From Mucilaginibacter celer (GTDB taxonomy: Bacteria; Bacteroidota; Bacteroidia; Sphingobacteriales; Sphingobacteriaceae): DNA of 64,000 bases. Shown here one piece after another: positions 1 through 64,000 of the stretch. Location of the stretch: NCBI RefSeq assembly GCF_003576455.2, contig NZ_CP032869.1, positions 4,402,001 to 4,466,000 on the forward strand, given 5' to 3'. Each line of letters starts with the position of its first letter. The stretch's first letter is position 1. The translations under genes and the position numbers were made by a program. The notes under the pieces were generated by a model. That model was given only the letters and a program-made list of their open reading frames with translations. It made no database searches and was not told the DNA's origin.

Positions 1-1
1 T

Positions 2-244
2 GGCGAAAAAGGTTTGTCGTTTGTATTGGTATTTACCAAAGCAGATAAGCAATCGAGCATCAAAACAGATCAAAGCATCGCTAAATTCAGGAAAGCTTTG
101 ATGACCACGTTTGAAGAAATGCCACAGTATTTTATTACTTCGTCTGAAACGCAATTAGGTAGGGAAGAGATTTTGGAGTTTATTGATGTGGTAAACCAGG
201 GTTTTGAAATACCTCATTACCAGCAGCCAGAACAAAGTGAATAA
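2..244 (+). CDS. engB: EngB/YsxC ribosome-biogenesis GTPase, C-terminal part
   Basis: Only the last 80 codons are in the window; the gene begins upstream. The visible part has the G4 guanine-specificity motif TKAD (in VLVFTKADK) and, near the end, the ITSSETQLGREEIL stretch. That stretch matches the G5 region and last helix of EngB/YihA GTPases, which assist large-subunit ribosome assembly. The TTG at position 14 is not the start, because it lies inside the conserved strand before G4 and the frame is open to the window edge. A small unknown gene follows 6 bp after the stop, so the two are probably co-transcribed. EngB itself is fairly secure from these motifs. Confidence 0.85.
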   Translation, partial: GEKGLSFVLVFTKADKQSSIKTDQSIAKFRKALMTTFEEMPQYFITSSETQLGREEILEFIDVVNQGFEIPHYQQPEQSE

Positions 245-250
245 GAAAAT

Positions 251-598
251 ATGGGTTTAGATCTATCACATGTTGTGCCTACCACGGACGAAACCCTGGA
301 ACAGTTCACAATAGAAGAACTTAGCTCCAATCCGGAATTTATTAAACGTTACAGGCATATGTTTAAAGAGCGTGATGGGGAATTAGTTTTATACTTTAAA
401 GAAAAAGGTTATCAAAGAAAAGGCATGAAAGTTGAGTTTTTTGATGCTTTTGAAGACTCAAAGCCCTATTTTGAAAAGAAATGGGTAGAAAAAGCCATGC
501 TTTATTTAAAACCCAACCATCCATTCGGGTTTGATTTCAAAAAAAATTTTGTTGACAATTTTATTGAGGGGGAAAGTATATTTTATATTTCCTGGTAA
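251..598 (+). CDS. Hypothetical 115-aa protein behind engB
   Basis: I do not recognise this protein. It is a soluble-looking 115-residue protein with no signal peptide or membrane segment. It is rich in Lys, Glu and aromatic residues, with a central KEKGYQRKGMKVEFFDAFED segment and a hydrophobic FYISW end. It starts 6 bp after engB and is followed 45 bp later by ubiA on the same strand, so it is likely part of the same transcript. The close spacing and codon use like its neighbours argue for a real gene, but no function can be given. Confidence 0.7.
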   Translation: MGLDLSHVVPTTDETLEQFTIEELSSNPEFIKRYRHMFKERDGELVLYFKEKGYQRKGMKVEFFDAFEDSKPYFEKKWVEKAMLYLKPNHPFGFDFKKNFVDNFIEGESIFYISW

Positions 599-643
599 GA
601 CAAGCCATGGTTTCCTCCCTAAAAGATATTTTTATAAGTTATC

Positions 644-1498
644 ATGAAAAAATACTTATCCTTAGTAACCTTCGCTCACACCATCTTCGCCATGCCCTTC
701 GCTTTCATCGGCTTCTTTTTGGCGGTAACCACAACCCAATACCACTTCGACTGGCTTAAACTGGTATTGATGGTGCTGTGTATGGTTTTTGCCCGCAACT
801 CGGCTATGGCTTTTAACCGTTATTTGGATAGAGACATCGATATAAAAAACCCACGTACCAAACAGCGCGATATTCCGGCAGGACGAATTAGCCCCAAGGC
901 TGCTTTAACCTTTGTTATTGTCAACTGTTTGTTATTTATTACAGCAACCTGGTTCATTAACAAACTCTGCTTTTTCCTCTCTCCCGTTGCTTTATTTGTG
1001 GTAATGGGTTACAGTGCTACCAAACGCTTTACAGCGCTTTGCCATTTGGTTTTAGGCTTAGGTTTATCACTTGCTCCTATCGGTGCATATTTGGTGGTAA
1101 CAGGTCAATTTGCTATTACGCCGATATTTTTCTCATTATCAGTACTGTGCTGGGTAAGCGGTTTTGATATTATCTATGCCCTGCAGGATGAGGATTTTGA
1201 CCGTAGCCAAAACCTGCATTCAATTCCAGCTTATCTGGGTAAAGTGAATGCCTTAAGGTTGTCAACTTTCCTGCACGTGCTTTCGGCCATCTTTATCATG
1301 ATGCCGGCTATTGAAACACATGTAGGCTTTTTGTATTACATCGGTATCGCGTTTTTCTGCGCCATGCTGGTCTACCAACATTTATTGGTTAAACCGAACG
1401 ATTTAAGCCGGGTTAACTTCGCGTTTATGACAACCAATGGTATTGCCAGTGTGGTATTTGCCGTATTGTTTTTGTTGGATAGGATATGGATCCACTAA
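644..1498 (+). CDS. UbiA-family polyprenyltransferase
   Basis: A 284-aa integral membrane prenyltransferase, transferring a polyprenyl chain to an aromatic ring in quinone synthesis. The first Asp-rich motif is N58-RYL-D62-RDI-D66 and the second is around residues 175-186 (GFDIIYALQDEDFD). Both are Mg-diphosphate-binding signatures of the UbiA superfamily, and about eight hydrophobic helices surround them. Length and motifs resemble the 4-hydroxybenzoate-polyprenyltransferase-like proteins of Bacteroidetes. As these bacteria make menaquinone, the substrate is probably a menaquinone precursor, but this cannot be read from the sequence. The last 13 bp overlap the start of the next gene, a Crp/Fnr regulator, which suggests translational coupling. 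Confidence 0.88.
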   Translation: MKKYLSLVTFAHTIFAMPFAFIGFFLAVTTTQYHFDWLKLVLMVLCMVFARNSAMAFNRYLDRDIDIKNPRTKQRDIPAGRISPKAALTFVIVNCLLFITATWFINKLCFFLSPVALFVVMGYSATKRFTALCHLVLGLGLSLAPIGAYLVVTGQFAITPIFFSLSVLCWVSGFDIIYALQDEDFDRSQNLHSIPAYLGKVNALRLSTFLHVLSAIFIMMPAIETHVGFLYYIGIAFFCAMLVYQHLLVKPNDLSRVNFAFMTTNGIASVVFAVLFLLDRIWIH

Positions 1499-2091
1499 GC
1501 GCGCTCCAAAAATTCAGGGAGTATTTTGAAAGCTATGTACCGCTTACTGATGAGGAGTGGCAGGCACTTTCACAATATTTAACTGTCGACACGCTTAAAA
1601 AGAAAAAGTTTTATGTAGAGGCCGGAAAGGTTTGCGACCAGATAGGCCTGATGGTAAAAGGCGCTGTTCGCTACTATCACGTTAAGGACGGCGAAGAAAT
1701 TACCGGTTACTTCAGCTTTGAAAACGAAATGCTGAGTTCGTACAAAAGCTTTCTTAAACGGAGCCCGGCAGCAAATTATATCCAGGCGCTGGAAGATTCG
1801 GTAATTGTGAATCTGAGCCACAAAAACCTTCAACAAGCCTGCACGAACCCATTGCTTGGCTTCAAAATGGAGCGCTTCGGCAGGTTGATTGCCGAACATT
1901 ACCTCATCTGCTACGAAGAACGCGTAACTTCGTTCATCACCCAATCGCCGGAGGAACGCTACAGTCAACTCCTCGAAACCGGCGGCGAAGCCTTATATCG
2001 CATCCCACAACATTATATCGCCAATTTTTTAGGTATTACTCCTGTTTCATTGTCACGGATCAGGAGAAGGATTATGAAGATAAGCGCTTAA
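1486..2091 (+). CDS. Crp/Fnr-family transcriptional regulator
   Basis: A 201-aa protein with an N-terminal cyclic-nucleotide-binding-like beta-barrel (roughly residues 25-120, ending in EDSVIVNLS). A C-terminal helix-turn-helix lies at about residues 172-197 (IPQHYIANFLGITPVSLSRI). It lacks the four-cysteine pattern of Fnr, and the barrel is divergent, so cAMP binding is doubtful. Many Bacteroidetes paralogues of this type regulate a neighbouring gene in response to unknown signals. It overlaps ubiA by 13 bp and lies 239 bp upstream of an epimerase-like gene on the same strand, which is a plausible target. Confidence 0.88.
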   Translation: MDPLSALQKFREYFESYVPLTDEEWQALSQYLTVDTLKKKKFYVEAGKVCDQIGLMVKGAVRYYHVKDGEEITGYFSFENEMLSSYKSFLKRSPAANYIQALEDSVIVNLSHKNLQQACTNPLLGFKMERFGRLIAEHYLICYEERVTSFITQSPEERYSQLLETGGEALYRIPQHYIANFLGITPVSLSRIRRRIMKISA

Positions 2092-2139
2092 TGGAGCTGA
2101 AAGCCGAACGCTTAAGGCTGAAAGCAAAAAGTTGCAAAT

Positions 2140-2256
2140 CCAATCAAATCCGCAGTCAAGGCAATCAATCGTCAAAATCTGTTTAATCAAAAACCAATCG
2201 GTGTAATCCCCAAAAAATAAATCCGAAATCGAACATCCGAAATCCGAAATCCCCCC
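2140..2256. repeat. Dispersed intergenic repeat (AATCGGTGTAATCCC / ATCCGAAATC family), copy 1
   Basis: The gap holds short direct iterations of AATCAATCGTCAAAATC-, AATCGGTGTAATCCC- and ATCCGAAATCGAACATCC-like words. The same words in the same order recur at 51663-51822. The stretch just before it (2093-2135), with GCTTAAGGCTGAAAGC, resembles the inverse of 25230-25266. No open reading frame of coding character is present. Confidence 0.7.
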
Positions 2257-2299
2257 AATTCCTTATCTTTTGTTAACGTTTTGATTTACAAAGGCCGCC

Positions 2300-2307
2300 T
2301 ACCTTTG
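2300..2307 (+). promoter_or_regulatory. Putative -7 box TACCTTTG of the epimerase gene
   Basis: It matches the Bacteroidetes TAnnTTTG consensus and lies 23 bp before the ATG at 2331. A TTTG at 2280-2283 could be the -33 element, but the spacer is 16 bp instead of the usual 19. Confidence 0.5.
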
Positions 2308-2330
2308 TTATACACAAAACGAGAAACATT

Positions 2331-3257
2331 ATGCATACCATATTAGGAGCCGGCGGCCCCGTAGCGAACGCCCTCACCAAACAATTAATAGCCCACAACG
2401 AAGCCATCCGTTTAGTTAGCCGCAAACCCGCTAAGGTTGATTACGATAAAGCAACCTGGCAAAAAGCTGATCTGCTTAATTATGATGAAGTATTGGCCGC
2501 CGCACAGGGATCAACCATTATTTACCTCGTTGCCGGATTAGTTTATGATAAAGACATCTGGCGCACGCAATGGCCGGTAATTATGCAAAACGTGATAAAC
2601 GTTACCAAAGCAACCGGTGCCCGTTTAATATTTTTTGATAACGTTTACATGTATGGGCTTGTAAACGGTGCCATGAAAGAAGATACGCCCTACAAACCCA
2701 GCAGTGTTAAAGGACAAATCCGTGCAGGTATTGCCGAAATGCTGATGAATGAAGTTAAAGCCGGAAATATTCGAGCCACCATTGCCCGTGCACCCGATTT
2801 TTACGGTACCGACTCGACCAATAGTTTTATTGATATGATGGTGCTGAGCAATTACGCCAAAAAGCAAAGCGCCAAATGGATAGGCGATGCAAACTGTAAA
2901 CACAATTTTATTTATGTGCCGGACGCAGGTAAAGCAATGTTCCTGCTTGGTCAAAATCCGGATAGTAACAACCAGATCTGGCACCTCCCTACCCCGCCTG
3001 CCATTACCGGTAAAGAATTTTTAAATATCGCCGCCCGGGTTTATAATGTTGAGCCGAAATACTCAAGTATCAATAAAGTTATGCTGTGGCTGGCCGGTTT
3101 ATTCAAAAAGGTGATTATGGGTACGGTTGAGATGTACTACCAATACGATCATGATTATATTTTTGATAGCAGCAAGTTTGAAAAGATATTCAACTTTAAG
3201 CCAACAAGTTATGAGGATGGGATAACTGAAATGTCGAAAACACTTTATAAGGGGTAA
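2331..3257 (+). CDS. NAD-dependent epimerase/dehydratase family protein
   Basis: A 308-aa Rossmann-fold protein of the atypical/extended SDR class. The N-terminal nucleotide-binding loop is GAGGPVANAL (residues 7-16), followed by the YLVAGL strand and the FFDNVYMYG region, where the catalytic Tyr lies in classical epimerases. The usual YxxxK is not obvious, so it may be an atypical SDR such as an NmrA- or epimerase-like redox protein. No signal peptide is present. It has its own likely promoter and sits behind a Crp/Fnr regulator gene. The substrate is unknown. Confidence 0.8.
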   Translation: MHTILGAGGPVANALTKQLIAHNEAIRLVSRKPAKVDYDKATWQKADLLNYDEVLAAAQGSTIIYLVAGLVYDKDIWRTQWPVIMQNVINVTKATGARLIFFDNVYMYGLVNGAMKEDTPYKPSSVKGQIRAGIAEMLMNEVKAGNIRATIARAPDFYGTDSTNSFIDMMVLSNYAKKQSAKWIGDANCKHNFIYVPDAGKAMFLLGQNPDSNNQIWHLPTPPAITGKEFLNIAARVYNVEPKYSSINKVMLWLAGLFKKVIMGTVEMYYQYDHDYIFDSSKFEKIFNFKPTSYEDGITEMSKTLYKG

Positions 3258-3279
3258 GTGAGAAGTATATGTTAAAAAA

Positions 3280-3360
3280 CGTCATAGCGCCCTGACTTTA
3301 TAGGGCGGATTTGTATAGCCCCTCTGCCTCCTGGGGATTGCTTCGTACCTCGCAATGACG
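3280..3360. repeat. Palindromic repeat, family A (CGTCATTGCGAGGTACGAAGCAATCCC), copy 1
   Basis: An 81-bp element whose right arm GGGATTGCTTCGTACC...CGCAATGACG is intact, while the left arm (CGTCATAGCGCCCTG) is decayed. Better copies are at 10584-10665 and 60506-60587, and a half copy is at 60291-60301. Confidence 0.8.
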
Positions 3361-3396
3361 ACTATTATAAATTTAAATAGATTAGAATTATTCGAG

Positions 3397-3430
3397 TCTG
3401 CGAGAGGCAATTGCCTCTCGCAGATTTTTT
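3397..3430 (+). terminator. Perfect 28-bp palindrome followed by T6
   Basis: TCTGCGAGAGGCAA is directly followed by its own reverse complement (3397-3410 / 3411-3424) and then by six T (3425-3430). This is a strong intrinsic-terminator geometry, 140 bp after the epimerase stop and 105 bp before the peptidase gene. Confidence 0.7.
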
Positions 3431-3535
3431 ACTTTAAGCTTATCAAACAATCCATTTTTAAACGTGTATTATTTGCACATCATCAAGCATAATCTGCAAA
3501 TTTGCACATACGCATATCTGCACATCTAAAAAATC

Positions 3536-5239
3536 ATGATCCACAAAAAAACAAGAACATATATCCCTGCTTCCCTCGATATTAAATGGGAAAACCTTGA
3601 GCCATTTTATAAAGAACTACTTGAGCGCCCTATCAATTCGGTTGAAGAACTGGAGAAATGGCTGCGCGATAAAAGCGAATTGGAAGCCGCATTAGAAGAA
3701 GATTTTGCGTGGCGCTATATCCGCATGACCTGCGATACCGCCAGCGAAGAGTTACTACAAAAATTTCAATACTTCGCTACCGAGATCGAGCCAAAAATTG
3801 CACCATTCAGCAATGAGCTGAATAAAAAACTGGTTGCCAGCGAATACGTTGACCAACTGGATGGCGATAAATATTTTGTATTTCTTCGCGCGGTAAAGAA
3901 AGCGTTAGAGCTTTTCCGCGAGGAAAATATCCCGGTACAAACCGAGATCCAGGTAGAGCAGCAGAAGTACCAATCAACCACCGGTGCTATGTCGGTGCAT
4001 ATCGATGATAAGGAATTTACTTTGGAGCAGGCTTCGGTATTTTTAAAAGGAACCGACCGTGCTAAACGCCAGGAAGTTTGGGAAAAGATCACCAGTCGTC
4101 GCCTGCAGGACAAGGAAAAACTGGATGAACTTTTTGATCATCTGCGCAAGCTTCGCCATACTGTTGCTGTAAATGCCGGTTTCGAAAACTTCCGCGATTA
4201 CATGTTCCAGGCTTTGGGCAGGTTTGATTATACGCCGCAGGATTGCTACGCTTTCCACGCGGCTATTGAAACAGAGATTGTTCCTATCCTTAGGCAACAG
4301 GCCGAAAAACGTCGTGAAGCTTTGGGCCTACCGGCGCTTAAACCCTGGGATATGGATGTAGATATTTCGGGCAAACCGGCTTTGAAACCATTTCAAAATG
4401 GAGAGGACCTGATCGAAAAATCTATCCAGTGCTTCAGCAACATCAACCGCTACCTGGGCGAACGTTTGGAGATCATGAAAGATAACGGTCTGTTTGATGT
4501 GGAAAGCCGCAAAGGCAAAGCTCCGGGTGGTTACAACTATCCGCTGGCAGAAACCGGCGCACCATTTATTTTCATGAACTCGGCCAATACTTTCCGCGAC
4601 TTGACTACCATGGTACACGAAGGAGGCCACGCGGTGCACACCTTCCTTACTGCCGACCTGGAACTGAATGATTTTAAACATTGCCCATCCGAAGTTGCCG
4701 AATTAGCATCCATGTCGATGGAGTTAATCTCGATGGATAACTGGAATGTTTATTTTGATAATGAGGAAGACCTGAAACGCGCCAAACGCGATCAACTGGT
4801 TGATGTTTTGAAAACCCTGCCATGGGTAGCCGTGGTAGATCAGTTTCAGCACTGGATCTACACCAACCCCGGTCATACCGATACCGACCGCCGCACTGCC
4901 TGGGTAGAGATCTTTGAACCGTTCGGTGCTAATTTTGCCGATTGGAGCGAGCATCCTGAAGCTTTGGCTAACTTGTGGCAGAAACAGCTTCACATTTTCG
5001 AAGTGCCGTTTTACTATATTGAATATGGTATGGCCCAGTTAGGTGCCATCGCTGTTTGGAAAAACTACAAAGAAAATCCTGAAAAAGGATTACAGCAATA
5101 TTTGGATGCTTTGAAGCTTGGTTACACGAAAACCATTAAGGAAATTTATGAAACCGCCGGTATCAAGTTTGATTTCAGCGCGGGTTATGTAAAGGAACTT
5201 GCTGAGTTTGTGAAAGCAGAATTAGATAAATTGAATTAA
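3536..5239 (+). CDS. M3-family oligoendopeptidase (PepF-like)
   Basis: A 567-aa cytoplasmic zinc metallopeptidase that cuts short peptides. The zinc motif HEGGH is at residues 361-365 within TTMVHEGGHAVHTF. A downstream Glu ligand is expected in the SEVAELASMSMEL helix at about residues 385-400. The long alpha-helical N-terminal half is typical of the M3 fold, and the length fits M3B oligoendopeptidase F proteins (about 560-600 aa). It is monocistronic, flanked by hairpins on both sides. The start at 3536 is the first ATG, shortly after a run of low-complexity GCACAT words also seen before the gene at 44295. Confidence 0.93.
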   Translation: MIHKKTRTYIPASLDIKWENLEPFYKELLERPINSVEELEKWLRDKSELEAALEEDFAWRYIRMTCDTASEELLQKFQYFATEIEPKIAPFSNELNKKLVASEYVDQLDGDKYFVFLRAVKKALELFREENIPVQTEIQVEQQKYQSTTGAMSVHIDDKEFTLEQASVFLKGTDRAKRQEVWEKITSRRLQDKEKLDELFDHLRKLRHTVAVNAGFENFRDYMFQALGRFDYTPQDCYAFHAAIETEIVPILRQQAEKRREALGLPALKPWDMDVDISGKPALKPFQNGEDLIEKSIQCFSNINRYLGERLEIMKDNGLFDVESRKGKAPGGYNYPLAETGAPFIFMNSANTFRDLTTMVHEGGHAVHTFLTADLELNDFKHCPSEVAELASMSMELISMDNWNVYFDNEEDLKRAKRDQLVDVLKTLPWVAVVDQFQHWIYTNPGHTDTDRRTAWVEIFEPFGANFADWSEHPEALANLWQKQLHIFEVPFYYIEYGMAQLGAIAVWKNYKENPEKGLQQYLDALKLGYTKTIKEIYETAGIKFDFSAGYVKELAEFVKAELDKLN

Positions 5240-5255
5240 GCTAAATTCCAATCCA

Positions 5256-5289
5256 AACACTAAAAGCGCCAATAGGCGCTTTTAGTGTT
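5256..5289. other. Strong hairpin between convergent genes, no U-tract
   Basis: AACACTAAAAGCGCC, loop AATA, then the exact reverse complement. It lies 17 bp after the M3 peptidase stop. Neither strand has a T-run immediately after the stem, so it may act as a weak bidirectional terminator or an RNA-end stabiliser. Confidence 0.6.
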
Positions 5290-5299
5290 AAAAAAACCT

Positions 5300-5492
5300 C
5301 TGCCGCGGGTTTAGCGTAGCGTAACCCTTGGTGTAAAATAGTTCGGGTCTCTGACCCGAGTGGGATTCGAGCTGTTATTCAAATTTATTCTGCTAATTCT
5401 AAAATCCTGTAAATTCTGATTCAGACAGGGGACTTAAGTTGAAAACTTAAGTCATGGCCAACCACGGGTTACGCTGCGCTAAACCCGCAGCA
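5300..5492. repeat. Nested palindromic repeat, family B, copy 1 (interrupted)
   Basis: The outer arms TGCCGCGGGTTTAGCG..AGCGTAACCC (5301-5327) and its complement (5466-5492) enclose two inner hairpins: TCGGGTC-TCT-GACCCGA (5343-5359) and GACTTAAGTT-GAA-AACTTAAGTC (5430-5452). An inverted copy is at 21044-21172. Here the two inner hairpins are pushed apart by a 62-bp insert (5365-5426) that matches repeat family C. Confidence 0.85.
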
Positions 5493-5505
5493 GTTATTTG
5501 TTTTA

Positions 5506-6510
5506 TTACGCTAATATCTTTTTGTAAAGGTTATAGTAATCGCTCACCATCTTCTCGCTCGAAAACTGCGAATTAGCCCAATCAAAACAATCCTCCCTGC
5601 TGATCTGATCAAGCCAACCAACAGCATCTACCGCCTCATCAACCGTATCAACCAGAAAACCAGTTTGCGCATCTTTAATCAACTCAGGCATTGATCCACG
5701 GTTAAAAGCAATCACCGGCGTACCGCAAAGCATAGCCTCGGCTACACTTAAACCGAATGGTTCGTTAAAACTAATAGGATGTAACAAGGCATAAGCATTA
5801 CCCAAAAGTTCGCGCCGTTTGTCCGGACCGGCATGGCCAATGTATTCTACATCATCCCCTAACAACGGCTCAACCTTTTCCTTAAAATAATTAGCATCCT
5901 GCACTATTCCCGCAATCAGCAATTTGCGTTTGCTTTTCCTGGCTATGGCGATAGCTTCGGCAGTTCCTTTATCGGGATGGATGCGACCGAAGTATAGAAG
6001 ATAATCATCAGGATCATCATAAAACTGAAAATCACGGGGATCGATACCATTGTAAACCGTAGCGATATAATCCAATTCGGGGCTTCGATCCGAGTTACTT
6101 ATCGAAACATAATATCCCCTGTCGTTATATTTTTTATAAACGGGGATAATCCGGGGTGATGAGAAACCATGTATAGTAGTAATTACCGGCGTTTTGATCA
6201 AACCGGAATAAGTGAGCGGTAAAAAATCAAAGTTATTATGGATGATATCAAACTGCCCCGCCTTCTCCATCAAGTTACTGATGTGCAGACACTCCAGCAC
6301 TTTGGCGTCCTGTGTTCTGTCTTCCTCATAACCTGTAGTACAAACAGCATCAAGCTTACCCGAGGTGATAGAATCGCCGGTAGCGAATAGGGTTACCTCC
6401 GCGCCAAGCTTTACCATGCCTTCGGCAATGTTTGATGCTATTTGCTCCCACGGCCCGTAGTGCCTGGGCGGTGTGCGCCAGGCTACGGGGGATAATACAG
6501 CCACTTTCAT
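5506..6510 (-). CDS. GT4-type glycosyltransferase
   Basis: A 334-aa GT-B fold glycosyltransferase. The N-terminal MKVAVLSPVAW strand and the acceptor-side loop PPRHYGPWE are seen. In the C-terminal half there are YFGRIHPDKG and the donor-binding E-x7-E motif EPFGLSVAE, followed by MLCGTPVIAF. These are signatures of family 4 (retaining) enzymes that use nucleotide sugars. The start ATG (6508-6510) directly abuts the stop of the upstream glycosyltransferase (0 bp gap), so the two are translationally linked and probably act in one pathway. GT-GT clusters with GH130 enzymes occur in other Bacteroidetes; here a GH130 gene is in the window but 18 kb away. Confidence 0.92.
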   Translation of the reverse strand: MKVAVLSPVAWRTPPRHYGPWEQIASNIAEGMVKLGAEVTLFATGDSITSGKLDAVCTTGYEEDRTQDAKVLECLHISNLMEKAGQFDIIHNNFDFLPLTYSGLIKTPVITTIHGFSSPRIIPVYKKYNDRGYYVSISNSDRSPELDYIATVYNGIDPRDFQFYDDPDDYLLYFGRIHPDKGTAEAIAIARKSKRKLLIAGIVQDANYFKEKVEPLLGDDVEYIGHAGPDKRRELLGNAYALLHPISFNEPFGLSVAEAMLCGTPVIAFNRGSMPELIKDAQTGFLVDTVDEAVDAVGWLDQISREDCFDWANSQFSSEKMVSDYYNLYKKILA

Positions 6511-8787
6511 TTAGCAGATCTGTACTTTTTGGTTGTATTTGTTGTACTCGTACTCCAGCTCAAAGGCTTTTAATACGGTAAGGTGCGATATCAAATAGGC
6601 CAATGTACTTTCAGCCCCCTGGTTACGGTTAATGCCTCCCGGAAGCAGGCCATCGCAACAGCCTTTGGTTTCATGATCATACAATGGCGCTCGCAGGGTA
6701 TTCTCGCCCAAAAACCATTTATAGCTCAAAAACATTTTTTCGATATACTGCGGAACCCTAAAAATCTGGTAAGCCTGGAAATGCATCAGCACCATTGCCA
6801 TGGTTTCAATAGCCTGCTGATCGAAGGTTGGGAAAGTGCCGCCGCGGTAGTACCAGCCATCGTTACCAACAGGGCTTAGATAACCGTTTGATAACGTAAG
6901 CTGATCGAGGAAGGCCATGGTTGCCAGAGCGATTGTTTTGGCTTCCTCATTGCCGGTTATCTCGCAGGAGTGCAGCAAAGCCAAAGGCAAAATAGCGTTA
7001 TCGTAGGTCATTTTTTCTTCAAACCACTGCCAATCATCAGATTGGGTATTGTTGTAAGCATCAATTAACGGCTGAGTTAAGTTGACCAATATTTTTACCA
7101 TCCCTTCATCTGTAGGGTAAGCCTGCAGGTATAAACTGATACCTATAATGGTATTTGCAACTCCCCTCAGATGCTTCAAAGTAGAAAAATGCGGCACCGA
7201 TTTATGGAAGATCTCCAAAGAAAACTCCCTGTACGAGTTACTGGCAGCGCAACTTATCAAATGCCCTAAAGCCCATATTGTACGGCCAAAGGAGTCTTCC
7301 GAACCTACCTCATCCAGGTATCTCCTGTCAAAACTCAGGAAATTACGAAAATTACCATCATCGGTTTGCATATAGTGGATATAGCTAAGGTATATGGGCA
7401 ACAATTCGAAAGCTTCGCGGCTTTTATTACGCTGATAGGCCATAAGGGCCATAATGAGCGCACGGGCATTATCATCCAGGCAATAACCCTCTTTTAAATT
7501 GGGGATGCCATATTTAGCGTGTTGTACAATGCCGGTATCATCGGTTAAGCGTAAAACATGGGTCAAGCTGAATTTCGGCAATATCTCCGGGTCGACAATG
7601 CTGTTGCGTAAAATTTTATCGCTAAAATCAAAACGGCTTAAAGCCTCCTGGGCCACTTTAATAAATTCGGCACCGATAACCGGCCAGCGTAAATGTAACC
7701 CGTATTGGTAAGCGTTTTCTTTTAGTTCGGCAAGTACTCTATCCTGATCAAGCAGTTCGATTACGATTTCGGCTAATGCTTCCGAATTTTTAAAATCGAA
7801 CAGGCGACCGCGTTTATCGGCCAGCAATTCTGTAGCATGCCAGTATGGTGTTGATACCACAGCGGCTCCTGCTCCTACCGCGTAGGATAAGGTACCGCTG
7901 GTTATCTGCGCCTCGTTTAAATATGGGGTTACATAAATTTCGCAAGCAGTTAAGTAATTCACCAGCTCCTCTTCCGAAACAAATTTGGCAATGAAAGCCA
8001 AATTTTTTGAAACACCTAATTGCGTGGCAAGTGATTTTAAATGGTCGCGGTATTCCTCTCCCGAATTTTTAATTACCCCCGGGTGGGTATTACCCAACAC
8101 CACATACATCACGTCGGGATGTTTTTCAACTATTTTCGGCAGTGCTTTTACAACCGTTTCCAAACCTTTATTGCGGCTTAGTAAACCGAAGGTTAACATT
8201 ACCCTTTTATTTTTAAAAGCTGAGAGATTTTTTACCGGGTTATCAGCTGGCGCCTCTACATCAGGTACACCATGTTCAATAATTTGGATCTTGTCTACAG
8301 GGATCTCATATATCGAGGTTAAAAACTCTACAGCCCTTTTGCTCATCACAATAATCTTTGACGATTGCTCGGCTATCTCACGGATAATAATACGCTGTAC
8401 ATAGCTCGGATCTTTTAATACGGTATGTAAAATAGAGATCAGCGGTTTCTCTAAGCGATTAATGAGCGGCAAAATATAAATACCGCTTTCGCCGCCGTAA
8501 ATACCAAACTCATGCTCCATAATACATACATCGGCATTACTGGTGTTGATGTAGTTTGCCGCGCGGATATAATCTTTTTGATGATTTTGACGGATAACAT
8601 ATTTCACCTCCTCCGGGTATTCATATTCCTGCAAATTTTCCGAATCGTTAAGCGCTACAACAAAGCCGTTTTGCGCCAGAGTTTTTCTATCAGGAAAATT
8701 TGAGCTGATGGCGTGCATCAGATTATTATTAAACGTTGCTAAACCGCACTCGCGGGGTGGATAGGTTGATATATATGCTATTTTCAT
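6511..8787 (-). CDS. Two-domain glycosyltransferase (GT4 plus C-terminal helical domain)
   Basis: A 758-aa protein. Residues 1 to about 385 form a complete GT4 domain: MKIAYISTYPPRECGLATF at the N-terminus, LTFGLLSRNKGLE at the domain junction, then the donor site region with YLNEAQITSGTLSYAVGAG. Residues about 395-750 are a separate domain rich in helices and Trp/Tyr (WALGHLI, DDWQWFEEKMTYDNAILPLALLHS, WYYRGG, FDQQAIETMAMV). It resembles an (alpha/alpha)6-barrel of glycoside-processing enzymes, which I infer from pattern only. Such double-length GTs are known in Bacteroidetes GT-GT-GH130 clusters. It is the first gene of a two-gene operon. Confidence 0.88.
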   Translation of the reverse strand: MKIAYISTYPPRECGLATFNNNLMHAISSNFPDRKTLAQNGFVVALNDSENLQEYEYPEEVKYVIRQNHQKDYIRAANYINTSNADVCIMEHEFGIYGGESGIYILPLINRLEKPLISILHTVLKDPSYVQRIIIREIAEQSSKIIVMSKRAVEFLTSIYEIPVDKIQIIEHGVPDVEAPADNPVKNLSAFKNKRVMLTFGLLSRNKGLETVVKALPKIVEKHPDVMYVVLGNTHPGVIKNSGEEYRDHLKSLATQLGVSKNLAFIAKFVSEEELVNYLTACEIYVTPYLNEAQITSGTLSYAVGAGAAVVSTPYWHATELLADKRGRLFDFKNSEALAEIVIELLDQDRVLAELKENAYQYGLHLRWPVIGAEFIKVAQEALSRFDFSDKILRNSIVDPEILPKFSLTHVLRLTDDTGIVQHAKYGIPNLKEGYCLDDNARALIMALMAYQRNKSREAFELLPIYLSYIHYMQTDDGNFRNFLSFDRRYLDEVGSEDSFGRTIWALGHLISCAASNSYREFSLEIFHKSVPHFSTLKHLRGVANTIIGISLYLQAYPTDEGMVKILVNLTQPLIDAYNNTQSDDWQWFEEKMTYDNAILPLALLHSCEITGNEEAKTIALATMAFLDQLTLSNGYLSPVGNDGWYYRGGTFPTFDQQAIETMAMVLMHFQAYQIFRVPQYIEKMFLSYKWFLGENTLRAPLYDHETKGCCDGLLPGGINRNQGAESTLAYLISHLTVLKAFELEYEYNKYNQKVQIC

Positions 8788-9324
8788 AAGTAGATAGAGT
8801 AGATGCTATTCTGTTTGTTTTTACAAGATTTTTAATTAATTGTAAAACACGCGTGACCATTAAAAAGAACATTTGGTGACCAGATTTATTGCATTTACAA
8901 CACCAAAAGCCCAATTTTACCGGGTATTGCTATAAATGCACAAACCGTACCAATTTAATTCAAACAAAAATTTAGCGGTTTTATAACAGGGAAGTTACGG
9001 GAGGAAATAAATGTGATTTTTTAAAGATCCGGTTAAAACTGCAATATGGAGTTGCAAGTTTAATTGTTTTGCCCCTCCGGGGCAATAAAAAGGGTGGAGT
9101 TTGCTGTTGCTACAAAGCTTTTGCACCTCTGGTGCATTTTATATTAGACCGGATAAGGAAAATCCCAGAGGGGTTAAAGCTTTGTAGCAAAAAATAAAAA
9201 CAGAAAATAACCCCAGAGGGGTTAAAGGTTTGTAGCAAAAGAGTAAAAACAGAAGAGAACCCCAGAGGGGTTCAACTCAACCAGGACATGCCTTCGATAT
9301 GACACGAAAACTTCAATAGAAAGT
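8788..9324. repeat. Gap with short palindromes and a 48-bp tandem repeat (family E)
   Basis: After about 270 bp of AT-rich DNA with no recognised signal come the palindromes GCCCCTCCGGGGC (around 9072-9084) and GCACCTCTGGTGC (9123-9135). Then follow about 2.3 tandem units of 48-49 bp beginning CCCAGAGGGGTTAAAG at 9164, 9212 and 9261, each containing TTTGTAGCAAAA. Related words (AGAGGTGCAAAAGCTTTGTAG) recur at 49051-49205. The short ORF over 8729-8914 is not coding-like. Confidence 0.75.
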
Positions 9325-10515
9325 TTATTTTGTATAATAATCCACAGCCTCAATAATAACTGCACAGGCTTTCCTGATCTCATCATGCGTAATGATCAGC
9401 GGTGGTGCCAGCCTCATCGAGTTGCTGCAATGTAGAAACCAATCGGTTATTACACCGTTTTCAATGCAGCGATCTATTATTTTTTTATTCAGATCGAAGT
9501 TTTCCAGTTCGGCGGCAAGCATCAGGCCTTTGCCCCTCACCTCTTTGATAGCGGGGTGAACCAATAGCGAACGGAACAATGCTTCTTTTTCGGCTACGCC
9601 GGAAACCAGATCATTATCCAACAAAAACTCCAACGCGGCTAATCCCGCTGCACAGCAAACCGGGTGCCCTCCAAAAGTGGTGATATGACCGAGGATAGGA
9701 TTTTCCTTCAGCACATCCATAATTTGGCTTGATGAAATAAACGCACCTATCGGCATGCCGCCTCCCAAAGCTTTGGCCAGTAACAGAATATCGGGCACAA
9801 TATCAAAATGCTCAAAAGCAAATAGCCTGCCCGTACGACCGAATGCTGCCTGGATCTCATCTAATATCAGCAGTGTACCTGTTTCTGTACAACGGGCGCG
9901 CAAAGCCTGCATATAGGCTACATCAGGCACGCGGATACCGGCCTCGCCCTGTACGGTTTCTATAATAACGCAGGCTGTTTGTTCGGTTATTAATTGAAGA
10001 TCATCAACCTCATTAAAACGAATAAAATTAATCCCAGGCAACAGCGGACGGTAAGCTTTCTTAAATTCCTCGTTACCCATTACACTTAACGCGCCGTTGG
10101 TGCTACCATGATATGAATTATAACATGAAATAATCTGGCTTCTGCCGGTAAAACGTTTGGCCAATTTCAAAGCTCCCTCCACCGCCTCGGCACCTGAGTT
10201 AGTAAAATACACCGACTGCAAATTATCCGGCAGTACTGAGACCAGTTTTTCGGCAAAACGTACCTGCGGGGTTTGTACGTACTCGCCGTAAACCATCAGG
10301 TGCATGTATTTATCAACCTGCTGTTTAATGGCATCGATAACATACGGGTTGCTGTGGCCTAAACTGCTTACGCCAATGCCGGATATCAGATCAATATACG
10401 GCTTGCCCTCCGCGTTGTACATGTAGATGCCTTCGGCGCGTTCAAACTCGAGTAATAGCGGGAAATTTGTGGTTTGAGCGTTATTGGCTAAAAAAAGCTG
10501 GCGAAGAGTGGTCAT
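9325..10515 (-). CDS. Class III pyridoxal-phosphate aminotransferase
   Basis: A 396-aa PLP enzyme of the acetylornithine/ornithine/4-aminobutyrate aminotransferase group. Motifs include FTNSGAEAVEGALKLAK (residues 104-120), which binds the cofactor phosphate, the LLILDEIQAAFGRTGR segment with Asp219, and the Schiff-base Lys248 in AKALGGGMPIGAF. The length is typical. It is not in an arg cluster, so the substrate (ornithine, acetylornithine or another omega-amine) cannot be assigned. A family A palindrome separates it from the operon on its right, and it appears to be transcribed alone. Confidence 0.9.
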   Translation of the reverse strand: MTTLRQLFLANNAQTTNFPLLLEFERAEGIYMYNAEGKPYIDLISGIGVSSLGHSNPYVIDAIKQQVDKYMHLMVYGEYVQTPQVRFAEKLVSVLPDNLQSVYFTNSGAEAVEGALKLAKRFTGRSQIISCYNSYHGSTNGALSVMGNEEFKKAYRPLLPGINFIRFNEVDDLQLITEQTACVIIETVQGEAGIRVPDVAYMQALRARCTETGTLLILDEIQAAFGRTGRLFAFEHFDIVPDILLLAKALGGGMPIGAFISSSQIMDVLKENPILGHITTFGGHPVCCAAGLAALEFLLDNDLVSGVAEKEALFRSLLVHPAIKEVRGKGLMLAAELENFDLNKKIIDRCIENGVITDWFLHCSNSMRLAPPLIITHDEIRKACAVIIEAVDYYTK

Positions 10516-10583
10516 GATGATTAGTTCTAAGTCTTAAGTTTAAGATCTTGAGTCGTTTTCAGGAGCAATTGTTATCTAACAGC

Positions 10584-10665
10584 CGTCATTGCGAGGTACG
10601 AAGCAATCCCCGATTTGCAGGTCCGCCCTGTACAGTTTGGGATTGCTTCGTGCCTCGCAATGACG
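10584..10665. repeat. Palindromic repeat, family A, copy 2
   Basis: An 82-bp element with near-perfect arms: CGTCATTGCGAGGTACGAAG at the left, and its complement with one difference at the right end. The core is about 25 bp. It sits between two minus-strand transcription units. The short ORF across it (10548-10778) is a product of the repeat and is not counted as a gene. Confidence 0.85.
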
Positions 10666-10689
10666 CCTCGGGAGATATTACCGACAAAG

Positions 10690-10723
10690 ATAAACTAAAA
10701 CAGATGGACGAAAATCCATCTGT
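10690..10723 (-). terminator. Putative terminator of the sigma-factor operon
   Basis: A 9-bp stem ACAGATGGA (10700-10708) / TCCATCTGT (10715-10723) with loop CGAAAA. Read on the minus strand it is followed by TTTTAGTTTAT. It lies 79 bp beyond the stop of the Spy-like gene. Confidence 0.6.
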
Positions 10724-10801
10724 AATGTTATTTAAAATACTTTTGATCTTTAAAAAGAAGAGAGTATCTAATCTCTAAACTCCAACCTCTAATCACTAAC
10801 C

Positions 10802-11308
10802 TCAATTCCCCGCTCTCTCACTCCGCTCGCTCAACTGTTTAATGAGTTCATCATTAAACTCCTGTTCGCTTTTGTACAGGATGCTCACCTTTTCGGGTGG
10901 AAGGATTTTGGAGAACGAATCGCGGTAGCGTTTGCGGATGCCTACCAGTTGGCTTTCGTAATAAATTTCTTTATCTATTTGCTCGGTACCGTTGGCAGAT
11001 GAGTTGGAGTTATTTAAACGTTTCAGGATGCGTACAGCTGTTAGTTCCTGCTGGTACTGGTTGTACAGCGGCCAAAATTTGTTGGCTTCATCGTCGGTTA
11101 AATCAAGCTGCCTGCTGATGTATCGGTTACGGGCGGCTTCAAGCTTTTTACCCATCGCTCCCTTTCTGTTACCATTAGGGCGTACGGGATTAAGCTCGGG
11201 CCGGGTAGGTGTTTGAGCGGGTACGAAGCGGTTTACCTGCGCCTGCCCCTCATAGCCTATCGCCATAACAAATAACACAATACAAATATGCCTGATCCAA
11301 ATACTCAT
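10802..11308 (-). CDS. Spy/CpxP-like periplasmic protein
   Basis: A 168-aa exported protein with an N-terminal signal peptide (residues 1 to about 23, ending GYEGQAQ). A Pro/Arg-rich linker follows, then a helical domain with LDLTDDEANKFWPLYNQYQQ and KILPPEKVSILYKSEQEF. The LTxxEA...W..Y pattern resembles the LTxxQ helices of Spy/CpxP periplasmic chaperones or stress sensors. It ends in a charged helix. It is the last gene of the ECF sigma operon, 18 bp after the repeat membrane protein, so it is likely made with them and may feed an envelope signal to the system. That role is inference. Confidence 0.75.
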   Translation of the reverse strand: MSIWIRHICIVLFVMAIGYEGQAQVNRFVPAQTPTRPELNPVRPNGNRKGAMGKKLEAARNRYISRQLDLTDDEANKFWPLYNQYQQELTAVRILKRLNNSNSSANGTEQIDKEIYYESQLVGIRKRYRDSFSKILPPEKVSILYKSEQEFNDELIKQLSERSERAGN

Positions 11309-11326
11309 TAAATGTTGTTCTCCTGT

Positions 11327-12364
11327 TTAATTATCTATATAATCCGACAGATCTTCGTCTGCATTGCTTGCATTGCCTTTTTGGTTCGCATCCATCAGTG
11401 TACGGGTGTCGCTGGCGTCCATGTGTAACTGAAGGTAGCTTCTTATTTCATCAACCGGTACGGATGATACCTCTTCGTGCAAATAAGAGTGGTTATGATC
11501 CGGAGCCTGGATATCGCCCCTGAAAATAACACCTACACCCAGTATCAAAGCAAAACAAGCCGCGGTAGCATACCTGATGGTTGGCGAAGCCCAAAGCTTC
11601 CTCACCATGCCTTTTTTCTGAACAGGTTTATTTTTGTTGATGCTTACAACATTATCAGGTTCAAGCACAACTTCTACCCCGGCATTAACGGTTTTATCCA
11701 GTATGCGCTGGTTAAGCTGCTCAAAGTAGTTCATCGGCACAACAAAACCTTCTTCTTCCATATTCATGGCTTCCTCAACCGCTATGCGGCTTTGGATGTT
11801 GGCGCTCAGCTCCTCAAAATAGTTTTCAGGAACCCTAAACCCCTCATCGCCCATGGCTTCTTCAATGGCTATCCGGCTTTGAATGTTGCTGCTCAGTTCG
11901 TCAAAATAACCTTCCGGCACTGTAAAACCTTCATCACTCATGGCCTCCTCAACCGCTATGCGGCTTTGGATATTGCTGCTCAGCTCGTTAAAATAATTAT
12001 CGGGCACCGTAAAGCCCTCGCCCGCATCTATGGCTTCATCAACCACAATACGGCTTTTGATGTTGCTGCTTAGCTCATCAAAGTAGTTTTCGGGTACGGT
12101 AAACCCCGAATCTCCGGCGCTAAAAGCACTTTCAATATTTATACGGCTCTGGATGTTGCTCTTTAACTCGTCGAAGTAGTTCTGCGGTACAGTGTAACCT
12201 GCAGATGGATAATTTTTTAATCCCTCAAGCCTTATGCGTGTTGTAATGTGCTGCGCTAACTCATGAAAATAGCCTTCAGGCACTGTGAACGGGTTAGTTG
12301 TGCTAACCTGTTTCAGCGCGATGAAATCATCCAGCCATTCCCTATTGTCCATATCGCTTTTCAT
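11327..12364 (-). CDS. Membrane protein with seven VPxxYFxxL repeats, putative anti-sigma factor
   Basis: A 345-aa protein from the ATG at 12364 (an upstream TTG at 12370 would add two residues). Residues 27-225 hold seven copies of a 29-31-residue unit, (F/Y)xVPxxYFxxLxxxIxxRI, starting at about 27, 57, 88, 118, 147, 176 and 207. The centre copies are nearly identical. One membrane helix follows at about 264-281 (YATAACFALILGVGVIF), after a basic KKGMVRK segment, then a short His/Asp-rich C-terminal tail. This arrangement and its position directly behind an ECF sigma gene suggest an anti-sigma or sigma-partner role. It lacks a recognisable zinc-binding anti-sigma motif, so this is inferred from context only. 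Confidence 0.75.
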   Translation of the reverse strand: MKSDMDNREWLDDFIALKQVSTTNPFTVPEGYFHELAQHITTRIRLEGLKNYPSAGYTVPQNYFDELKSNIQSRINIESAFSAGDSGFTVPENYFDELSSNIKSRIVVDEAIDAGEGFTVPDNYFNELSSNIQSRIAVEEAMSDEGFTVPEGYFDELSSNIQSRIAIEEAMGDEGFRVPENYFEELSANIQSRIAVEEAMNMEEEGFVVPMNYFEQLNQRILDKTVNAGVEVVLEPDNVVSINKNKPVQKKGMVRKLWASPTIRYATAACFALILGVGVIFRGDIQAPDHNHSYLHEEVSSVPVDEIRSYLQLHMDASDTRTLMDANQKGNASNADEDLSDYIDN

Positions 12365-12415
12365 ACACAACTATAGATTGGTATAGTGCTAAAAGGTTTA
12401 ACGTAAATTAAAAAA

Positions 12416-12970
12416 TTAATCTTTTCCCAGCAAGTGCGCCTCTATCTTCTTGACTGCCAGGTGAAAAGATGCTTTTAAAGCCCCAACACTGGTACCCAAA
12501 ACCTGCGACATTTCCTCATACTTCATGTCTTCATAGTATTTCATATTGAAAACAAGCCGTTGTTTTTCGGGCAGGGTAAGCAGGGCTTCCTGTAGTTTAC
12601 GCTGCGCCGCGTCGCCGTTAAAATAGGTCGAGTCGGCCAGTGTATCGGCCAGCTCGTAAGCAACATCATCCAACGGTATATTATTTTTCTGTTTTTTCTT
12701 GTTCAGAAAAGTAATACACTCGTTGGATGCTATCCTGTACATCCAGGTGTACAGTTGCGCGTCGTTTCTGAAACCGGCAAGGTTTTTCCAAACCTTTACA
12801 AAAACATCCTGAACAAGGTCATCCGCGTCGTCATGATCAACAACCATGCGGCGGATGTGCCAGTATATTTTCTGCTGGTACTTTTTCAACAACAGGTTAA
12901 ACGCCTCATTCCGGGTCTTTTCGTCCTGGAATTTGCTTAATATTTCTGAATCTTCAACCTGTACCGACAT
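12416..12970 (-). CDS. ECF-subfamily RNA polymerase sigma factor
   Basis: A 184-aa sigma70-family protein with only regions 2 and 4. Region 2 has DDADDLVQDVFVKVWKNL and the -10-reading helix AQLYTWMYRIASNECI. Region 4 is LPEKQRLVFNMKYYEDMKYEEMSQVLGTSVGALKASFHLAVKKI, with a clear helix-turn-helix. The start at 12970 is the natural one. It is the first of three tightly spaced genes with the seven-repeat membrane protein and the Spy-like protein, forming a probable envelope-signal cassette. The cassette begins 31 bp after the transketolase C-terminal gene, so read-through from that operon is also possible. Confidence 0.93.
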   Translation of the reverse strand: MSVQVEDSEILSKFQDEKTRNEAFNLLLKKYQQKIYWHIRRMVVDHDDADDLVQDVFVKVWKNLAGFRNDAQLYTWMYRIASNECITFLNKKKQKNNIPLDDVAYELADTLADSTYFNGDAAQRKLQEALLTLPEKQRLVFNMKYYEDMKYEEMSQVLGTSVGALKASFHLAVKKIEAHLLGKD

Positions 12971-13001
12971 TTTTTAGAATTTTATTAATGTTAAAGGTTT
13001 A

Positions 13002-13967
13002 TTAAGCCTTTTTGTTTTTTCTTTCGATCGCCTTTTTAGCTGCTGCCACAATATGCTCTGCATCCAGGCCATATTTGGTCATCAGTTGTGCAGGCGTACC
13101 GCTTTCGCCAAAGCTGTCGTTAACAGCTACGTACTCTTGCGGGGTTGGGTTGTGTACAGCCAATACTTGTGCAACGCTATCACCCAAACCACCTAAACGG
13201 TTATGCTCTTCGGCTGTAACTACGCAACCGGTTTTAGCTACAGATTTTAATATAGCCTCAGCATCAAGAGGTTTAATGGTGTGGATGTTAATAATCTCGG
13301 CATCGATACCTTCTTCAGCCAGTTTCTCACCAGCCAAAATAGCTTCCCATACCAGGTGACCGGTGGCGAAGATACTTACATCAGCACCTTCATTAACCAT
13401 CCAGGCTTTACCAATTTCAAATTTCTGATCAGCATCGGTAAAGATCGGAACAACCGGGCGACCGAAACGTAAATAAACCGGGCCTTCGTACTCGGCAATA
13501 GCCATAGTAGCAGCTTTGGTTTGGTTATAATCGCAAGGGTTAATCACAGTCATGCCTGGTAACATTTTCATCAGGCCGATATCCTCCAGAATCTGGTGGG
13601 TAGCGCCATCCTCGCCCAAAGTTAAACCAGCGTGTGAAGCGCAAATTTTAACGTTTTTGTTTGAGTAAGCTACCGATTGACGGATCTGATCGTAAACACG
13701 GCCTGTAGAGAAGTTAGCAAATGTACCGGTGAAAGGAATTTTACCGCCAATGGTCATACCGGCAGCAATACCGATCATGTTAGCTTCGGCAATACCTGTT
13801 TGTACAAAACGCTCAGGAAATTCATTAATAAAATCCTGCATTTTTAACGAGCCTACAAGGTCGGCACAAAGGGCAACAACCTGGTCGTTTTTTCTGCCGG
13901 CTTCCAGCAACCCGGCACCAAAGCCCGAGCGGGTATCTTTTTTATCTGTGTAAGTGTATTTTTTCAT
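13002..13967 (-). CDS. Transketolase, C-terminal subunit
   Basis: A 321-aa protein matching the pyrimidine-binding and C-terminal domains of transketolase: GFGAGLLEAGRKND at the start, the GIAEANMIGIAAGM loop carrying the Glu that activates thiamine diphosphate, and the C-terminal GDSVAQVLA region. It needs the N-terminal subunit encoded just upstream to form an active enzyme of the non-oxidative pentose phosphate pathway. Split transketolases are common in Bacteroidetes and archaea, so this is not a frameshift. The 101-bp gap to its partner contains a perfect 20-bp palindrome (14039-14058). Confidence 0.93.
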   Translation of the reverse strand: MKKYTYTDKKDTRSGFGAGLLEAGRKNDQVVALCADLVGSLKMQDFINEFPERFVQTGIAEANMIGIAAGMTIGGKIPFTGTFANFSTGRVYDQIRQSVAYSNKNVKICASHAGLTLGEDGATHQILEDIGLMKMLPGMTVINPCDYNQTKAATMAIAEYEGPVYLRFGRPVVPIFTDADQKFEIGKAWMVNEGADVSIFATGHLVWEAILAGEKLAEEGIDAEIINIHTIKPLDAEAILKSVAKTGCVVTAEEHNRLGGLGDSVAQVLAVHNPTPQEYVAVNDSFGESGTPAQLMTKYGLDAEHIVAAAKKAIERKNKKA

Positions 13968-14038
13968 TGCTCAAATTCCCTCCACAATAGCGAGGGATCG
14001 AATTAAATCGTGATAAATTAAACTGATGTTCTAACGCT

Positions 14039-14058
14039 CCTCCGTTAGCTAACGGAGG
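14039..14058. other. Perfect 20-bp palindrome between the transketolase halves
   Basis: CCTCCGTTAG followed by CTAACGGAGG. There is no T-run after it on the minus strand, so it is not an obvious terminator. It could tune the ratio of the two subunits or stabilise mRNA ends. Confidence 0.5.
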
Positions 14059-14068
14059 CCCGGGGGGC

Positions 14069-14914
14069 TTAATAATCGCCCAGTGTTTCCTCTAACTGAT
14101 CTAAAGCCAGTTTAAGCTGCTCATCATTTGGCGCAATACCGTGCCATTTGTGGCTGCCCACCATAAAGTCGACACCGTAACCCATTTCGGTATGCATCAA
14201 AATCATAATTGGTTTACCTTGTCCGGTACGGCTTTTTGCTTCTTCAAGCACTTTAACCACATCGGCCATATCATTACCTTTCATATCCAATACATCCCAG
14301 CCAAAAGCTTCCCATTTAGCACGAAGATCGCCTAATGAAAGTACCTTTTTGGTAGGGCCATCAATTTGCTGACCGTTAACATCAATGGTAGAGATCAGGT
14401 TATCAACATGATTATGAGGCGCAAACATCGCAGCTTCCCAAATTTGGCCTTCCTGGATCTCGCCGTCACCATGCAGGGTGAACACTAATGATTTATCACC
14501 ATTTAATTTTTTTGCAAGCGCCGCGCCGATAGCTACCGATAAGCCCTGACCTAATGAGCCCGAAGCGATACGTACGCCCGGAAGATGCTCGTGCGTAGTT
14601 GGGTGACCTTGCAAACGTGAGTTCAGTTTACGGAAGGTTGCCAACTCGGCTTTATCAAAGTAACCGGCGTGTGCCAATGTGCTGTAAAACACCGGCGAAA
14701 TGTGACCGTTTGACAGGAAGAACAAGTCTTCGCCAATACCGTCCATGTTAAATTTAGGGTCGTGGTTCATTACCGAAAAATACAATGCGGTAAAGAAATC
14801 AGTACAGCCCAATGAGCCGCCCGGGTGGCCCGACTGGCAGCCGTGTACCATACGTACAATGTCGCGCCTGATCTGCGACGCGGTTTTTTCTAATGTTTGT
14901 AAGTCTGCTTTCAT
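14069..14914 (-). CDS. Transketolase, N-terminal subunit
   Basis: A 281-aa protein matching the thiamine-diphosphate-binding domain of transketolase. It has HGCQSGHPGGSLGCTDFFTAL near the N-terminus and the ThDP motif GDGEIQEGQIWEA...NLISTIDVNGQQIDG. With the following gene it makes up a complete transketolase, moving two-carbon units between sugar phosphates in the cytoplasm. It lies 53 bp after the Bcp peroxiredoxin gene and is read in the same direction. Confidence 0.93.
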   Translation of the reverse strand: MKADLQTLEKTASQIRRDIVRMVHGCQSGHPGGSLGCTDFFTALYFSVMNHDPKFNMDGIGEDLFFLSNGHISPVFYSTLAHAGYFDKAELATFRKLNSRLQGHPTTHEHLPGVRIASGSLGQGLSVAIGAALAKKLNGDKSLVFTLHGDGEIQEGQIWEAAMFAPHNHVDNLISTIDVNGQQIDGPTKKVLSLGDLRAKWEAFGWDVLDMKGNDMADVVKVLEEAKSRTGQGKPIMILMHTEMGYGVDFMVGSHKWHGIAPNDEQLKLALDQLEETLGDY

Positions 14915-14967
14915 TAATTGGATTATAGGGAATGCTAAAGTAGCTATTATGATTGTGTTTTTAACAC

Positions 14968-15429
14968 TTAATTTACAAGGTCCAGCACCTGTTGTGATGA
15001 AGCTTTGGTATCAACCTTACTTATCACGTGCTTAATAATTCCCTCTGCATCAATTACAAATGTGGTACGGGCAGTACCCATATATTTTTTGCCATACATG
15101 TTTTTTTCAACCCAAACACCGTAGGCTTCCACAATTTCGTGGCTGCTATCGGCTATCAGGGTAAACGGCAGGCTGTACTTGGTTTCGAATTTTTTGTGCG
15201 ATTTTTCATCGTCGGTGCTAACACCTATCACCTCGTAACCTTTACCTAAAAGCGATTGGTAGTTGTCGCGAAAATCGCACGATTCGGCTGTGCAACCGGG
15301 GGTATCATCTTTAGGATAAAAGTACAGGATCACATTTTTGCCGCGGTAATCGGCAAGGGATACGGCTTTGCCGTTTTGATCGTTAGCGGTAAAATCGGGG
15401 GCTTTATCGCCTTCTTTTAATGTTGTCAT
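14968..15429 (-). CDS. bcp: Thiol peroxidase of the Bcp/PrxQ type
   Basis: A 153-aa cytoplasmic peroxiredoxin that reduces hydrogen peroxide and organic peroxides with thioredoxin as donor. The peroxidatic Cys46 and resolving Cys51 lie in PKDDTPGCTAESCDFRD, the alpha2-type arrangement of the Bcp class. The end of the protein (GTARTTFVIDAEGIIKHV) fits the family. It starts 12 bp after the M23 peptidase stop and so belongs to the same transcript. A thioredoxin gene is present elsewhere in the window (30369-30689). Confidence 0.94.
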   Translation of the reverse strand: MTTLKEGDKAPDFTANDQNGKAVSLADYRGKNVILYFYPKDDTPGCTAESCDFRDNYQSLLGKGYEVIGVSTDDEKSHKKFETKYSLPFTLIADSSHEIVEAYGVWVEKNMYGKKYMGTARTTFVIDAEGIIKHVISKVDTKASSQQVLDLVN

Positions 15430-15441
15430 GGTATAAGGTAC

Positions 15442-17160
15442 TTATCTGTAAAAATCGGCGGCAAATTCCGAAAAATTATTCTTGTTATCAACTAACACCA
15501 ACTTAAACACGTGTTTACCGGGCACAATATCGGCATTAAACGTGTAACTTAATATTTTACTTTTATAATCATGCTCCATCAGCACCCATTTACCATCAAT
15601 AGTGCCTGTATAACTCTTGATTCCTGATAAATTATCACTCATCCTGAAATTAATCGAACGGGCGGCTTTCATATTGCTACCGTTTTTGATGTTGAGCGGA
15701 TGGATTACCGGCGGCACAGTGTCTACCTTTATATAATAGTCGCCAAAGGCACTCACCTGCGATATCACGTAGCCATCCTTATAATAACCACCCTGGCATC
15801 CACCCCAACTGCTTACAATTACAGCCTTATCGGCATACTTTCCTAAATCAACATCCGGCTTGATCCAGATCTCGTATCCTTCATGGATAGGCGTTAACCG
15901 GTTATGAATATGGTGCACCGCCGAATAAGCGCCCGGCAGCTTTGCCGACGATGAGTATTGAAAATCAAGGTCATCATACAAATTGCCCGGCATTACTATC
16001 ACTTTAACTTTATCGTTACTAAACTCGCTGCGCTTATCATAGTACAGCATGGTACCGGTTGGTTTAACCGGCTGCGGAATTGTATAAGGCGATGATTTCA
16101 CTTTTAGCTTGAGCGATGAAGTATTGCCTGCCACATCTTTCACCACATATTCAATCTCATGAAGGGCATCGTCATCAAAAGTGATGATACCCCTATTTAT
16201 TGATTGAGGGTACAGGGAGATATGGCTTCCCGGCAAAATAAAACACTTCTGCATCCAGCGGCGCGATGATTCATAAGCCGGAAAATCGATATAAGCGTTG
16301 ATAGCATGCGTTTGATCGAACGCGAAACGCTCAACCGCGAAAGTATAAACTGTTTTTCCGTCGAGTTTTAGTTCGATAGAGTAGATCCCGTTATGGTTAA
16401 ACGAAGTGCTGTTCATATCGGTAGCATTGATACCAAAGCCGATGTTTCCGCTTAGTTCAAGCGTTTGAGGCTTTATCAGGTGATAATTGCCTGCCGCTCC
16501 GGTCACCCCTAAAAACTCTTTAGGCGTTTTTTCGCTGAAGGGTTTATTATTGAGGTGGTAAATGCCGATAGAGGTGATGGTTGGCGGTACTTTATCCGGA
16601 ATTGTTAAACCGAATAGCTGGGCGTTAATGGTTTCTTCAGTTTTGCTATCGCGGATCTCGAAATGCACATGCGGACCAGCCGAAGCACCGGCATTGCCGG
16701 AGATAGCCACAACCTCATCCTTTTTAACCGGGACCTGTGTTGGCGTAAGATTAAAATCGGCCTCGTAAGTTTGATGATCGTACTGGTATTTTTTAATCAG
16801 CTCAATCACTGCCGGGCTAAAGCTTTCCAAATGTCCGTAAACCGTGGTATACCCATTAGGATGGGTGATATATATAGCCCTGCCGAAACCACCAAACTGC
16901 ACCCTCACCCTCGAGATATATCCTTCGGCAGCGGCGTGCACCGGGTAGCCGGTACGCTGGTTGGTTTTAAAATCCAGGCCCGAGTGGAAATGCGATGGCC
17001 TTAACTCGCCGAATGAACCCGCTGTTGTAGGCGGCGTTAAATCGAGCGGGTAGCGGAAATAGTTTTGCGGGTATTGCCTGCTTTGTATAATAGTTTGCGC
17101 TACGGTGCTTGCATAAATACCCAAACACAGCGCGCCTATAACCAATAGTTTTTTGATCAT
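15442..17160 (-). CDS. M23-family metallopeptidase, exported
   Basis: A 572-aa protein with a signal peptide (residues 1 to about 21, ending STVAQ) and an N-terminal LytM/M23 domain. Zinc ligands are His59 and Asp63 in HSGLD and His166 in GPHVHFEI, with His110 in YGHL and His164 as further active-site residues. The remaining 390 residues are beta-rich, Ig-like domains (PPVIHPLNIKNGSN, SGIKSYTGTIDGKWV) that probably bind a substrate or partner. With all four motifs present it is likely an active peptidoglycan endopeptidase in the periplasm. It starts 3 bp after the stop of the FAH-family gene. Confidence 0.92.
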   Translation of the reverse strand: MIKKLLVIGALCLGIYASTVAQTIIQSRQYPQNYFRYPLDLTPPTTAGSFGELRPSHFHSGLDFKTNQRTGYPVHAAAEGYISRVRVQFGGFGRAIYITHPNGYTTVYGHLESFSPAVIELIKKYQYDHQTYEADFNLTPTQVPVKKDEVVAISGNAGASAGPHVHFEIRDSKTEETINAQLFGLTIPDKVPPTITSIGIYHLNNKPFSEKTPKEFLGVTGAAGNYHLIKPQTLELSGNIGFGINATDMNSTSFNHNGIYSIELKLDGKTVYTFAVERFAFDQTHAINAYIDFPAYESSRRWMQKCFILPGSHISLYPQSINRGIITFDDDALHEIEYVVKDVAGNTSSLKLKVKSSPYTIPQPVKPTGTMLYYDKRSEFSNDKVKVIVMPGNLYDDLDFQYSSSAKLPGAYSAVHHIHNRLTPIHEGYEIWIKPDVDLGKYADKAVIVSSWGGCQGGYYKDGYVISQVSAFGDYYIKVDTVPPVIHPLNIKNGSNMKAARSINFRMSDNLSGIKSYTGTIDGKWVLMEHDYKSKILSYTFNADIVPGKHVFKLVLVDNKNNFSEFAADFYR

Positions 17161-17163
17161 GCT

Positions 17164-17775
17164 TTATTTAACGTAAAAATCGAGCATTTTTTCATCCTGA
17201 AGATAGCCTTCAAGCCTGTCGCCTATTTTTACTTTTGATACACCCGGTGGGGTGCCGGTAAATATTAGGTCGCCTTTTTTTAGGGTGATGTATTGCGAAA
17301 CAAAGGCGATGATACTTTCGAACGAGAAAAGCAGATCGCGGGTATTGCCCTGCTGGCGGGTTTCGCCGTTAATATCCAACCTTAAATCAAGATTATATAA
17401 CGATTCGAATTTTGATTTTGGAACGAAGCCGCTTACCGGTGCCGAGCCGTCAAAGGCTTTGGCCAACTCCCAGGGCAAACCTTTTTCTTTATGGCGCGAT
17501 TGGATATCGCGGGCGGTAAAATCGATCCCTAAACCAATTTCTTCGTAATAGCCGGAAGCGAATTTCTCGCTGATGTGTTTTCCTTCCTTGCTGATCTTTA
17601 ACACCAGCTCAATCTCGTGATGTACATCTTCCGAAAAATCGGGATGATAAAAAGGCTTGTTATCTTTTAACAAAGCCGTTTCAGGCTTCATAAATATTAC
17701 CGGGGTGGTTGGCACCGGATTGTTGAGTTCTTTGGCGTGTTCGGCGTAGTTGCGGCCAATGGCAATAATTTTCAT
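17164..17775 (-). CDS. Fumarylacetoacetate-hydrolase-family protein
   Basis: A 203-aa single-domain FAH-fold protein. The N-terminal IGRNYAEHAKELN, the metal-binding EIELVLKI with the following Glu/Asp pair, DFTARDIQ and LIFTGTPPGV are the family hallmarks. Relatives act as acylpyruvases or oxaloacetate decarboxylases/tautomerases; the substrate here cannot be told. It is the first gene of the long minus-strand run and has a -7 box (TAGCTTTG) 20 bp upstream of its ATG. Confidence 0.9.
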   Translation of the reverse strand: MKIIAIGRNYAEHAKELNNPVPTTPVIFMKPETALLKDNKPFYHPDFSEDVHHEIELVLKISKEGKHISEKFASGYYEEIGLGIDFTARDIQSRHKEKGLPWELAKAFDGSAPVSGFVPKSKFESLYNLDLRLDINGETRQQGNTRDLLFSFESIIAFVSQYITLKKGDLIFTGTPPGVSKVKIGDRLEGYLQDEKMLDFYVK

Positions 17776-17794
17776 AAATGAACGCTGTAAACGC

Positions 17795-17802
17795 CAAAGC
17801 TA
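17795..17802 (-). promoter_or_regulatory. Putative -7 box TAGCTTTG for the FAH-led operon
   Basis: On the minus strand it reads TAGCTTTG, matching TAnnTTTG, 20 bp before the FAH start codon. No clear -33 TTTG was found at 19 bp. Confidence 0.45.
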
Positions 17803-17870
17803 AAAAATTTGGATGGTTTCCGTGCCGTTGTTGGTGTTAAGAAGAGATAAAAAAAGTGGGGCGAATGTGC

Positions 17871-18229
17871 GATTCCCTCCCCTGGGAGGGTGTAGGGAGG
17901 GGTTTCTACATCATGCTATGAGGTATGCATGGCGGACAAACCCCTCCCTACCACTACACAGTCCACCGCACCCCTCCCCAGGGCTACAGTGTGTACACAT
18001 CTTTAAAGTCTTTCAATTCCCCAGAGGGGATACCTGTTTGTAAAAAAAATTAACGTCGTAATTCTTTGCCTCTTAGAGGCTACCCTCTTGCATGTAGGTT
18101 CAAAGCATGTTCAGGGGTAGCACCTACGGCGCATTTTTATTGTTTTGTCCCGAATGCTATAAACAGGTAGCACCTACAGCGCATTAATGAAAGATGTGTA
18201 CACACAGTAGCTCCCCAGGGAGGGAATTA
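17871..18229. repeat. Outer G/C-tract inverted repeat, split by an inserted element
   Basis: The left end GATTCCCTCCCCTGGGAGGG (17871-17890) is complementary to the right end CTCCCCAGGGAGGGAATT (18211-18228). An inner hairpin pairs GTAGGGAGGGGTTT (17892-17905) with AAACCCCTCCCTAC (17938-17951). Removing 17984-18210 and one 10-bp repeat restores a compact element of about 120 bp. The 536-bp gap otherwise contains no gene. Confidence 0.8.
17984..18210. mobile_element. MITE-like 227-bp element with 21-bp inverted ends and 10-bp direct repeats
   Basis: The left end CTACAGTGTGTACACATCTT(T) (17984-18004) matches the inverted right end AAAGATGTGTACACACAGTA(G) (18190-18210) with one mismatch in 21. 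The 10-bp sequence CTCCCCAGGG lies immediately outside both ends (17974-17983 and 18211-18220), as a target-site duplication would. No protein is encoded. The interior carries words shared with other repeats of the window (CCCCAGAGGGG, TAGCACCTACRGCGCATT, GCTATAAACAGGTAG). The ends do not belong to an IS family I can name. Confidence 0.75.
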
Positions 18230-18311
18230 AAAAAAACTCAAATATGGGTAGTTATTCTCCCCACAGAAGGAAGCGTTAAAAAATTAAGATAGCTTGATTG
18301 GAGAAAGGTTC

Positions 18312-18836
18312 TTACAACACCAACACCCTTTTAATAACCGATTCAGTACCGGCCACCACCCGTATAAAATAAAACCCACGGGTAAGCTTATTGGCTATAG
18401 GATAGTTCAGATTATGATCGCCTGATTCAACCCTTTGCGAAAACATGGTTGAAATATCGTTACCCAACACATCTTTTATTTTGATGGTAACATTGGTATT
18501 GCGCGATATGGAGTATTTTAAATTGATTTGATCAGTTACCGGGTTTGGGTATAACTGCACGTCGGTAAGCAACTTATCGTCGGGCCGTGCCACATTTACC
18601 TTCACGTTTGAAGTAACCGCGGGTTTAAGCGGAGGCAAGGCCAGGTGAAGCCCGTTTTTCAGGTATGAATTTTTGGACGATTTAGTTTTACTACGCAGCA
18701 ATACCGTATCTGTTTTAAAATCAGCTTTAAGCGTCTTAAAATCAGCGGCAAAGGCAAAGTTGATGAAAATTGCCATCGCAACCATCACAACCCAGGTATA
18801 GGTATAAACATAGGAGTATGTAAAACTTCGCCTCAT
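18312..18836 (-). CDS. Exported protein with T9SS type A sorting domain
   Basis: A 174-aa protein with an N-terminal signal/anchor segment (residues 13-30, VVMVAMAIFINFAFA). The region of about 55-95 is of low complexity. The C-terminal domain of about 80 residues starts VQLYPNPVTDQINLKY and ends GFYFIRVVAGTESVIKRVLVL. This domain is the type A signal read by the type IX secretion system, which moves proteins across the outer membrane. Almost nothing but the sorting domain is left, so it may be a minimal or truncated substrate with no recognisable passenger. Confidence 0.88.
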   Translation of the reverse strand: MRRSFTYSYVYTYTWVVMVAMAIFINFAFAADFKTLKADFKTDTVLLRSKTKSSKNSYLKNGLHLALPPLKPAVTSNVKVNVARPDDKLLTDVQLYPNPVTDQINLKYSISRNTNVTIKIKDVLGNDISTMFSQRVESGDHNLNYPIANKLTRGFYFIRVVAGTESVIKRVLVL

Positions 18837-18853
18837 TATTTAGTATGATTCTA

Positions 18854-18861
18854 CAAAAGTA
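18854..18861 (-). promoter_or_regulatory. Putative -7 box TACTTTTG of the T9SS-sorted protein gene
   Basis: It reads TACTTTTG on the minus strand, 17 bp before the ATG. A CAAA at 18878-18881 (TTTG on the minus strand) may be the -33 element, with a 16-bp spacer. Confidence 0.45.
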
Positions 18862-19005
18862 TAAATAAAGCGCTCACCAAATTATATTTTGCTGTTTTTG
18901 TAAAACTTTTTAACAATTTTTAACAGAACAAGCACCTTATTGTATCATAGACACATTATTTCGTTATACGTTTAACTCGGATAATGGTTTAACCAAAAAA
19001 ATTAA

Positions 19006-19013
19006 TATTTTTG
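19006..19013 (+). promoter_or_regulatory. Putative -7 box TATTTTTG of kup
   Basis: It matches TAnnTTTG, 19 bp before the GTG start of kup. This supports the use of that GTG, since there is no ATG between the box and the conserved N-terminus. Confidence 0.5.
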
Positions 19014-19032
19014 CCATCTCTAAATCATAAAA

Positions 19033-20982
19033 GTGTCAAATCATAAAGATCTGCATAAACTGTCGGCCGCCGGCTTCTTAATCAGTTTAGGAATAATTTA
19101 CGGTGATATTGGTACCTCCCCATTATACGTATTTAAGGCCATAGTTGGCCAGCAGCAAATTTCCGAAACCTTAATTCTGGGAGGAGTTTCATTAATTTTC
19201 TGGACTCTTACGTTACAAACCACCATCAAGTACGTGGTAATTACACTAAGGGCTGATAACAAAGGTGAGGGCGGCATTTTTTCGCTGTTTTCATTGGTGC
19301 GCCGACGCGCAAAATGGCTCATTATACCGGCAGTGGTAGGTGGCTGTGCGCTGTTGGCCGATGGTATCATCACCCCTCCTATTACCATTTCATCGGCCAT
19401 AGAGGGGTTGCAAACCTATCAGCCTAATTTACCTACAGTGTATGTTGTAATGGCCATTATAACGGTATTATTTATTATACAGCAGTTTGGTACTTCGCTG
19501 GTTGGTAAGGCATTTGGCCCTATTATGTTTATCTGGTTTACCATGATGGGCGTGCTGGGCGTTAGCTACATTATTCACGATCCGTGGATTATCCGTTCGT
19601 TAAACCCGTATTACGCCGTTAAATTGCTTACCTCAAGCTCAAGCGATGGTGCTTTTATCGTATTAGGTGCGGTTTTCCTGTGTACTACCGGTGCCGAGGC
19701 CCTATACTCCGACCTTGGTCACTGCGGTAAAGCCAACATCCGCGTAAGCTGGATCTACGTAAAAATCTGCTTAATATTAAATTACCTGGGCCAGGCGGTT
19801 TGGTTATTACAACGCAATGGCCACGTAATGGATCTGAACGCCAACAACCCCTTTTATAAAATTATGCCCGAGTGGTTTTTGATATTTGGTATCGGTATCG
19901 CTACCGTAGCCGCTATCATTGCCAGCCAGGCTTTAATTTCCGGTTCGTTTACGCTTATTGCCGAGGCTGTAAGGCTTAACCTTTGGCCAAAAGTGCGCAT
20001 CAATTACCCGTCCGAGCAAAAGGGCCAATTATACGTACCAAGCGTTAACTGGCTGCTGTGGGCAGGCTGTTTAGGTGTGGTACTGATCTTTAAACATTCG
20101 GATAAAATGGAGGCCGCTTACGGTTTAAGTATTACCGTGGCCATGCTCATGACCACCATCCTGGTATCTAAATTCCTGAAACGTAAAAAAGTCCCCAATT
20201 ATATTATCAATACGTTTTTGGTGGTTTATATTCTTATTGAGGGTACATTCCTTACCGGTAACCTGCATAAGTTTTTAGATGGCGGCTGGTTTACCCTATC
20301 CATCGGCTTTGTGCTGTTCACGGTAATGTGGACGTGGCATACCGCCCGTAAAATCAGGAACCGCTATGTGAAATTTGTAGAGATTGAAGATTATTTCGAT
20401 ATCATTACAGAGCTAAGTCATGACGAAAGCGTGCCTAAATACGCCTCACAACTGGTGTATCTTACCAGCGCCAACTTCAATTCAGAAATTGAATCGAAAA
20501 TTGTTTACTCGATACTGCAAAAGCAACCTAAACGCGCCGATGTTTACTGGCTGGTACACGTTGACGTGGTTGACGAGCCATACAAACGCGAATACGAAGT
20601 TGACCACCTGGTACCCAACAAACTGATCCGTATCGACTTTAAACTGGGTTTCCGCGTTGAGCAGCAAATAAACCTGCTTTTCAGGAAAGTAGTTGAAGAC
20701 CTGGTTAAAAAAGGCGAGGTTGATATTACCAGCACCTACAAATCATTAAACAAACATAAAATTGTAGGCGATTTCCGCTTCGTGGTGATCGAAAAGGTAT
20801 TTTCACGCTCACATAATCTGTCGTTTATTGAAAGGTTTATTATGGATTATTACAAGCAGCTTAAAAAAGTGAGCTTATCCGAAGAGCGCGGTTTCGGCCT
20901 CGATCTGAGCTTTGTAACGGTTGAGAAAGTGCCATTGGTATTAACTATGCCTGAAGCTATAGAGATTCATAGGATTAATTAA
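19033..20982 (+). CDS. kup: Kup-type low-affinity potassium uptake protein
   Basis: A 649-aa membrane protein of the KUP/HAK/KT family that brings K+ into the cell, probably with protons. The family signature GIIYGDIGTSPLYVFKAI is near the N-terminus, LWLLQ-type and GAVFLCTTGAEALYSDLGH segments follow, and about twelve hydrophobic helices are seen. A soluble C-terminal tail covers about residues 450-649. The start is a GTG (19033); the next upstream in-frame region lies above the likely promoter. It ends in a strong terminator and seems monocistronic. Confidence 0.95.
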   Translation: MSNHKDLHKLSAAGFLISLGIIYGDIGTSPLYVFKAIVGQQQISETLILGGVSLIFWTLTLQTTIKYVVITLRADNKGEGGIFSLFSLVRRRAKWLIIPAVVGGCALLADGIITPPITISSAIEGLQTYQPNLPTVYVVMAIITVLFIIQQFGTSLVGKAFGPIMFIWFTMMGVLGVSYIIHDPWIIRSLNPYYAVKLLTSSSSDGAFIVLGAVFLCTTGAEALYSDLGHCGKANIRVSWIYVKICLILNYLGQAVWLLQRNGHVMDLNANNPFYKIMPEWFLIFGIGIATVAAIIASQALISGSFTLIAEAVRLNLWPKVRINYPSEQKGQLYVPSVNWLLWAGCLGVVLIFKHSDKMEAAYGLSITVAMLMTTILVSKFLKRKKVPNYIINTFLVVYILIEGTFLTGNLHKFLDGGWFTLSIGFVLFTVMWTWHTARKIRNRYVKFVEIEDYFDIITELSHDESVPKYASQLVYLTSANFNSEIESKIVYSILQKQPKRADVYWLVHVDVVDEPYKREYEVDHLVPNKLIRIDFKLGFRVEQQINLLFRKVVEDLVKKGEVDITSTYKSLNKHKIVGDFRFVVIEKVFSRSHNLSFIERFIMDYYKQLKKVSLSEERGFGLDLSFVTVEKVPLVLTMPEAIEIHRIN

Positions 20983-20986
20983 AACA

Positions 20987-21040
20987 TCTAATAAAAAGAA
21001 AGGCCTCACGGGAATCCGTGAGGCCTTTCTTTTTATTAGA
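20987..21040 (+). terminator. Long perfect hairpin terminator after kup
   Basis: A 25-bp perfect stem (20987-21011 / 21016-21040) with loop GAAT. Its core is AGGCCTCACGG / CCGTGAGGCCT and the outer part is A/T-rich, so the 3' arm itself supplies the T-rich tract TTTCTTTTTATT. It lies 4 bp after the kup stop. Confidence 0.85.
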
Positions 21041-21043
21041 AAT

Positions 21044-21172
21044 TATCTGCCGCGGGTTTAGCGCAGCGTAACCCGTGGTTGGCAATCACTTAAGTTTATA
21101 ACTTAAGTCCCCACTCGGGTCAGAGACCCGAATGCTTATTCCCACGGGTTACGCTACGCTAAACCCGCGGTA
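21044..21172. repeat. Nested palindromic repeat, family B, copy 2 (uninterrupted, inverted)
   Basis: The arms CCGCGGGTTTAGCGCAGCGT...and ACGCTACGCTAAACCCGCGG enclose the same two inner hairpins as the copy at 5300-5492. They come in the opposite order and are separated by only a few bp (ACTTAAGTCCCCACTCGGGTC at 21101-21121). It is an inverted, uninterrupted version. A third, half copy is at 21335-21365. Confidence 0.85.
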
Positions 21173-21517
21173 GGTTGTTTTTTTATTTTTAAACCGCCTT
21201 ATCCAAAGCCAGCCGCATATACTTCCGCAACTCATCATTAATATCTTCCTTAAAAAACATCCGGAAGTAGTGATTGTGCTGATTGGTACCCGGAACCTGC
21301 TTTATTTTACTGAAACACAGGTTATCCTCATCTGCCACGGGTTACGCTGTGCTAAACCCGCGGTAGTTATTTTTTTAAACCGCCTTATCCAAAGCCAGCC
21401 TCATATAGCTCCTCACCTCATCATTAATATCTTCCTTAAAAAACATCCGGAAGTAGTGATTGTGCTGATTGGTGCCGGGTACCTGTTTTATTTTACTAAA
21501 ACACAGGTTATCCTCAT
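21142..21517. repeat. Tandem duplication of about 190 bp covering the 3' end of the next gene
   Basis: Unit 1 (21142-21331) and unit 2 (21335-21517) each start with the family B half-arm CCACGGGTTACGCT and end with ACAGGTTATCCTCAT. Unit 2 contains the last 47 codons of the gene at 21375-21788. The units are joined by TCTG. Confidence 0.85.
21189..21331 (-). pseudogene. Duplicated C-terminal fragment of the 21375-21788 gene
   Basis: Read on the minus strand in the same frame, this fragment gives EDNLCFSKIKQVPGTNQH... through to ...RLALDKAV and a TAA stop. It has no stop inside and only two visible changes from the parent (V to L and S to K in the INDEVRSYM region). It has no start codon or promoter of its own. 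It is therefore a young relic of the tandem duplication and is unlikely to be expressed. Confidence 0.8.
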
Positions 21518-21788
21518 AAACCTCATTAAAAGGAAAAACCACATCAATAAAGTTTTTACCCAGCTGGCTTATGTAGGCAAAATTTACCCTTGCGCCTAAG
21601 GCAATCATGCTTTTGGTAGGATAAACTTTAATATCGCCCATTTGCAGGTACTCATCAACCAAATGATCGAAAAGATCTATTGTATGCGGTGTTTTGCCGG
21701 CTAATGCTTCTGATAGCTCCCTGTCGCGGCATGAATGCACCTGGTTGGTGGCTTTAAATTCACGCTGGCAGAGGGGGCAGGTCCACAT
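21375..21788 (-). CDS. Small zinc-finger-like protein with DUF5655-like domain
   Basis: A 137-aa protein. The N-terminal MWTCPLCQREFKATNQVHSC has a C-x2-C...H-x-C pattern that could hold a zinc ion. The rest (residues 30-137) resembles the DUF5655 domain, with YPTKSMIALGARVNFAYI and NHYFRMFFKEDINDE. The function of this domain is not known to me; relatives are small cytoplasmic proteins. The gene starts 6 bp after the stop of the permease gene and so is its operon partner. Its 3' end has been copied in tandem just downstream. Confidence 0.78.
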   Translation of the reverse strand: MWTCPLCQREFKATNQVHSCRDRELSEALAGKTPHTIDLFDHLVDEYLQMGDIKVYPTKSMIALGARVNFAYISQLGKNFIDVVFPFNEVYEDNLCFSKIKQVPGTNQHNHYFRMFFKEDINDEVRSYMRLALDKAV

Positions 21789-21794
21789 AAAGCT

Positions 21795-23513
21795 TTACTT
21801 TGTTTTGGCTGCAGCTTCTTTGCCTATCACGCTGTTTTTATAGCTATAGGTGAAGTAGATAACCAGGCCAATAATGAGCCAGATCAAAAAGCGGATCCAG
21901 CTGTCGTAAGTTAATTCGGCCATTAAATAAAAGCAGCTTAGTAATCCCAACACCGGGATAAGCGACAGCTTTTTGATTACAGCCAATACTGTTAAAGTAG
22001 TTGACAGCAATATAAAAAGGAAGAATGGAAATTTTTGATGGATATTCTCGCCCGAAAACAACCCAAGGAAATTATTCCAGCAAAGAACCAATACAATAAT
22101 GTATATCACCGGTGCAATCCATTGCGAATTGATATAAGGCAGATGAAATTTACCTTTGGCAGCCTCTTCACGAGGCAAAAGCAATACACCGCCGCAAACC
22201 AGCACAAAGGCAAACAGGGTACCGATACTGGTAAGATCAGTTACCACGGTAAGATTTAAAAACAATGCCGGTACTGCCACTACAAAGCCGGTTACAATAG
22301 TTGAAAACGAAGGAGTTTGATATTTAGGGTGAATGCGCGAAAAAACTTTCGGCAACAAACCGTCGCGGCTCATGCTCATCCAGATGCGTGGCTGGCCTAA
22401 CTGAAATATCAGCAATACGCTGGCGGTAGCAATTACAGCGCTTATGGAAATTACATAGCTGATGTTATGCAAACCAACCTTGGCAAAAACAAATGCCAGC
22501 GGATCGCCTACCTGCAGCTCTTTATAGCTTACCATACCGGTTAACACCAGCGAGATGAGCACGTACAACACCGTACAAATAACCAGCGAATAGATCATGC
22601 CGCGGGGCAAATCGCGCTGTGGCCGTTCGCATTCTTCGGCCGTGGTTGATATGGCATCAAAGCCTATGTAGGCAAAAAACACGCCGGATACGCCTTTCAT
22701 CACACCACCAAAGCCATTAGGCAAAAACGGGTGCCAGTTGGCCGGAGTAACGTAGAAAAAGCCTATCACAATAACGGCAAGTACAATGGCTATTTTTAAA
22801 TACACCATGGCATTGGTTGCCTTTTTGGTTTCGCGGATGCCTATGTACACCAGGTAAGTAATAATTATTACAATGAGCAGGGCCGGCAAATTAGCAACCA
22901 GTTTTAAACTGCCAAATCCCGGAGCACTATCCCAGGCGGCGGCGTTTTCACGCATTACATCGGTAATTTTTGATAGCTGGTTGCTGGCTGTAAATTGCAC
23001 AACATCCTCATGCGCCCTGAATACCGTAAAATAATCTGTATAAAGATATCGTGGCAAATGGATCTTAAATCCTTCGAGGAAGTTTACAAAATAAGTACTC
23101 CAGGATATGGCCACAGCTATATTGCCGATGGCGTATTCCATTAACAGATCCCAACCGATAATCCAGGCAATCAATTCGCCAAATGAAGCATAGGCGTAAG
23201 TATAAGCACTGCCGGCTACAGGGATGCGCGAGGCAAACTCGGCATAGCAAAGGGCAGAAAAGCCACAGGTTATGGCGGTAATTACAAACAGGATACTCAC
23301 ACCGGGCCCACCCTGAAAGGAGGCTTCGCCAATGGTAGAGAAGATGCCGGCGCCTACTACGGCGGCTATCCCCATTAGGGTAAGGTCGCGTACGTTAAGT
23401 TCTTTCTTGAGTTGTGATGTTGTTGTTCCCGGGTGCTCGCCATCTCCAAATCCGCATTCAACATCGTGCAATATTTTTTCTACTGATTTTTTACGAAAGA
23501 TACTTTTCGACAT
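21795..23513 (-). CDS. APC-superfamily amino acid permease
   Basis: A 572-aa membrane protein with about 12-14 hydrophobic helices. After a cytoplasmic N-terminus comes LKKELNVRDLTLMGIAAVVGAGIFSTIGEAS, where GxGIF is the substrate-binding bend of TM1 in the APC fold. The motif GVSGVFFAYIGFDAISTTAEECERPQRDLPRG is the conserved TM6-loop region of cationic amino acid transporters. It is likely an amino acid importer in the inner membrane; the substrate is not defined. It is divergent from the PAP2 gene across an 83-bp region with a promoter box on each strand. Confidence 0.93.
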   Translation of the reverse strand: MSKSIFRKKSVEKILHDVECGFGDGEHPGTTTSQLKKELNVRDLTLMGIAAVVGAGIFSTIGEASFQGGPGVSILFVITAITCGFSALCYAEFASRIPVAGSAYTYAYASFGELIAWIIGWDLLMEYAIGNIAVAISWSTYFVNFLEGFKIHLPRYLYTDYFTVFRAHEDVVQFTASNQLSKITDVMRENAAAWDSAPGFGSLKLVANLPALLIVIIITYLVYIGIRETKKATNAMVYLKIAIVLAVIVIGFFYVTPANWHPFLPNGFGGVMKGVSGVFFAYIGFDAISTTAEECERPQRDLPRGMIYSLVICTVLYVLISLVLTGMVSYKELQVGDPLAFVFAKVGLHNISYVISISAVIATASVLLIFQLGQPRIWMSMSRDGLLPKVFSRIHPKYQTPSFSTIVTGFVVAVPALFLNLTVVTDLTSIGTLFAFVLVCGGVLLLPREEAAKGKFHLPYINSQWIAPVIYIIVLVLCWNNFLGLFSGENIHQKFPFFLFILLSTTLTVLAVIKKLSLIPVLGLLSCFYLMAELTYDSWIRFLIWLIIGLVIYFTYSYKNSVIGKEAAAKTK

Positions 23514-23545
23514 GTAGTTTAATCAATTAAATAGCTAATCAATCT

Positions 23546-23553
23546 CAAAGCTA
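23546..23553 (-). promoter_or_regulatory. Putative -7 box TAGCTTTG of the permease gene
   Basis: It reads TAGCTTTG on the minus strand, 33 bp before the permease start codon. Confidence 0.45.
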
Positions 23554-23561
23554 ATCATTTT

Positions 23562-23592
23562 TTTGCTTTGAATAAGTATATGGCTTACTTTG
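23562..23592 (+). promoter_or_regulatory. Putative promoter of the PAP2 gene, possibly leaderless
   Basis: TTTG (23562-23565), an exact 19-bp spacer, then TTACTTTG (23585-23592; one mismatch to TAnnTTTG). The ATG begins only 4 bp later at 23597, so transcription would start at or next to the start codon. Confidence 0.55.
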
Positions 23593-23596
23593 CACC

Positions 23597-24277
23597 ATGA
23601 AGATAAGAATAAAAGATGTTTTGCACAGGATCCGCCCTTTTTTTATCCTTTACCTCATCCTTTTATCAACCTGCCTCATTATTAAACTGCTTTGCAGTCG
23701 AGAAAGTATCTTTTTTACCGTTAATAGCTGGCATCAGCCCTGGCTTGATACCATTGAGCCTTACATAACCGATATTGGTGATGGCACCACAGCGGTAATA
23801 TTATCCTTACTGATGTTATTTTTCAGCTACCGCAACTGGCTGTTGCTGGCATCAAGTTATGCCGTTACCTCTATAGTAGCGCAAATTCTTAAAAACATCT
23901 ACGTAGCTCCCCGGCCCAAGCTATATTTTGCCGAACAGTGGAGCCGGGTACATACCGTTGATGGTGTTTATATACTGGAAAAATACAGTTTCCCTTCGGG
24001 GCATACCGTTAGTGCTTTTTCGGCGGCGCTGGTTATCACTTATTTGTGTAAAAACAAAGGCTGGGGTGTCCCAGCCTTGTTTGTTGCCATAATGGTTGGC
24101 TATTCAAGAATGTATTTAACCGAACATTTTTTTGAAGATGTGCTTGCCGGCTCGGCTATCGGCGTGTTCGTTACTATATTCTGGCTTAACTGGCTTGATG
24201 GTAAGCAATTTATTCATTCGGCCGGATGGAACAGAGGTTTGCTTGATCTTGTTAAGAAAAAGCCTGCAACGCATTAA
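23597..24277 (+). CDS. PAP2-family phosphatase, membrane-bound
   Basis: A 226-aa integral membrane phosphatase. All three acid-phosphatase motifs are present: K99-x6-R106-P107 (KNIYVAPRP), P133-SGH with His136, and S170-R171-x5-H177-x3-D181. Five to six hydrophobic helices surround them. Such enzymes remove phosphate from phosphatidic acid, undecaprenyl diphosphate or similar lipid phosphates at the outer face of the inner membrane. The start is fixed by the promoter box 4 bp upstream. The last 4 bp overlap the end of the convergent gene. Confidence 0.92.
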   Translation: MKIRIKDVLHRIRPFFILYLILLSTCLIIKLLCSRESIFFTVNSWHQPWLDTIEPYITDIGDGTTAVILSLLMLFFSYRNWLLLASSYAVTSIVAQILKNIYVAPRPKLYFAEQWSRVHTVDGVYILEKYSFPSGHTVSAFSAALVITYLCKNKGWGVPALFVAIMVGYSRMYLTEHFFEDVLAGSAIGVFVTIFWLNWLDGKQFIHSAGWNRGLLDLVKKKPATH

Positions 24278-24945
24278 ACTCCGGCTTCCAGCTGCCTGTT
24301 TTTACGGCGCATAACCGTAAACACAATAATAAACACAATAATTGCCCCGCCACCGTAAATGCCGATTTTTGCCGGTGATGATAAGCCTTTTGCGTCCGAC
24401 AGGTATTGGTCTCGACGATCTAAGGTTGGCGCTATCCTGATGGAGCTTGAAAATTGTTTCAATTCGGCTTTAGCCAGATCGGCCCTTTGCTCGGGATAGT
24501 TATATTCAAAAGTATAAGTAACGTCCTGGGTGTATAACAGGATAAAGTTTCTCAATTCGGGCGATTCGCCTGTTGAGCCGCTGTTATCAATCCTCAGGGT
24601 AAACACTTTACCTTCCAGTTTGCCGATGGTGGTATCGCGTGGATACATCACACTACCATTAACCGATTGTTTCTGGATGCCGCTGATATACGTTTTGAAC
24701 ACGTTTTTCAAATCCTTTTCTTTATTCAAAGGCTTGGCGTTGGGCGGGTTAGGAACCCGTAAAACCAATATATTTCCCAACGATCCGGTACCCTGGTAGA
24801 TCTGCTGGCCTAACGTATCTTTTTTTGTAAAACCTGTAGGCAACGACACCGTCACAAGGCTATCTATCTTTACGGGCTTCAGTGCCTGGCCAAAACCCGA
24901 AAGCGAAAACAGTATAATGCTTATGCTTAAAATTATCTTTTTCAT
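24274..24945 (-). CDS. Exported single-pass membrane protein of unknown function
   Basis: A 223-aa protein with a signal peptide (MKKIILSISIILFSLSGFGQ, residues 1-20), a beta-rich soluble domain (about 25-180) and one C-terminal membrane helix (about 193-212, IGIYGGGAIIVFIIVFTVM) followed by a basic RRKNRQ tail. The domain would face the periplasm and the tail the cytoplasm. I do not recognise the family. It converges on the PAP2 gene with a 4-bp overlap of stop codons and is probably transcribed alone. Confidence 0.75.
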   Translation of the reverse strand: MKKIILSISIILFSLSGFGQALKPVKIDSLVTVSLPTGFTKKDTLGQQIYQGTGSLGNILVLRVPNPPNAKPLNKEKDLKNVFKTYISGIQKQSVNGSVMYPRDTTIGKLEGKVFTLRIDNSGSTGESPELRNFILLYTQDVTYTFEYNYPEQRADLAKAELKQFSSSIRIAPTLDRRDQYLSDAKGLSSPAKIGIYGGGAIIVFIIVFTVMRRKNRQLEAGV

Positions 24946-25057
24946 ACTTTATTAAACTTGAAAAAGACGCTTTGGTTTTAATTAATGATTTAAAAGATTG
25001 CTTTTGTGAAAATCAAATGACTTATTATCAGATAATTGATCTATTTTTTTAGCTAAA

Positions 25058-25266
25058 AGCGGAAGGCTGAAAGCGGAAAACTTTTTGAGGTATTCAATTA
25101 AAAAACTAACGCTGGTGCGCGCGTGCCGCGCGTTCCTAAGCAAATGGAAAAGCAGCAGCACCATGTATTATGGCTACTTAGCATGCGGGGCACACGCGGC
25201 ACGCGTGCGCCAGCTATACCTTTTTTGCTTTTTGCTTTCGGCTTTCGGCCTTAAGCTTTCAGCTTA
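25058..25266. repeat. Inverted-repeat element in the gap before the GH130 gene
   Basis: The arms GCTGGTGCGCGCGTGCCGCG (25111-25130) and the complement of CGCGGCACGCGTGCGCCAGC (25195-25214) differ at two positions. They are flanked by GGCTGAAAGCGGAAAAC on the left and its inverted relative TTTCGGCCTTAAGCTTTCAGC on the right, the latter also like 2093-2135. The right part overlaps the end of the GH130 gene. Small ORFs over this gap are not coding-like. Confidence 0.7.
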
Positions 25267-26708
25267 ACTAAAAGCTCATCTAAACAAACTTCGGCAAAAG
25301 CGGTAGACGAATCCGAAACGCCATAAGGGATAATCAGTTTATTGTTGTGTACGATGGAGCCGCAGGAATACAGCACATTGGGCACATATCCCTCCCTTTC
25401 ATCAGCATTGGGGATTAATAAAGGTTCGCGCAGCCTGCCTATCTCTACCGTAGGATCATCCAATTTAAGCAGGCTTGCCCCCAGTACATAGCGTCGCATA
25501 GGGCCAACGCCGTGGGTAATCATGATCCAGCCTTCTTCAGTTTCGATGGGCGAACCGCAGTTGCCCATCTGTACAAATTCCCAGCTAAATTCGGGGTGCT
25601 GCAGTTTGATGGGTTTTTCCCAGATGTTAATCTTGTCTGAATACATGATGTAGTTGTTGCAACCGTCGATACGGGATATCATCACATATTTACCATTCAC
25701 CTTGCGCGGAAAGAGGGCCAGGTTTTTATTCTGGGCGCCCGCGCCGTATAAAGGCATTATCTTAAAATTATAAAAATCGCTGGTTTGTAGCAACTTAGGC
25801 ATAATCAGCGAACCATCGTAAGCTGTATAGGTGGCGTAGTACAGTTTTGTTCCATCGTCATTAGTAAAATGTACAAATCGCGCATCTTCAATGCCTTTCC
25901 GTTCATACTCCGAGATAGGAAAGATTACCCTGTCGGAAACGTCGGTATCCAGCGAGAAAACAATTTCGTAGTACGAATCGGCCAGCCACAGCACTTTATC
26001 ATATTCCAGGCGCTTCATGTCATCCTCCTGCAGTTGCTGCGAATCCATAATAATGCGGCGCAGGTTTGAATACTCAAAATGATGATCAAGTTTACTCTCC
26101 AACTCGCTGATTACATCGATGCTGATTTGAGTGATGGCTGCTTTTTCAAAAAACAGTTTTTTATTGTACACCGCGTTACGTACTATCTCGGCCTCGTCAA
26201 TATAGTCGCCGGCGGGTTGGATGCTGATATTGTTGAATTTATCAATCATGGCCCGGCGGAAGGTGATGGACGAGATATGCCCCTCGCCCACTGCCCTGAA
26301 ACTGATGATTACCCGGCGTTGCCCGTCTTCCAGTTCGGTTTGGTCGGGATCTTCAACGATAGAGGGATTAAAAAACGCGGCCGATTCGATGGAATATTCG
26401 TGGGTAAAATACGAACCAATAAGCAGTTTACGGTAAACTGTGAGGGTATCAAAATCGATGTTAAGTTCTAAAAACAAGGGCTTCAATTTGGCGCAATGCC
26501 TGCCAAGCACGCGGGTAATATTACGGTGGCGTTTGGAATATTCCTGAAGTATTGGAGATACTATACCGAAAGCATCATCCTCGCTGATGCGCATTACGCG
26601 CTCAATAACTTCCTTTGCCCTGTCGTTTCCATTAAAAAAGAACCTGGCTATAACACGTTTCGGGTCGGGGTTTACTCTGATGGGCTTGCGTTCGATAGAA
26701 AGTCTCAT
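25251..26708 (-). CDS. Glycoside hydrolase family 130 (mannoside phosphorylase-like)
   Basis: A 485-aa protein. The five-bladed propeller of GH130 is seen in the C-terminal two-thirds: GIEDARFVHF (the EDPR-like signature), LFPRKVNGKYVMISRIDG, GNCGSPIETEEGWIMITHG and the terminal YVPNVLYSCGSIV...IPYGVSDSSTAFA. Family members split beta-1,2- or beta-1,4-mannosides with phosphate, or hydrolyse them. The N-terminal 150 residues are an extra domain also found in long Bacteroidetes members. It has no signal peptide and so is cytoplasmic. In related genomes such genes often sit next to the two glycosyltransferase types found here at 5.5-8.8 kb. Confidence 0.9.
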   Translation of the reverse strand: MRLSIERKPIRVNPDPKRVIARFFFNGNDRAKEVIERVMRISEDDAFGIVSPILQEYSKRHRNITRVLGRHCAKLKPLFLELNIDFDTLTVYRKLLIGSYFTHEYSIESAAFFNPSIVEDPDQTELEDGQRRVIISFRAVGEGHISSITFRRAMIDKFNNISIQPAGDYIDEAEIVRNAVYNKKLFFEKAAITQISIDVISELESKLDHHFEYSNLRRIIMDSQQLQEDDMKRLEYDKVLWLADSYYEIVFSLDTDVSDRVIFPISEYERKGIEDARFVHFTNDDGTKLYYATYTAYDGSLIMPKLLQTSDFYNFKIMPLYGAGAQNKNLALFPRKVNGKYVMISRIDGCNNYIMYSDKINIWEKPIKLQHPEFSWEFVQMGNCGSPIETEEGWIMITHGVGPMRRYVLGASLLKLDDPTVEIGRLREPLLIPNADEREGYVPNVLYSCGSIVHNNKLIIPYGVSDSSTAFAEVCLDELLVKLKA

Positions 26709-26808
26709 AGTAGATATTGTAGCTTTTATGGGTAACAGCGATTATTGAAAATTGATTTGGACAATTTGAATTTAGCGTTGCAGATGATTTTTTTGCGACA
26801 AACAGTTT

Positions 26809-27069
26809 AAGATTTAAGGCACGCAAAGACGCAGAGGCGCAAAGATTTTTAAGGACTGATAGTTTTAGATTTTTAAGAACGCAAAGATTCTGTTTTGTTG
26901 GTTACTACTCAAAGTTTTTAGATAATCAAAAGCGCCCATACATAGCAACTCAGCTTCAACCTTGTTTTTCTTTGCGTCTTAACCTCTTTGCGTACTTAAA
27001 AATCTGCGACATTCATATTTATTTACAAAAACCTTTGCGTCCCTGCGCCTTTGCGCGCCTTAAAATCTT
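26809..27069. repeat. 261-bp inverted-repeat element (AAGGCACGCAAAGACGCAG family)
   Basis: The left arm AAGATTTAAGGCACGCAAAG... (26809-26847) matches the complement of the right arm (27031-27069, ...TTTGCGCGCCTTAAAATCTT) over about 39 bp. A second nested pair, GATTTTTAAGAACGCAAAG and TTTGCGTACTTAAAAATC, lies inside. It fills the gap between GH130 and the response regulator. The other bases of the 499-bp gap show only the promoter below. Confidence 0.8.
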
Positions 27070-27185
27070 CAACTATAGATAGCAACATTGCACGCTAAAC
27101 ACATTGCCCAACATTGCGCTTCTTCATCATTTACTAATAATCCTCACGTACACTTGCCTCAAATTGCGGCGCTTATGATTTTGGA

Positions 27186-27193
27186 TAATTTTG
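27186..27193 (+). promoter_or_regulatory. Putative -7 box TAATTTTG of the two-component operon
   Basis: It matches TAnnTTTG, with TTG at 27165-27167 about 18 bp upstream. The box is 15 bp before the ATG at 27208 and shows that the longer reading frame from 27088 is not the real start. Confidence 0.5.
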
Positions 27194-27207
27194 TAACTTG
27201 CACAGAT

Positions 27208-27885
27208 ATGAACGTGTTAATTGTTGAAGACGAAAAAGGCCTGGCACTTGAAGTTGACGAATTTTTGAGCCATGAAGGTTTTACGGTTGAGCATGCCCGC
27301 ACCAAAAAGTCGGCATCCGAAAAAATCTTTGTAAACAATTACGATTTTATATTGCTTGATCTGGGCCTGCCCGATGGCGATGGCTTCGACCTGCTTAAAA
27401 TGCTGAAGGGCATGGCCGAGCGCGAAGACGCCGTAATTATACTAACTGCCCGCGGCGCCGTTGACGACCGGGTATCGGGTCTTGAACAGGGTGCAGATGA
27501 TTACTTAGCCAAGCCCTTTTCATTAAACGAGTTATTAGCACGCATGCATGCCATCACCCGCCGCAAACACCGGTTGGAGAGTAATGACATCAACGTTAAA
27601 GGCTTAAAAATCAATATCCAAAACCGCACCGTTACCTATAACGAGGAGCGCATTGCCCTCACCAAAAAAGAGTTTGAAATTTTCAACTACCTGGTGCTAA
27701 ACAAAAACCGGGTAATATCGCGCACCAACCTTACCGAACATGTTTGGGGCGATGTGCTGGAGATCAACTCCGACTCGAACTTTGTTGATGTGCACGTAAA
27801 AAACCTCCGCAAAAAATTATCGGCCTACATCCCTATCGATTGGTTTGAAACCGTACGCAGCATTGGTTACCGGATCAACATCTAA
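27208..27885 (+). CDS. OmpR-family response regulator
   Basis: A 225-aa DNA-binding response regulator. The receiver domain has the acidic pocket VEDE at the N-terminus, the phospho-acceptor Asp51 in FILLDLGLPDGDGF, and Thr/Lys switch residues in ILTARGA and YLAKPF. The C-terminal winged helix (about 130-225) ends in VDVHVKNLRKKL...ETVRSIGYRI. I chose the ATG at 27208: it begins the conserved MNVLIVEDE strand and lies just after a promoter box, while the ORF extension from 27088 has no family similarity. The histidine kinase follows 9 bp downstream. Confidence 0.94.
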   Translation: MNVLIVEDEKGLALEVDEFLSHEGFTVEHARTKKSASEKIFVNNYDFILLDLGLPDGDGFDLLKMLKGMAEREDAVIILTARGAVDDRVSGLEQGADDYLAKPFSLNELLARMHAITRRKHRLESNDINVKGLKINIQNRTVTYNEERIALTKKEFEIFNYLVLNKNRVISRTNLTEHVWGDVLEINSDSNFVDVHVKNLRKKLSAYIPIDWFETVRSIGYRINI

Positions 27886-27894
27886 CAAAAACAG

Positions 27895-29223
27895 ATGAAA
27901 TTACAGGTAAAACTGGCCCTTTATAACACGTTAACCAAGTTAGCCATTATCCTTTTTACGGGCTTATTGATCCTGCTTTCTATCGAAAAGATCTCGTATA
28001 ACCATATCGAACTGCGGCTGGAGGATGACGAGCGCGAAATGCTGCGAAGCCTGAGTTCGAAGGAAATTAACCGCTACCTGGCCAACCAGGAAAAATATAC
28101 CGATTATAATATTTTAAAGGAGGAGTTTATTACCATAACTCCCATCAAATTTCAGCCAACGGTAACAACCGGTAATAAATTTACCACCGAAACCAGGGCG
28201 GTTGATCGTAACGACCAAAACGATCAAACTTACCGCATCCTCACCCACCAGTTTAATTTTAACAACCACAGTTACCAGCTGGAAATTGGCGTCTCCATTA
28301 CCTCTATCGAGGAGTTAAAATCCATCATTAAAAGGTTTACCCTGTTAACCCTGGTTATTGCTTTGGCCCTTACCCTGGCAAGCGACCTTGTGTTCACCAA
28401 GTTTTTATTGGCTCCTTTTTACCAGATCATTGATCGTAAACTGATAAAGGTGAACGATCCGCTTAATTTTGATTACGAAAAGGTAAAAACTACCACCCAG
28501 GATTTTGAACTGCTTGATGACAGCATCAGCTCGCTGATGAAAAAAATCAGTGCGCTGTTCAGCCTCGAAAAACAGTTTATTGCCAATGTATCGCACGAAT
28601 TGCTTACGCCCATCTCCATCATCAGTTCGAGGCTCGAAAACATCCTGCTACAGGAAGAACTGAGCGAAGCCAGCGAAAACAAAATGCATGCCTCGCTTAA
28701 AACTTTAAACAGGCTAAAATCCATCATTAACAGTTTGCTGCTGATCTCGAAAGTAGAGAATAACCAGTACGATAAAGCCGATGTGGTTATGATAGCCGGC
28801 GTAATTATGGAAATTCAGGAGGAATTGGAAGACCGTATGGACGAAAAGCGCCTCACCTTTACCAACAACATGAAGTACATTTACTCCATAATGGGTAACC
28901 GGCCTTTAATGCACACTTTGTTGTTTAACCTGGTTAATAACGCCATCAAATACAATAATCCCAAAGGCAGCATCACCATTAGCGACGAGTTGAAAGACGA
29001 TATTTACATCCTCGAGATTACAGATACCGGCCTGGGCATGGATCAGCGCCAGATTGAAAGCGCCTTTAACCGCTTTGAAAAATTTGAAACCGACGAAAGG
29101 GAAAGCTACGGCCTGGGCCTGGCCATTGTAAAAAGTATCACCGCGTTTCACGGCATTAAAGTAAAAATTGATTCGGTTAAAGGTAGGGGCACCAGCATTT
29201 ACCTGGTGTTTAACCGCGAGTAA
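27895..29223 (+). CDS. Sensor histidine kinase
   Basis: A 442-aa membrane kinase and the partner of the regulator upstream. It has TM1 at about residues 12-28, a short periplasmic sensor region, TM2 at about 142-165 (FTLLTLVIALALTLASDLVF), then a dimerisation domain with the phospho-acceptor His234 in NVSHELLTPIS. The ATPase domain has NLVNNAIKYNNP (N box), ITDTGLGMD (G1) and YGLGLAIVKSI (G2). The signal is unknown. The sensor part is about 110 residues and has no known fold that I can name. An intrinsic terminator follows, so the operon has two genes. Confidence 0.94.
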   Translation: MKLQVKLALYNTLTKLAIILFTGLLILLSIEKISYNHIELRLEDDEREMLRSLSSKEINRYLANQEKYTDYNILKEEFITITPIKFQPTVTTGNKFTTETRAVDRNDQNDQTYRILTHQFNFNNHSYQLEIGVSITSIEELKSIIKRFTLLTLVIALALTLASDLVFTKFLLAPFYQIIDRKLIKVNDPLNFDYEKVKTTTQDFELLDDSISSLMKKISALFSLEKQFIANVSHELLTPISIISSRLENILLQEELSEASENKMHASLKTLNRLKSIINSLLLISKVENNQYDKADVVMIAGVIMEIQEELEDRMDEKRLTFTNNMKYIYSIMGNRPLMHTLLFNLVNNAIKYNNPKGSITISDELKDDIYILEITDTGLGMDQRQIESAFNRFEKFETDERESYGLGLAIVKSITAFHGIKVKIDSVKGRGTSIYLVFNRE

Positions 29224-29311
29224 TCTTCACTATTTCTTCACAGCGTACCTGTTACTTCGCAATAGTTTAGTTTACTTTTTTAATTTCCCTATTAAATTAA
29301 ACAATTGAGAC

Positions 29312-29343
29312 GCCGTTATCTTTCACAGATAACGGCATTTTTA
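29312..29343 (+). terminator. Intrinsic terminator of the two-component operon
   Basis: A 10-bp perfect stem GCCGTTATCT (29312-29321) / AGATAACGGC (29327-29336), loop TTCAC, then ATTTTTAT. It lies 89 bp after the kinase stop and also faces the end of the convergent DUF58 gene. Confidence 0.8.
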
Positions 29344-30264
29344 TCAAATCATCTTGTTCCGCTTAACCAGGTAGGTATTTAAAATATGATTATACCCCTC
29401 GTTAATATCAGCATCAACCAAATCAATATGGTATTGCGCGCATTTTAACTCAAGTTGGTGTCGATACTCATTCAGCGAAGCTTTGTAAGCATCCCGCACC
29501 CGGGCCGGGTTTACTTTCAGTTCTTCGCCGCTTTCAATATCCACAAAATGGTGCGGGCGGTTATCAAAATTAAAATCCAGCTCCTTTTGCTTATCAGTTA
29601 CGTTAAAAATAACTACCTCGTGTCTGTTAAACTTTAAATGCTGAATAGCTGCAAACAAGGCCTGTTGCTTCTCAGCATTGAGGCTATTCTCTAACATATC
29701 GCTAAAGATGATCACCAGCGAGCGCTGATGAATTTCCTGGGCTATATGATGCAGCACATTGGTGATATTGGTTTGCGTATTTACCTTCGGGCTTGCGTAC
29801 ATTTTCTCCAGCTCGGCATAAAGGTAAAACAGGTGTGTAGTGGTTGATTTTGCCGCACTGATCCAGTCTATCTTATCTGAAAACAGGCAAAGCCCAAAAG
29901 CATCCCGCTGTTTTTTAAACAGGTACATAAGTGATGCTATAGCGTAAACCGAAAACTGCAGCTTATTGATGCCAACCTCGGGGAAATTCATGGATGATGA
30001 AGTATCCAGCAGCAGGAAGCAGCGCAGATTGGTTTCTTCCTCAAATTGCTTTACAAACAGCTTATCGGTGCGGGCCAACAGTTTCCAGTCGATATTTTTT
30101 ACCGATTCGCCGTTGTTGTACAGGCGGTGCTCGGCAAACTCGACAGAAAAACCATGGAAGGGGCTTTGGTGCAGGCCGGTTATAAAACCCTCAACCACCT
30201 GCCGGGCTAAAAGCTCAAGATTGGCCAGTTGCCTTATTTGCTGTTCTTCATTTAATTTGGGCAT
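29344..30264 (-). CDS. DUF58-domain protein with vWA-like fold
   Basis: A 306-aa cytoplasmic protein. The DUF58 core motif GxSVEFAEHRLYNNGESVKNIDWKLLART is at about residues 38-67 (HGFSVEFAEHRLY, then NIDWKLLARTDKLFVKQF). A metal-dependent vWA-like motif, LLLDTSSSMNFPE, follows. Such proteins usually occur with a MoxR AAA+ ATPase and membrane vWA proteins in Bacteroidetes aerotolerance (Bat) clusters. Here no moxR or bat gene lies nearby, so it is a stand-alone copy. Its function is unknown, and a role in assembling or activating membrane complexes is only inferred. Confidence 0.88.
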   Translation of the reverse strand: MPKLNEEQQIRQLANLELLARQVVEGFITGLHQSPFHGFSVEFAEHRLYNNGESVKNIDWKLLARTDKLFVKQFEEETNLRCFLLLDTSSSMNFPEVGINKLQFSVYAIASLMYLFKKQRDAFGLCLFSDKIDWISAAKSTTTHLFYLYAELEKMYASPKVNTQTNITNVLHHIAQEIHQRSLVIIFSDMLENSLNAEKQQALFAAIQHLKFNRHEVVIFNVTDKQKELDFNFDNRPHHFVDIESGEELKVNPARVRDAYKASLNEYRHQLELKCAQYHIDLVDADINEGYNHILNTYLVKRNKMI

Positions 30265-30281
30265 AGGCTAATATAGGGCAT

Positions 30282-30314
30282 AAAAAAAGCGTTGCAAAAT
30301 TGCAACGCTTTTTC
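30282..30314 (-). terminator. Terminator after trxA
   Basis: A 14-bp stem AAAAAGCGTTGCAA / TTGCAACGCTTTTT (30284-30297 / 30300-30313) that carries T-runs on both strands. It lies between the end of trxA and the start of the DUF58 gene, both on the minus strand. Confidence 0.8.
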
Positions 30315-30368
30315 ACTAAAATATGTTGTGTTAATGCTACAGTGGATAGCATTAAATAAGCTTAAGGG

Positions 30369-30689
30369 TTATGCTAACTGTTTTACCAGTTTATCAGTTA
30401 ATACTGATTTTGGCACAGCACCGATTTGTTTATCCACAATTTCGCCATTTTTGAAGAACAATAAGGCAGGGATGTTACGGATACCGTATTTTACAGATAT
30501 ACCTGGGTTGTTGTCAACGTCTACTTTACCAACAACAGCTTTGCCTTCATATTCTTTTGCAATATCTTCAACTACCGGACCAACCATCCTACAGGGGCCA
30601 CACCATTCTGCCCAAAAGTCAATTAATACCGGTTTGTCTGATTTCAGGACAAGCTCGTCAAAGTTTGCATCAGTTATTTCTAAAGCCAT
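30369..30689 (-). CDS. trxA: Thioredoxin
   Basis: A 106-aa cytoplasmic thioredoxin with the redox motif WCGPC (Cys30 and Cys33) in FWAEWCGPCRM, and the cis-proline loop GIRNIPALLFF. The length is standard. It reduces disulfides in client enzymes, probably including the Bcp-type peroxidase encoded in this window. It stands alone with its own promoter box (30718-30725) and terminator. Confidence 0.96.
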   Translation of the reverse strand: MALEITDANFDELVLKSDKPVLIDFWAEWCGPCRMVGPVVEDIAKEYEGKAVVGKVDVDNNPGISVKYGIRNIPALLFFKNGEIVDKQIGAVPKSVLTDKLVKQLA

Positions 30690-30717
30690 GATTTCTATTT
30701 TTTAAATTTTGTACTTA

Positions 30718-30725
30718 CAAATATA
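30718..30725 (-). promoter_or_regulatory. Putative -7 box TATATTTG of trxA
   Basis: It reads TATATTTG on the minus strand, 28 bp before the trxA ATG. A TTG (CAA at 30747-30749 on the plus strand) 21 bp upstream may be the -33 element. Confidence 0.55.
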
Positions 30726-30947
30726 TGCTATTCAAATTGCTTGCCACAAGTGCTTTGCTGACATTGTGACAATTTAATTATTATAATCCGCATGCTTAAC
30801 GCAGGCATGACCATTTGTCGCGTTTACACCCTTAAGTATCGCCTTGCGACATGACGTATTTACACAAATTACCTGTTTACAAAGCATATTTACAATTGCG
30901 CGGGCGGGTTATTTTTTAACATTGGCCACATTAATTAACATTGCGGC

Positions 30948-31100
30948 TGTCTGAATCAGAATTTACAAAATTTTAGAATTAACAGAATGATTGTCTAAGC
31001 TATAGTTTTCTGAACCCGAATTTTAAAGGAATTTTTAAAATTTACTGAATTTGCTCAGCATTCTGAAAATCGTAAAATTCTGTAAATTCTGATTCAGACA
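30948..31100. repeat. Inverted-repeat element, family C (TGTCTGAATCAGAATTTAC), copy 2
   Basis: A 153-bp element bounded by TGTCTGAATCAGAATTTACA and its complement at the right end (...TGTAAATTCTGATTCAGACA). Related elements are at 51437-51658 and 53229-53331, and a fragment is at 5365-5426. The rest of the 30690-31223 gap holds the trxA promoter, some AT-rich DNA and, just before the SDR gene end, a short CCCCTTCAGGGG palindrome. Confidence 0.85.
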
Positions 31101-31223
31101 AAAACGACCGGAAGCTGAGCCGCCGGCCGTTTATATATTGCCCCAATCACCTAATCCTTCCTGATTTTCCCATGAGCAATATTTTTAAAATTCCCCCCTT
31201 CAGGGGAGATTTAGAGGGGCTAA

Positions 31224-31988
31224 TTATGCACCTTTCAAGGTAGCCATACCACCATCAGCAATCAGTTCGGCACCGATTACGAAAGTTGAATCATCTGATG
31301 CGAAAAAGGTAACCGCTTTAGCAATTTCTTCTGATTGACCAAAACGGCCTACCGGGATCTGTTTTACCAATTCGGCACCCATGCCTTCTAATTGTTCCTG
31401 GGTTAAGCCTAATTTATCGGCAGTATGTAAAGGTGTTACAACCGGGCCAGGGCTTACTGAGTTAACCCTGATACGACGTGGCAACAACTCGGCCGAAATG
31501 TTTTTAGCTAACGAAAGCAATGCTGCTTTACTTGCCGCGTAAACGGTAGCACCGGCCATACCAATGTGGGCATTGATAGAAGTGTTCAGGATAATTGAAC
31601 CGCCATCGTTAATTAATGGTAATAATTGCTGGATGCTGAAGTAAGCACCTTTAAAGTTGATGTTCATGATATCATCAAACATCTGCTCGCTCATTTGCTC
31701 GGTTGAATTGAACTGACCGATACCAGCATTGATAAATACAATGTCAATTTTTTCGGCAAGGGCTTTTACTTTTTCGCCAAGTTGGTTTACCTGCTGCATG
31801 TCGCCGCTATCGGCAATTACACCTTTTGCATCGGCACCTAATAGTTCAAGTGCCTCGTTAATAGCTTTTTCGCTTCTGCCGGTGATGATCACTTTTGCAC
31901 CTTGTGCAATGAACTCCTGAGCTGTGGCCAGGCCTATACCACTGTTGCCGCCTGTAATTACTGCTGTTTTTCCTTGTAACTTTTTCAT
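31224..31988 (-). CDS. Classical short-chain dehydrogenase/reductase
   Basis: A 254-aa SDR enzyme. The cofactor motif GGNSGIGLA is near the N-terminus, NAG lies in the middle (FINAGIG), and the catalytic Ser/Tyr/Lys are in LNTSINAHIG and YAASKAAL. The ending PxxxVxPGPVxTP (RVNSVSPGPVVTPL) is typical. An Arg (GRSEK) after beta2 suggests NADP use. The substrate is unknown. It is divergent from the HxlR regulator gene, the usual arrangement in which HxlR represses an SDR or quinone reductase. Confidence 0.92.
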   Translation of the reverse strand: MKKLQGKTAVITGGNSGIGLATAQEFIAQGAKVIITGRSEKAINEALELLGADAKGVIADSGDMQQVNQLGEKVKALAEKIDIVFINAGIGQFNSTEQMSEQMFDDIMNINFKGAYFSIQQLLPLINDGGSIILNTSINAHIGMAGATVYAASKAALLSLAKNISAELLPRRIRVNSVSPGPVVTPLHTADKLGLTQEQLEGMGAELVKQIPVGRFGQSEEIAKAVTFFASDDSTFVIGAELIADGGMATLKGA

Positions 31989-32007
31989 TATCTTTGAATT
32001 GATACAT

Positions 32008-32015
32008 CAAAGGTA
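32008..32015 (-). promoter_or_regulatory. Putative -7 box TACCTTTG of the SDR gene
   Basis: It reads TACCTTTG on the minus strand, 19 bp before the SDR start. A CTTG (32036-32039 region) about 20 bp upstream may serve as -33. Confidence 0.5.
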
Positions 32016-32042
32016 CAGTGTGGAACGAGGCCCGTCAAGAAT

Positions 32043-32076
32043 GCACCATTTTGTATGGAGCGCACCTTTTGGTAGG
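32043..32076. promoter_or_regulatory. Candidate HxlR operator: direct repeat in the divergent promoter
   Basis: GCACCATTTTGTATGG (from 32043) and GCACCTTTTGGTAGG (from 32062) are repeated 19 bp apart, close to two helix turns. They lie between the SDR and hxlR promoters. This placement suits binding by the dimeric regulator, but the site is a prediction. Confidence 0.4.
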
Positions 32077-32087
32077 TTATGAGCCGG

Positions 32088-32117
32088 TTTGATGCAATCA
32101 AAACATCGCTATTTTAG
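32088..32117 (+). promoter_or_regulatory. Putative promoter of the HxlR gene, possibly leaderless
   Basis: TTTG (32088-32091), 18-bp spacer, then TATTTTAG (32110-32117; one mismatch to TAnnTTTG). The ATG starts 2 bp after the box at 32120. Confidence 0.45.
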
Positions 32118-32119
32118 AT

Positions 32120-32533
32120 ATGACAAAAAACAGACATTCCGATCATTCATGCACCATGGCAGCAGCCCTGAGCGTGATAAGCGGCAAGTGGAAACTACGT
32201 ATAATTAACCAATTACTATCCGGCCAAAAGCGCTACAGCGAAATAAACCGGGCCATTCCCGGTATGACCGAGAAGATGCTTTCGCAACAGATCCGCGAGC
32301 TGGAAGAAGACGGCATTGTAACCCGCAAAGTTTTCCCCGAAGTACCGCCGAGGGTTGAATATTCCCTCACCCCGATAGGCGAAGAACTATCATCCATATT
32401 TTACACCCTCGAAAGATGGGGCAGCCATTACATGACGGTTACCAATGCCAACGGCGAGGTGGTGCAGCCCGATTATACTTGTTACACTTTGGTGAAGGAT
32501 AAGGATGAGGTGATGAAGGCAGAGGTTCTTTAA
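32120..32533 (+). CDS. HxlR-family transcriptional regulator
   Basis: A 137-aa winged-helix regulator. Cys11 in HSCTMA is the conserved N-terminal cysteine that in several HxlR proteins senses electrophiles. The core ISGKWKLRIINQLLSGQKRYSEINRAIPG...LSQQIRELEEDGIV is the HxlR DNA-binding domain, followed by the RVEYSLTPIGEEL wing. It likely controls the divergent SDR gene and itself. Its 3' end overlaps the opposite-strand antitoxin-like gene by 4 bp. Confidence 0.92.
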   Translation: MTKNRHSDHSCTMAAALSVISGKWKLRIINQLLSGQKRYSEINRAIPGMTEKMLSQQIRELEEDGIVTRKVFPEVPPRVEYSLTPIGEELSSIFYTLERWGSHYMTVTNANGEVVQPDYTCYTLVKDKDEVMKAEVL

Positions 32534-32703
32534 CTTGCAGCAGATTGATCATCATGGCGGTTTCTGATTTTGACTTTAACCTCTTCCCAAGAAATACCCT
32601 TTACTCTCCCGCTTTCATAATCATCAACACGCGATTGCATTTCAGCTAAAAAATCCTCGTCGTCCCAATGATCTTGTGGTTCAGCTTGTTTCTTCTCTTC
32701 CAT
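32530..32703 (-). CDS. Small addiction-module (antitoxin-like) protein behind dnaE
   Basis: A 57-aa protein on the minus strand from the ATG at 32703 to the TAA at 32530. It is acidic at the N-terminus and has the segment MQSRVDDYESGRVKGISWEE, which resembles the C-terminal part of RelB-like or addiction-module component proteins (SRVxxYxSGxxxxISWEEV). It starts 12 bp after the dnaE stop and so is on the dnaE transcript. No toxin gene follows: the opposite-strand HxlR gene begins to overlap after 4 bp. It may be an orphan antitoxin. The similarity was judged by eye. Confidence 0.65.
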   Translation of the reverse strand: MEEKKQAEPQDHWDDEDFLAEMQSRVDDYESGRVKGISWEEVKVKIRNRHDDQSAAS

Positions 32704-32715
32704 GGTAAATGCTAT

Positions 32716-35700
32716 TTAACTCAACACCGGCTCCTCATTAGTTAAACTAAATATCCCTTCCATCAGCTCATCGCTCGGGCTTACTTTAAATGATTTGGAT
32801 GATAGCTCAACCTGCATTACCTCTTCCCTATCCCTGATCTGGAAACGGAGTTTACAATTTTTCACCGGGTACTTCTCATTGTTTTCATTAATCATCTGCT
32901 GGATGTCATCAAGTAGTTTGGTGGTAAGCTTGTTTACATCAATACAAACGGTTAATGATTTGGTGAGTTTATCGCGCATTTCGGATAGCAGGTCCATCAC
33001 CATAATGCGGAGGTCCCAGTTATCTTTCTGGCGGAATTTTTCTTCGATATTGCCTTTGATGTGCAGAAAGTAACCATCCATCATCATGTTACGGAACTTC
33101 ACATAATCATCGCCAAACAGCGCAAATTCGTACGATTCATTGTAATCTTCCAAAACAAAGGTACCGAATGGTTTGCCTGTTTTGGTCATTTTGTGTTGCA
33201 CGTTGGCAACAAGGCCACCTATCCGGAGTTCACCACGTTTTCTGAGCTCGTTGAACGCACCCATTACGTCTTCACCACCCTCGCCCGAGCGGGCCTTTTG
33301 CATCAGTTTTAAATCGCTGATGGTGGCATTACAGAAGCGCTTAAGCTCAACTTTGTAATTATCCAAAGGATGACCGGTAAGGTAAATACCGATAACCGTT
33401 TTTTCATATTTTAACCGCTCTATCAGCGGCCATTCCTCAACCTCGGGCATAGCAGGCTCCGGCACATAAGATGCTACCGAGCCACCAAACAACGATGATT
33501 GAGAGGTGCTTTGTACGTTCTGATAATCGTTGGCGTATTTTATCAGGCGCTCAACACCTGTTAAAGTTCCTAATTCGGTTTTGGCAAAAAACTGGGCACG
33601 GTGTACACCGAAGCCATCGAAAGCCCCGCCATAAACCAGGTTCTCGTACGATTTACGGTTTACGCTACGGGTATTTGACCGGCGTGCAAAATCATAAAGC
33701 GTTTCGAAAGGCCCATTGGCCATTCGCTCTTCAATAATACTTTCAACCGCTTTATCGCCCACTCCTTTAACACCCGTTAAACCAAAGCGCACCTGGCCGC
33801 GTTTATTCACCGCGAAGGCCATGTCCGACTCGTTGATATCCGGCCCTAATACCTCAACACCCATCCTGCGGCACTCTTCCATAAAGAAGGTAATTTTTTC
33901 GATGTTGTTCTGGTTGTTTAAAACCGCCGCCATATATTCCGACGGGTAGTGCGCTTTTAAATACGCTGTTTGGTAGGCCACAAAGGCATAGCAAGTGGAG
34001 TGCGATTTGTTGAACGCGTACTGGGCGAATGCTTTCCAGTCGGTCCATATTTTGGTGAGCTTATCTTTGGGGTGCCCTTTGGCTATGGCCCCATCCATAA
34101 ACTGGGCTTCCATTTTGTTGAGTACCTCAATCTGCTTTTTACCCATCGCCTTACGCAACACGTCGGCGTCACCTTTACTAAAGCCGGCCAACTTTTGTGA
34201 CAGGAGCATCACCTGTTCCTGGTAAACGGTGATACCGTAGGTTTCGCCAAGGTACTCCTCCATATCCGGCAAATCGAACACAATAGGTTCGCGGCCGTGC
34301 TTACGGGCAATAAAGTTAGGAATGTACTCGATAGGGCCCGGGCGGTACAGGGCGTTCATGGCTATCAAGTCCTCAAACTTATCGGGCTTCAGCTCGCGCA
34401 GGTACATTTGCATGCCGTCACTTTCAAACTGGAAAGTACCGTTGGTATCACCACGTTGATAAAGCTCATATGTTTTCTGATCCGTTAGCGGGATGTAGTC
34501 GATATCTATACTGATGCCATGGTTCTGTTTAATCATCCTCAGAGCATCCTTAATAATGGTAAGGGTTTTCAGGCCCAAAAAGTCCATCTTAATTACGCCT
34601 GCATCCTCAATTACACGACCATCGTATTGAGTAACTAACAGGTCGGAGTCTTTGGCAGTTGCCACCGGAACAATCTCCGTTAAATCGTAAGGGGCAATGA
34701 TGATACCTGCCGCGTGTACACCAGTATTACGTACCGAACCTTCCAGCTTTTCGGCTTCGCGCAGTACCTGTGCTTTAAGGTCGTTACCGTTTAGGATCTC
34801 TTTTAGTTCGGGAACCTGCTCAATGGCGTCTTTTAGGGTGATACCCAGTGTTTCGGGCACCAGCTTCTTCATGGCACTTACATCGGCAAGGGGCATATCC
34901 AATACACGGCCTACGTCCTGGATACTGGTACGGGCAGCCATCGAACCATAAGTGATAATCTGGGCCACCTGGTTTTTACCGTATTTATCAACCACATAAT
35001 CGATAACCCGTTGCCTGCCGGCGTCGTCAAAGTCGGTATCGATATCGGGCATCGATTTACGGTCGGGGTTCAGGAACCTCTCGAACAGGAGGTTGTACTT
35101 TATTGGGTCGATATTGGTGATGCCGATACAATAGGCCACCACCGATCCCGCCGCCGAACCACGCCCCGGACCAATAAATACCCCCATATCGCGTCCCGCC
35201 TTGATAAAGTCGGCCACAATCAAAAAGTAACCCGCGAAACCCATGGTACGAATGGTGAACAACTCGAAGTTGATCCGCTCTTCGGCCTCCGGACTGATAT
35301 CGATGTAACGCTCCTTGGCACCCATAAAGGTAAGGTGCTTCAGGTACTCCCATTGGTTCAGGGTATCGGCATCGGGGGTGTTGTGAATTTTAAATTCTTC
35401 GGGGATGATATAGTTGGGCAGAAGGATATCACGTTTAAGCTTCAGTACCTCTACCTTATCAACAATCTCGTTGGTATTATCTAACGATTCGGGCAGATCA
35501 TGGAACAGCTGCCCCATTTCGGCCTGGGTTTTAAAATAAAACTGGTCGTTAGGGAAACCGAAACGATAACCTTTACCGCCTTCCTCGTCGGTTGCTATCG
35601 GGGTGCTTTGCATATCGCCCGTGTTTACGCAAAGCAAAATATCGTGCGCGTTCGAGTCCTGCTGATCAACATAGTGCGAATCGTTGGAGCAGATCACTTT

Positions 35701-36300
35701 TACGTTATACTTTTTTGCATAGGTAAGCAGCACATTGTTGATGATCTGCTGCTCTGGGATCTCGTGGCGTTGTAGTTCGATGTAAAAATCCTCGCCAAAC
35801 AGGTCGAGCCACCATTTAAATTCCTTCTCGGCGTTTTCGGGAGTATCGCGCAAAATAGCCTGCGGTACCGATGCACCGATGCAGCAGGTGGTAGCGATAA
35901 TGCCTTCGTGGTATTTTAAAATAAGCTCTTTATCAATACGTGGCCATTTGCTGTAAAGGCCTTCCATATAGCCTAATGAGCATAGTTTCACCAGGTTTTT
36001 ATAGCCGGTTGGGTTTTTGGCCAGCATCAGCTGGTGGCGGCGTACGTCTTTATTCTCTTTGGTGAATTGTTTTTTATGCCTGTCTTCCACCACATAAAAC
36101 TCGCAGCCTACAATGGGCTTTACGTTGTGCTTACCAGCCTCGGCCACAAATTTAAATACGCCGAACATGTTACCATGATCGGTAATGGCCAGGGCTTTCA
36201 TCCCGTCTTTTGCGGCTTTTTTGTACAGCTTCGAAATATCGGCGGCACCGTCAAGCAGCGAGAATTGGGTATGTACGTGGAGGTGAGAAAAATCAGGCAT
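32716..36300 (-). CDS. dnaE: DNA polymerase III subunit alpha
   Basis: A 1194-aa replicative polymerase of the DnaE1 type. The N-terminal PHP domain (residues 1 to about 280) has HLHVHTQFSLLDG and ITDHGNMFG. The polymerase catalytic acids are in PDIDTDFDD, with the surrounding IGPGRGSAAGS. The thumb/fingers, the helix-hairpin-helix region, the OB domain (residues about 1020-1120, RIGGLVANVQHKMTKTGKPF) and a C-terminal tail follow. It copies the chromosome as part of the Pol III holoenzyme. The start at 36300 begins the conserved MPDFSHLHVHT sequence. Confidence 0.97.
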   Translation of the reverse strand: MPDFSHLHVHTQFSLLDGAADISKLYKKAAKDGMKALAITDHGNMFGVFKFVAEAGKHNVKPIVGCEFYVVEDRHKKQFTKENKDVRRHQLMLAKNPTGYKNLVKLCSLGYMEGLYSKWPRIDKELILKYHEGIIATTCCIGASVPQAILRDTPENAEKEFKWWLDLFGEDFYIELQRHEIPEQQIINNVLLTYAKKYNVKVICSNDSHYVDQQDSNAHDILLCVNTGDMQSTPIATDEEGGKGYRFGFPNDQFYFKTQAEMGQLFHDLPESLDNTNEIVDKVEVLKLKRDILLPNYIIPEEFKIHNTPDADTLNQWEYLKHLTFMGAKERYIDISPEAEERINFELFTIRTMGFAGYFLIVADFIKAGRDMGVFIGPGRGSAAGSVVAYCIGITNIDPIKYNLLFERFLNPDRKSMPDIDTDFDDAGRQRVIDYVVDKYGKNQVAQIITYGSMAARTSIQDVGRVLDMPLADVSAMKKLVPETLGITLKDAIEQVPELKEILNGNDLKAQVLREAEKLEGSVRNTGVHAAGIIIAPYDLTEIVPVATAKDSDLLVTQYDGRVIEDAGVIKMDFLGLKTLTIIKDALRMIKQNHGISIDIDYIPLTDQKTYELYQRGDTNGTFQFESDGMQMYLRELKPDKFEDLIAMNALYRPGPIEYIPNFIARKHGREPIVFDLPDMEEYLGETYGITVYQEQVMLLSQKLAGFSKGDADVLRKAMGKKQIEVLNKMEAQFMDGAIAKGHPKDKLTKIWTDWKAFAQYAFNKSHSTCYAFVAYQTAYLKAHYPSEYMAAVLNNQNNIEKITFFMEECRRMGVEVLGPDINESDMAFAVNKRGQVRFGLTGVKGVGDKAVESIIEERMANGPFETLYDFARRSNTRSVNRKSYENLVYGGAFDGFGVHRAQFFAKTELGTLTGVERLIKYANDYQNVQSTSQSSLFGGSVASYVPEPAMPEVEEWPLIERLKYEKTVIGIYLTGHPLDNYKVELKRFCNATISDLKLMQKARSGEGGEDVMGAFNELRKRGELRIGGLVANVQHKMTKTGKPFGTFVLEDYNESYEFALFGDDYVKFRNMMMDGYFLHIKGNIEEKFRQKDNWDLRIMVMDLLSEMRDKLTKSLTVCIDVNKLTTKLLDDIQQMINENNEKYPVKNCKLRFQIRDREEVMQVELSSKSFKVSPSDELMEGIFSLTNEEPVLS

Positions 36301-36335
36301 AGTAAATCCGTTTCAACAAAATCTGTAAAGAGGTA

Positions 36336-36343
36336 CAAAGTTA
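36336..36343 (-). promoter_or_regulatory. Putative -7 box TAACTTTG of dnaE
   Basis: It reads TAACTTTG on the minus strand, 35 bp before the dnaE ATG. Confidence 0.45.
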
Positions 36344-36452
36344 AAACAAGTTAAGTATGTAAAATGTTAAAAAGTTGCGTTGTGGAAATTTTTAGTTAAA
36401 GCCGCTACCCCATATTTGCAGATATACAACAGCACAGAAATATCGCTTTAAA

Positions 36453-36600
36453 GGAGGCACCTACGTAGCCGGAAATATTTAACAATTTGAACTACAAACA
36501 TGGTACCCCTACGGAGTTGAAAAACAACTATGCAAACTCCGTAGGAGTATCATGTTTATAGATAGCAATCAAAGATTTTCTGGCTCCGTAGGTGCCTCCT
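36453..36600. repeat. Inverted-repeat element, family D (GGAGGCACCTACGGAGCC), copy 1
   Basis: The arms GGAGGCACCTACGTAGCC (36453-36470) and GGCTCCGTAGGTGCCTCC (36582-36599) are complementary at 17 of 18 positions. Inside is a second pair around ACCCCTACGGAGTT and AACTCCGTAGGAGT. Relatives are at 57891-58033 and 62593-62766. It lies in the dnaE-tamB gap, which has no other gene. Confidence 0.85.
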
Positions 36601-36714
36601 AACCGGCTGATAGTTAAAAATGGGATTTATCCTTGCATAAACACGACGCCTTAGTTAGCATGCTATTTGTTTATATATAGCTACATCATCTTTACCCTTG
36701 AAATACTTATACAA

Positions 36715-39700
36715 TTGAAAAAAATACTACGAATAACCCTTAAAACCATCCTTTGGATACTGGTAAGTGTAGTTCTGCTGGTTATCCTTGTAGTAATTTT
36801 GATACAGGTTCCTGCTGTCCAGAATTTCGCTAAAAACAAAGCCGTAACTTTTTTACAGAATAAAATCCATACCAAGGTCGAGATCGGGCATATCAGCCTT
36901 GGCCTGCCCAAACTATTGGTTTTGGAAGATGTTTATTTTGAAGATCAGAAAAAAGACACCCTTATTGCCGGGCAAAAACTAAAGGTTGATATCAGCATGT
37001 TGAAACTGCTGCACAACCAGGTTGAGGTGAACGAGATCAATTTGCAGGGCATTACCGCCAACGTAAACCGCGGTGCCGATAGTGTTTTCAACTTCGATTA
37101 CATTATGAAAGCCTTCGCGGGCGAGCAGAAAAAAGAGGTTAAGCCTACCGATACTACCTCTACCATGAAATTTTCGGTTGATAAGATCATCCTTGATAAG
37201 ATCAACGTAAAATATAAAGATGCCATTACCGGTAATGATGTAAAGTTTTTGCTGGGCCACTTTGATACCCGGGTTAAGGATTTTGATATGGATAAGATGA
37301 AGTTCACCATACCGAAAATTACCCTGAGCGATGTGAACGCGAAAATAATCCAAACGCCAACGGGTACCCCTCCTCCGCCCGATACCGCCACCGCTCCATT
37401 GAACATGGATTTGAATTTAGGTGTGATCGATATCTCCAAAATAAAAGTAGATTACCAAAGCGCCGAAATGGGTGCCAAGGTTGATCTGAGCAAGTTTTTG
37501 GTAGAGATGGACAAGATCGACCTGAAAAACCAAAAAGTAGCCATCAAAAATATTGAACTAAGTGATACCAAAGCGGGGCTAAGTTTAGCCAAACCTAAAA
37601 CCGTAGCTAAAGAAGTTGTTAAAGCGGTTAAGAAACTGGATACGCTGGTATCCTCTCCCACAAAATCGGCATGGAGGGCAACCATTGGTAAGGTTACTTT
37701 CACTAACGATAATATTAAGTTTGATAACGAGGCGCAGAAAGCTATTGCCAAAGGTTTGGATTTTGGCCACATGGATATCCGCAGCCTGAATGCTGAGGCC
37801 GAAGAAATTTCATACAGCCCGGATACCATTTCGGGCAAGATCAACTCGTTCAGCTTTAATGAAAAAAGCGGCTTGAAGGTTAACAAGTTCCATACCGCGT
37901 TCCTGTACGGACCAACCAATGCCTACCTGAACGATCTGCTGTTGGAAACGCCGAATACCACGCTGCAAAAATCGGTACAGGTGCGTTACCCATCTATCGA
38001 TGCCATTACCAAAAACATCGGCGCGTTGGGTATCAATGCTAATTTGGATGGCAGCCATTTAGGTTTAAAGGATGTTTTACTGCTGATGCCTACCATGGCC
38101 AGCATTGAGCCGTTCAAATCATCGCCGGGAACGGTGTTCAAGATCAATGGCAAGGTGAGCGGACAGGTGAACAACCTGGATATCCCTAACCTTGAAGTTA
38201 CCGGTTTAAGCAGCACCCACATCAAGGCATCTGCCAAAATGAAAGGCCTGCCCGATGTTAACAAGTCAACCTTTGATGTTAACATTGCCGACTTCAGCAC
38301 CAGCCGCAGCGATATAGCCAAACTGGCCCCGGCAGGCAGTATTCCATCAAACGTGAGCATCCCCGAAAAAATGAGCCTAAAAGGTAATTTTAAAGGGAGC
38401 ATGTACACCTTCAATACAAAAATGGGCCTCCGCTCAAGCTATGGCGCGGTTGATCTGGTGGCAGCATTGAAGAACGGCCAAAACAAAAACGCGGCAACTT
38501 ATATCGCCAGCATCAAGGCTAACGAACTGAACGTTGGCGCGCTCACTAAACAGCCGCAAATGGTTGGCCGCATTACTATGAGCGCTAATGTTAAGGGTAC
38601 CAGTCTCGATCCTAAAAAGGCAAGCATAGCATTTAACGGCAATGTGGCTAAGGCTTACGTGAAAGGTTACACCTACCATGACCTGGTAATGAAGGGCACA
38701 TCGAGCAATGGTGCTTACACTGCTGTTGCCCGCATGAAAGATCCTAACATCAACTTCAGCCTGGATGCCAAAGCCAATCTCAACAAAAAATACCCGGCAG
38801 TTAAAGCTACTTTAAATGTAGATAGCATCAACCTTAAAAACCTCAATTTTGTTAAGGATGAGATGCGCTTTCACGGTAAGATAGTGGCCGATGTACCAAC
38901 TGCCGATCCGGATTATTTGAACGCCGATATCAAAGCTACCGACCTTTTGGTAGTGAACAAAGGCCAGCGCATTCAATTGGATACTATCACTCTGGTTTCA
39001 ACAGCGAGTGCGGATAGCAGCACCCTCCGCTTAAAAACTCCTATCATGACCGCGCATATGGCCGGTAAGTATAAACTTACGCAGATAGCTCCGGCCATTC
39101 AGGATGTGGTTAACAAATATTTCAATACCGCGATAGCCGGTGGCCAGCAGGTTGCTGTAAAAACCAAGGGAGGCAAAACGGTTAAAACCAAACCAGCACC
39201 GGTAGCTAAGTACGATGCGCAGCAATTTAAATTTGAAGCCCGTTTGGTTAAAACGCCACTACTTACCCAATTCGCGCCCGATCTGAAACAGCTGGACCCG
39301 GTATTATTGAACGGTAGCTTCAACAGCCAAACCGGCGAGTTGGTTGTTAAAGGTTCGTTGCCAAAAGTAGTTTACGGTACAAACACCATTAACAAAGCAT
39401 CGCTTAATATCAATACCGCCAACAACGCGCTTAATTATAATTTTTCGGTTGATGAAGTTAAAGTTGGCAGCTCTGTCGACCTTTTATATACCAGCATTTC
39501 CGGCGCTGCACAGGATAACAAAGCCGGCGTGAGCATACAAGTTAGGGACGCGGCTAAAAAAGAACGTTTCAGGATAGCAGGTACCTTCAGCATTTTGCCT
39601 AACGAGTACCAGTTTAGCTTTAATAAAGATGGTTTATTGCTCGATTATATGCCATGGGCCGTTAGCGATGATAACTTTTTGCAATACGGACCAAAAGGTA

Positions 39701-41901
39701 TTCTCGCACATAATTTTACCATCACTAACAATAACCAGGTGTTGAGTGTTAACAGCAGCACGCAGGAGTTTAACAGTCCGCTGAATGTGAAGTTCAATAA
39801 CTTCCATATTGAGGCGCTTACCAAAATGGCCAAACAAGATTCCTTACAGGTAGGCGGTACCATTAATGGCGACGCGCAGGTGAGCAATTTCCAAACTTCG
39901 CCGGTGTTTACGGCTGCCATCAACGTAAATGATTTTAATTTTAAAGGAGATACCGTAGGCAACATCGCCCTCAAAGTAAATAACCAAACCGCCAATGCTT
40001 ATGCCGCCCAAATGAGCATCACCGGCAAAGGCAACCAGGTTGATTTGAACGGCACTTACTACACTTCGCCCGAAAGCCGTTTTGACCTCGATCTGAATAT
40101 CGTAAACCTGAGCATGAAGAGCATCGAAGGTTTCAGCTTTGGCAGTATCCGCAACTCTACGGGCAATATAACAGGCGGATTAAAAATATCGGGGACAACT
40201 ACCGCGCCATCAGTTCGTGGCGATATCCACTTTAACAAGGTTGGCTTTAACGTATCCATGCTGAACTCCTACTTCAGGATGCCACAGGAGAGCATCACAT
40301 TCAACAACGAAGGTATCCGCTTTAACGATTTTACATTGGTTGATTCTACCGGGCAAAAAGCGGTGGTTAGCGGCAGTATCTACACCAAAACCTATACCGA
40401 TTTTGCCTTCGGGATGGATATCAATGCCGATAACTTTAGGGTTACCAACTCCACCCAGGCCGATAATAAGCTTTACTACGGCAAGCTTTACGTAGATACC
40501 CGCATCAAGATTCGGGGTAACATGGCCAAGCCTGTGGTAGATGCTAACCTAACCGTGAATGATAAAACCGACATGACCTTTGTACTGCCAACCAACGATC
40601 CGGCGGTTGAAGACCGTAAAGGCGTGGTTGACTTTATCGACAAAGACGCGCCGAAGATGGATTCCATCCTGCTGGCCCGCCAGTTAGATTCGCTCAAAAA
40701 ATCGGATGTTACCGGGCTTGATGTTTCGGCTACCATCACCGTAAATAAAAACGCTGCCTTTACCATTGTGATAGATGAGCGTAACGGCGACGTGGTGCAC
40801 CTGAAAGGCGAAGCCAACCTCAACGGAGGTATCGACCCGAGCGGCAAAATCAACCTTACCGGTACCTATGTGGTTAATTCCGGTTCGTATAACCTGGCTT
40901 ACGCCACCGTTAAACGTACCTTTAACTTTAAACAGGGCAGCACCATTGTGTGGACCGGCGACCCAACCAGTGCCAATATCGACCTTACCGCGATTTATGT
41001 GGCCAACGTACCTCCTATCGACCTGGTTGAAAACCAAATAACCGACGCGCAAAACTCAACCATGTACAAGCAAAAACTGCCTTTTAACGTTAACCTTAAC
41101 CTGAAAGACCAGCTGCTTACACCGGCCATCAGTTTTGATATTGTGCTTCCGGATAGTACCTACTCCGTTTCATCAGATGTGGTGAGCAATGTTAACACCC
41201 GCCTCACCCAGATACGGCAGGACCCTAACGAACTGAACAAACAGGTATTGGGTGTTCTGGTGCTGGGCCACTTTATTGGTGATAACCCGCTGCAAAGCCA
41301 GGGTGCAAGCACTACGGTTGAAGGTACCATACGTAATAGTGTGAGCAGCCTGCTTTCAGATCAGTTGAACCGTTTGGCCGGCAGTTTAATATCCGGCGTT
41401 GATCTGAACTTTGGCTTAACCTCCGGCGAGGATTACTCGACGGGCACGGCTACCAACCGCACAGATTTGAACGTTGGCTTATCCAAACGCTTCCTGAACG
41501 ACAGGCTTACTGTAAGTGTGGGCAACAACTTTAACCTTGAAGGTAACCAGCCGGGCCAGAAAGCATCCAACATTGCCGGCGATGTATCTATAGCCTATAA
41601 ACTAAGTAAGGACGGCCGCTATACCCTGCGCGCTTATCGTCGCGATGAGTTTATTGTGATACAGGGCCAGATCATTGAAACCGGTGTTGGCTTTACGCTT
41701 ACTGTGGATTATAACCGCTTCCGCGAGATCTTCCGTAAGCGTACACCAGAAGAACGCAGGTTGCGCCGTGAGTATAAGCAAAAACAAAAAGAAGAAAAAG
41801 AAAAACAGGAACAGCAGCAAAAGGAAGCTGATAAGGCGCTTGAGCAAAAAAACACGCAGCAGCAGCAAGACAAGCAACCTCAAACAACTACATCAAACTA
41901 A
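36715..41901 (+). CDS. tamB: TamB-type translocation and assembly module protein
   Basis: A 1728-aa protein from the TTG at 36715 (MKKILRITLKTILWI); an in-frame TTG at 36667 would add 16 residues. The N-terminal membrane anchor covers about residues 8-32. A very long stretch of beta-strand repeats forms the lipid-conducting groove of AsmA/TamB proteins. The C-terminal DUF490 domain (about 1300-1650) has LTGTYVVNSGSYNLAY and GVLVLGHFIGDNPL. A Lys/Glu/Gln-rich tail ends it. It spans the periplasm and works with an Omp85 partner, here tamL 6 bp downstream. Confidence 0.92.
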   Translation: MKKILRITLKTILWILVSVVLLVILVVILIQVPAVQNFAKNKAVTFLQNKIHTKVEIGHISLGLPKLLVLEDVYFEDQKKDTLIAGQKLKVDISMLKLLHNQVEVNEINLQGITANVNRGADSVFNFDYIMKAFAGEQKKEVKPTDTTSTMKFSVDKIILDKINVKYKDAITGNDVKFLLGHFDTRVKDFDMDKMKFTIPKITLSDVNAKIIQTPTGTPPPPDTATAPLNMDLNLGVIDISKIKVDYQSAEMGAKVDLSKFLVEMDKIDLKNQKVAIKNIELSDTKAGLSLAKPKTVAKEVVKAVKKLDTLVSSPTKSAWRATIGKVTFTNDNIKFDNEAQKAIAKGLDFGHMDIRSLNAEAEEISYSPDTISGKINSFSFNEKSGLKVNKFHTAFLYGPTNAYLNDLLLETPNTTLQKSVQVRYPSIDAITKNIGALGINANLDGSHLGLKDVLLLMPTMASIEPFKSSPGTVFKINGKVSGQVNNLDIPNLEVTGLSSTHIKASAKMKGLPDVNKSTFDVNIADFSTSRSDIAKLAPAGSIPSNVSIPEKMSLKGNFKGSMYTFNTKMGLRSSYGAVDLVAALKNGQNKNAATYIASIKANELNVGALTKQPQMVGRITMSANVKGTSLDPKKASIAFNGNVAKAYVKGYTYHDLVMKGTSSNGAYTAVARMKDPNINFSLDAKANLNKKYPAVKATLNVDSINLKNLNFVKDEMRFHGKIVADVPTADPDYLNADIKATDLLVVNKGQRIQLDTITLVSTASADSSTLRLKTPIMTAHMAGKYKLTQIAPAIQDVVNKYFNTAIAGGQQVAVKTKGGKTVKTKPAPVAKYDAQQFKFEARLVKTPLLTQFAPDLKQLDPVLLNGSFNSQTGELVVKGSLPKVVYGTNTINKASLNINTANNALNYNFSVDEVKVGSSVDLLYTSISGAAQDNKAGVSIQVRDAAKKERFRIAGTFSILPNEYQFSFNKDGLLLDYMPWAVSDDNFLQYGPKGILAHNFTITNNNQVLSVNSSTQEFNSPLNVKFNNFHIEALTKMAKQDSLQVGGTINGDAQVSNFQTSPVFTAAINVNDFNFKGDTVGNIALKVNNQTANAYAAQMSITGKGNQVDLNGTYYTSPESRFDLDLNIVNLSMKSIEGFSFGSIRNSTGNITGGLKISGTTTAPSVRGDIHFNKVGFNVSMLNSYFRMPQESITFNNEGIRFNDFTLVDSTGQKAVVSGSIYTKTYTDFAFGMDINADNFRVTNSTQADNKLYYGKLYVDTRIKIRGNMAKPVVDANLTVNDKTDMTFVLPTNDPAVEDRKGVVDFIDKDAPKMDSILLARQLDSLKKSDVTGLDVSATITVNKNAAFTIVIDERNGDVVHLKGEANLNGGIDPSGKINLTGTYVVNSGSYNLAYATVKRTFNFKQGSTIVWTGDPTSANIDLTAIYVANVPPIDLVENQITDAQNSTMYKQKLPFNVNLNLKDQLLTPAISFDIVLPDSTYSVSSDVVSNVNTRLTQIRQDPNELNKQVLGVLVLGHFIGDNPLQSQGASTTVEGTIRNSVSSLLSDQLNRLAGSLISGVDLNFGLTSGEDYSTGTATNRTDLNVGLSKRFLNDRLTVSVGNNFNLEGNQPGQKASNIAGDVSIAYKLSKDGRYTLRAYRRDEFIVIQGQIIETGVGFTLTVDYNRFREIFRKRTPEERRLRREYKQKQKEEKEKQEQQQKEADKALEQKNTQQQQDKQPQTTTSN

Positions 41902-41907
41902 GCCTAT

Positions 41908-44187
41908 ATGACCAAAAATTTAAAATATATTTTGCTCTCATCCGTTTTACTAAGCTCCTGCAGTACAACCAAATTCCTGGCACCCGGGCAAAAGTTGTAC
42001 ACCGGCGGCGAAGTAGTGATACAGGATTCTGTTTTGAAAAAAAGCGAGAAAAAAGCCATGAGCGAAGAACTTGACGCTTTATTACGCCCGGTGCCTAACA
42101 GTTCCATTTTAGGGATGCGTTTTAAACTTTGGCTCTACTTTAAAACTCAAACAAAAAAAACCAAAGGCCTTGCCCACTGGCTTCATAAAAAAGGCGAACC
42201 CCCTGTGCTGATCAGTTCGGTTAACCTTGATCAAAACAGCAAGATATTACAAAACCGGTTACAGAACGAAAGCTTTTTCCAGGCACAGGTAAGCGGCGAT
42301 ACGTTGAGCAAAAAACCTACATCGAAAGTTGCCAAGGCGGTTTATACCGCGGTAACCGGTCCGGGATATAAGATCAGGAAGGTGGTTTTTCCGCAGGGAA
42401 ACAGCAGCATTGATACCGCAGTTAAAGGTACATCGGCCAAAACTTTGTTGAAAGTTGGTGATAAATATAACCTGGATGTGATTAAAACCGAGCGCTTACG
42501 TATTGACGCTAAGTTGAAGGAAGAAGGTTTTTACTATTTCTCGCCCGAGGATATTATTATGCATGTGGATAGTACGATAGCAGATCACCAGGTGGATATT
42601 TTTGTAGCCGTTAAAAACGAAACACCGGGTAGGGCAAAAAATATTTACACCATTAATAACCTGTATGTATATCCGAGTTATTCGTTAAGAGACACCTCAT
42701 TAATGAAGGATAAGGCAATTAAATACAAATGGTATAATATTGTTGAGCGTCGCAAAACTGTGCATACTTATGTGTTTGCCAATACTGTTTTGATGCGTCC
42801 GGGCGAGGTTTACAATCGTACAGCGCACAATAATTCATTAAACCGTTTCATTAACCTTGGTCCTTATAAATTTGTAAAAAACAGGTTTGAAGATGTATCT
42901 GCTGATTCATCAAAACTGGATGTTTACTACTTTCTTACCCAGTATAAAAAGAAATCGTTATCGCTGGATATTTTGGGGCGTACCACGTCGGCCAACTATA
43001 CCGGTACACAGGTTAACCTAAACTGGCTTAACCGCAACGCCTTTAAGGGTGCCGAATCGTTAAAAATCACCTTATTCGGAAGTACTGATGTGCAGGTAGG
43101 CGGGCAAAACGCGGGCTACAACGTATACCAGGCCGGTATCCAGACTACCTTGTCATGGCCGCGCTTTATCGGGCCTATTTACCCTAAAGCCGCGGATGCT
43201 TATATCCCGCACAGTAATTTGAGTTTGGGTTACTCTATAGTAAACCGCCAAAAGCTATATAATTTAAATTCGTTTAATTTATCCTTCGGTTACCAATGGC
43301 GCGAAACCGAGCATCGTTCGCACGAACTTAACCTAATCAATTTCCAGTTTGTAAACCCGCTGAGCGTATCGCAAAAATATACGGACAGCATCAACAGGAA
43401 AGATGTGCCGGTTAACCCTGCCTTGAAACACGTTATCGATAAGCAGTTTATCCTCGGCCCAAGTTACAGCTTTACCTACACCAATACCAACGAGGATTAC
43501 CGCACCAATACGCTGTATTACAACGGAAAGATCAGCCTATCCAACAATATATATGGTTTGGTTACAGGTGCCGATAGCGCGGGCGGCAAGCCTAAAAAAT
43601 TGTTCGGCGCTATATTTAACCAGTTTGTAAAACTGGAAAACGAGATCAGGTATTTTCATAAAACCGGCGCGAACAGCACTATTGCCAGCAGGCTTATTGT
43701 AGGTGTTGGTTTGCCTTATGGTAACTCAACCCAGTTGCCTTACAGTCAGCAGTTTTTTATAGGCGGACCGAATAGTTTACGTGGTTTCAGGGCAAGGGCT
43801 ATTGGTCCGGGTTCGTTTGATCCGGCAAGTGGTGCAGGTACAGGTGGCTTTTTGGCTGATGAATCGGGCGATATCAAAGTGGAGGCCAACATCGAATACA
43901 GGCCAAAACTGTTTAGCATAGTGCGTGGAGCTTTGTTTGTAGATGCAGGTAATATCTGGCTGCTTCACTCCAACGGCTCACAACCGGGCGCGGTGTTCAA
44001 CAAAAGCTTCCTGAACGACCTGGCCGTTGATGCCGGCTTCGGTTTAAGGTTTGATTTAACAGTATTGGTTCTCCGTACCGATCTGGGTATCCCGCTGCGT
44101 ACACCTTACGTTCGCGCAAACGAGCCGCGTTGGGATTTTAATTTTAACAAGAGTGTGTTTAACCTTGCTATCGGTTATCCGTTTTAA
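41908..44187 (+). CDS. tamL: TamL: lipoprotein BamA/TamA-family outer membrane protein
   Basis: A 759-aa Omp85-family protein with a lipoprotein signal (LLSSVLLSSC, lipidated Cys18). POTRA-like repeats cover about residues 40-330. A C-terminal 16-strand barrel carries the lid-loop region FIGGPNSLRGFRARAIGPG, and the protein ends in the outer-membrane signature AIGYPF. The lipid anchor separates the Bacteroidetes TamL group from proteobacterial TamA. It starts 6 bp after tamB, so the two are co-translated and probably form one complex for outer-membrane biogenesis. Confidence 0.92.
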   Translation: MTKNLKYILLSSVLLSSCSTTKFLAPGQKLYTGGEVVIQDSVLKKSEKKAMSEELDALLRPVPNSSILGMRFKLWLYFKTQTKKTKGLAHWLHKKGEPPVLISSVNLDQNSKILQNRLQNESFFQAQVSGDTLSKKPTSKVAKAVYTAVTGPGYKIRKVVFPQGNSSIDTAVKGTSAKTLLKVGDKYNLDVIKTERLRIDAKLKEEGFYYFSPEDIIMHVDSTIADHQVDIFVAVKNETPGRAKNIYTINNLYVYPSYSLRDTSLMKDKAIKYKWYNIVERRKTVHTYVFANTVLMRPGEVYNRTAHNNSLNRFINLGPYKFVKNRFEDVSADSSKLDVYYFLTQYKKKSLSLDILGRTTSANYTGTQVNLNWLNRNAFKGAESLKITLFGSTDVQVGGQNAGYNVYQAGIQTTLSWPRFIGPIYPKAADAYIPHSNLSLGYSIVNRQKLYNLNSFNLSFGYQWRETEHRSHELNLINFQFVNPLSVSQKYTDSINRKDVPVNPALKHVIDKQFILGPSYSFTYTNTNEDYRTNTLYYNGKISLSNNIYGLVTGADSAGGKPKKLFGAIFNQFVKLENEIRYFHKTGANSTIASRLIVGVGLPYGNSTQLPYSQQFFIGGPNSLRGFRARAIGPGSFDPASGAGTGGFLADESGDIKVEANIEYRPKLFSIVRGALFVDAGNIWLLHSNGSQPGAVFNKSFLNDLAVDAGFGLRFDLTVLVLRTDLGIPLRTPYVRANEPRWDFNFNKSVFNLAIGYPF

Positions 44188-44207
44188 TATAACTTAATAA
44201 GTATTGG

Positions 44208-44236
44208 AGGCCCCGGTTGGTAATCGGGGCTTTTCT
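44208..44236 (+). terminator. Terminator of the tamB-tamL operon
   Basis: Stem GCCCCG (44210-44215) / CGGGGC (44225-44230), extended by A-T and G-T pairs, then TTTTCTATTT. It lies 20 bp after the tamL stop. Confidence 0.7.
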
Positions 44237-44294
44237 ATTTGAAACCGTTCGATTAATCAGCACATTTGCACATCTGTAATCCGCATATCTATAA

Positions 44295-44759
44295 ATGACC
44301 ATATCCGTTCCACTCCGCATCATCGACCTGCATGGCGATGGCTTTCATCCCTTAGTTGAAGTTATGTTATTCGGCAAGCCATTTATTATGGTACTGGATA
44401 CCGGGGCATCGAAAACAGCCTTCGATCAAACCGTGCTTTCGGAAGCCAATGAGGCCATGAACATTTTAGCCAGCGATAAGCTCTCCACCGGTTTAGGTAC
44501 CAATACCATGGCATCGTTTACAGCCACCATAAGCGATCTGCAAATAGGCGAACTGCGCATTGCCGAATTTGAAGTGGCCGTGCTTGATCTGTCAACCATC
44601 AACGTAGCCTACAGCCAGATGGGGCACCCACAGGTTTTGGGTGTTTTGGGCGGCGACATTTTAATGAAATATAAAGCGGTGATTGATTATGGTAAGGGAT
44701 TGTTGAAGCTGAAAGCCATAGCGATAAATAAGCGCAGGGCTATGCATGTGGTGAAGTGA
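44295..44759 (+). CDS. Retropepsin-like aspartic protease domain protein
   Basis: A 154-aa protein with one clan AA aspartic protease domain. The active-site Asp35 is in MVLDTGASKTAF and the second conserved stretch is LGVLGGDILMKY (flap/GDILxxY). One domain is half of a pepsin, so it would act as a homodimer. No signal peptide is seen, so it is probably cytoplasmic. The substrate is unknown. It is preceded by GCACATTTGCACATCTG words also seen before the M3 peptidase gene. Confidence 0.85.
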   Translation: MTISVPLRIIDLHGDGFHPLVEVMLFGKPFIMVLDTGASKTAFDQTVLSEANEAMNILASDKLSTGLGTNTMASFTATISDLQIGELRIAEFEVAVLDLSTINVAYSQMGHPQVLGVLGGDILMKYKAVIDYGKGLLKLKAIAINKRRAMHVVK

Positions 44760-44834
44760 TTGATCATATAAACAATATTTCATTCTATTCGCTGTTGCTC
44801 AGTTCCTGCCCATAGCTGTTAACTTAAGAAAGAA

Positions 44835-44960
44835 ATTTCGCAATTTCAAGCGTCTACGCTTGAATTATTCGAGGTTGGAGCGTCCACGCTCCCGGTTTAT
44901 AGCAAGCGTGGACGCTTACTTCCAGGATAGTTCGAGCGTGGACGCTCAAACTTGCGAAAT
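44835..44960. repeat. 126-bp inverted-repeat element (AAGCGTGGACGCTT family)
   Basis: The 30-bp ends ATTTCGCAATTTCAAGCGTC... (44835-44864) and the complement of ...GACGCTCAAACTTGCGAAAT (44931-44960) agree at about 25 of 30 positions. Inside are two further AGCGTCCACGCT-type palindromes. The rest of the 44760-45314 gap is AT-rich (45060-45300) and probably carries the promoter of the next gene, but I saw no clear TAnnTTTG box. Confidence 0.8.
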
Positions 44961-45314
44961 ATAAATCAGAATGCAACAGCTCTGCTCTCAAGAGGGGAAT
45001 TGCACAAGCCCAACGCTTTTTTGCATAAGTAGACGGCTACTCTCAAATGGGATTTTAAAATCGTTTAAACACAAACACACTTTTCTTCCGAAAAAAATTT
45101 CCTTTCAGGTTAACATCCTGCCATAAAATACTAAATCGATTTTAAAACAACTAAAAAGTATATTTTTCTTATTGATTAAATAAAGTATCAAAATCAAGAA
45201 TATTTTATTCAATATCAGTTAAATAATTAATAACATTTTATTTATATATTACGTAACAGTTAATAGCACTGGCCAGTTGCTGAGAATTTTATACATCTAA
45301 ACGTAACTAAAACA

Positions 45315-46145
45315 ATGAAAAAAAACCTATTAATTGGGATTGGGCTAAGTGTGCTTATCGCAATCTCCGTACTGTTCTCATGTACTAAAGAAAACAAACC
45401 TCAAACCAGCACGGCCAGCAAAACCGAAGTATCTGATGATGTAAAGAAAAACATCGCCAGCCTTGGTTTCAGCACTGATGATGTACACCGCCAGGGCGAT
45501 AATTACCTTGTTGAAGGTGATATTTTGCTAACTCCGGCTAACCTGGCGGAGGCAAGCACAAGCCCTACCCTGCGCATTGCCGATGTTGAACAATACCGCA
45601 CTACCAATCTGGTTAAAAACTTACCGCGCACCATTACTGTATCGGTATCAAACCTTCCTACTGTTTACCTTAACGCGGCAACTGCCGCCGTAGCACGTTA
45701 CAACGCCTTAAACCTTACCCTCAAATTTCAGATGGTAAGCAGCGGCGGTGCCATCCAGATTATCGGTTTTAACCAGGGCCCAAGCGGTGGTTTTATCACT
45801 TTAGGTTCATCGGGTTTCCCTACATCATCCGGCAACCCTTACAGCCAGATCCAGATGAACACCAACCCGCAAGCTTATGGCAGCAACCCTAATCTTGGTT
45901 ATGTTACTTCGGTAATTCAGCACGAAATGGGGCATTGCATCGGTTTCCGCCATACCGATTACATGAACCGCGCGTTTAGCTGCGGCGGCGCACGTGATAA
46001 CGAAGGTTCGGCAGGTATCGGTGCTATCAACATTCCCGGAACGCCAACCAAGGCCGATGCCGGATCATGGATGTTAGCTTGCTCAAATGGCGGCGACCGT
46101 ACATTTAATGCTAACGATCAGATTGCGTTAAACTATCTGTACTAA
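45315..46145 (+). CDS. M57-type metalloprotease, lipoprotein
   Basis: A 276-aa exported protein with a lipoprotein signal ending at Cys23 (ISVLFSC). The catalytic zinc motif is HEMGHCIGFRH at residues 203-213, the metzincin-like HExxHxxGxxH of the M57 dual-action HEIGH metallopeptidase group. The Thr/Ser-rich linker after the Cys is typical. It is likely displayed at a membrane surface and may cut extracellular or envelope proteins. The hairpin at 46182-46213 ends its transcript, so the S8 protease that follows is probably read separately. Confidence 0.88.
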   Translation: MKKNLLIGIGLSVLIAISVLFSCTKENKPQTSTASKTEVSDDVKKNIASLGFSTDDVHRQGDNYLVEGDILLTPANLAEASTSPTLRIADVEQYRTTNLVKNLPRTITVSVSNLPTVYLNAATAAVARYNALNLTLKFQMVSSGGAIQIIGFNQGPSGGFITLGSSGFPTSSGNPYSQIQMNTNPQAYGSNPNLGYVTSVIQHEMGHCIGFRHTDYMNRAFSCGGARDNEGSAGIGAINIPGTPTKADAGSWMLACSNGGDRTFNANDQIALNYLY

Positions 46146-46181
46146 TCTCTGTTTAGCTTATAATTAGCTAAAAAACATTCA

Positions 46182-46213
46182 CAAAAGGGAAGGCTGCAGC
46201 TTCCCTTTTGTGG
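46182..46213 (+). terminator. Terminator between the two exported protease genes
   Basis: CAAAAGGGAAG / CTTCCCTTTTG stem with GCTGCAG loop, followed by TGGTTTT. It ends the M57 gene and lies over the GTG at 46210, which makes that codon an unlikely start for the next gene. Confidence 0.75.
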
Positions 46214-46233
46214 TTTTACCACATCAACCGCCT

Positions 46234-49032
46234 ATGACCAAAACCGTACTTGTTTCGATATTACTTTTGCTATGCTTTAAGCTGTCGTGGTCGCAAAGGC
46301 CTATGAGTGATAAAGCTGTTGTGTCGATATACAAAGCACCAATTACCGCGTCTGCGGAATTAGCAGCCGCCAATCAAACCTACCTTGTTAAATTTAATGA
46401 TCCGCTCCGGGTTCAACATCAATACCATATCCTGAAACGGATCAGCTATAACTATTTCATCATATCTCACTCCCCACAAATAACTACCGATCTTAATGTT
46501 AAAGAAATTTCGGCTGCCACTCCCTTATGGAAAGCAGCCGACAACCTTGTAAAAACCTGGCAAAAACATCCGGGAAAAATGCAAACTATCGAAGTTACTA
46601 CAGCACCATCCGATAGCGCTATCTCCCGGCTAAATGCTATTGGCCAGATAATAAGCCGCAACGGCAACCTTATCCGCATCAACATAAAAAATGAAAACCT
46701 GCCCGCATTGCTGCAAAACAACTTTGTATTATTTGCCAACGAAGTACGTAAAGCTCATGAAGAACTTGCTGTAAACGATATCGATCTCGGCATCAACACC
46801 ATATCGGCCATCCAGGCTACCCAACCCGAAATAACCGGGAAAGGCATCAACGTAGCTATTAAAGAAGACAGGTATGATGATGACCTCGACCTGCTGGGCC
46901 GTTCGTTTGCTTCATTCGGCACAGCGGCTTTTACCTCGGGCCATGCTACTACTATGGCAACGCTGATAGGCGGAAACGGCAACTCGTATATTAAAGGCAA
47001 GGGGACGGCACCCGACGTAAAATTCACCTCATCAACTTTCGAAAACCTGATGCCTGATAGCGATGCTATTTTTAAAAAATTCAATATCTCCATACAAAAC
47101 CACTCGTACGGTACAGGCATTGAAAATTATTACGGTACCGAATCTGTTGCTTACGATAAACAGATTTATCAAAACGATTCGCTTGTACACGTATTTTCAT
47201 CAGGCAACATTGGTACTACGGCCCCGGAAACCGGCATTTACAGCGGCATTAACGGATTCGCCAATCTCTCGGGCGATTTTAAGCAGGCCAAAAATGTTTT
47301 GGTGGTTGGCGGCACCGGGCGTACCGGCATTGTGGAAGACCTAAGTTCGGCCGGACCAACGTTTGACGGACGTATTAAACCCGAAATTGTTGCCGATGGC
47401 GAAGACGGCACATCGGGAGCAGCCGCCTTAACTTCGGGCGCTGTTGCTTTGCTGCAACAAGCCTATAAAAAACAAACAGGTCATCAACCTTCATCAGCCT
47501 TAATAAAAGGTATCCTCATTAATACGGCCGACGAAATTGGCGATACACCCGGCCCAGCTTATAAAACCGGCTACGGCAGCCTGAATGCCCTCGAAGCCGT
47601 ACGGACTATTAACAACAAACAATTCATCAGCGGCGTAGTAACTAACGCAGGCGCAACCAGCTATCAAATAACCGTACCCGATAGCTGTAAAGAACTAAAA
47701 GTAACCCTGGCCTGGAATGATGCCCCGGCCGATGTAAACACCAGTAAGGCATTGGTGAACAACCTTGACCTTTCGGTTACTACCCCGGGCGGCCAAACCA
47801 TTTTACCCTGGGTGCTAAGTAGCTTCCCTTCGGCAGATTCGTTAAAAGCCCCTGCTTCACGAAAAATTGATACCATTAATAATGTAGAGCAGGTAACATT
47901 AAGCACACCATCGGCAGGCGCTTACACCATACATGTTAAAGGCAGCAGGGTAACAACGGCAAAACAGCAATTCGATATAGCTTATCGCAGCATTATCACC
48001 AACCATTTCGAGTGGATCTACCCTTCAGCAAATGACCAGCTTTTTGCCGATGATGATAATTACCTGCGCTGGCAAAGTTCATTTACAGATACGCAGGGTA
48101 AAATAAGTGTGAGTTACGATAATGGCACAACCTGGCAACAGCTTACAAACGCCCAATTAAAAAACAGATATTACACATGGCATAGCCCGGATATTTTTAC
48201 CAAAGCAATACTTAAAATGCAGATCGGTCAGCAAACTTATTACAGCAAGCCGTTCAGCACTTCGCGCCCGTTGGTTTTAAATGTTGGCTATAATTGCACC
48301 GATGGCACTTTGTTGCAATGGCATCCGCAACCGGGCAACAAGGGTTATACGGTTTATATCATTAAAAATAACCTGCTGCAAAAGCTTGCAACCACTGCCG
48401 ATACCCTGATGATTATTCCGGCATCAAACCAAACCTCGGTATACTACGCGGTGAGCGCCGCCGGGGATGGCTTTGAAGGGATAAAAAGCTATACCATTAA
48501 TGTTACTACGCAAGGCGTTGGCTGCTATGTAAAAACATTACTGGCCAGCATTGTTAACAATACCGCGGTGCTCAACCTGGATTTAGGCAGTTCATTTAAC
48601 CTTAAAACAATAAGCTGGGAAAAATTGACCGCCCCCGGTACTTTCACAACCTTAGCCACCGTACCGGTAAGTTCTGCTACAAATTATCAATATACCGATA
48701 GTAACCTTAAACAAGGCAAGCAAACCTATCGCGCCAAATTGACAACAGTTAACGGCACCATCATCTACTCCAACCCGGCCGATGCCACTTACCTGCAACC
48801 TCAACAATTTGTAATTTACCCCAATCCGGTTGCCGATAAACTCAACATCCTGAGCGGCGATCTTAACAATTATCAGATCAAGCTATATAGCGTTGATGGC
48901 AGGTTAAATATCACCCAAAACTTTAATGAGTTGCAGAATAGCATCCCGGTAAGGCTTGTATCCGGCGTGTATGTTTATGTGATTGAGTTGAATGGGAAGG
49001 TGATTTATAATGGGAAGCTGGTTAAGATTTAA
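46234..49032 (+). CDS. S8-family serine protease with T9SS sorting domain
   Basis: A 932-aa protein from the ATG at 46234 with a signal peptide (MTKTVLVSILLLLCFKLSWS). The subtilisin-like domain has His237 in SGHATTMATLIGG and Ser394 in GTSGAAALTSG. The usual D-T/S-G motif is replaced by IKEDRYDDDLD, with Asp212 the likely catalytic acid. Beta-sandwich and fibronectin-like regions follow (about 480-850). The last 75 residues (FVIYPNPVADKLN ... GVYVYVIELNGKVIYNGKLVKI) are a type A T9SS sorting domain, so the enzyme should be secreted or held on the cell surface. The GTG at 46210 lies inside the terminator and was not used. Confidence 0.88.
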   Translation: MTKTVLVSILLLLCFKLSWSQRPMSDKAVVSIYKAPITASAELAAANQTYLVKFNDPLRVQHQYHILKRISYNYFIISHSPQITTDLNVKEISAATPLWKAADNLVKTWQKHPGKMQTIEVTTAPSDSAISRLNAIGQIISRNGNLIRINIKNENLPALLQNNFVLFANEVRKAHEELAVNDIDLGINTISAIQATQPEITGKGINVAIKEDRYDDDLDLLGRSFASFGTAAFTSGHATTMATLIGGNGNSYIKGKGTAPDVKFTSSTFENLMPDSDAIFKKFNISIQNHSYGTGIENYYGTESVAYDKQIYQNDSLVHVFSSGNIGTTAPETGIYSGINGFANLSGDFKQAKNVLVVGGTGRTGIVEDLSSAGPTFDGRIKPEIVADGEDGTSGAAALTSGAVALLQQAYKKQTGHQPSSALIKGILINTADEIGDTPGPAYKTGYGSLNALEAVRTINNKQFISGVVTNAGATSYQITVPDSCKELKVTLAWNDAPADVNTSKALVNNLDLSVTTPGGQTILPWVLSSFPSADSLKAPASRKIDTINNVEQVTLSTPSAGAYTIHVKGSRVTTAKQQFDIAYRSIITNHFEWIYPSANDQLFADDDNYLRWQSSFTDTQGKISVSYDNGTTWQQLTNAQLKNRYYTWHSPDIFTKAILKMQIGQQTYYSKPFSTSRPLVLNVGYNCTDGTLLQWHPQPGNKGYTVYIIKNNLLQKLATTADTLMIIPASNQTSVYYAVSAAGDGFEGIKSYTINVTTQGVGCYVKTLLASIVNNTAVLNLDLGSSFNLKTISWEKLTAPGTFTTLATVPVSSATNYQYTDSNLKQGKQTYRAKLTTVNGTIIYSNPADATYLQPQQFVIYPNPVADKLNILSGDLNNYQIKLYSVDGRLNITQNFNELQNSIPVRLVSGVYVYVIELNGKVIYNGKLVKI

Positions 49033-49050
49033 AGTATATTAGTCAACAGA

Positions 49051-49205
49051 AAGGCTGCACCAGAGGTGCAAAAGCTTTGTAGAAATGAAATAGGTCAAAT
49101 TTTGGGTGTGCCAGAGGTACACAACCTCCGATGTTCCGTACCTCTGGCACGGCTAACCAGGCTGAATACTTTACTACAAAGCTATTCTCCCTCTGGGAGA
49201 TTTTT
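49051..49205. repeat. Inverted-repeat element, family E (AGAGGTGCAAAAGCTTTGTAG), copy 2
   Basis: GTGCCAGAGGTAC (49108-49120) and GTACCTCTGGCAC (49138-49150) are perfect inverted 13-bp arms. The outer words AAGCTTTGTAG and CTACAAAGCT form a further pair. It is related to the tandem repeat at 9164-9272. The rest of the gap contains the gyrB terminator and no gene. Confidence 0.75.
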
Positions 49206-49316
49206 GAGATGGAAACATTTTGTGCTGATATTGTCGAAACATGATGCCCCCGGCTGTATAACATATGTCATCCACTACTTAAAAAGGACAATATCTTCTT
49301 ACAATCAACCTCCAAC

Positions 49317-49350
49317 AAAAAAGCCTGTTCCTCAAAAAGAAACAGGCTTA
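49317..49350 (-). terminator. Terminator of gyrB
   Basis: On the minus strand AAGCCTGTT ... AACAGGCTT (arms at 49321-49329 and 49341-49349) is followed by TTTTTTG. It lies 42 bp beyond the gyrB stop. Confidence 0.75.
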
Positions 49351-49391
49351 AAAAATATCAACCATCCCTCTCCCTTTAGGGGGCCGGGGGC

Positions 49392-51356
<1,965 letters not shown>

Positions 51357-51372
51357 TTAATGAAACAATCTT

Positions 51373-51380
51373 CAAAGTTA
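51373..51380 (-). promoter_or_regulatory. Putative -7 box TAACTTTG of gyrB
   Basis: It reads TAACTTTG on the minus strand, 22 bp before the gyrB start codon. Confidence 0.5.
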
Positions 51381-51436
51381 CGAAAATTACCCCGTATTAA
51401 CGATTAATTGTGGATAAAAGTACGGTTGTGGAGAGT

Positions 51437-51658
51437 TGTCTGAACGAGGGTTATCTGAATCAGAATTTGCAGAATTTTAGAATTTGCAGGATATTCTGAA
51501 CCGGGATTTGGGGAGATTTTCAGGATTTTTAGGATTTGATTTGCGGGCTATTCCCTTAGTTGTCTGAACCGGAATCATCGAATTAAGGAATAACCAGAAT
51601 TTTAAAGCGCTAAGCAAATTCTATAAATTCTTCCATTCGATAAATTCCGGTTCAGACA
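51437..51658. repeat. Inverted-repeat element, family C, copy 3 (diverged)
   Basis: It is bounded by TGTCTGAACGAGG and its inverted relative CCGGTTCAGACA, with an internal ATCTGAATCAGAATTTGCAG. At 222 bp it is longer and more degenerate than the other copies, perhaps two nested elements. Confidence 0.75.
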
Positions 51659-51662
51659 AAAT

Positions 51663-51822
51663 CATCGAAATCAACGCAATCAAAAACCATCAACGGTCAA
51701 AATCGGTGTAATCAAAAATTAATCGGTGTAATCCCAAAAAACAAAATCGGTGTAATCAAAAATCAATCGGTGTAATCCCAAAAAACAAAATCCGAAATCG
51801 AACATCCGAAATCCGAAATCAT
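51663..51822. repeat. Dispersed intergenic repeat (AATCGGTGTAATCCC / ATCCGAAATC family), copy 2
   Basis: AATCGGTGTAATC occurs four times here, spaced by AAAAAnnAA words, then ATCCGAAATCGAACATCCG as at 2219-2255. A third partial inverse copy, GCGGACATCGGATGTTCG, is at 56945-56962. Confidence 0.7.
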
Positions 51823-51844
51823 TAGGATACTTGTAATGAAAGAT

Positions 51845-51852
51845 TATCTTTG
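51845..51852 (+). promoter_or_regulatory. Putative -7 box TATCTTTG of the OmpH-like gene
   Basis: It matches TAnnTTTG, 34 bp before the ATG at 51887. It lies inside the longer ORF (from 51836), showing that the upstream start is not used. Confidence 0.55.
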
Positions 51853-51886
51853 TCAAAATTTTATAATATTTTTCAGATTGAGTATA

Positions 51887-52483
51887 ATGAAAACCAGTGC
51901 TTCAGTTTTAACCAAACTTACTTTAGGATTAGCAATTGCAGGTAGCATTGCCGCCTGTTCTCAAAATAAAACTGCCGATAAACCGGCTGCTGCAACCACT
52001 ACAGCAACACCTGATAAAGAAACGATAGTTTACGTAAACTCGGATACTTTACTAAACAAATACGAATACTTTAAAGATCTTTCAAAACGCCTGGAAGATA
52101 AAGGTAAAGCCTCGCAAACCGATATCCAAAACCGCGCCCAGGCCTGGCAGCGTGAGGTTGCTGATTACCAAAAAAATGCTGCTACCATGCCGGCCGATCA
52201 GCGCCAGGCTACAGAGCAGCGTTTAACCCGTAAAAAACAGGAGTTAGATGGTTATTCGCAAAATGCAGGTGCCGAGTTCCAAAACGAACAAGCTTCAGAA
52301 AATGCCAAATTGTACGATAAAATTGCCGACTTTGCGAAAATTTACGCTAAAGAAAAAGGTTACAAAATGGTTTTAACCTACTCAAAAGCAAACCCAACCG
52401 TATTGTTTGGTGATCCAAGTTTAGATGTTACCCTTGATGTGGTAAAACGCCTTAACGAAGCTTACGCTAAAGACAAAAAATAA
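51887..52483 (+). CDS. OmpH/Skp-like lipoprotein
   Basis: A 198-aa protein with a lipoprotein-type signal (LAIAGSIAAC, Cys at about residue 24). A Thr/Ala-rich linker and the OmpH region follow: IVYVNSDTLLNKYEYFKDLSKRLEDKG, a Gln/Lys-rich coiled coil (about 75-130) and the C-terminal AKEKGYKMVLTYSKANPTVLFGDPSLDVT. Family members are periplasmic chaperones of outer-membrane proteins; a lipid-anchored version is common in Bacteroidetes. I chose the ATG at 51887 because the promoter box lies downstream of the alternative start at 51836. Confidence 0.9.
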   Translation: MKTSASVLTKLTLGLAIAGSIAACSQNKTADKPAAATTTATPDKETIVYVNSDTLLNKYEYFKDLSKRLEDKGKASQTDIQNRAQAWQREVADYQKNAATMPADQRQATEQRLTRKKQELDGYSQNAGAEFQNEQASENAKLYDKIADFAKIYAKEKGYKMVLTYSKANPTVLFGDPSLDVTLDVVKRLNEAYAKDKK

Positions 52484-52489
52484 TATCGA

Positions 52490-52742
52490 TTTGAAAATTT
52501 GAAGATAAGGCGATTAGAAAATGGCCTGTCATCTGCAGATTATCAAATTGTCAAATTTTAAAATGAAAACCTCAACTTCGGTTGGGGTTTTTTATTTTTA
52601 GAGAGGATGATGATTTGAAAATTGGGCGATTTGAAAATTTGAAAATGATTTTGCCAGCTTTAAGTTTTAAGTAAGGCAATCATCTCATGTTCAAATTTTC
52701 AAATTATCACATTTTCAAATTGCCTTATTTTCAAATTAAAAA
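52490..52742. repeat. AT-rich direct/inverted repeats (TCAAATTTTCAAATT words)
   Basis: The words GATTTGAAAATTTGAA and TCAAATTTTCAAATTATCA recur five or more times on both strands around the OmpH terminator, with GATAAGGCGATT and AAGGCAATCATC between them. They can pair across the gap. No gene is seen; the 20-codon ORF extension before the next gene is made of these words. Confidence 0.6.
52566..52600 (+). terminator. Terminator of the OmpH-like gene
   Basis: Stem AAAACCTCAAC / GTTGGGGTTTT with a TTCG tetraloop (52566-52591), then TTATTTTTA. It lies 82 bp beyond the stop. Confidence 0.85.
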
Positions 52743-52746
52743 ATGT

Positions 52747-53226
52747 ATGGAAAACACGGCACACGAAAAATTTATGCGCATAGCTATTGAGCTTGCCGAG
52801 GATAATGTAAAGCGTGGAATGGGAGGGCCGTTTGGTGCCGTAATTGTAAAGGATGGGATGATTATAGCCCGAAGCGCCAACCGTGTAGTGCCCACAAACG
52901 ACCCTACAGCACATGCCGAAGTTTCGGTGATTCGCCTGGCCTGCCAGGAGTTGGGTACCTACAGCCTGACCGGTTGCGAAATTTATACCAGCTGCGAGCC
53001 CTGCCCCATGTGCCTTGGCGCTATTTACTGGGCACGCATTGATAAAATTTACTACGCTAACACCAAGACCGATGCCGCCGCCATAGGTTTTGACGATCAT
53101 TTTATTTACGATGAACTGGAAAGCGCAATGGAAAACCGCAAGCTCCCCTTTCAACAGCTACTGCGTGATGAGGCGATACAGGCTTTTAAACTTTGGGAGA
53201 GTACCGAGCACAAGGAGCATTATTGA
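52747..53226 (+). CDS. Guanine deaminase (cytidine-deaminase fold)
   Basis: A 159-aa zinc deaminase from the ATG at 52747 (MENTAHEKFM). The zinc ligands are in TAHAEVSVIR and EPCPMC, with the catalytic Glu in HAE. The segment LGAIYWARIDKIYYANTKTDAAAIGFDDHFIYDEL and the C-terminal tail (ending AFKLWE) closely follow Bacillus GuaD, and the tRNA deaminase (TadA) signature is missing. It converts guanine to xanthine in purine salvage. The ORF before residue 1 is AT-rich repeat and is not part of the protein. Confidence 0.82.
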   Translation: MENTAHEKFMRIAIELAEDNVKRGMGGPFGAVIVKDGMIIARSANRVVPTNDPTAHAEVSVIRLACQELGTYSLTGCEIYTSCEPCPMCLGAIYWARIDKIYYANTKTDAAAIGFDDHFIYDELESAMENRKLPFQQLLRDEAIQAFKLWESTEHKEHY

Positions 53227-53228
53227 AC

Positions 53229-53331
53229 TGTCTGAATCAGAATTTACAGAATTTTAAGATTTTCAGAATAAGAGCATAGAATAACTTTTCATTCTGCTAA
53301 TTCTAAAATTCTGTAAATTCTGATTCAGACA
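53229..53331. repeat. Inverted-repeat element, family C, copy 4
   Basis: The 103-bp ends TGTCTGAATCAGAATTTACA and TGTAAATTCTGATTCAGACA are perfectly complementary. It fills the gap between the convergent guaD-like and S4 genes. Its right end overlaps the S4 gene, supplying the stop codon TGA and the last Val codon. Confidence 0.88.
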
Positions 53332-53735
53332 TCTTCTTCCTCTGTTTCAAAAAAATTATCCTTCAAATCATCAATCTCACGCCTGTCGGCTTTTGTTGGC
53401 CTACCCGTGCCCCTATCCCGTTTAAGTATAGGCGCGTGAAACATGGATTTGAAAGCCTGGGTTTGTTCAACCGGGGTTATATCTTCATAAAAACCAACAG
53501 CAGTTTTGGCATCAACCCTGTTTTCGAGCAGGCCGGTTACTTTTACCACTTTGCGCTCGATACCTTTGGCAACGTTGTAAACATCGCCTAACTTAACCTC
53601 GTACGATGGTTTGATGTTTTTGCCGTCCAGCTTTACACGGCCTGCCTTACAGGCATCAGCCGCAAGCGTACGGGTTTTAAACAGGCGGATAGCCCACAGG
53701 TATTTATCTATTCTGAGTTTTTCTTTTTCGGGCAT
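53325..53735 (-). CDS. S4-domain RNA-binding protein (Hsp15-like)
   Basis: A 136-aa protein from the ATG at 53735 (MPEKEKLRIDKYLWAIRLFKTRT). The S4 RNA-binding fold LRIDKYLWAIRLFKTRTLAADACKAGRVKLDG begins at residue 6. The rest is a basic then acidic tail (ending FFETEEEDV). Hsp15 proteins recycle stalled 50S-tRNA complexes. The longer frame from 53786 includes the promoter box and is not coding. The stop codon lies in the family C repeat. Confidence 0.86.
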   Translation of the reverse strand: MPEKEKLRIDKYLWAIRLFKTRTLAADACKAGRVKLDGKNIKPSYEVKLGDVYNVAKGIERKVVKVTGLLENRVDAKTAVGFYEDITPVEQTQAFKSMFHAPILKRDRGTGRPTKADRREIDDLKDNFFETEEEDV

Positions 53736-53764
53736 ACCGATAGTGCAATTAAATATTTCCAATA

Positions 53765-53772
53765 CAAAGGTA
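53765..53772 (-). promoter_or_regulatory. Putative -7 box TACCTTTG of the S4-domain gene
   Basis: It reads TACCTTTG on the minus strand, 29 bp before the ATG at 53735. It lies inside the longer alternative ORF and so decides the start. Confidence 0.55.
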
Positions 53773-53844
53773 ATAACCCTTATCAATTAATAACGGTTTT
53801 ACATTGTTTGAACATATCATCGCCCAAAAACGACAAAAAGGTGG

Positions 53845-54039
53845 TTACTTAGGCAAATCCCTTTTTATAAACTTATGGTACAGGTATTCCATATAACCAA
53901 CGCTAACATAATCGGGAAATTTCCAGGTGGGATAATATTTTCGTTGAATGTATTTTACAATGGTGAAAAATATAATTCCTAAAATAAGCAAGAGCGCTAT
54001 ACCCAACAGGGTAACAGCAAAAACCATCAGGGGGGTCAT
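53845..54039 (-). CDS. Small single-pass membrane protein
   Basis: A 64-aa protein with one hydrophobic helix (residues 5-30, MVFAVTLLGIALLLILGIIFFTIV) and a basic/aromatic tail (KYIQRKYYPTWKFPDYVS). I do not recognise it. The N-terminal hydrophobic segment then basic cytoplasmic tail is a plausible membrane orientation. It stands alone, transcribed away from dapD, and the 268-bp region upstream is AT-rich with no certain signal. Confidence 0.6.
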   Translation of the reverse strand: MTPLMVFAVTLLGIALLLILGIIFFTIVKYIQRKYYPTWKFPDYVSVGYMEYLYHKFIKRDLPK

Positions 54040-54307
54040 AGTTTTAAAGGGGAATAAATTAGGGGTTAACAGTATAAATTAATAAGTAAAATTAATTAAA
54101 ATTTCGCTTCAATTAACTTATACGGACTGCTATTATGTATTGTTTAACTTTTTAACTAAAGTTCAACGCTTTACCCATTTTTTTCAGCTGATAATTGCTG
54201 CCGCTTAACTTATAATGAGGTATGGTATTACCGTAAACTCCATTCTCTTTAAAATCAACCATAATTCCCTAAAAATCCTTTAATTTGCCAAAAGTTTAAT
54301 TTTACCA

Positions 54308-55123
54308 ATGCAAGATCTTAAAAAACTGATTGAAGAGGCCTGGGAAGACAGGAACCTGCTTAATTTTAATGAATACACCAACGCTATCGAAACCGTTATT
54401 GAGCGATTAGATAAAGGCGAGATTCGTGTGGCCGAACCGCTGGGTTCACGCTGGCACGTAAACGAGTGGATTAAGAAAGCGGTTGTTTTGTATTTCCCTA
54501 CCAGGCAGATGGAAGAAATTAAAACCGGTCCGTTTGTGTTTCATGATAAAATGAAGCTTAAAACCGATTACAAACAAACCGGCGTACGTGTTGTACCTCA
54601 TGGCATTGCCCGTTACGGCGCGCACCTGGCCAAAGGCGTTATCATGATGCCATCGTACGTAAACATTGGCGCTTATGTTGATGAAGGCACCATGGTTGAT
54701 ACCTGGGCTACCGTAGGTTCATGCGCGCAAATTGGCAAACACGTACACCTGAGCGGAGGTGTTGGCATCGGCGGCGTTTTGGAGCCATTGCAGGCTGCAC
54801 CGGTAATTATTGAAGATAACTGCTTTTTAGGCTCACGCGCTATTGTGGTTGAAGGCGTACATGTTGAACACGAAGCCGTATTAGGCGCTAATGTGGTATT
54901 AACCGCATCAACCAAAATTATTGATGTAACGCACAGCACCCCGGTTGAATATAAAGGCCGTGTCCCTGCCCGTTCGGTAGTGATCCCGGGCTCGTACACC
55001 AAAAAATTCGCGGCCGGCGAGTACCAGGTGCCTTGCGCCCTGATTATCGGCACCCGTAAAGAATCGACCGATAAAAAAACATCATTAAACGATGCCCTGC
55101 GTGATAACAACGTAGCCGTTTAA
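54308..55123 (+). CDS. dapD: Tetrahydrodipicolinate N-succinyltransferase
   Basis: A 271-aa trimeric acyltransferase of the lysine/diaminopimelate pathway. The N-terminal helical domain (1 to about 100) is followed by a left-handed beta-helix made of hexapeptide repeats (YVNIGAYVDEGTMVDTWATVGSCAQIG ... GVGIGGVLEPLQ) and the C-terminal GSRAIVVEGVHVEHEAVLGANVVLTAST region. It transfers succinyl from succinyl-CoA to tetrahydrodipicolinate. It is monocistronic by spacing, as a repeat-containing gap of 124 bp follows. Confidence 0.95.
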   Translation: MQDLKKLIEEAWEDRNLLNFNEYTNAIETVIERLDKGEIRVAEPLGSRWHVNEWIKKAVVLYFPTRQMEEIKTGPFVFHDKMKLKTDYKQTGVRVVPHGIARYGAHLAKGVIMMPSYVNIGAYVDEGTMVDTWATVGSCAQIGKHVHLSGGVGIGGVLEPLQAAPVIIEDNCFLGSRAIVVEGVHVEHEAVLGANVVLTASTKIIDVTHSTPVEYKGRVPARSVVIPGSYTKKFAAGEYQVPCALIIGTRKESTDKKTSLNDALRDNNVAV

Positions 55124-55127
55124 TTAA

Positions 55128-55246
55128 GTCTGAAGTCGTAAGTTTAAAGTCATAAGTGATGGTTAGGTAAATTTCCGAACTATTGCTTGTGACTTTAAAT
55201 TTTAGCGAGCGACTTAGAACTTAAAACTTCCGACTTAAGACTTAAA
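55128..55246. repeat. Inverted-repeat element (GTCTTAAGTCGGAAGTTTTAAGT family)
   Basis: The left half TTAAGTCTGAAGTCGTAAGTTTAAAGTC and the right half GACTTTAAATTTTAGCG...GACTTAAGACTTAA pair over about 25 bp. Related words (TAGTTCTAAGTCTTAAGTTTAAG) are at 10520-10545. It fills the dapD to glycosyltransferase gap. Confidence 0.7.
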
Positions 55247-55247
55247 C

Positions 55248-56375
55248 ATGAAGATAGGATACGATGCCAAGCGCGCTTTTTACAATAATACCGGCTTGGG
55301 CAATTACAGCCGCTGGCTTATTAAAAGTATTGCATCGATCGATCCGGCAAATGCGCTTTATCTTTACACACCAAAAGCCAAAGCCAATTCCCGGCTTAAT
55401 TTTATTGGCGATTATCCCAATATCCATACTGTAATGCCCAAAAGCAAATGGTTTACATCGTTTTGGCGGAGCAAGGGGATTGTTAAAGATTTGCTGCGCG
55501 ATGATATTGAACTTTACCATGGACTGAGCCATGAGTTACCATCGGGCATTGAAAAAACAGGCATCAGATCGGTAGTAACCGTACATGATCTGATATTTAT
55601 GCGGTATCCGAAACAGTTCGGTCCGGTTAATTATCGCATTTACCTGGCTAAGGTAAAACATGCCTGTAAGGTGGCCGATAAGATCATCGCCATCAGTCAA
55701 AAAACCAAAGACGACCTGGTGGAGTTGCTGGGCATCAACCCTGAAAAGATCGAAGTGATTTACCAGGGCTGTGATCTGGCTTTCGCTGTTGAGCAAACTA
55801 CAGAGCAAAAATCGGCAGTAAAACAAAAATACAACCTACCAGATACTTTTATACTAAGCGTTGGCACTATTGAAGAGCGTAAAAACCTGCTGTTACTGGC
55901 TAAAGCTTTAAATAGCGTTAACAATAGCATCCCTGTTGTAGTGGTTGGCAAACAAACCAAATATACTGAGGAAGTAAAAGCTTACCTCGCCGCCAATAAC
56001 CTCACCAACAGGGTAATATTTTTAAAAGATGTTACCTTTGCCGAGTTACCGGCCGTTTATCAGTTGGCAACTGTATTTGTTTATCCTTCGAGGTATGAAG
56101 GTTTTGGCATCCCGGTGTTGGAATCGCTAAATTCGGGTGTACCGGTAATCGCAGCCACAGGTTCATGCCTTGAAGAAGCCGGCGGGCCAGACAGCATGTA
56201 TGTTAACCCTGATGATGATAAAGACCTGGCTGCAAAAATAAACCGGGTACTTGCCGATGACGAATTGAGGCAAACCATGATAACCAATGGCCGCGCTTAT
56301 GCAGCCAATTTTACTGATGATAAACTAAGTTTGCAATTACTGCAACTTTACCAAAATATTTTGAACCATGCTTAA
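55248..56375 (+). CDS. GT4-type glycosyltransferase
   Basis: A 375-aa GT-B glycosyltransferase. It has MKIGYDAKRAFYNNTGLGNYSRWL at the N-terminus (acceptor side with G-x-G), HDLIFMRYP in the middle and, in the donor domain, ILSVGTIEERKNLLLLAKAL and the E-x7-E motif YEGFGIPVLES...GVPVIAA. The likely sugar transfer takes place in the cytoplasm, for example to a cell-wall or O-antigen glycan; the acceptor is unknown. It is a monodomain protein, unlike the 758-aa one. Its 3' end overlaps the next gene by 8 bp. Confidence 0.92.
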   Translation: MKIGYDAKRAFYNNTGLGNYSRWLIKSIASIDPANALYLYTPKAKANSRLNFIGDYPNIHTVMPKSKWFTSFWRSKGIVKDLLRDDIELYHGLSHELPSGIEKTGIRSVVTVHDLIFMRYPKQFGPVNYRIYLAKVKHACKVADKIIAISQKTKDDLVELLGINPEKIEVIYQGCDLAFAVEQTTEQKSAVKQKYNLPDTFILSVGTIEERKNLLLLAKALNSVNNSIPVVVVGKQTKYTEEVKAYLAANNLTNRVIFLKDVTFAELPAVYQLATVFVYPSRYEGFGIPVLESLNSGVPVIAATGSCLEEAGGPDSMYVNPDDDKDLAAKINRVLADDELRQTMITNGRAYAANFTDDKLSLQLLQLYQNILNHA

Positions 56376-56937
56376 AGACGAAGTAGCCAAGGCGCTGAAA
56401 GTTGTACAGGAAGGCGGCATTATCCTTTACCCTACCGATACCATCTGGGGTATTGGTTGCGATGCCACCAATACCGAAGCCATCCAGAAAATATATCGCC
56501 TGAAACAACGCGACGAAGCCAAAAGCATGATCATTTTGCTGGATACCGAAAACAAGCTGGAAAGCTATATTGCTGAAGTTAACCCGCTGGCTTACGACCT
56601 GATTGAATACGCCGAAAACCCTTTAACATTGGTGATGCCGGGCGCTAAAAATATTTCGCCTGCTGTTATCGCTGCCGATGGTAGTGTGGGCATCAGGGTA
56701 GTGAAAGATATGCCTTTTTGCCAGCAGTTGATTCAGCGATTACGTAAACCTTTGGTTTCTACTTCTGCCAATATCAGTGGCAAAGCCTCTCCACAATATT
56801 TTTCGCAGGTTGATCTGGAAATTATTGATGGGGTTGATTATGTGGTTGATCTGGAACAGCATAGCAAGGAGATTAAAACGCCATCTACCATTATGAAGCT
56901 GGCTCCGGATGGCAGGTTTGAGTTTTTGAGGCGGTAA
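56368..56937 (+). CDS. Threonylcarbamoyl-AMP synthase (Sua5/YciO family)
   Basis: A 189-aa protein with the Sua5/YrdC fold: YPTDTIWGIGCDATN near the N-terminus, the basic patch IYRLKQRDEAKSMIIL, ENPLTLVMPGAKN and VSTSANISGKAS. It makes threonylcarbamoyl-AMP for the t6A37 modification of ANN-decoding tRNAs. It has no C-terminal Sua5 domain, so it is the short TsaC-like form. It overlaps the glycosyltransferase gene by 8 bp and is probably in its operon, though no shared function is evident. Confidence 0.9.
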   Translation: MLKDEVAKALKVVQEGGIILYPTDTIWGIGCDATNTEAIQKIYRLKQRDEAKSMIILLDTENKLESYIAEVNPLAYDLIEYAENPLTLVMPGAKNISPAVIAADGSVGIRVVKDMPFCQQLIQRLRKPLVSTSANISGKASPQYFSQVDLEIIDGVDYVVDLEQHSKEIKTPSTIMKLAPDGRFEFLRR

Positions 56938-57060
56938 TTTTGATTGCGGACATCGGATGTTCGATTTCAAATTTGCTTAAAATACATTTTTGATCTTGCG
57001 TTTGTTTGCAACGAGCGCAAGGAAAACAATTACAAATTCGAAAGCTATTCGCTTAGAGCA

Positions 57061-57068
57061 TATATTTG
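57061..57068 (+). promoter_or_regulatory. Putative -7 box TATATTTG
   Basis: A match to TAnnTTTG, 19 bp before the ATG at 57088 of the AT-rich membrane protein gene. It rules out use of the ATG at 56944 in the same frame. Confidence 0.5.
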
Positions 57069-57087
57069 TTGTATTAACCTAAGCATA

Positions 57088-57813
57088 ATGATCAGTTTAA
57101 TTAAATTGTTTAAATACCTGGCAGAAACTGATGATGCAGAAGTATTGAAAGCTTATTATGAAAAATGTAATGATAATTTAAAAGAATTAAATAAACGAAG
57201 TAATTGGTTATCTCAATTTATTTTACTGCTATCAGTGCTTTGTTTATTTCCGAGAAACTTTACTACAATAAAGTTTCTTGATATTGATTTCGACTTCAAT
57301 CTGATTCATCTCATAACTCCAACCTTATTGAGCTACCTTATATTTGAATGGTTGATGGTTGCCAGAAGACGTAGAGATTTAATTGTTACTATCCAACAGC
57401 TTACCTATAAAATTTTCAAGATCAATCCAGAGGAAGACGAAGCAATATTTCCTGCATTCAATCCAAACACCTTAAACATTATGCCTTTTTCCATTATGAA
57501 TGAGGCTTCGAATATTGAACGTAAAAACAAATTTAATCTATATATCATACGAGCAGCTATCTTATGCATGCCGATGTTTTTGATAACCATTATAATTATA
57601 TCCATTATTTCATCTATTAAATCATATCATTTAGAAGCCAGATTCATTTGGCCCACTACAATTGAAGACTTTATCGATACTATTAGTTTATACTTTTCAA
57701 TTACTACCTGCCTTTTGTTTATAATTTGGATTGTCTATTATTATATAACCGAGTGCAAGCATCTTTCAGAAATTAAAAGATTAGCAAATCAACAAAACGC
57801 CCAAATAGATTAA
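57088..57813 (+). CDS. AT-rich gene for a 4-TM membrane protein of unknown function
   Basis: A 241-aa protein from the ATG at 57088 (MISLIKLFKYLAETDDAE). Four hydrophobic helices lie at about residues 40-54, 73-91, 153-178 and 195-222, with a KCNDNLKELNKRSN segment before the first and a cytoplasmic Asp/Glu-rich stretch (NPEEDEAIFPAFNPN) in the middle. I do not recognise it. Base composition is clearly lower in GC than its neighbours, and the codons are AT-biased, which suggests recent acquisition. The upstream 48 codons of the ORF overlap repeat DNA and the promoter, so I excluded them. Confidence 0.65.
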   Translation: MISLIKLFKYLAETDDAEVLKAYYEKCNDNLKELNKRSNWLSQFILLLSVLCLFPRNFTTIKFLDIDFDFNLIHLITPTLLSYLIFEWLMVARRRRDLIVTIQQLTYKIFKINPEEDEAIFPAFNPNTLNIMPFSIMNEASNIERKNKFNLYIIRAAILCMPMFLITIIIISIISSIKSYHLEARFIWPTTIEDFIDTISLYFSITTCLLFIIWIVYYYITECKHLSEIKRLANQQNAQID

Positions 57814-57859
57814 AAAAAGTCCCCTCGCTTTTCATTTTCAACTTCGGACACACTTTGCC

Positions 57860-58073
57860 TGTAGTTTACCAGGAAAATCGCTTTTAGAGTACGTGGCTCT
57901 TACGGAGCCGGGAAATATCTATTTATTTGCTATAAACACGATACCCCGCTGGGGTGTTTTTATAACTCCGTTAGGAGTTTCGTGTTTATAGCAATATTTC
58001 AGGAACTATGAATGGCTCCATAGGAGCCTCGTGTAATCCAACTTGCTTTAAAAGCGATTCCCTGCGTAGTTTA
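57860..58073. repeat. Inverted-repeat element, family D, copy 2, with a longer outer pair
   Basis: GGCTCTTACGGAGCC / GGCTCCATAGGAGCC-type arms enclose ATAAACACGATACCCC and AGTTTCGTGTTTATAG. A further outer pair, AGGAAAATCGCTTTTAGA and its complement near 58046-58065, brackets them. No gene is seen in 57814-58144; the cca promoter follows. Confidence 0.8.
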
Positions 58074-58105
58074 CAACTACAGCATGCACTATCCCCAATT
58101 AATCT

Positions 58106-58113
58106 TACCTTTG
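58106..58113 (+). promoter_or_regulatory. Putative -7 box TACCTTTG of the CCA-adding enzyme gene
   Basis: It matches TAnnTTTG, 31 bp before the ATG at 58145. No good -33 element was seen. Confidence 0.45.
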
Positions 58114-58144
58114 TACCCTTATTAGCGTTTTAAAGCATCAAACC

Positions 58145-59557
58145 ATGCAGCAGCATCTTAAGCATCCCGTATTTTCTGTTATTTCCCGGTTGGCGGGCCA
58201 GCAAAATGTACAGGCTTATGCCATTGGTGGTTTTGTGCGCGATATTTTTTTAAACCGCCCCTCAAAGGATATTGATATCGTAGTCATCGGCAACGGCATC
58301 GATTTTGCCGAAACGGTAGCCAAAACGCTAAAGGTTAAACTTGCGGTGTATAAAAACTTCGGCACGGCATCGCTCAAATACCAGGACCTGGAAATTGAGT
58401 TTGTCGGCGCCCGCAAAGAATCGTACCGCCGCGACTCGCGCAAACCCATTGTGGAGAACGGAACCCTTGAAGACGATCAAAAACGCCGCGATTTCACCAT
58501 CAACGCCCTGGCCATCTCTTTGCACCCCGATACCTATGGCCAACTGCTCGATCCGTTTAACGGCATCCAGGATCTGGAGAACAAACTGATCCGCACACCG
58601 CTCAACCCTAACGAAACGTTTTCGGATGATCCGTTGCGCATGATGCGGGCCATCAGGTTTGCTACCCAGCTCAATTTTAAAATTGATGATATAGCCGTAG
58701 AGGCTATCAAAACTACGGCCGACAGGATCAGCATTATCTCGCAGGAACGTATTACCGACGAGTTGAATAAAATCATCCTGTCGCCTGTGCCGTCCATCGG
58801 TTTTAATTATTTGTTTGATACCGGGCTTCTCCATAAAATCTTCCCGCAAATGGTTGCCCTTTACGGGGTTGATTATATTGATGGCAAAGGCCATAAAGAT
58901 AACTTTTACCATACCCTGCAGGTGTTGGATAACATTTGCGAAACTACGCCCGATTTATGGTTGCGCTGGGCAGCCATTTTACATGACATCGCCAAGCCTG
59001 CCACCAAACGTTTTGAGCCCGGCCACGGCTTTACATTTCATGGCCATGAGGATAAAGGAGCCCGTATGGTGCCCAAAATTTTCGCGCAGCTAAAACTGCC
59101 GCTTAACGAAAAAATGAAGCAGGTGCAAAAGCTGGTGCAACTGCATTTGAGGCCTATTGTACTGGCGCAATCTATCGTTACCGATTCGGCCGTGAGACGT
59201 TTACTTTTTGAGGCAGGCGATGATATTGAGGGGCTGATGCTGTTGTGTAAAGCAGACATCACCACCAAAAACGAGTATAAGATCAAAAAGTATCGTAACA
59301 ATTTTGAACTTGTTCAACAAAAATTAAAAGATGTTGAAGAGCGCGACAGCATCCGCAACTGGCAGCCGCCCGTTACAGGTAACGATATCATGACCATATT
59401 TGGCTTAAAGGAAGGCCGCGAGGTTGGCATTATTAAAAACCACATCCGCGAAGCCATACTGGAGGGCGATATACCTAACACCCGCGAAGCCGCGTTAAGC
59501 TTTACAATTGCCAAAGGTTTAGAAATTGGCTTAAAAGTTGTGGCTGACACAAATTAA
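58145..59557 (+). CDS. CCA tRNA nucleotidyltransferase / HD-domain protein
   Basis: A 470-aa class II nucleotidyltransferase. The catalytic motif GGFVRDIFLNRPSKDIDIVV has the DxD (D41, D43), and RRDFTINALAISL and DPLRMMRAIRFATQLNF are the next motifs. The C-terminal half has an HD domain (ILHDIAKP with His-Asp, FHGHEDKGARM). It adds or repairs the CCA end of tRNAs; a poly(A) polymerase role cannot be fully excluded from sequence but the RRDFTINAL motif favours CCA. The next gene is 40 bp downstream and likely in the same transcript. Confidence 0.92.
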   Translation: MQQHLKHPVFSVISRLAGQQNVQAYAIGGFVRDIFLNRPSKDIDIVVIGNGIDFAETVAKTLKVKLAVYKNFGTASLKYQDLEIEFVGARKESYRRDSRKPIVENGTLEDDQKRRDFTINALAISLHPDTYGQLLDPFNGIQDLENKLIRTPLNPNETFSDDPLRMMRAIRFATQLNFKIDDIAVEAIKTTADRISIISQERITDELNKIILSPVPSIGFNYLFDTGLLHKIFPQMVALYGVDYIDGKGHKDNFYHTLQVLDNICETTPDLWLRWAAILHDIAKPATKRFEPGHGFTFHGHEDKGARMVPKIFAQLKLPLNEKMKQVQKLVQLHLRPIVLAQSIVTDSAVRRLLFEAGDDIEGLMLLCKADITTKNEYKIKKYRNNFELVQQKLKDVEERDSIRNWQPPVTGNDIMTIFGLKEGREVGIIKNHIREAILEGDIPNTREAALSFTIAKGLEIGLKVVADTN

Positions 59558-59597
59558 ATTAAAACACTATTTTTGTCCAAAATTTCTACAATAAACA

Positions 59598-60266
59598 ATG
59601 GCACTATACAGGTTCAGGGTTACTTTTGAAGACTATGATGACGTTACGAGAGAGATTGACGTTAAATCGAACCAAACTTTCGAAGATCTTCACCGCGCAA
59701 TTCATCAGTCAACCGGCTACAGCCCGGAATATTCTTCATCATTCTATATCAGCAATGATCAATGGACAAAAGGTGAAGAAATAACTTTTATGCCCAACCA
59801 AAGGCGCATTGACCGTGGGGTGGCCTTAATGGGCAAAGTAAAGCTATCAAGCTATATTGACGATCCTCACCAGAAATTCTATTACACTTTCAATTTTGAT
59901 CGCCCGTTTGATTTTCATGTTGAATTATTGAAGATCATATTAGATGAAAAAGCAGGTACTACCTATCCTTTGGTTGTAAAATCGGTTGGCGAGGCACCAA
60001 AACAATTTGGTAATGTATTTAACCCAACCGTGTTGCCGCCAACTACCGAAGATTTCGACTTTTTGAACGAGATGGCATTCAACCCTGAAGATGCCGAAGA
60101 TTTTTCGGAAGTTACCGATACCGACGAACTGCCGGGAGAAAAACCAAGTAGCGGCCACGATGATGAAGAGGAAGAAGACGATGAGTTCAGCAATGAATTC
60201 AGCGACGATGAAAACTACGATGAGGATGAAAGATCGCATCGTGGCGGCAGCAGCGATGACTATTAG
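59598..60266 (+). CDS. pRiA4b ORF-3-like protein with acidic tail
   Basis: A 222-aa protein. Residues 1-80 (MALYRFRVTFEDYDDVTREIDV...FEDLHRAIHQSTGYSPEYSSSFYISNDQW) match the fold of plasmid pRiA4b ORF-3 proteins, whose function is unknown. The end (about 165-222) is extremely acidic (DDEEEEDDEFSNEFSDDE), a feature common to proteins that bind basic partners. It lies 40 bp after the CCA gene; repeats separate it from miaA. It is probably cytoplasmic. A role in RNA metabolism is suggested only by its neighbours. Confidence 0.72.
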   Translation: MALYRFRVTFEDYDDVTREIDVKSNQTFEDLHRAIHQSTGYSPEYSSSFYISNDQWTKGEEITFMPNQRRIDRGVALMGKVKLSSYIDDPHQKFYYTFNFDRPFDFHVELLKIILDEKAGTTYPLVVKSVGEAPKQFGNVFNPTVLPPTTEDFDFLNEMAFNPEDAEDFSEVTDTDELPGEKPSSGHDDEEEEDDEFSNEFSDDENYDEDERSHRGGSSDDY

Positions 60267-60290
60267 TATCGACAATAAATAATAACACTT

Positions 60291-60600
60291 CGTCATTGCG
60301 AGTAAGTAAAAGCCGATGCCCCTGAATGAGTATATGACATTAGGCGGGATGGCATGCCACCCTTAGCAAATAAAAGCCCACGCCTCTGAAGGAGTATATG
60401 ACATGAGGCGGGTGGGCCTGTCACTCTGAGCCTGTCGAAGAGTCGCGCGCAGAGGCCCTGCCCACCACACTTCGACAGGCTCAGCATGACACCCATTTTT
60501 AACTTCGTCATTGCGAGGTACGAAGCAATCCCCGATCAGCAGAGCCGCTCTGTATTGTTCGCGATTGCTTCGTACCTCGCAATGACGCTTTTATAGGTAT
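60291..60600. repeat. Composite repeat region before miaA
   Basis: This 334-bp gap holds, in order: a half family A arm (60291-60301), a direct repeat of about 64 bp (TAAAAGCC.. GAGTATATGACAT.AGGCGGG, starting near 60307 and 60371), the inverted element GTCACTCTGAGCCTGTCGAAG / CTTCGACAGGCTCAGCATGAC (60420-60490), and a full family A palindrome (60506-60587). No gene is seen. Confidence 0.8.
60506..60587. repeat. Palindromic repeat, family A, copy 3
   Basis: The 82-bp ends CGTCATTGCGAGGTACGAAG and CTTCGTACCTCGCAATGACG are perfectly complementary. The core GATCAGCAGAGCCGCTCTG resembles that of the 10584-10665 copy. Confidence 0.9.
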
Positions 60601-61521
60601 ATGCAGCATTCTCATCAACCCACCCTCATTGTAGTTGCCGGCCCTACTGCCGTAGGCAAAACTGCTGCCGCTATCAAGCTGGCCCAACACTTCAATACCG
60701 TTGTGGTATCTGCCGATTCGAGGCAGTTTTTCAGGGAGATGAGTATCGGCACAGCCAAGCCCGATGCTGATGAACTTGCCGCCGCCAAACATTATTTTAT
60801 TAATTCACATTCGGTAACCGAAAGCTTTTCGGTAGGCGATTTTGAACGGGAGGGTTTGGTGCTTTTGGATGAGCTTTTTAAAACCTATGATAAAGTGATC
60901 CTTGCGGGCGGATCGGGCCTGTACATTAAAGCCATTTGCGAAGGTTTTGATGAGTTACCCGTAGCCGATGCCGAAACACGCGATAAGCTAAACCTCGAAT
61001 TACAGGAAAAAGGAATATCCGCTTTACAACAACGCCTCAAAGAGATTGATCCGGATTATTATGCAGAAGTAGACCTGAACAATCCGCAGCGGCTGATCCG
61101 CGCGTTAGAGGTTTTTGAAACATCGGGCAAACCCTTTTCGTCTTTCCGTAATGCCACCATTAATCAAAGGCCTTTCGATATCATCAAGTTGGCGTTGGAT
61201 ATGCCCCGCGAAAAACTATACGAGCGGATTAATTTGCGCGTAGATATCATGGTAAAGCAGGGATTAATAGAAGAGGTGAAGTCGCTTCTGCCCTATCGGC
61301 ACCTTAACGCCTTAAATACAGTAGGCTATTCGGAGGTGTTTGATTATTTTGATGGAAAGAGTACGCTTGAAGAAGCAATCGCCATGATTAAACAAAATAC
61401 CCGCCGCTTTGCCAAGCGGCAGCTTACCTGGTTCAGGCGCGATCAGGATTTTATTTGGTTTGATGCCGGTGCCCCGGATGTTATCGACCAGATGATCAAA
61501 ACTATCGAAACACCGGCATAA
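60601..61521 (+). CDS. miaA: tRNA dimethylallyltransferase
   Basis: A 306-aa enzyme that adds an isopentenyl group to A37 of tRNAs reading UNN codons. The P-loop is VAGPTAVGKTAAAI, ADSRQFFREMSIGTAKP is the substrate-binding motif, and the insertion domain has GGSGLYIKAICEGFDELP. The C-terminal ARRxxxRxxW-like NTRRFAKRQLTWFRRD ends it. The length is standard. Together with the CCA enzyme and the Sua5 gene this makes three tRNA-maturation genes in a 5-kb stretch. Confidence 0.96.
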   Translation: MQHSHQPTLIVVAGPTAVGKTAAAIKLAQHFNTVVVSADSRQFFREMSIGTAKPDADELAAAKHYFINSHSVTESFSVGDFEREGLVLLDELFKTYDKVILAGGSGLYIKAICEGFDELPVADAETRDKLNLELQEKGISALQQRLKEIDPDYYAEVDLNNPQRLIRALEVFETSGKPFSSFRNATINQRPFDIIKLALDMPREKLYERINLRVDIMVKQGLIEEVKSLLPYRHLNALNTVGYSEVFDYFDGKSTLEEAIAMIKQNTRRFAKRQLTWFRRDQDFIWFDAGAPDVIDQMIKTIETPA

Positions 61522-61526
61522 ACTTC

Positions 61527-62390
61527 TTATTGCGGCAGTAAGCTTTGCAAATATTTGCCGTAACCGCTTTTGATATATTTCTCTACCAATACCCCCAACT
61601 GGGCATCATCAATAAAACCACGACGGTAGGCTACTTCTTCAATACAACCAATTTTGGTCGACTGGCGTTTTTCAATTACCCGTACATACTCGGTGGCATC
61701 GCTTAATGAATCAAAAGTACCGGTATCCAGCCAGGCGGTACCTTTATCCATTACGCCAACGTGCAGGTTGCCCTGCTCTAGGTAAAACTTGTTTACATCC
61801 GTAATTTCATATTCACCACGGGGGGATGGTTTCAAATCTTTAGCAATCTGGATAACTGAGTTGTCATAAAAATACAGTCCCGGTACAGCGTATTTTGATT
61901 TTGGCTGCAGCGGTTTTTCTTCGATAGATAATGCTCTGAACTCGGCATCAAACTCAACTACACCATAACGTTCAGGATCGGCTACGTGGTAGGCGAAAAT
62001 AGCCGCTCCATCTACATCGTTAAAGCCGCGAATCAGTTCGGCAAAGCCGGTACCGTAAAATATGTTATCGCCCAATATCAGGGCTACTTTATCATCGCCA
62101 ATAAACTCCTCGCCTATTACAAAGGCCTGGGCAAGCCCGTTGGGTTTTTCCTGTATGGCGTATTCAAATTTACAGCCCAGCTCAGTACCATCGCCTAAAA
62201 GGCGTTTAAAACCAGGATTATCTTCGGCTGTGGTGATAATCAGGATCTCTTTAATATCGGCCTGCATTAAAACCGATAGCGGATAATAGATCATCGGCTT
62301 ATCATAAATAGGCATTAGCTGTTTACTGATGGCCCGGGTTATAGGGTATAAACGTGTTCCCGATCCTCCCGCTAAAATAATTCCTTTCAT
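61527..62390 (-). CDS. rfbA: Glucose-1-phosphate thymidylyltransferase
   Basis: A 287-aa nucleotidyltransferase. The N-terminal [18 protein letters not shown] is the nucleotide-binding motif, followed by [17 protein letters not shown] and the central [19 protein letters not shown]. The C-terminal [20 protein letters not shown] is characteristic of RfbA/RmlA. It makes dTDP-glucose for dTDP-rhamnose or related sugars. The other rml genes are not next to it in this window. It converges on miaA with a 5-bp gap between the stops. Confidence 0.94.
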
Positions 62391-62592
62391 AAAATAGAAT
62401 ATAGGTTTTGTATGATGATGTGTAAACGGACCTTATTAGTGTTATTGCCTAAAATTATTAAATACTTTCAGCTTAAGTAAATATTTTTTCAGCTTAATGG
62501 TTTACGTAAAATGGGGGTGTATTGTTTGATTTGGTACGGGTAATTCTACAACAACTACATTGTTAAACCGGAGTATTAAACCGCTTTTAAAT

Positions 62593-62766
62593 ACGAGGCA
62601 CCTACGGAGCCAAAACCCATTTTATTTTTGGCTATAAACACGGTACTCCTACCGAGTGTTGGAAAGCAGCACGAAACTCCCACGGAATTATAAAAATACC
62701 CCGTAGGGGTATCGTGTTTATAGCATTAATCATCTCCCTGAATTGGGCTCCATAGGAGCCGCGTAT
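62593..62766. repeat. Inverted-repeat element, family D, copy 3
   Basis: The arms CGAGGCACCTACGGAGCC (62593-62611) and GGCTCCATAGGAGCC are complementary with few changes. Internal pairs include ATAAACACGGTACTCC and GGGGTATCGTGTTTATAG. It lies in the rfbA-cysD gap; the AT-rich stretch 62800-62900 just before cysD probably holds its promoter, but I saw no clear TAnnTTTG. Confidence 0.82.
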
Positions 62767-62903
62767 AAACCGTTAGTTCAAAACCCATCTCTTGTTAAAT
62801 TCCAATTACATAGCACTATAATTAACCATAATTGTGTATAATTGCAGTTCAATCGCTAAAATCTACTATTTAGGTGGAATTAGCAGGGTACTCATAGCTA
62901 ACA

Positions 62904-63809
62904 ATGCATAAATATTATCTTACTCATCTGCAGGAACTGGAGTCGGAAGCCATTTACGTTATCAGGGAAGTGGTTGCACAGTTTGATCGTCCTGCCATAT
63001 TATTTTCGGGCGGTAAAGACTCGATAGTGGTTACTCACCTGGCCAAAAAGGCTTTTTGGCCTGCCAAAATACCCATGCCGCTTATCCACATCGATACCGG
63101 CCATAACTTTCCCGAAACGATGGATTTCAGGGATAAACTGGTTGAAAACCTCGGCGTACAATTAATTGTAGGTTCTGTTCAGGAGTCGATAGATAAAGGC
63201 CGTGCAGTTGAAGAAAGCGGCATTAACGCCAGCCGTAACGAGTTACAGATAGTAACCCTGCTGGATACCATCGAAAGCCATAAAATTGATGCTGCCATTG
63301 GCGGTGCCCGTCGTGATGAGGAGAAAGCCCGTGCTAAAGAGCGCTTTTTCAGCCATCGCGATGAGTTTGGCCAGTGGGATCCTAAAAACCAACGCCCCGA
63401 GCTGTGGAACATTTTTAACGGCCGCAAGCGCATGGGCGAACACTTCCGTGTATTCCCGATCAGTAACTGGACTGAGATGGATATCTGGAATTATATCCTG
63501 CAGGAAAACATTGCCATCCCATCATTATACTTCGCACACCAGCGTGATGCCGTATACCGCGACAATACCTGGCTGCCTGCATCCGAGTTTTTGCAGCTGC
63601 GCGAAGGCGAAAGCATCGAAAACAAACTGATGCGTTTCCGTACTTTGGGCGATATAACCATTACCGGCGGCATCGAATCGGACGCGGATACGCTGGAAAA
63701 AATCGTTGCCGAAGTATCGGCCACCCGCAGTACCGAGCGTGGTAACCGCAGCGATGATAAACGCTCGGATACATCGATGGAAGACAGGAAGAAACAAGGT
63801 TATTTTTAA
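62904..63809 (+). CDS. cysD: Sulfate adenylyltransferase subunit 2
   Basis: A 301-aa catalytic subunit of ATP sulfurylase. The PP-loop SGGKDSIVVTHLA is at about residues 35-47, and HIDTGHNFPETMDFRDK and GGARRDEEKARAKERFFS are the next conserved stretches. The length is that of CysD proteins. With CysN it activates sulfate to APS in assimilation. The start of the cysN gene follows 56 bp downstream. Confidence 0.95.
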   Translation: MHKYYLTHLQELESEAIYVIREVVAQFDRPAILFSGGKDSIVVTHLAKKAFWPAKIPMPLIHIDTGHNFPETMDFRDKLVENLGVQLIVGSVQESIDKGRAVEESGINASRNELQIVTLLDTIESHKIDAAIGGARRDEEKARAKERFFSHRDEFGQWDPKNQRPELWNIFNGRKRMGEHFRVFPISNWTEMDIWNYILQENIAIPSLYFAHQRDAVYRDNTWLPASEFLQLREGESIENKLMRFRTLGDITITGGIESDADTLEKIVAEVSATRSTERGNRSDDKRSDTSMEDRKKQGYF

Positions 63810-63864
63810 AATTTGATCAGTAAGTCTTTGGATGATCTTCATTCAAAGCACAACATATCACCAC

Positions 63865-64000
63865 ATGGAATTATTACGTTTTACTACAGCCGGCAGTGTC
63901 GACGACGGGAAAAGCACCCTGATAGGGCGCCTGCTGTACGATTCAAAATCCATTTTTGAAGACCAGATAGAGGCTGTAAAAAAATCGAGCGAACGCAAAG
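63865..64000 (+). CDS. cysN: Sulfate adenylyltransferase subunit 1, N-terminal part
   Basis: Only the first 45 codons are in the window. The ATG at 63865 begins [20 protein letters not shown] with the GTPase P-loop GSVDDGKST at residues 10-18, as in CysN (and NodQ-type) GTPases. It couples GTP hydrolysis to sulfate activation by CysD. Whether an APS kinase domain is fused at the C-terminus cannot be seen. Confidence 0.9.

Follow-up and report, generated by a model that had tools for sequence, protein, structure and literature searches.

The closest described relative of the operon analysed here is that of Phocaeicola vulgatus, in which a sigma/anti-sigma pair, cirY-cirZ, is co-transcribed with spy (Elmekki et al. 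2026, PMC13114119). According to the extracts of that paper used here, cirY, cirZ, and spy are upregulated 143-, 132-, and 155-fold, respectively, in DSS colitis, and deletion of cirZ gives the strongest rise in cirY, spy, and two downstream genes, which encode a carbohydrate-binding hydrolase and a glucosaminidase with LysM. The same extracts describe a second spy behind another sigma/anti-sigma pair and before a SusC/D pair, and report that insertions in genes of this group were not under-represented in colitis (PMC13114119). Class I anti-sigma factors bind sigma4 through helix 1 and sigma2 through helix 4, which is carried on a flexible linker (PMC7406223). In the extracts of that second paper, a class I anti-sigma factor is found near 6% of Bacteroidetes ECF sigma factors, compared with 32% over all phyla, and what holds the remaining Bacteroidetes ECFs is left open (PMC7406223).

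We examined a 64 000-nucleotide stretch (the window) of the genome of Mucilaginibacter celer, which is 7.1 Mb in a single contig. In the window, the gene of an ECF sigma factor is followed by that of a membrane protein with seven VPxxYF repeats and by that of a Spy-like protein. The best overall explanation, to which we give a probability of about 0.78, is that the repeat protein is a membrane anti-sigma factor in which the motif units are the sigma-binding element and have been amplified under selection. Anti-sigma factors of the CirZ kind are already known, whereas the motif common to the family, the extent of its distribution, and its amplification appear to be new. Neither the motif string nor a report of a repeated-motif anti-sigma factor was found in open-licence PMC papers, in agreement with a preliminary description of the locus, which knew of no anti-sigma family with such an array.

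Results

The three genes lie on the minus strand in the order ECF sigma factor, repeat protein, and Spy-like protein. The ECF gene (12416..12970, minus strand) encodes a protein of 184 aa with Pfam matches to Sigma70_r2 (1.6e-16) and Sigma70_r4_2 (7.4e-15), and sigma trees group it, as an orthologue, with the sigma factors of all operons of the family, in the clade of P. vulgatus CirY. The repeat gene, for the proposed anti-sigma factor (11327..12370, minus strand), gives 347 aa from a TTG at 12370 or 345 aa from an ATG at 12364, and its relatives start at the position matching this ATG. The gap from the ECF stop is 51 bp to the ATG and 45 bp to the TTG, and the gap from the repeat gene to the Spy-like gene is 18 bp; the spacing of 18–51 bp on one strand given in the preliminary description thus holds. 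The Spy-like gene had been placed within 11327–12970, and it actually lies outside, at 10802..11308 (minus strand). It encodes 168 aa with a signal-peptide-like N-terminus and is the downstream partner in all of the operons of the class that were examined.

The repeat protein consists of cytosolic repeats, a single membrane helix at about residues 267–283 (11522..11572, minus strand; a hydrophobic run in the sequence), and a periplasmic tail of about 64 residues (11330..11521, minus strand). The N-terminal side of the helix is rich in lysine and arginine, so the repeats are presumably inside. The tail holds two short elements, xIxxYL and LxxYI, which recur in the alignment with relatives. No Pfam or NCBIfam family scored above its cut-off for this protein; all of the matches were far below, and assignment to a named family was rejected for this reason.

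A split transketolase (13002–13967) lies upstream of the operon and an aminotransferase gene (9325–10515) downstream, both on the same strand, and these neighbours are kept around the operon in many relatives. A transketolase half-gene is found near the ECF gene, on the same strand, in 54/153 loci, many of which end too soon to show it, and this conservation suggests that the locus is old and has been inherited vertically. A near-perfect palindrome with 27-bp arms (10575–10672) lies between the Spy-like gene and the gene that follows it, and occurs again at 60506–60588. Its DNA fold has −35.5 kcal/mol (z = −8.7), and the genome carries it in 40 or more places (80 matches over both strands, with 40 of 162 candidates scored), as for a REP-like or MITE-like element.

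The array has seven units with the core F-x-V-P-x-x-Y-F-x-x-L-x-x-x-I-x-x-R-I. The prolines are at residues 31, 62, 93, 123, 152, 181, and 212, in steps of 29–31, which bears out the earlier reading of seven repeats of 29–31 residues before one membrane helix. The motif scan and a unit profile place the cores, all on the minus strand, at 12233..12289 (repeat 1, a distinct first unit, FTVPEGYFHELAQHITTRI), 12140..12196 (repeat 2), 12047..12103 (repeat 3), 11957..12013 (repeat 4), 11870..11926 (repeat 5), 11783..11839 (repeat 6), and 11690..11746 (repeat 7, a distinct last unit with an ILDKT ending). TRF finds an 87-bp unit in 3.9 copies in the gene. A single-unit profile made from relatives recovers all seven units, with E values from 2e-11 to 3e-4, and over the 7.1-Mb genome its next best match outside the repeat protein has an E of only 1.06. 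Since all seven units are matched and nothing else in the genome falls below E = 1, the array is more than a chance resemblance.

The centre repeats had been described as almost identical and the array as recently grown, and neither statement is supported by closer comparison. Repeats 3–6 are 76–85% identical in protein and 73–82% in DNA over a 21-residue core, and repeats 2–6 are 66–85% identical in protein. Pairwise pS among repeats 2–6 ranges from 0.39 to saturated, with most pairs near saturation (21 codons per comparison), and on this divergence we reject the reading of recent growth for the window array. Furthermore, the seven-unit array is common to relatives that are 88–91% identical across the whole protein, and the named relatives are Mucilaginibacter species. 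In five species pairs among L001–L004, the nine motif codons have dN/dS of 0.00–0.02 over all seven repeats, and the other core codons 0.13–0.19. In the middle repeats of arrays with at least five units, P is kept in 204/206, Y in 201/206, and F in 206/206; the first and last units are unlike the middle ones, yet they are kept between species. The synonymous divergence together with the low dN/dS of the motif indicates that the window copies are old and that each motif is held by strong purifying selection; gene conversion may contribute to the similarity of the copies. A recent expansion is present in another species, L011, in which repeats 4–6 are 90–100% identical in protein and 92–98% in DNA.

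The order ECF, repeat protein, and Spy-like protein was seen in 58/58 of the first loci, with some genomes counted twice. A sample of 395 genomes of the phylum, 98 of them from the class of the window genome and 297 others, was then covered with a profile of the middle protein. It matches 99/395 genomes: 91/98 of the class, M. celer included, and 8/297 of the others. In all 91 matched class genomes, the ECF gene precedes and the Spy-like gene follows the gene of the middle protein, the Spy-like calls being made with profiles iterated on those same loci. Homologues are thus found beside ECF genes in 91/91, and not mostly away from them. Among the matches listed in a single-motif search, which reached an E of about 0.003, are six more operons (L265–L270), of which four belong to class genomes that the profile had not matched, so the operon is present in at least 95/98 class genomes. 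Among the eight matches outside the class, the operon is present in L208, L210, L215, and L221 and absent in L201 and L206 (G148 and G215 excluded). There were 13 further profile matches in genomes already counted. One of these, L220, is a second operon; the other 12 (L202–L205, L207, L209, L211, L212, L214, L216, L217, and L219) are ECF-linked proteins that were matched via the membrane region and have no proper motif. In the M. celer genome, no motif was found in the gene next to any of the 49 other ECFs (53 stretches; 40 of the ECFs had a next ORF in range). The single-motif search also gave a VPKGYFDELxxxIN segment in one protein family, L260–L264, with no ECF or Spy-like gene nearby; two of these five, when scanned, are ScpB, and the group is taken as unrelated, probably a chance match.

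Motif number was compared over 145 distinct operons. At least one motif is present in 142/145, with a range of 1–8, at a threshold exceeded by 0.14% of 725 shuffled proteins. There is one motif in 53 operons, two in 23, three in 15, four in 1, five in 10, six in 25, seven in 14, and eight in 1, in a set that is rich in Mucilaginibacter, whose counts are 5–8. The three operons with none have degenerate forms. The sigma factors of the operons form one clade apart from other ECFs (SH-aLRT 98; 89 rows from operons and 11 from elsewhere) in quick trees with long outgroup branches.

G459 is a P. vulgatus-type genome with a size like that of P. vulgatus ATCC 8482, which is not the strain of Elmekki et al. 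It carries both of the operons described in that work. In the first (L318), the ECF gene is followed by genes for a 120-aa protein (MPYRTPDGFFGKMQKQVLERTQ), a Spy-like protein, CBM9_2 (2.7e-109), and Glucosaminidase (9.8e-42) with LysM (3.3e-18); in the second (L319), by genes for a 143-aa protein (NPFMVPEGYFDNFSKELMNKLPEK), a Spy-like protein, a SusC-like protein, and, by eye, a SusD-like protein. Alignment of CirZ by hhalign with the family profile A2, which takes in the C-terminal half of the window protein, gives a remote match with 95.3% probability and E = 2.3e-8 over 63 columns, spanning the motif and the membrane helix. The CirZ motif has FF instead of YF (TPDGFF), and its score was equalled by 0/2000 shuffles. 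The two sigma factors of G459 fall inside the clade of the operons (SH-aLRT 98). Taken together, the gene order, the profile match, and the sigma trees place cirY-cirZ-spy in the family of the window operon, and by this homology the anti-sigma role would extend to the window protein. The anti-sigma role proposed in the preliminary description thus gains from an operon order that all of the examined class members share and from a homologue that acts as an anti-sigma factor by deletion.

Which part of the protein is likely to bind sigma? Members of 120–140 aa have a cytosolic part of about 45 residues, in which inspection shows little besides the motif. Four loci outside the class (L208, L215, L265, and L266) encode an N-terminal domain, then one motif and the membrane helix, with the ECF gene upstream and the Spy-like gene downstream. 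The domain scores above the Pfam cut-off for zf-HC2 (22.2 bits) in L208 (24.5), L215 (37.3), and L266 (32.8), and L265 has, by eye, a similar helical N-terminal domain with no Pfam match. These four form one clade outside the class (support 93 and 86 in two sigma trees), and L221, which like the class members has no such domain, branches outside all others. The class may have lost helices 1–3, or the domain-bearing lineages may have gained a zinc-finger domain. In the domain-bearing proteins, the motif stands at the place of helix 4 of class I factors, which by analogy makes it a candidate sigma binder.

A structural model was made by AlphaFold, with a 60-row alignment, for an artificial read-through chain of the sigma factor, one-motif protein, and Spy-like protein of locus L175, so that the sigma factor was modelled only within the chain. 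The model has pLDDT 80 and pTM 0.51, and the docking was read from the best of five models. The motif block has pLDDT values of 82, 91, and 78, and the flanks 53, 65, and 57. The only strand or bridge residues are sigma residue 114, which lies in the sigma2–sigma4 linker, and the conserved F208 of the motif; these two are thus predicted to pair. Residue 114 is F in 111/141 operon sigma factors, and the four most frequent residues at this position in the 49 other ECFs of M. celer do not include F. The linker sequence YFxGD occurs in 68/141 operon sigma factors and 0/49 of those other ECFs, and is absent in the domain-bearing loci shown (two of the four listed). In family f22 (L159, L164, L171, L173, L178, L184, L191, and L194), the motif has decayed to LF, MF, or FF and, in the rows shown, the sigma linker has lost YFxGD; the two partners may have changed together.

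The fold-search rows covered only the sigma part of the L175 model. Over both domains, it superposes on SigW of SigW-RsiW (Z 17.0, 2.5 Å, 156 aa) and on CnrH of CnrH-CnrY (4cxf; Z 15.7, 2.3 Å, 154 aa). Free SigG1 superposes at 5.0 Å (Z 14.2), SigE-RseA and SigK-RskA only at 10–12 Å, and several RNA-polymerase-bound ECFs, over both domains, only at 20–27 Å. A model of the window sigma factor with its seven repeats, from an alignment that deliberately had no paired single-motif rows, has pLDDT 59 and pTM 0.31 and shows every repeat as a helix beginning at the Y of YF, with no bridge or contact. It is a failure to reproduce the docking of the L175 model. The earlier suggestion that the repeats could bind sigma is plausible and has indirect support: single-motif forms, a class I domain with the motif in four loci, and one docking model speak for it, and the window model shows no docking.

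What is the function of the Spy-like protein? The window protein has no match to PF07813 (Spy/LTXXQ) at E up to 1, and a relative, L112, scores 16.4 bits against a cut-off of 24.3. The Spy-like part of the L175 model has four long helices. A profile search of the PDB brought up only 5ihf (0.0017) and matches weaker than this, with no Spy, CpxP, ZraP, or CnrX chain listed. In L272, a Bacteroidales-type genome, a second short Spy-like gene (3026–3376) lies behind the operon's own; it scores 24.7 bits for LTXXQ (cut-off 24.3), and two FGE-sulfatase-domain genes are next to it. The protein had been called a sensor, for which we found no evidence. In P. vulgatus, spy shares a transcript with cirYZ and rises on cirZ deletion, so that there it is an output at the least, and a sensing role is possible.

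Discussion

We conclude, from sequence comparisons, that the repeat protein is very probably a membrane-bound anti-sigma factor of the adjoining ECF, and that the VPxxYF motif is probably the element that binds it. Each unit would consist of an F edge residue, a proline cap, and an amphipathic helix of 14–21 residues, and one such unit would be enough in most relatives. At rest, the units would keep sigma at the membrane in a compact form unable to join RNA polymerase. An envelope signal, perceived via the periplasmic tail, perhaps through the Spy-like chaperone and perhaps by proteolysis, would free sigma, which would then raise the expression of the operon that encodes it, the Spy-like chaperone included. 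Mucilaginibacter and other Sphingobacteriaceae have an amplified unit, with all copies kept under selection, and this should increase the retention of sigma, through a larger number of sites or more frequent rebinding. Simultaneous binding of sigma by several repeats is conceivable, at somewhat under even odds. On a similarly tentative footing, we suggest that these proteins may be a minimal Bacteroidota class of anti-sigma factors in which one short helix motif binds, single in most lineages and present in up to eight copies elsewhere, where it would give a multivalent membrane store of sigma with capacity or threshold set by repeat number.

Several other explanations were considered. The operon could be an effector scaffold that does not control sigma, the ECF gene being merely co-inherited, and synteny alone does not prove an interaction; with the deletion phenotype of the homologue cirZ, the operon order in 91/91, and class I anti-sigma architecture by Pfam in three loci, we regard this as very improbable. 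Alternatively, the protein could be an anti-sigma factor that contacts sigma through, e.g., the N-terminal 28 residues or the juxtamembrane segment, with VPxxYF binding RNA polymerase, a protease, or a chaperone. Such an arrangement would fit the lack of docking in the window model and those lineages in which the sigma linker motif varies while VPxxYF stays. It is nevertheless quite unlikely because the cytosolic part of the minimal members holds little besides the motif, the motif contacts sigma in the L175 model, and it takes the helix 4 place in L208, L215, L265, and L266.

Even if the motif is the sigma binder, as we prefer, the extra repeats could have arisen neutrally through slippage, with no more than one or two copies doing the work. 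Copy number does differ between species, L011 has expanded recently, and it is the first and last units that are distinct. All of the copies, however, retain P, Y, F, L, and I; in five species pairs the motif codons evolve at a dN/dS of 0.00–0.02 across all seven units; and synonymous sites show the window copies to be old. Gene conversion could mimic this pattern in part; we consider neutrality unlikely. A further proposal concerns the signal: the Spy-like protein could be a receptor that binds the periplasmic tail, in the manner of CnrX with CnrY-CnrH and CpxP with CpxA. Its position as the fixed third gene and the recurrence of the tail elements agree with this. The tail, however, has low pLDDT (block means 41–75), no contact between tail and Spy-like protein is evident in the L175 model, and spy acts as a regulon member in P. 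vulgatus. A receptor role seems possible, though less likely than not.

Within the anti-sigma reading that we favour, the natural variants with 1–8 copies of the unit allow a direct test of how a stress switch depends on the number of its binding sites. The most similar described system is CirYZ-Spy, with the same gene order as the window, a sigma factor in the same clade, and an anti-sigma function assigned to CirZ by deletion. CirZ differs in having 120 aa and one divergent motif, whereas the window protein has seven motifs, and the extracts of PMC13114119 make no mention of a motif, family, or arrays. In the class II system CnrY-CnrX-CnrH, CnrY is also a very short membrane-tethered sigma binder, with two short helices around CnrH. 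The modelled operon sigma superposes on CnrH as given above and resembles it in conformation. In contrast to that system, the motif of the window protein is repeated and the third gene product looks secreted. This third gene is presumably a partner of the Spy/CnrX type.

The Dma and Reo anti-sigma factors, in the extracts describing them, are likewise from this phylum and not of class I; their chains extend to the outer membrane (PMC13114119). The window protein has only about 64 residues after its single membrane helix. In comparison with class I, the motif of four loci outside the class of M. celer occupies the helix 4 position after the N-terminal domain. The window protein and the Bacteroidia-type members lack helices 1–3 and zf-HC2, no zf-HC2 or class I domain being matched in the window protein in Pfam at E up to 1, and the window repeats are proposed to correspond to helix 4. 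The operon thus offers a recognisable motif for one group of the Bacteroidetes ECFs that have no class I factor nearby, tied to the proven case of CirZ.
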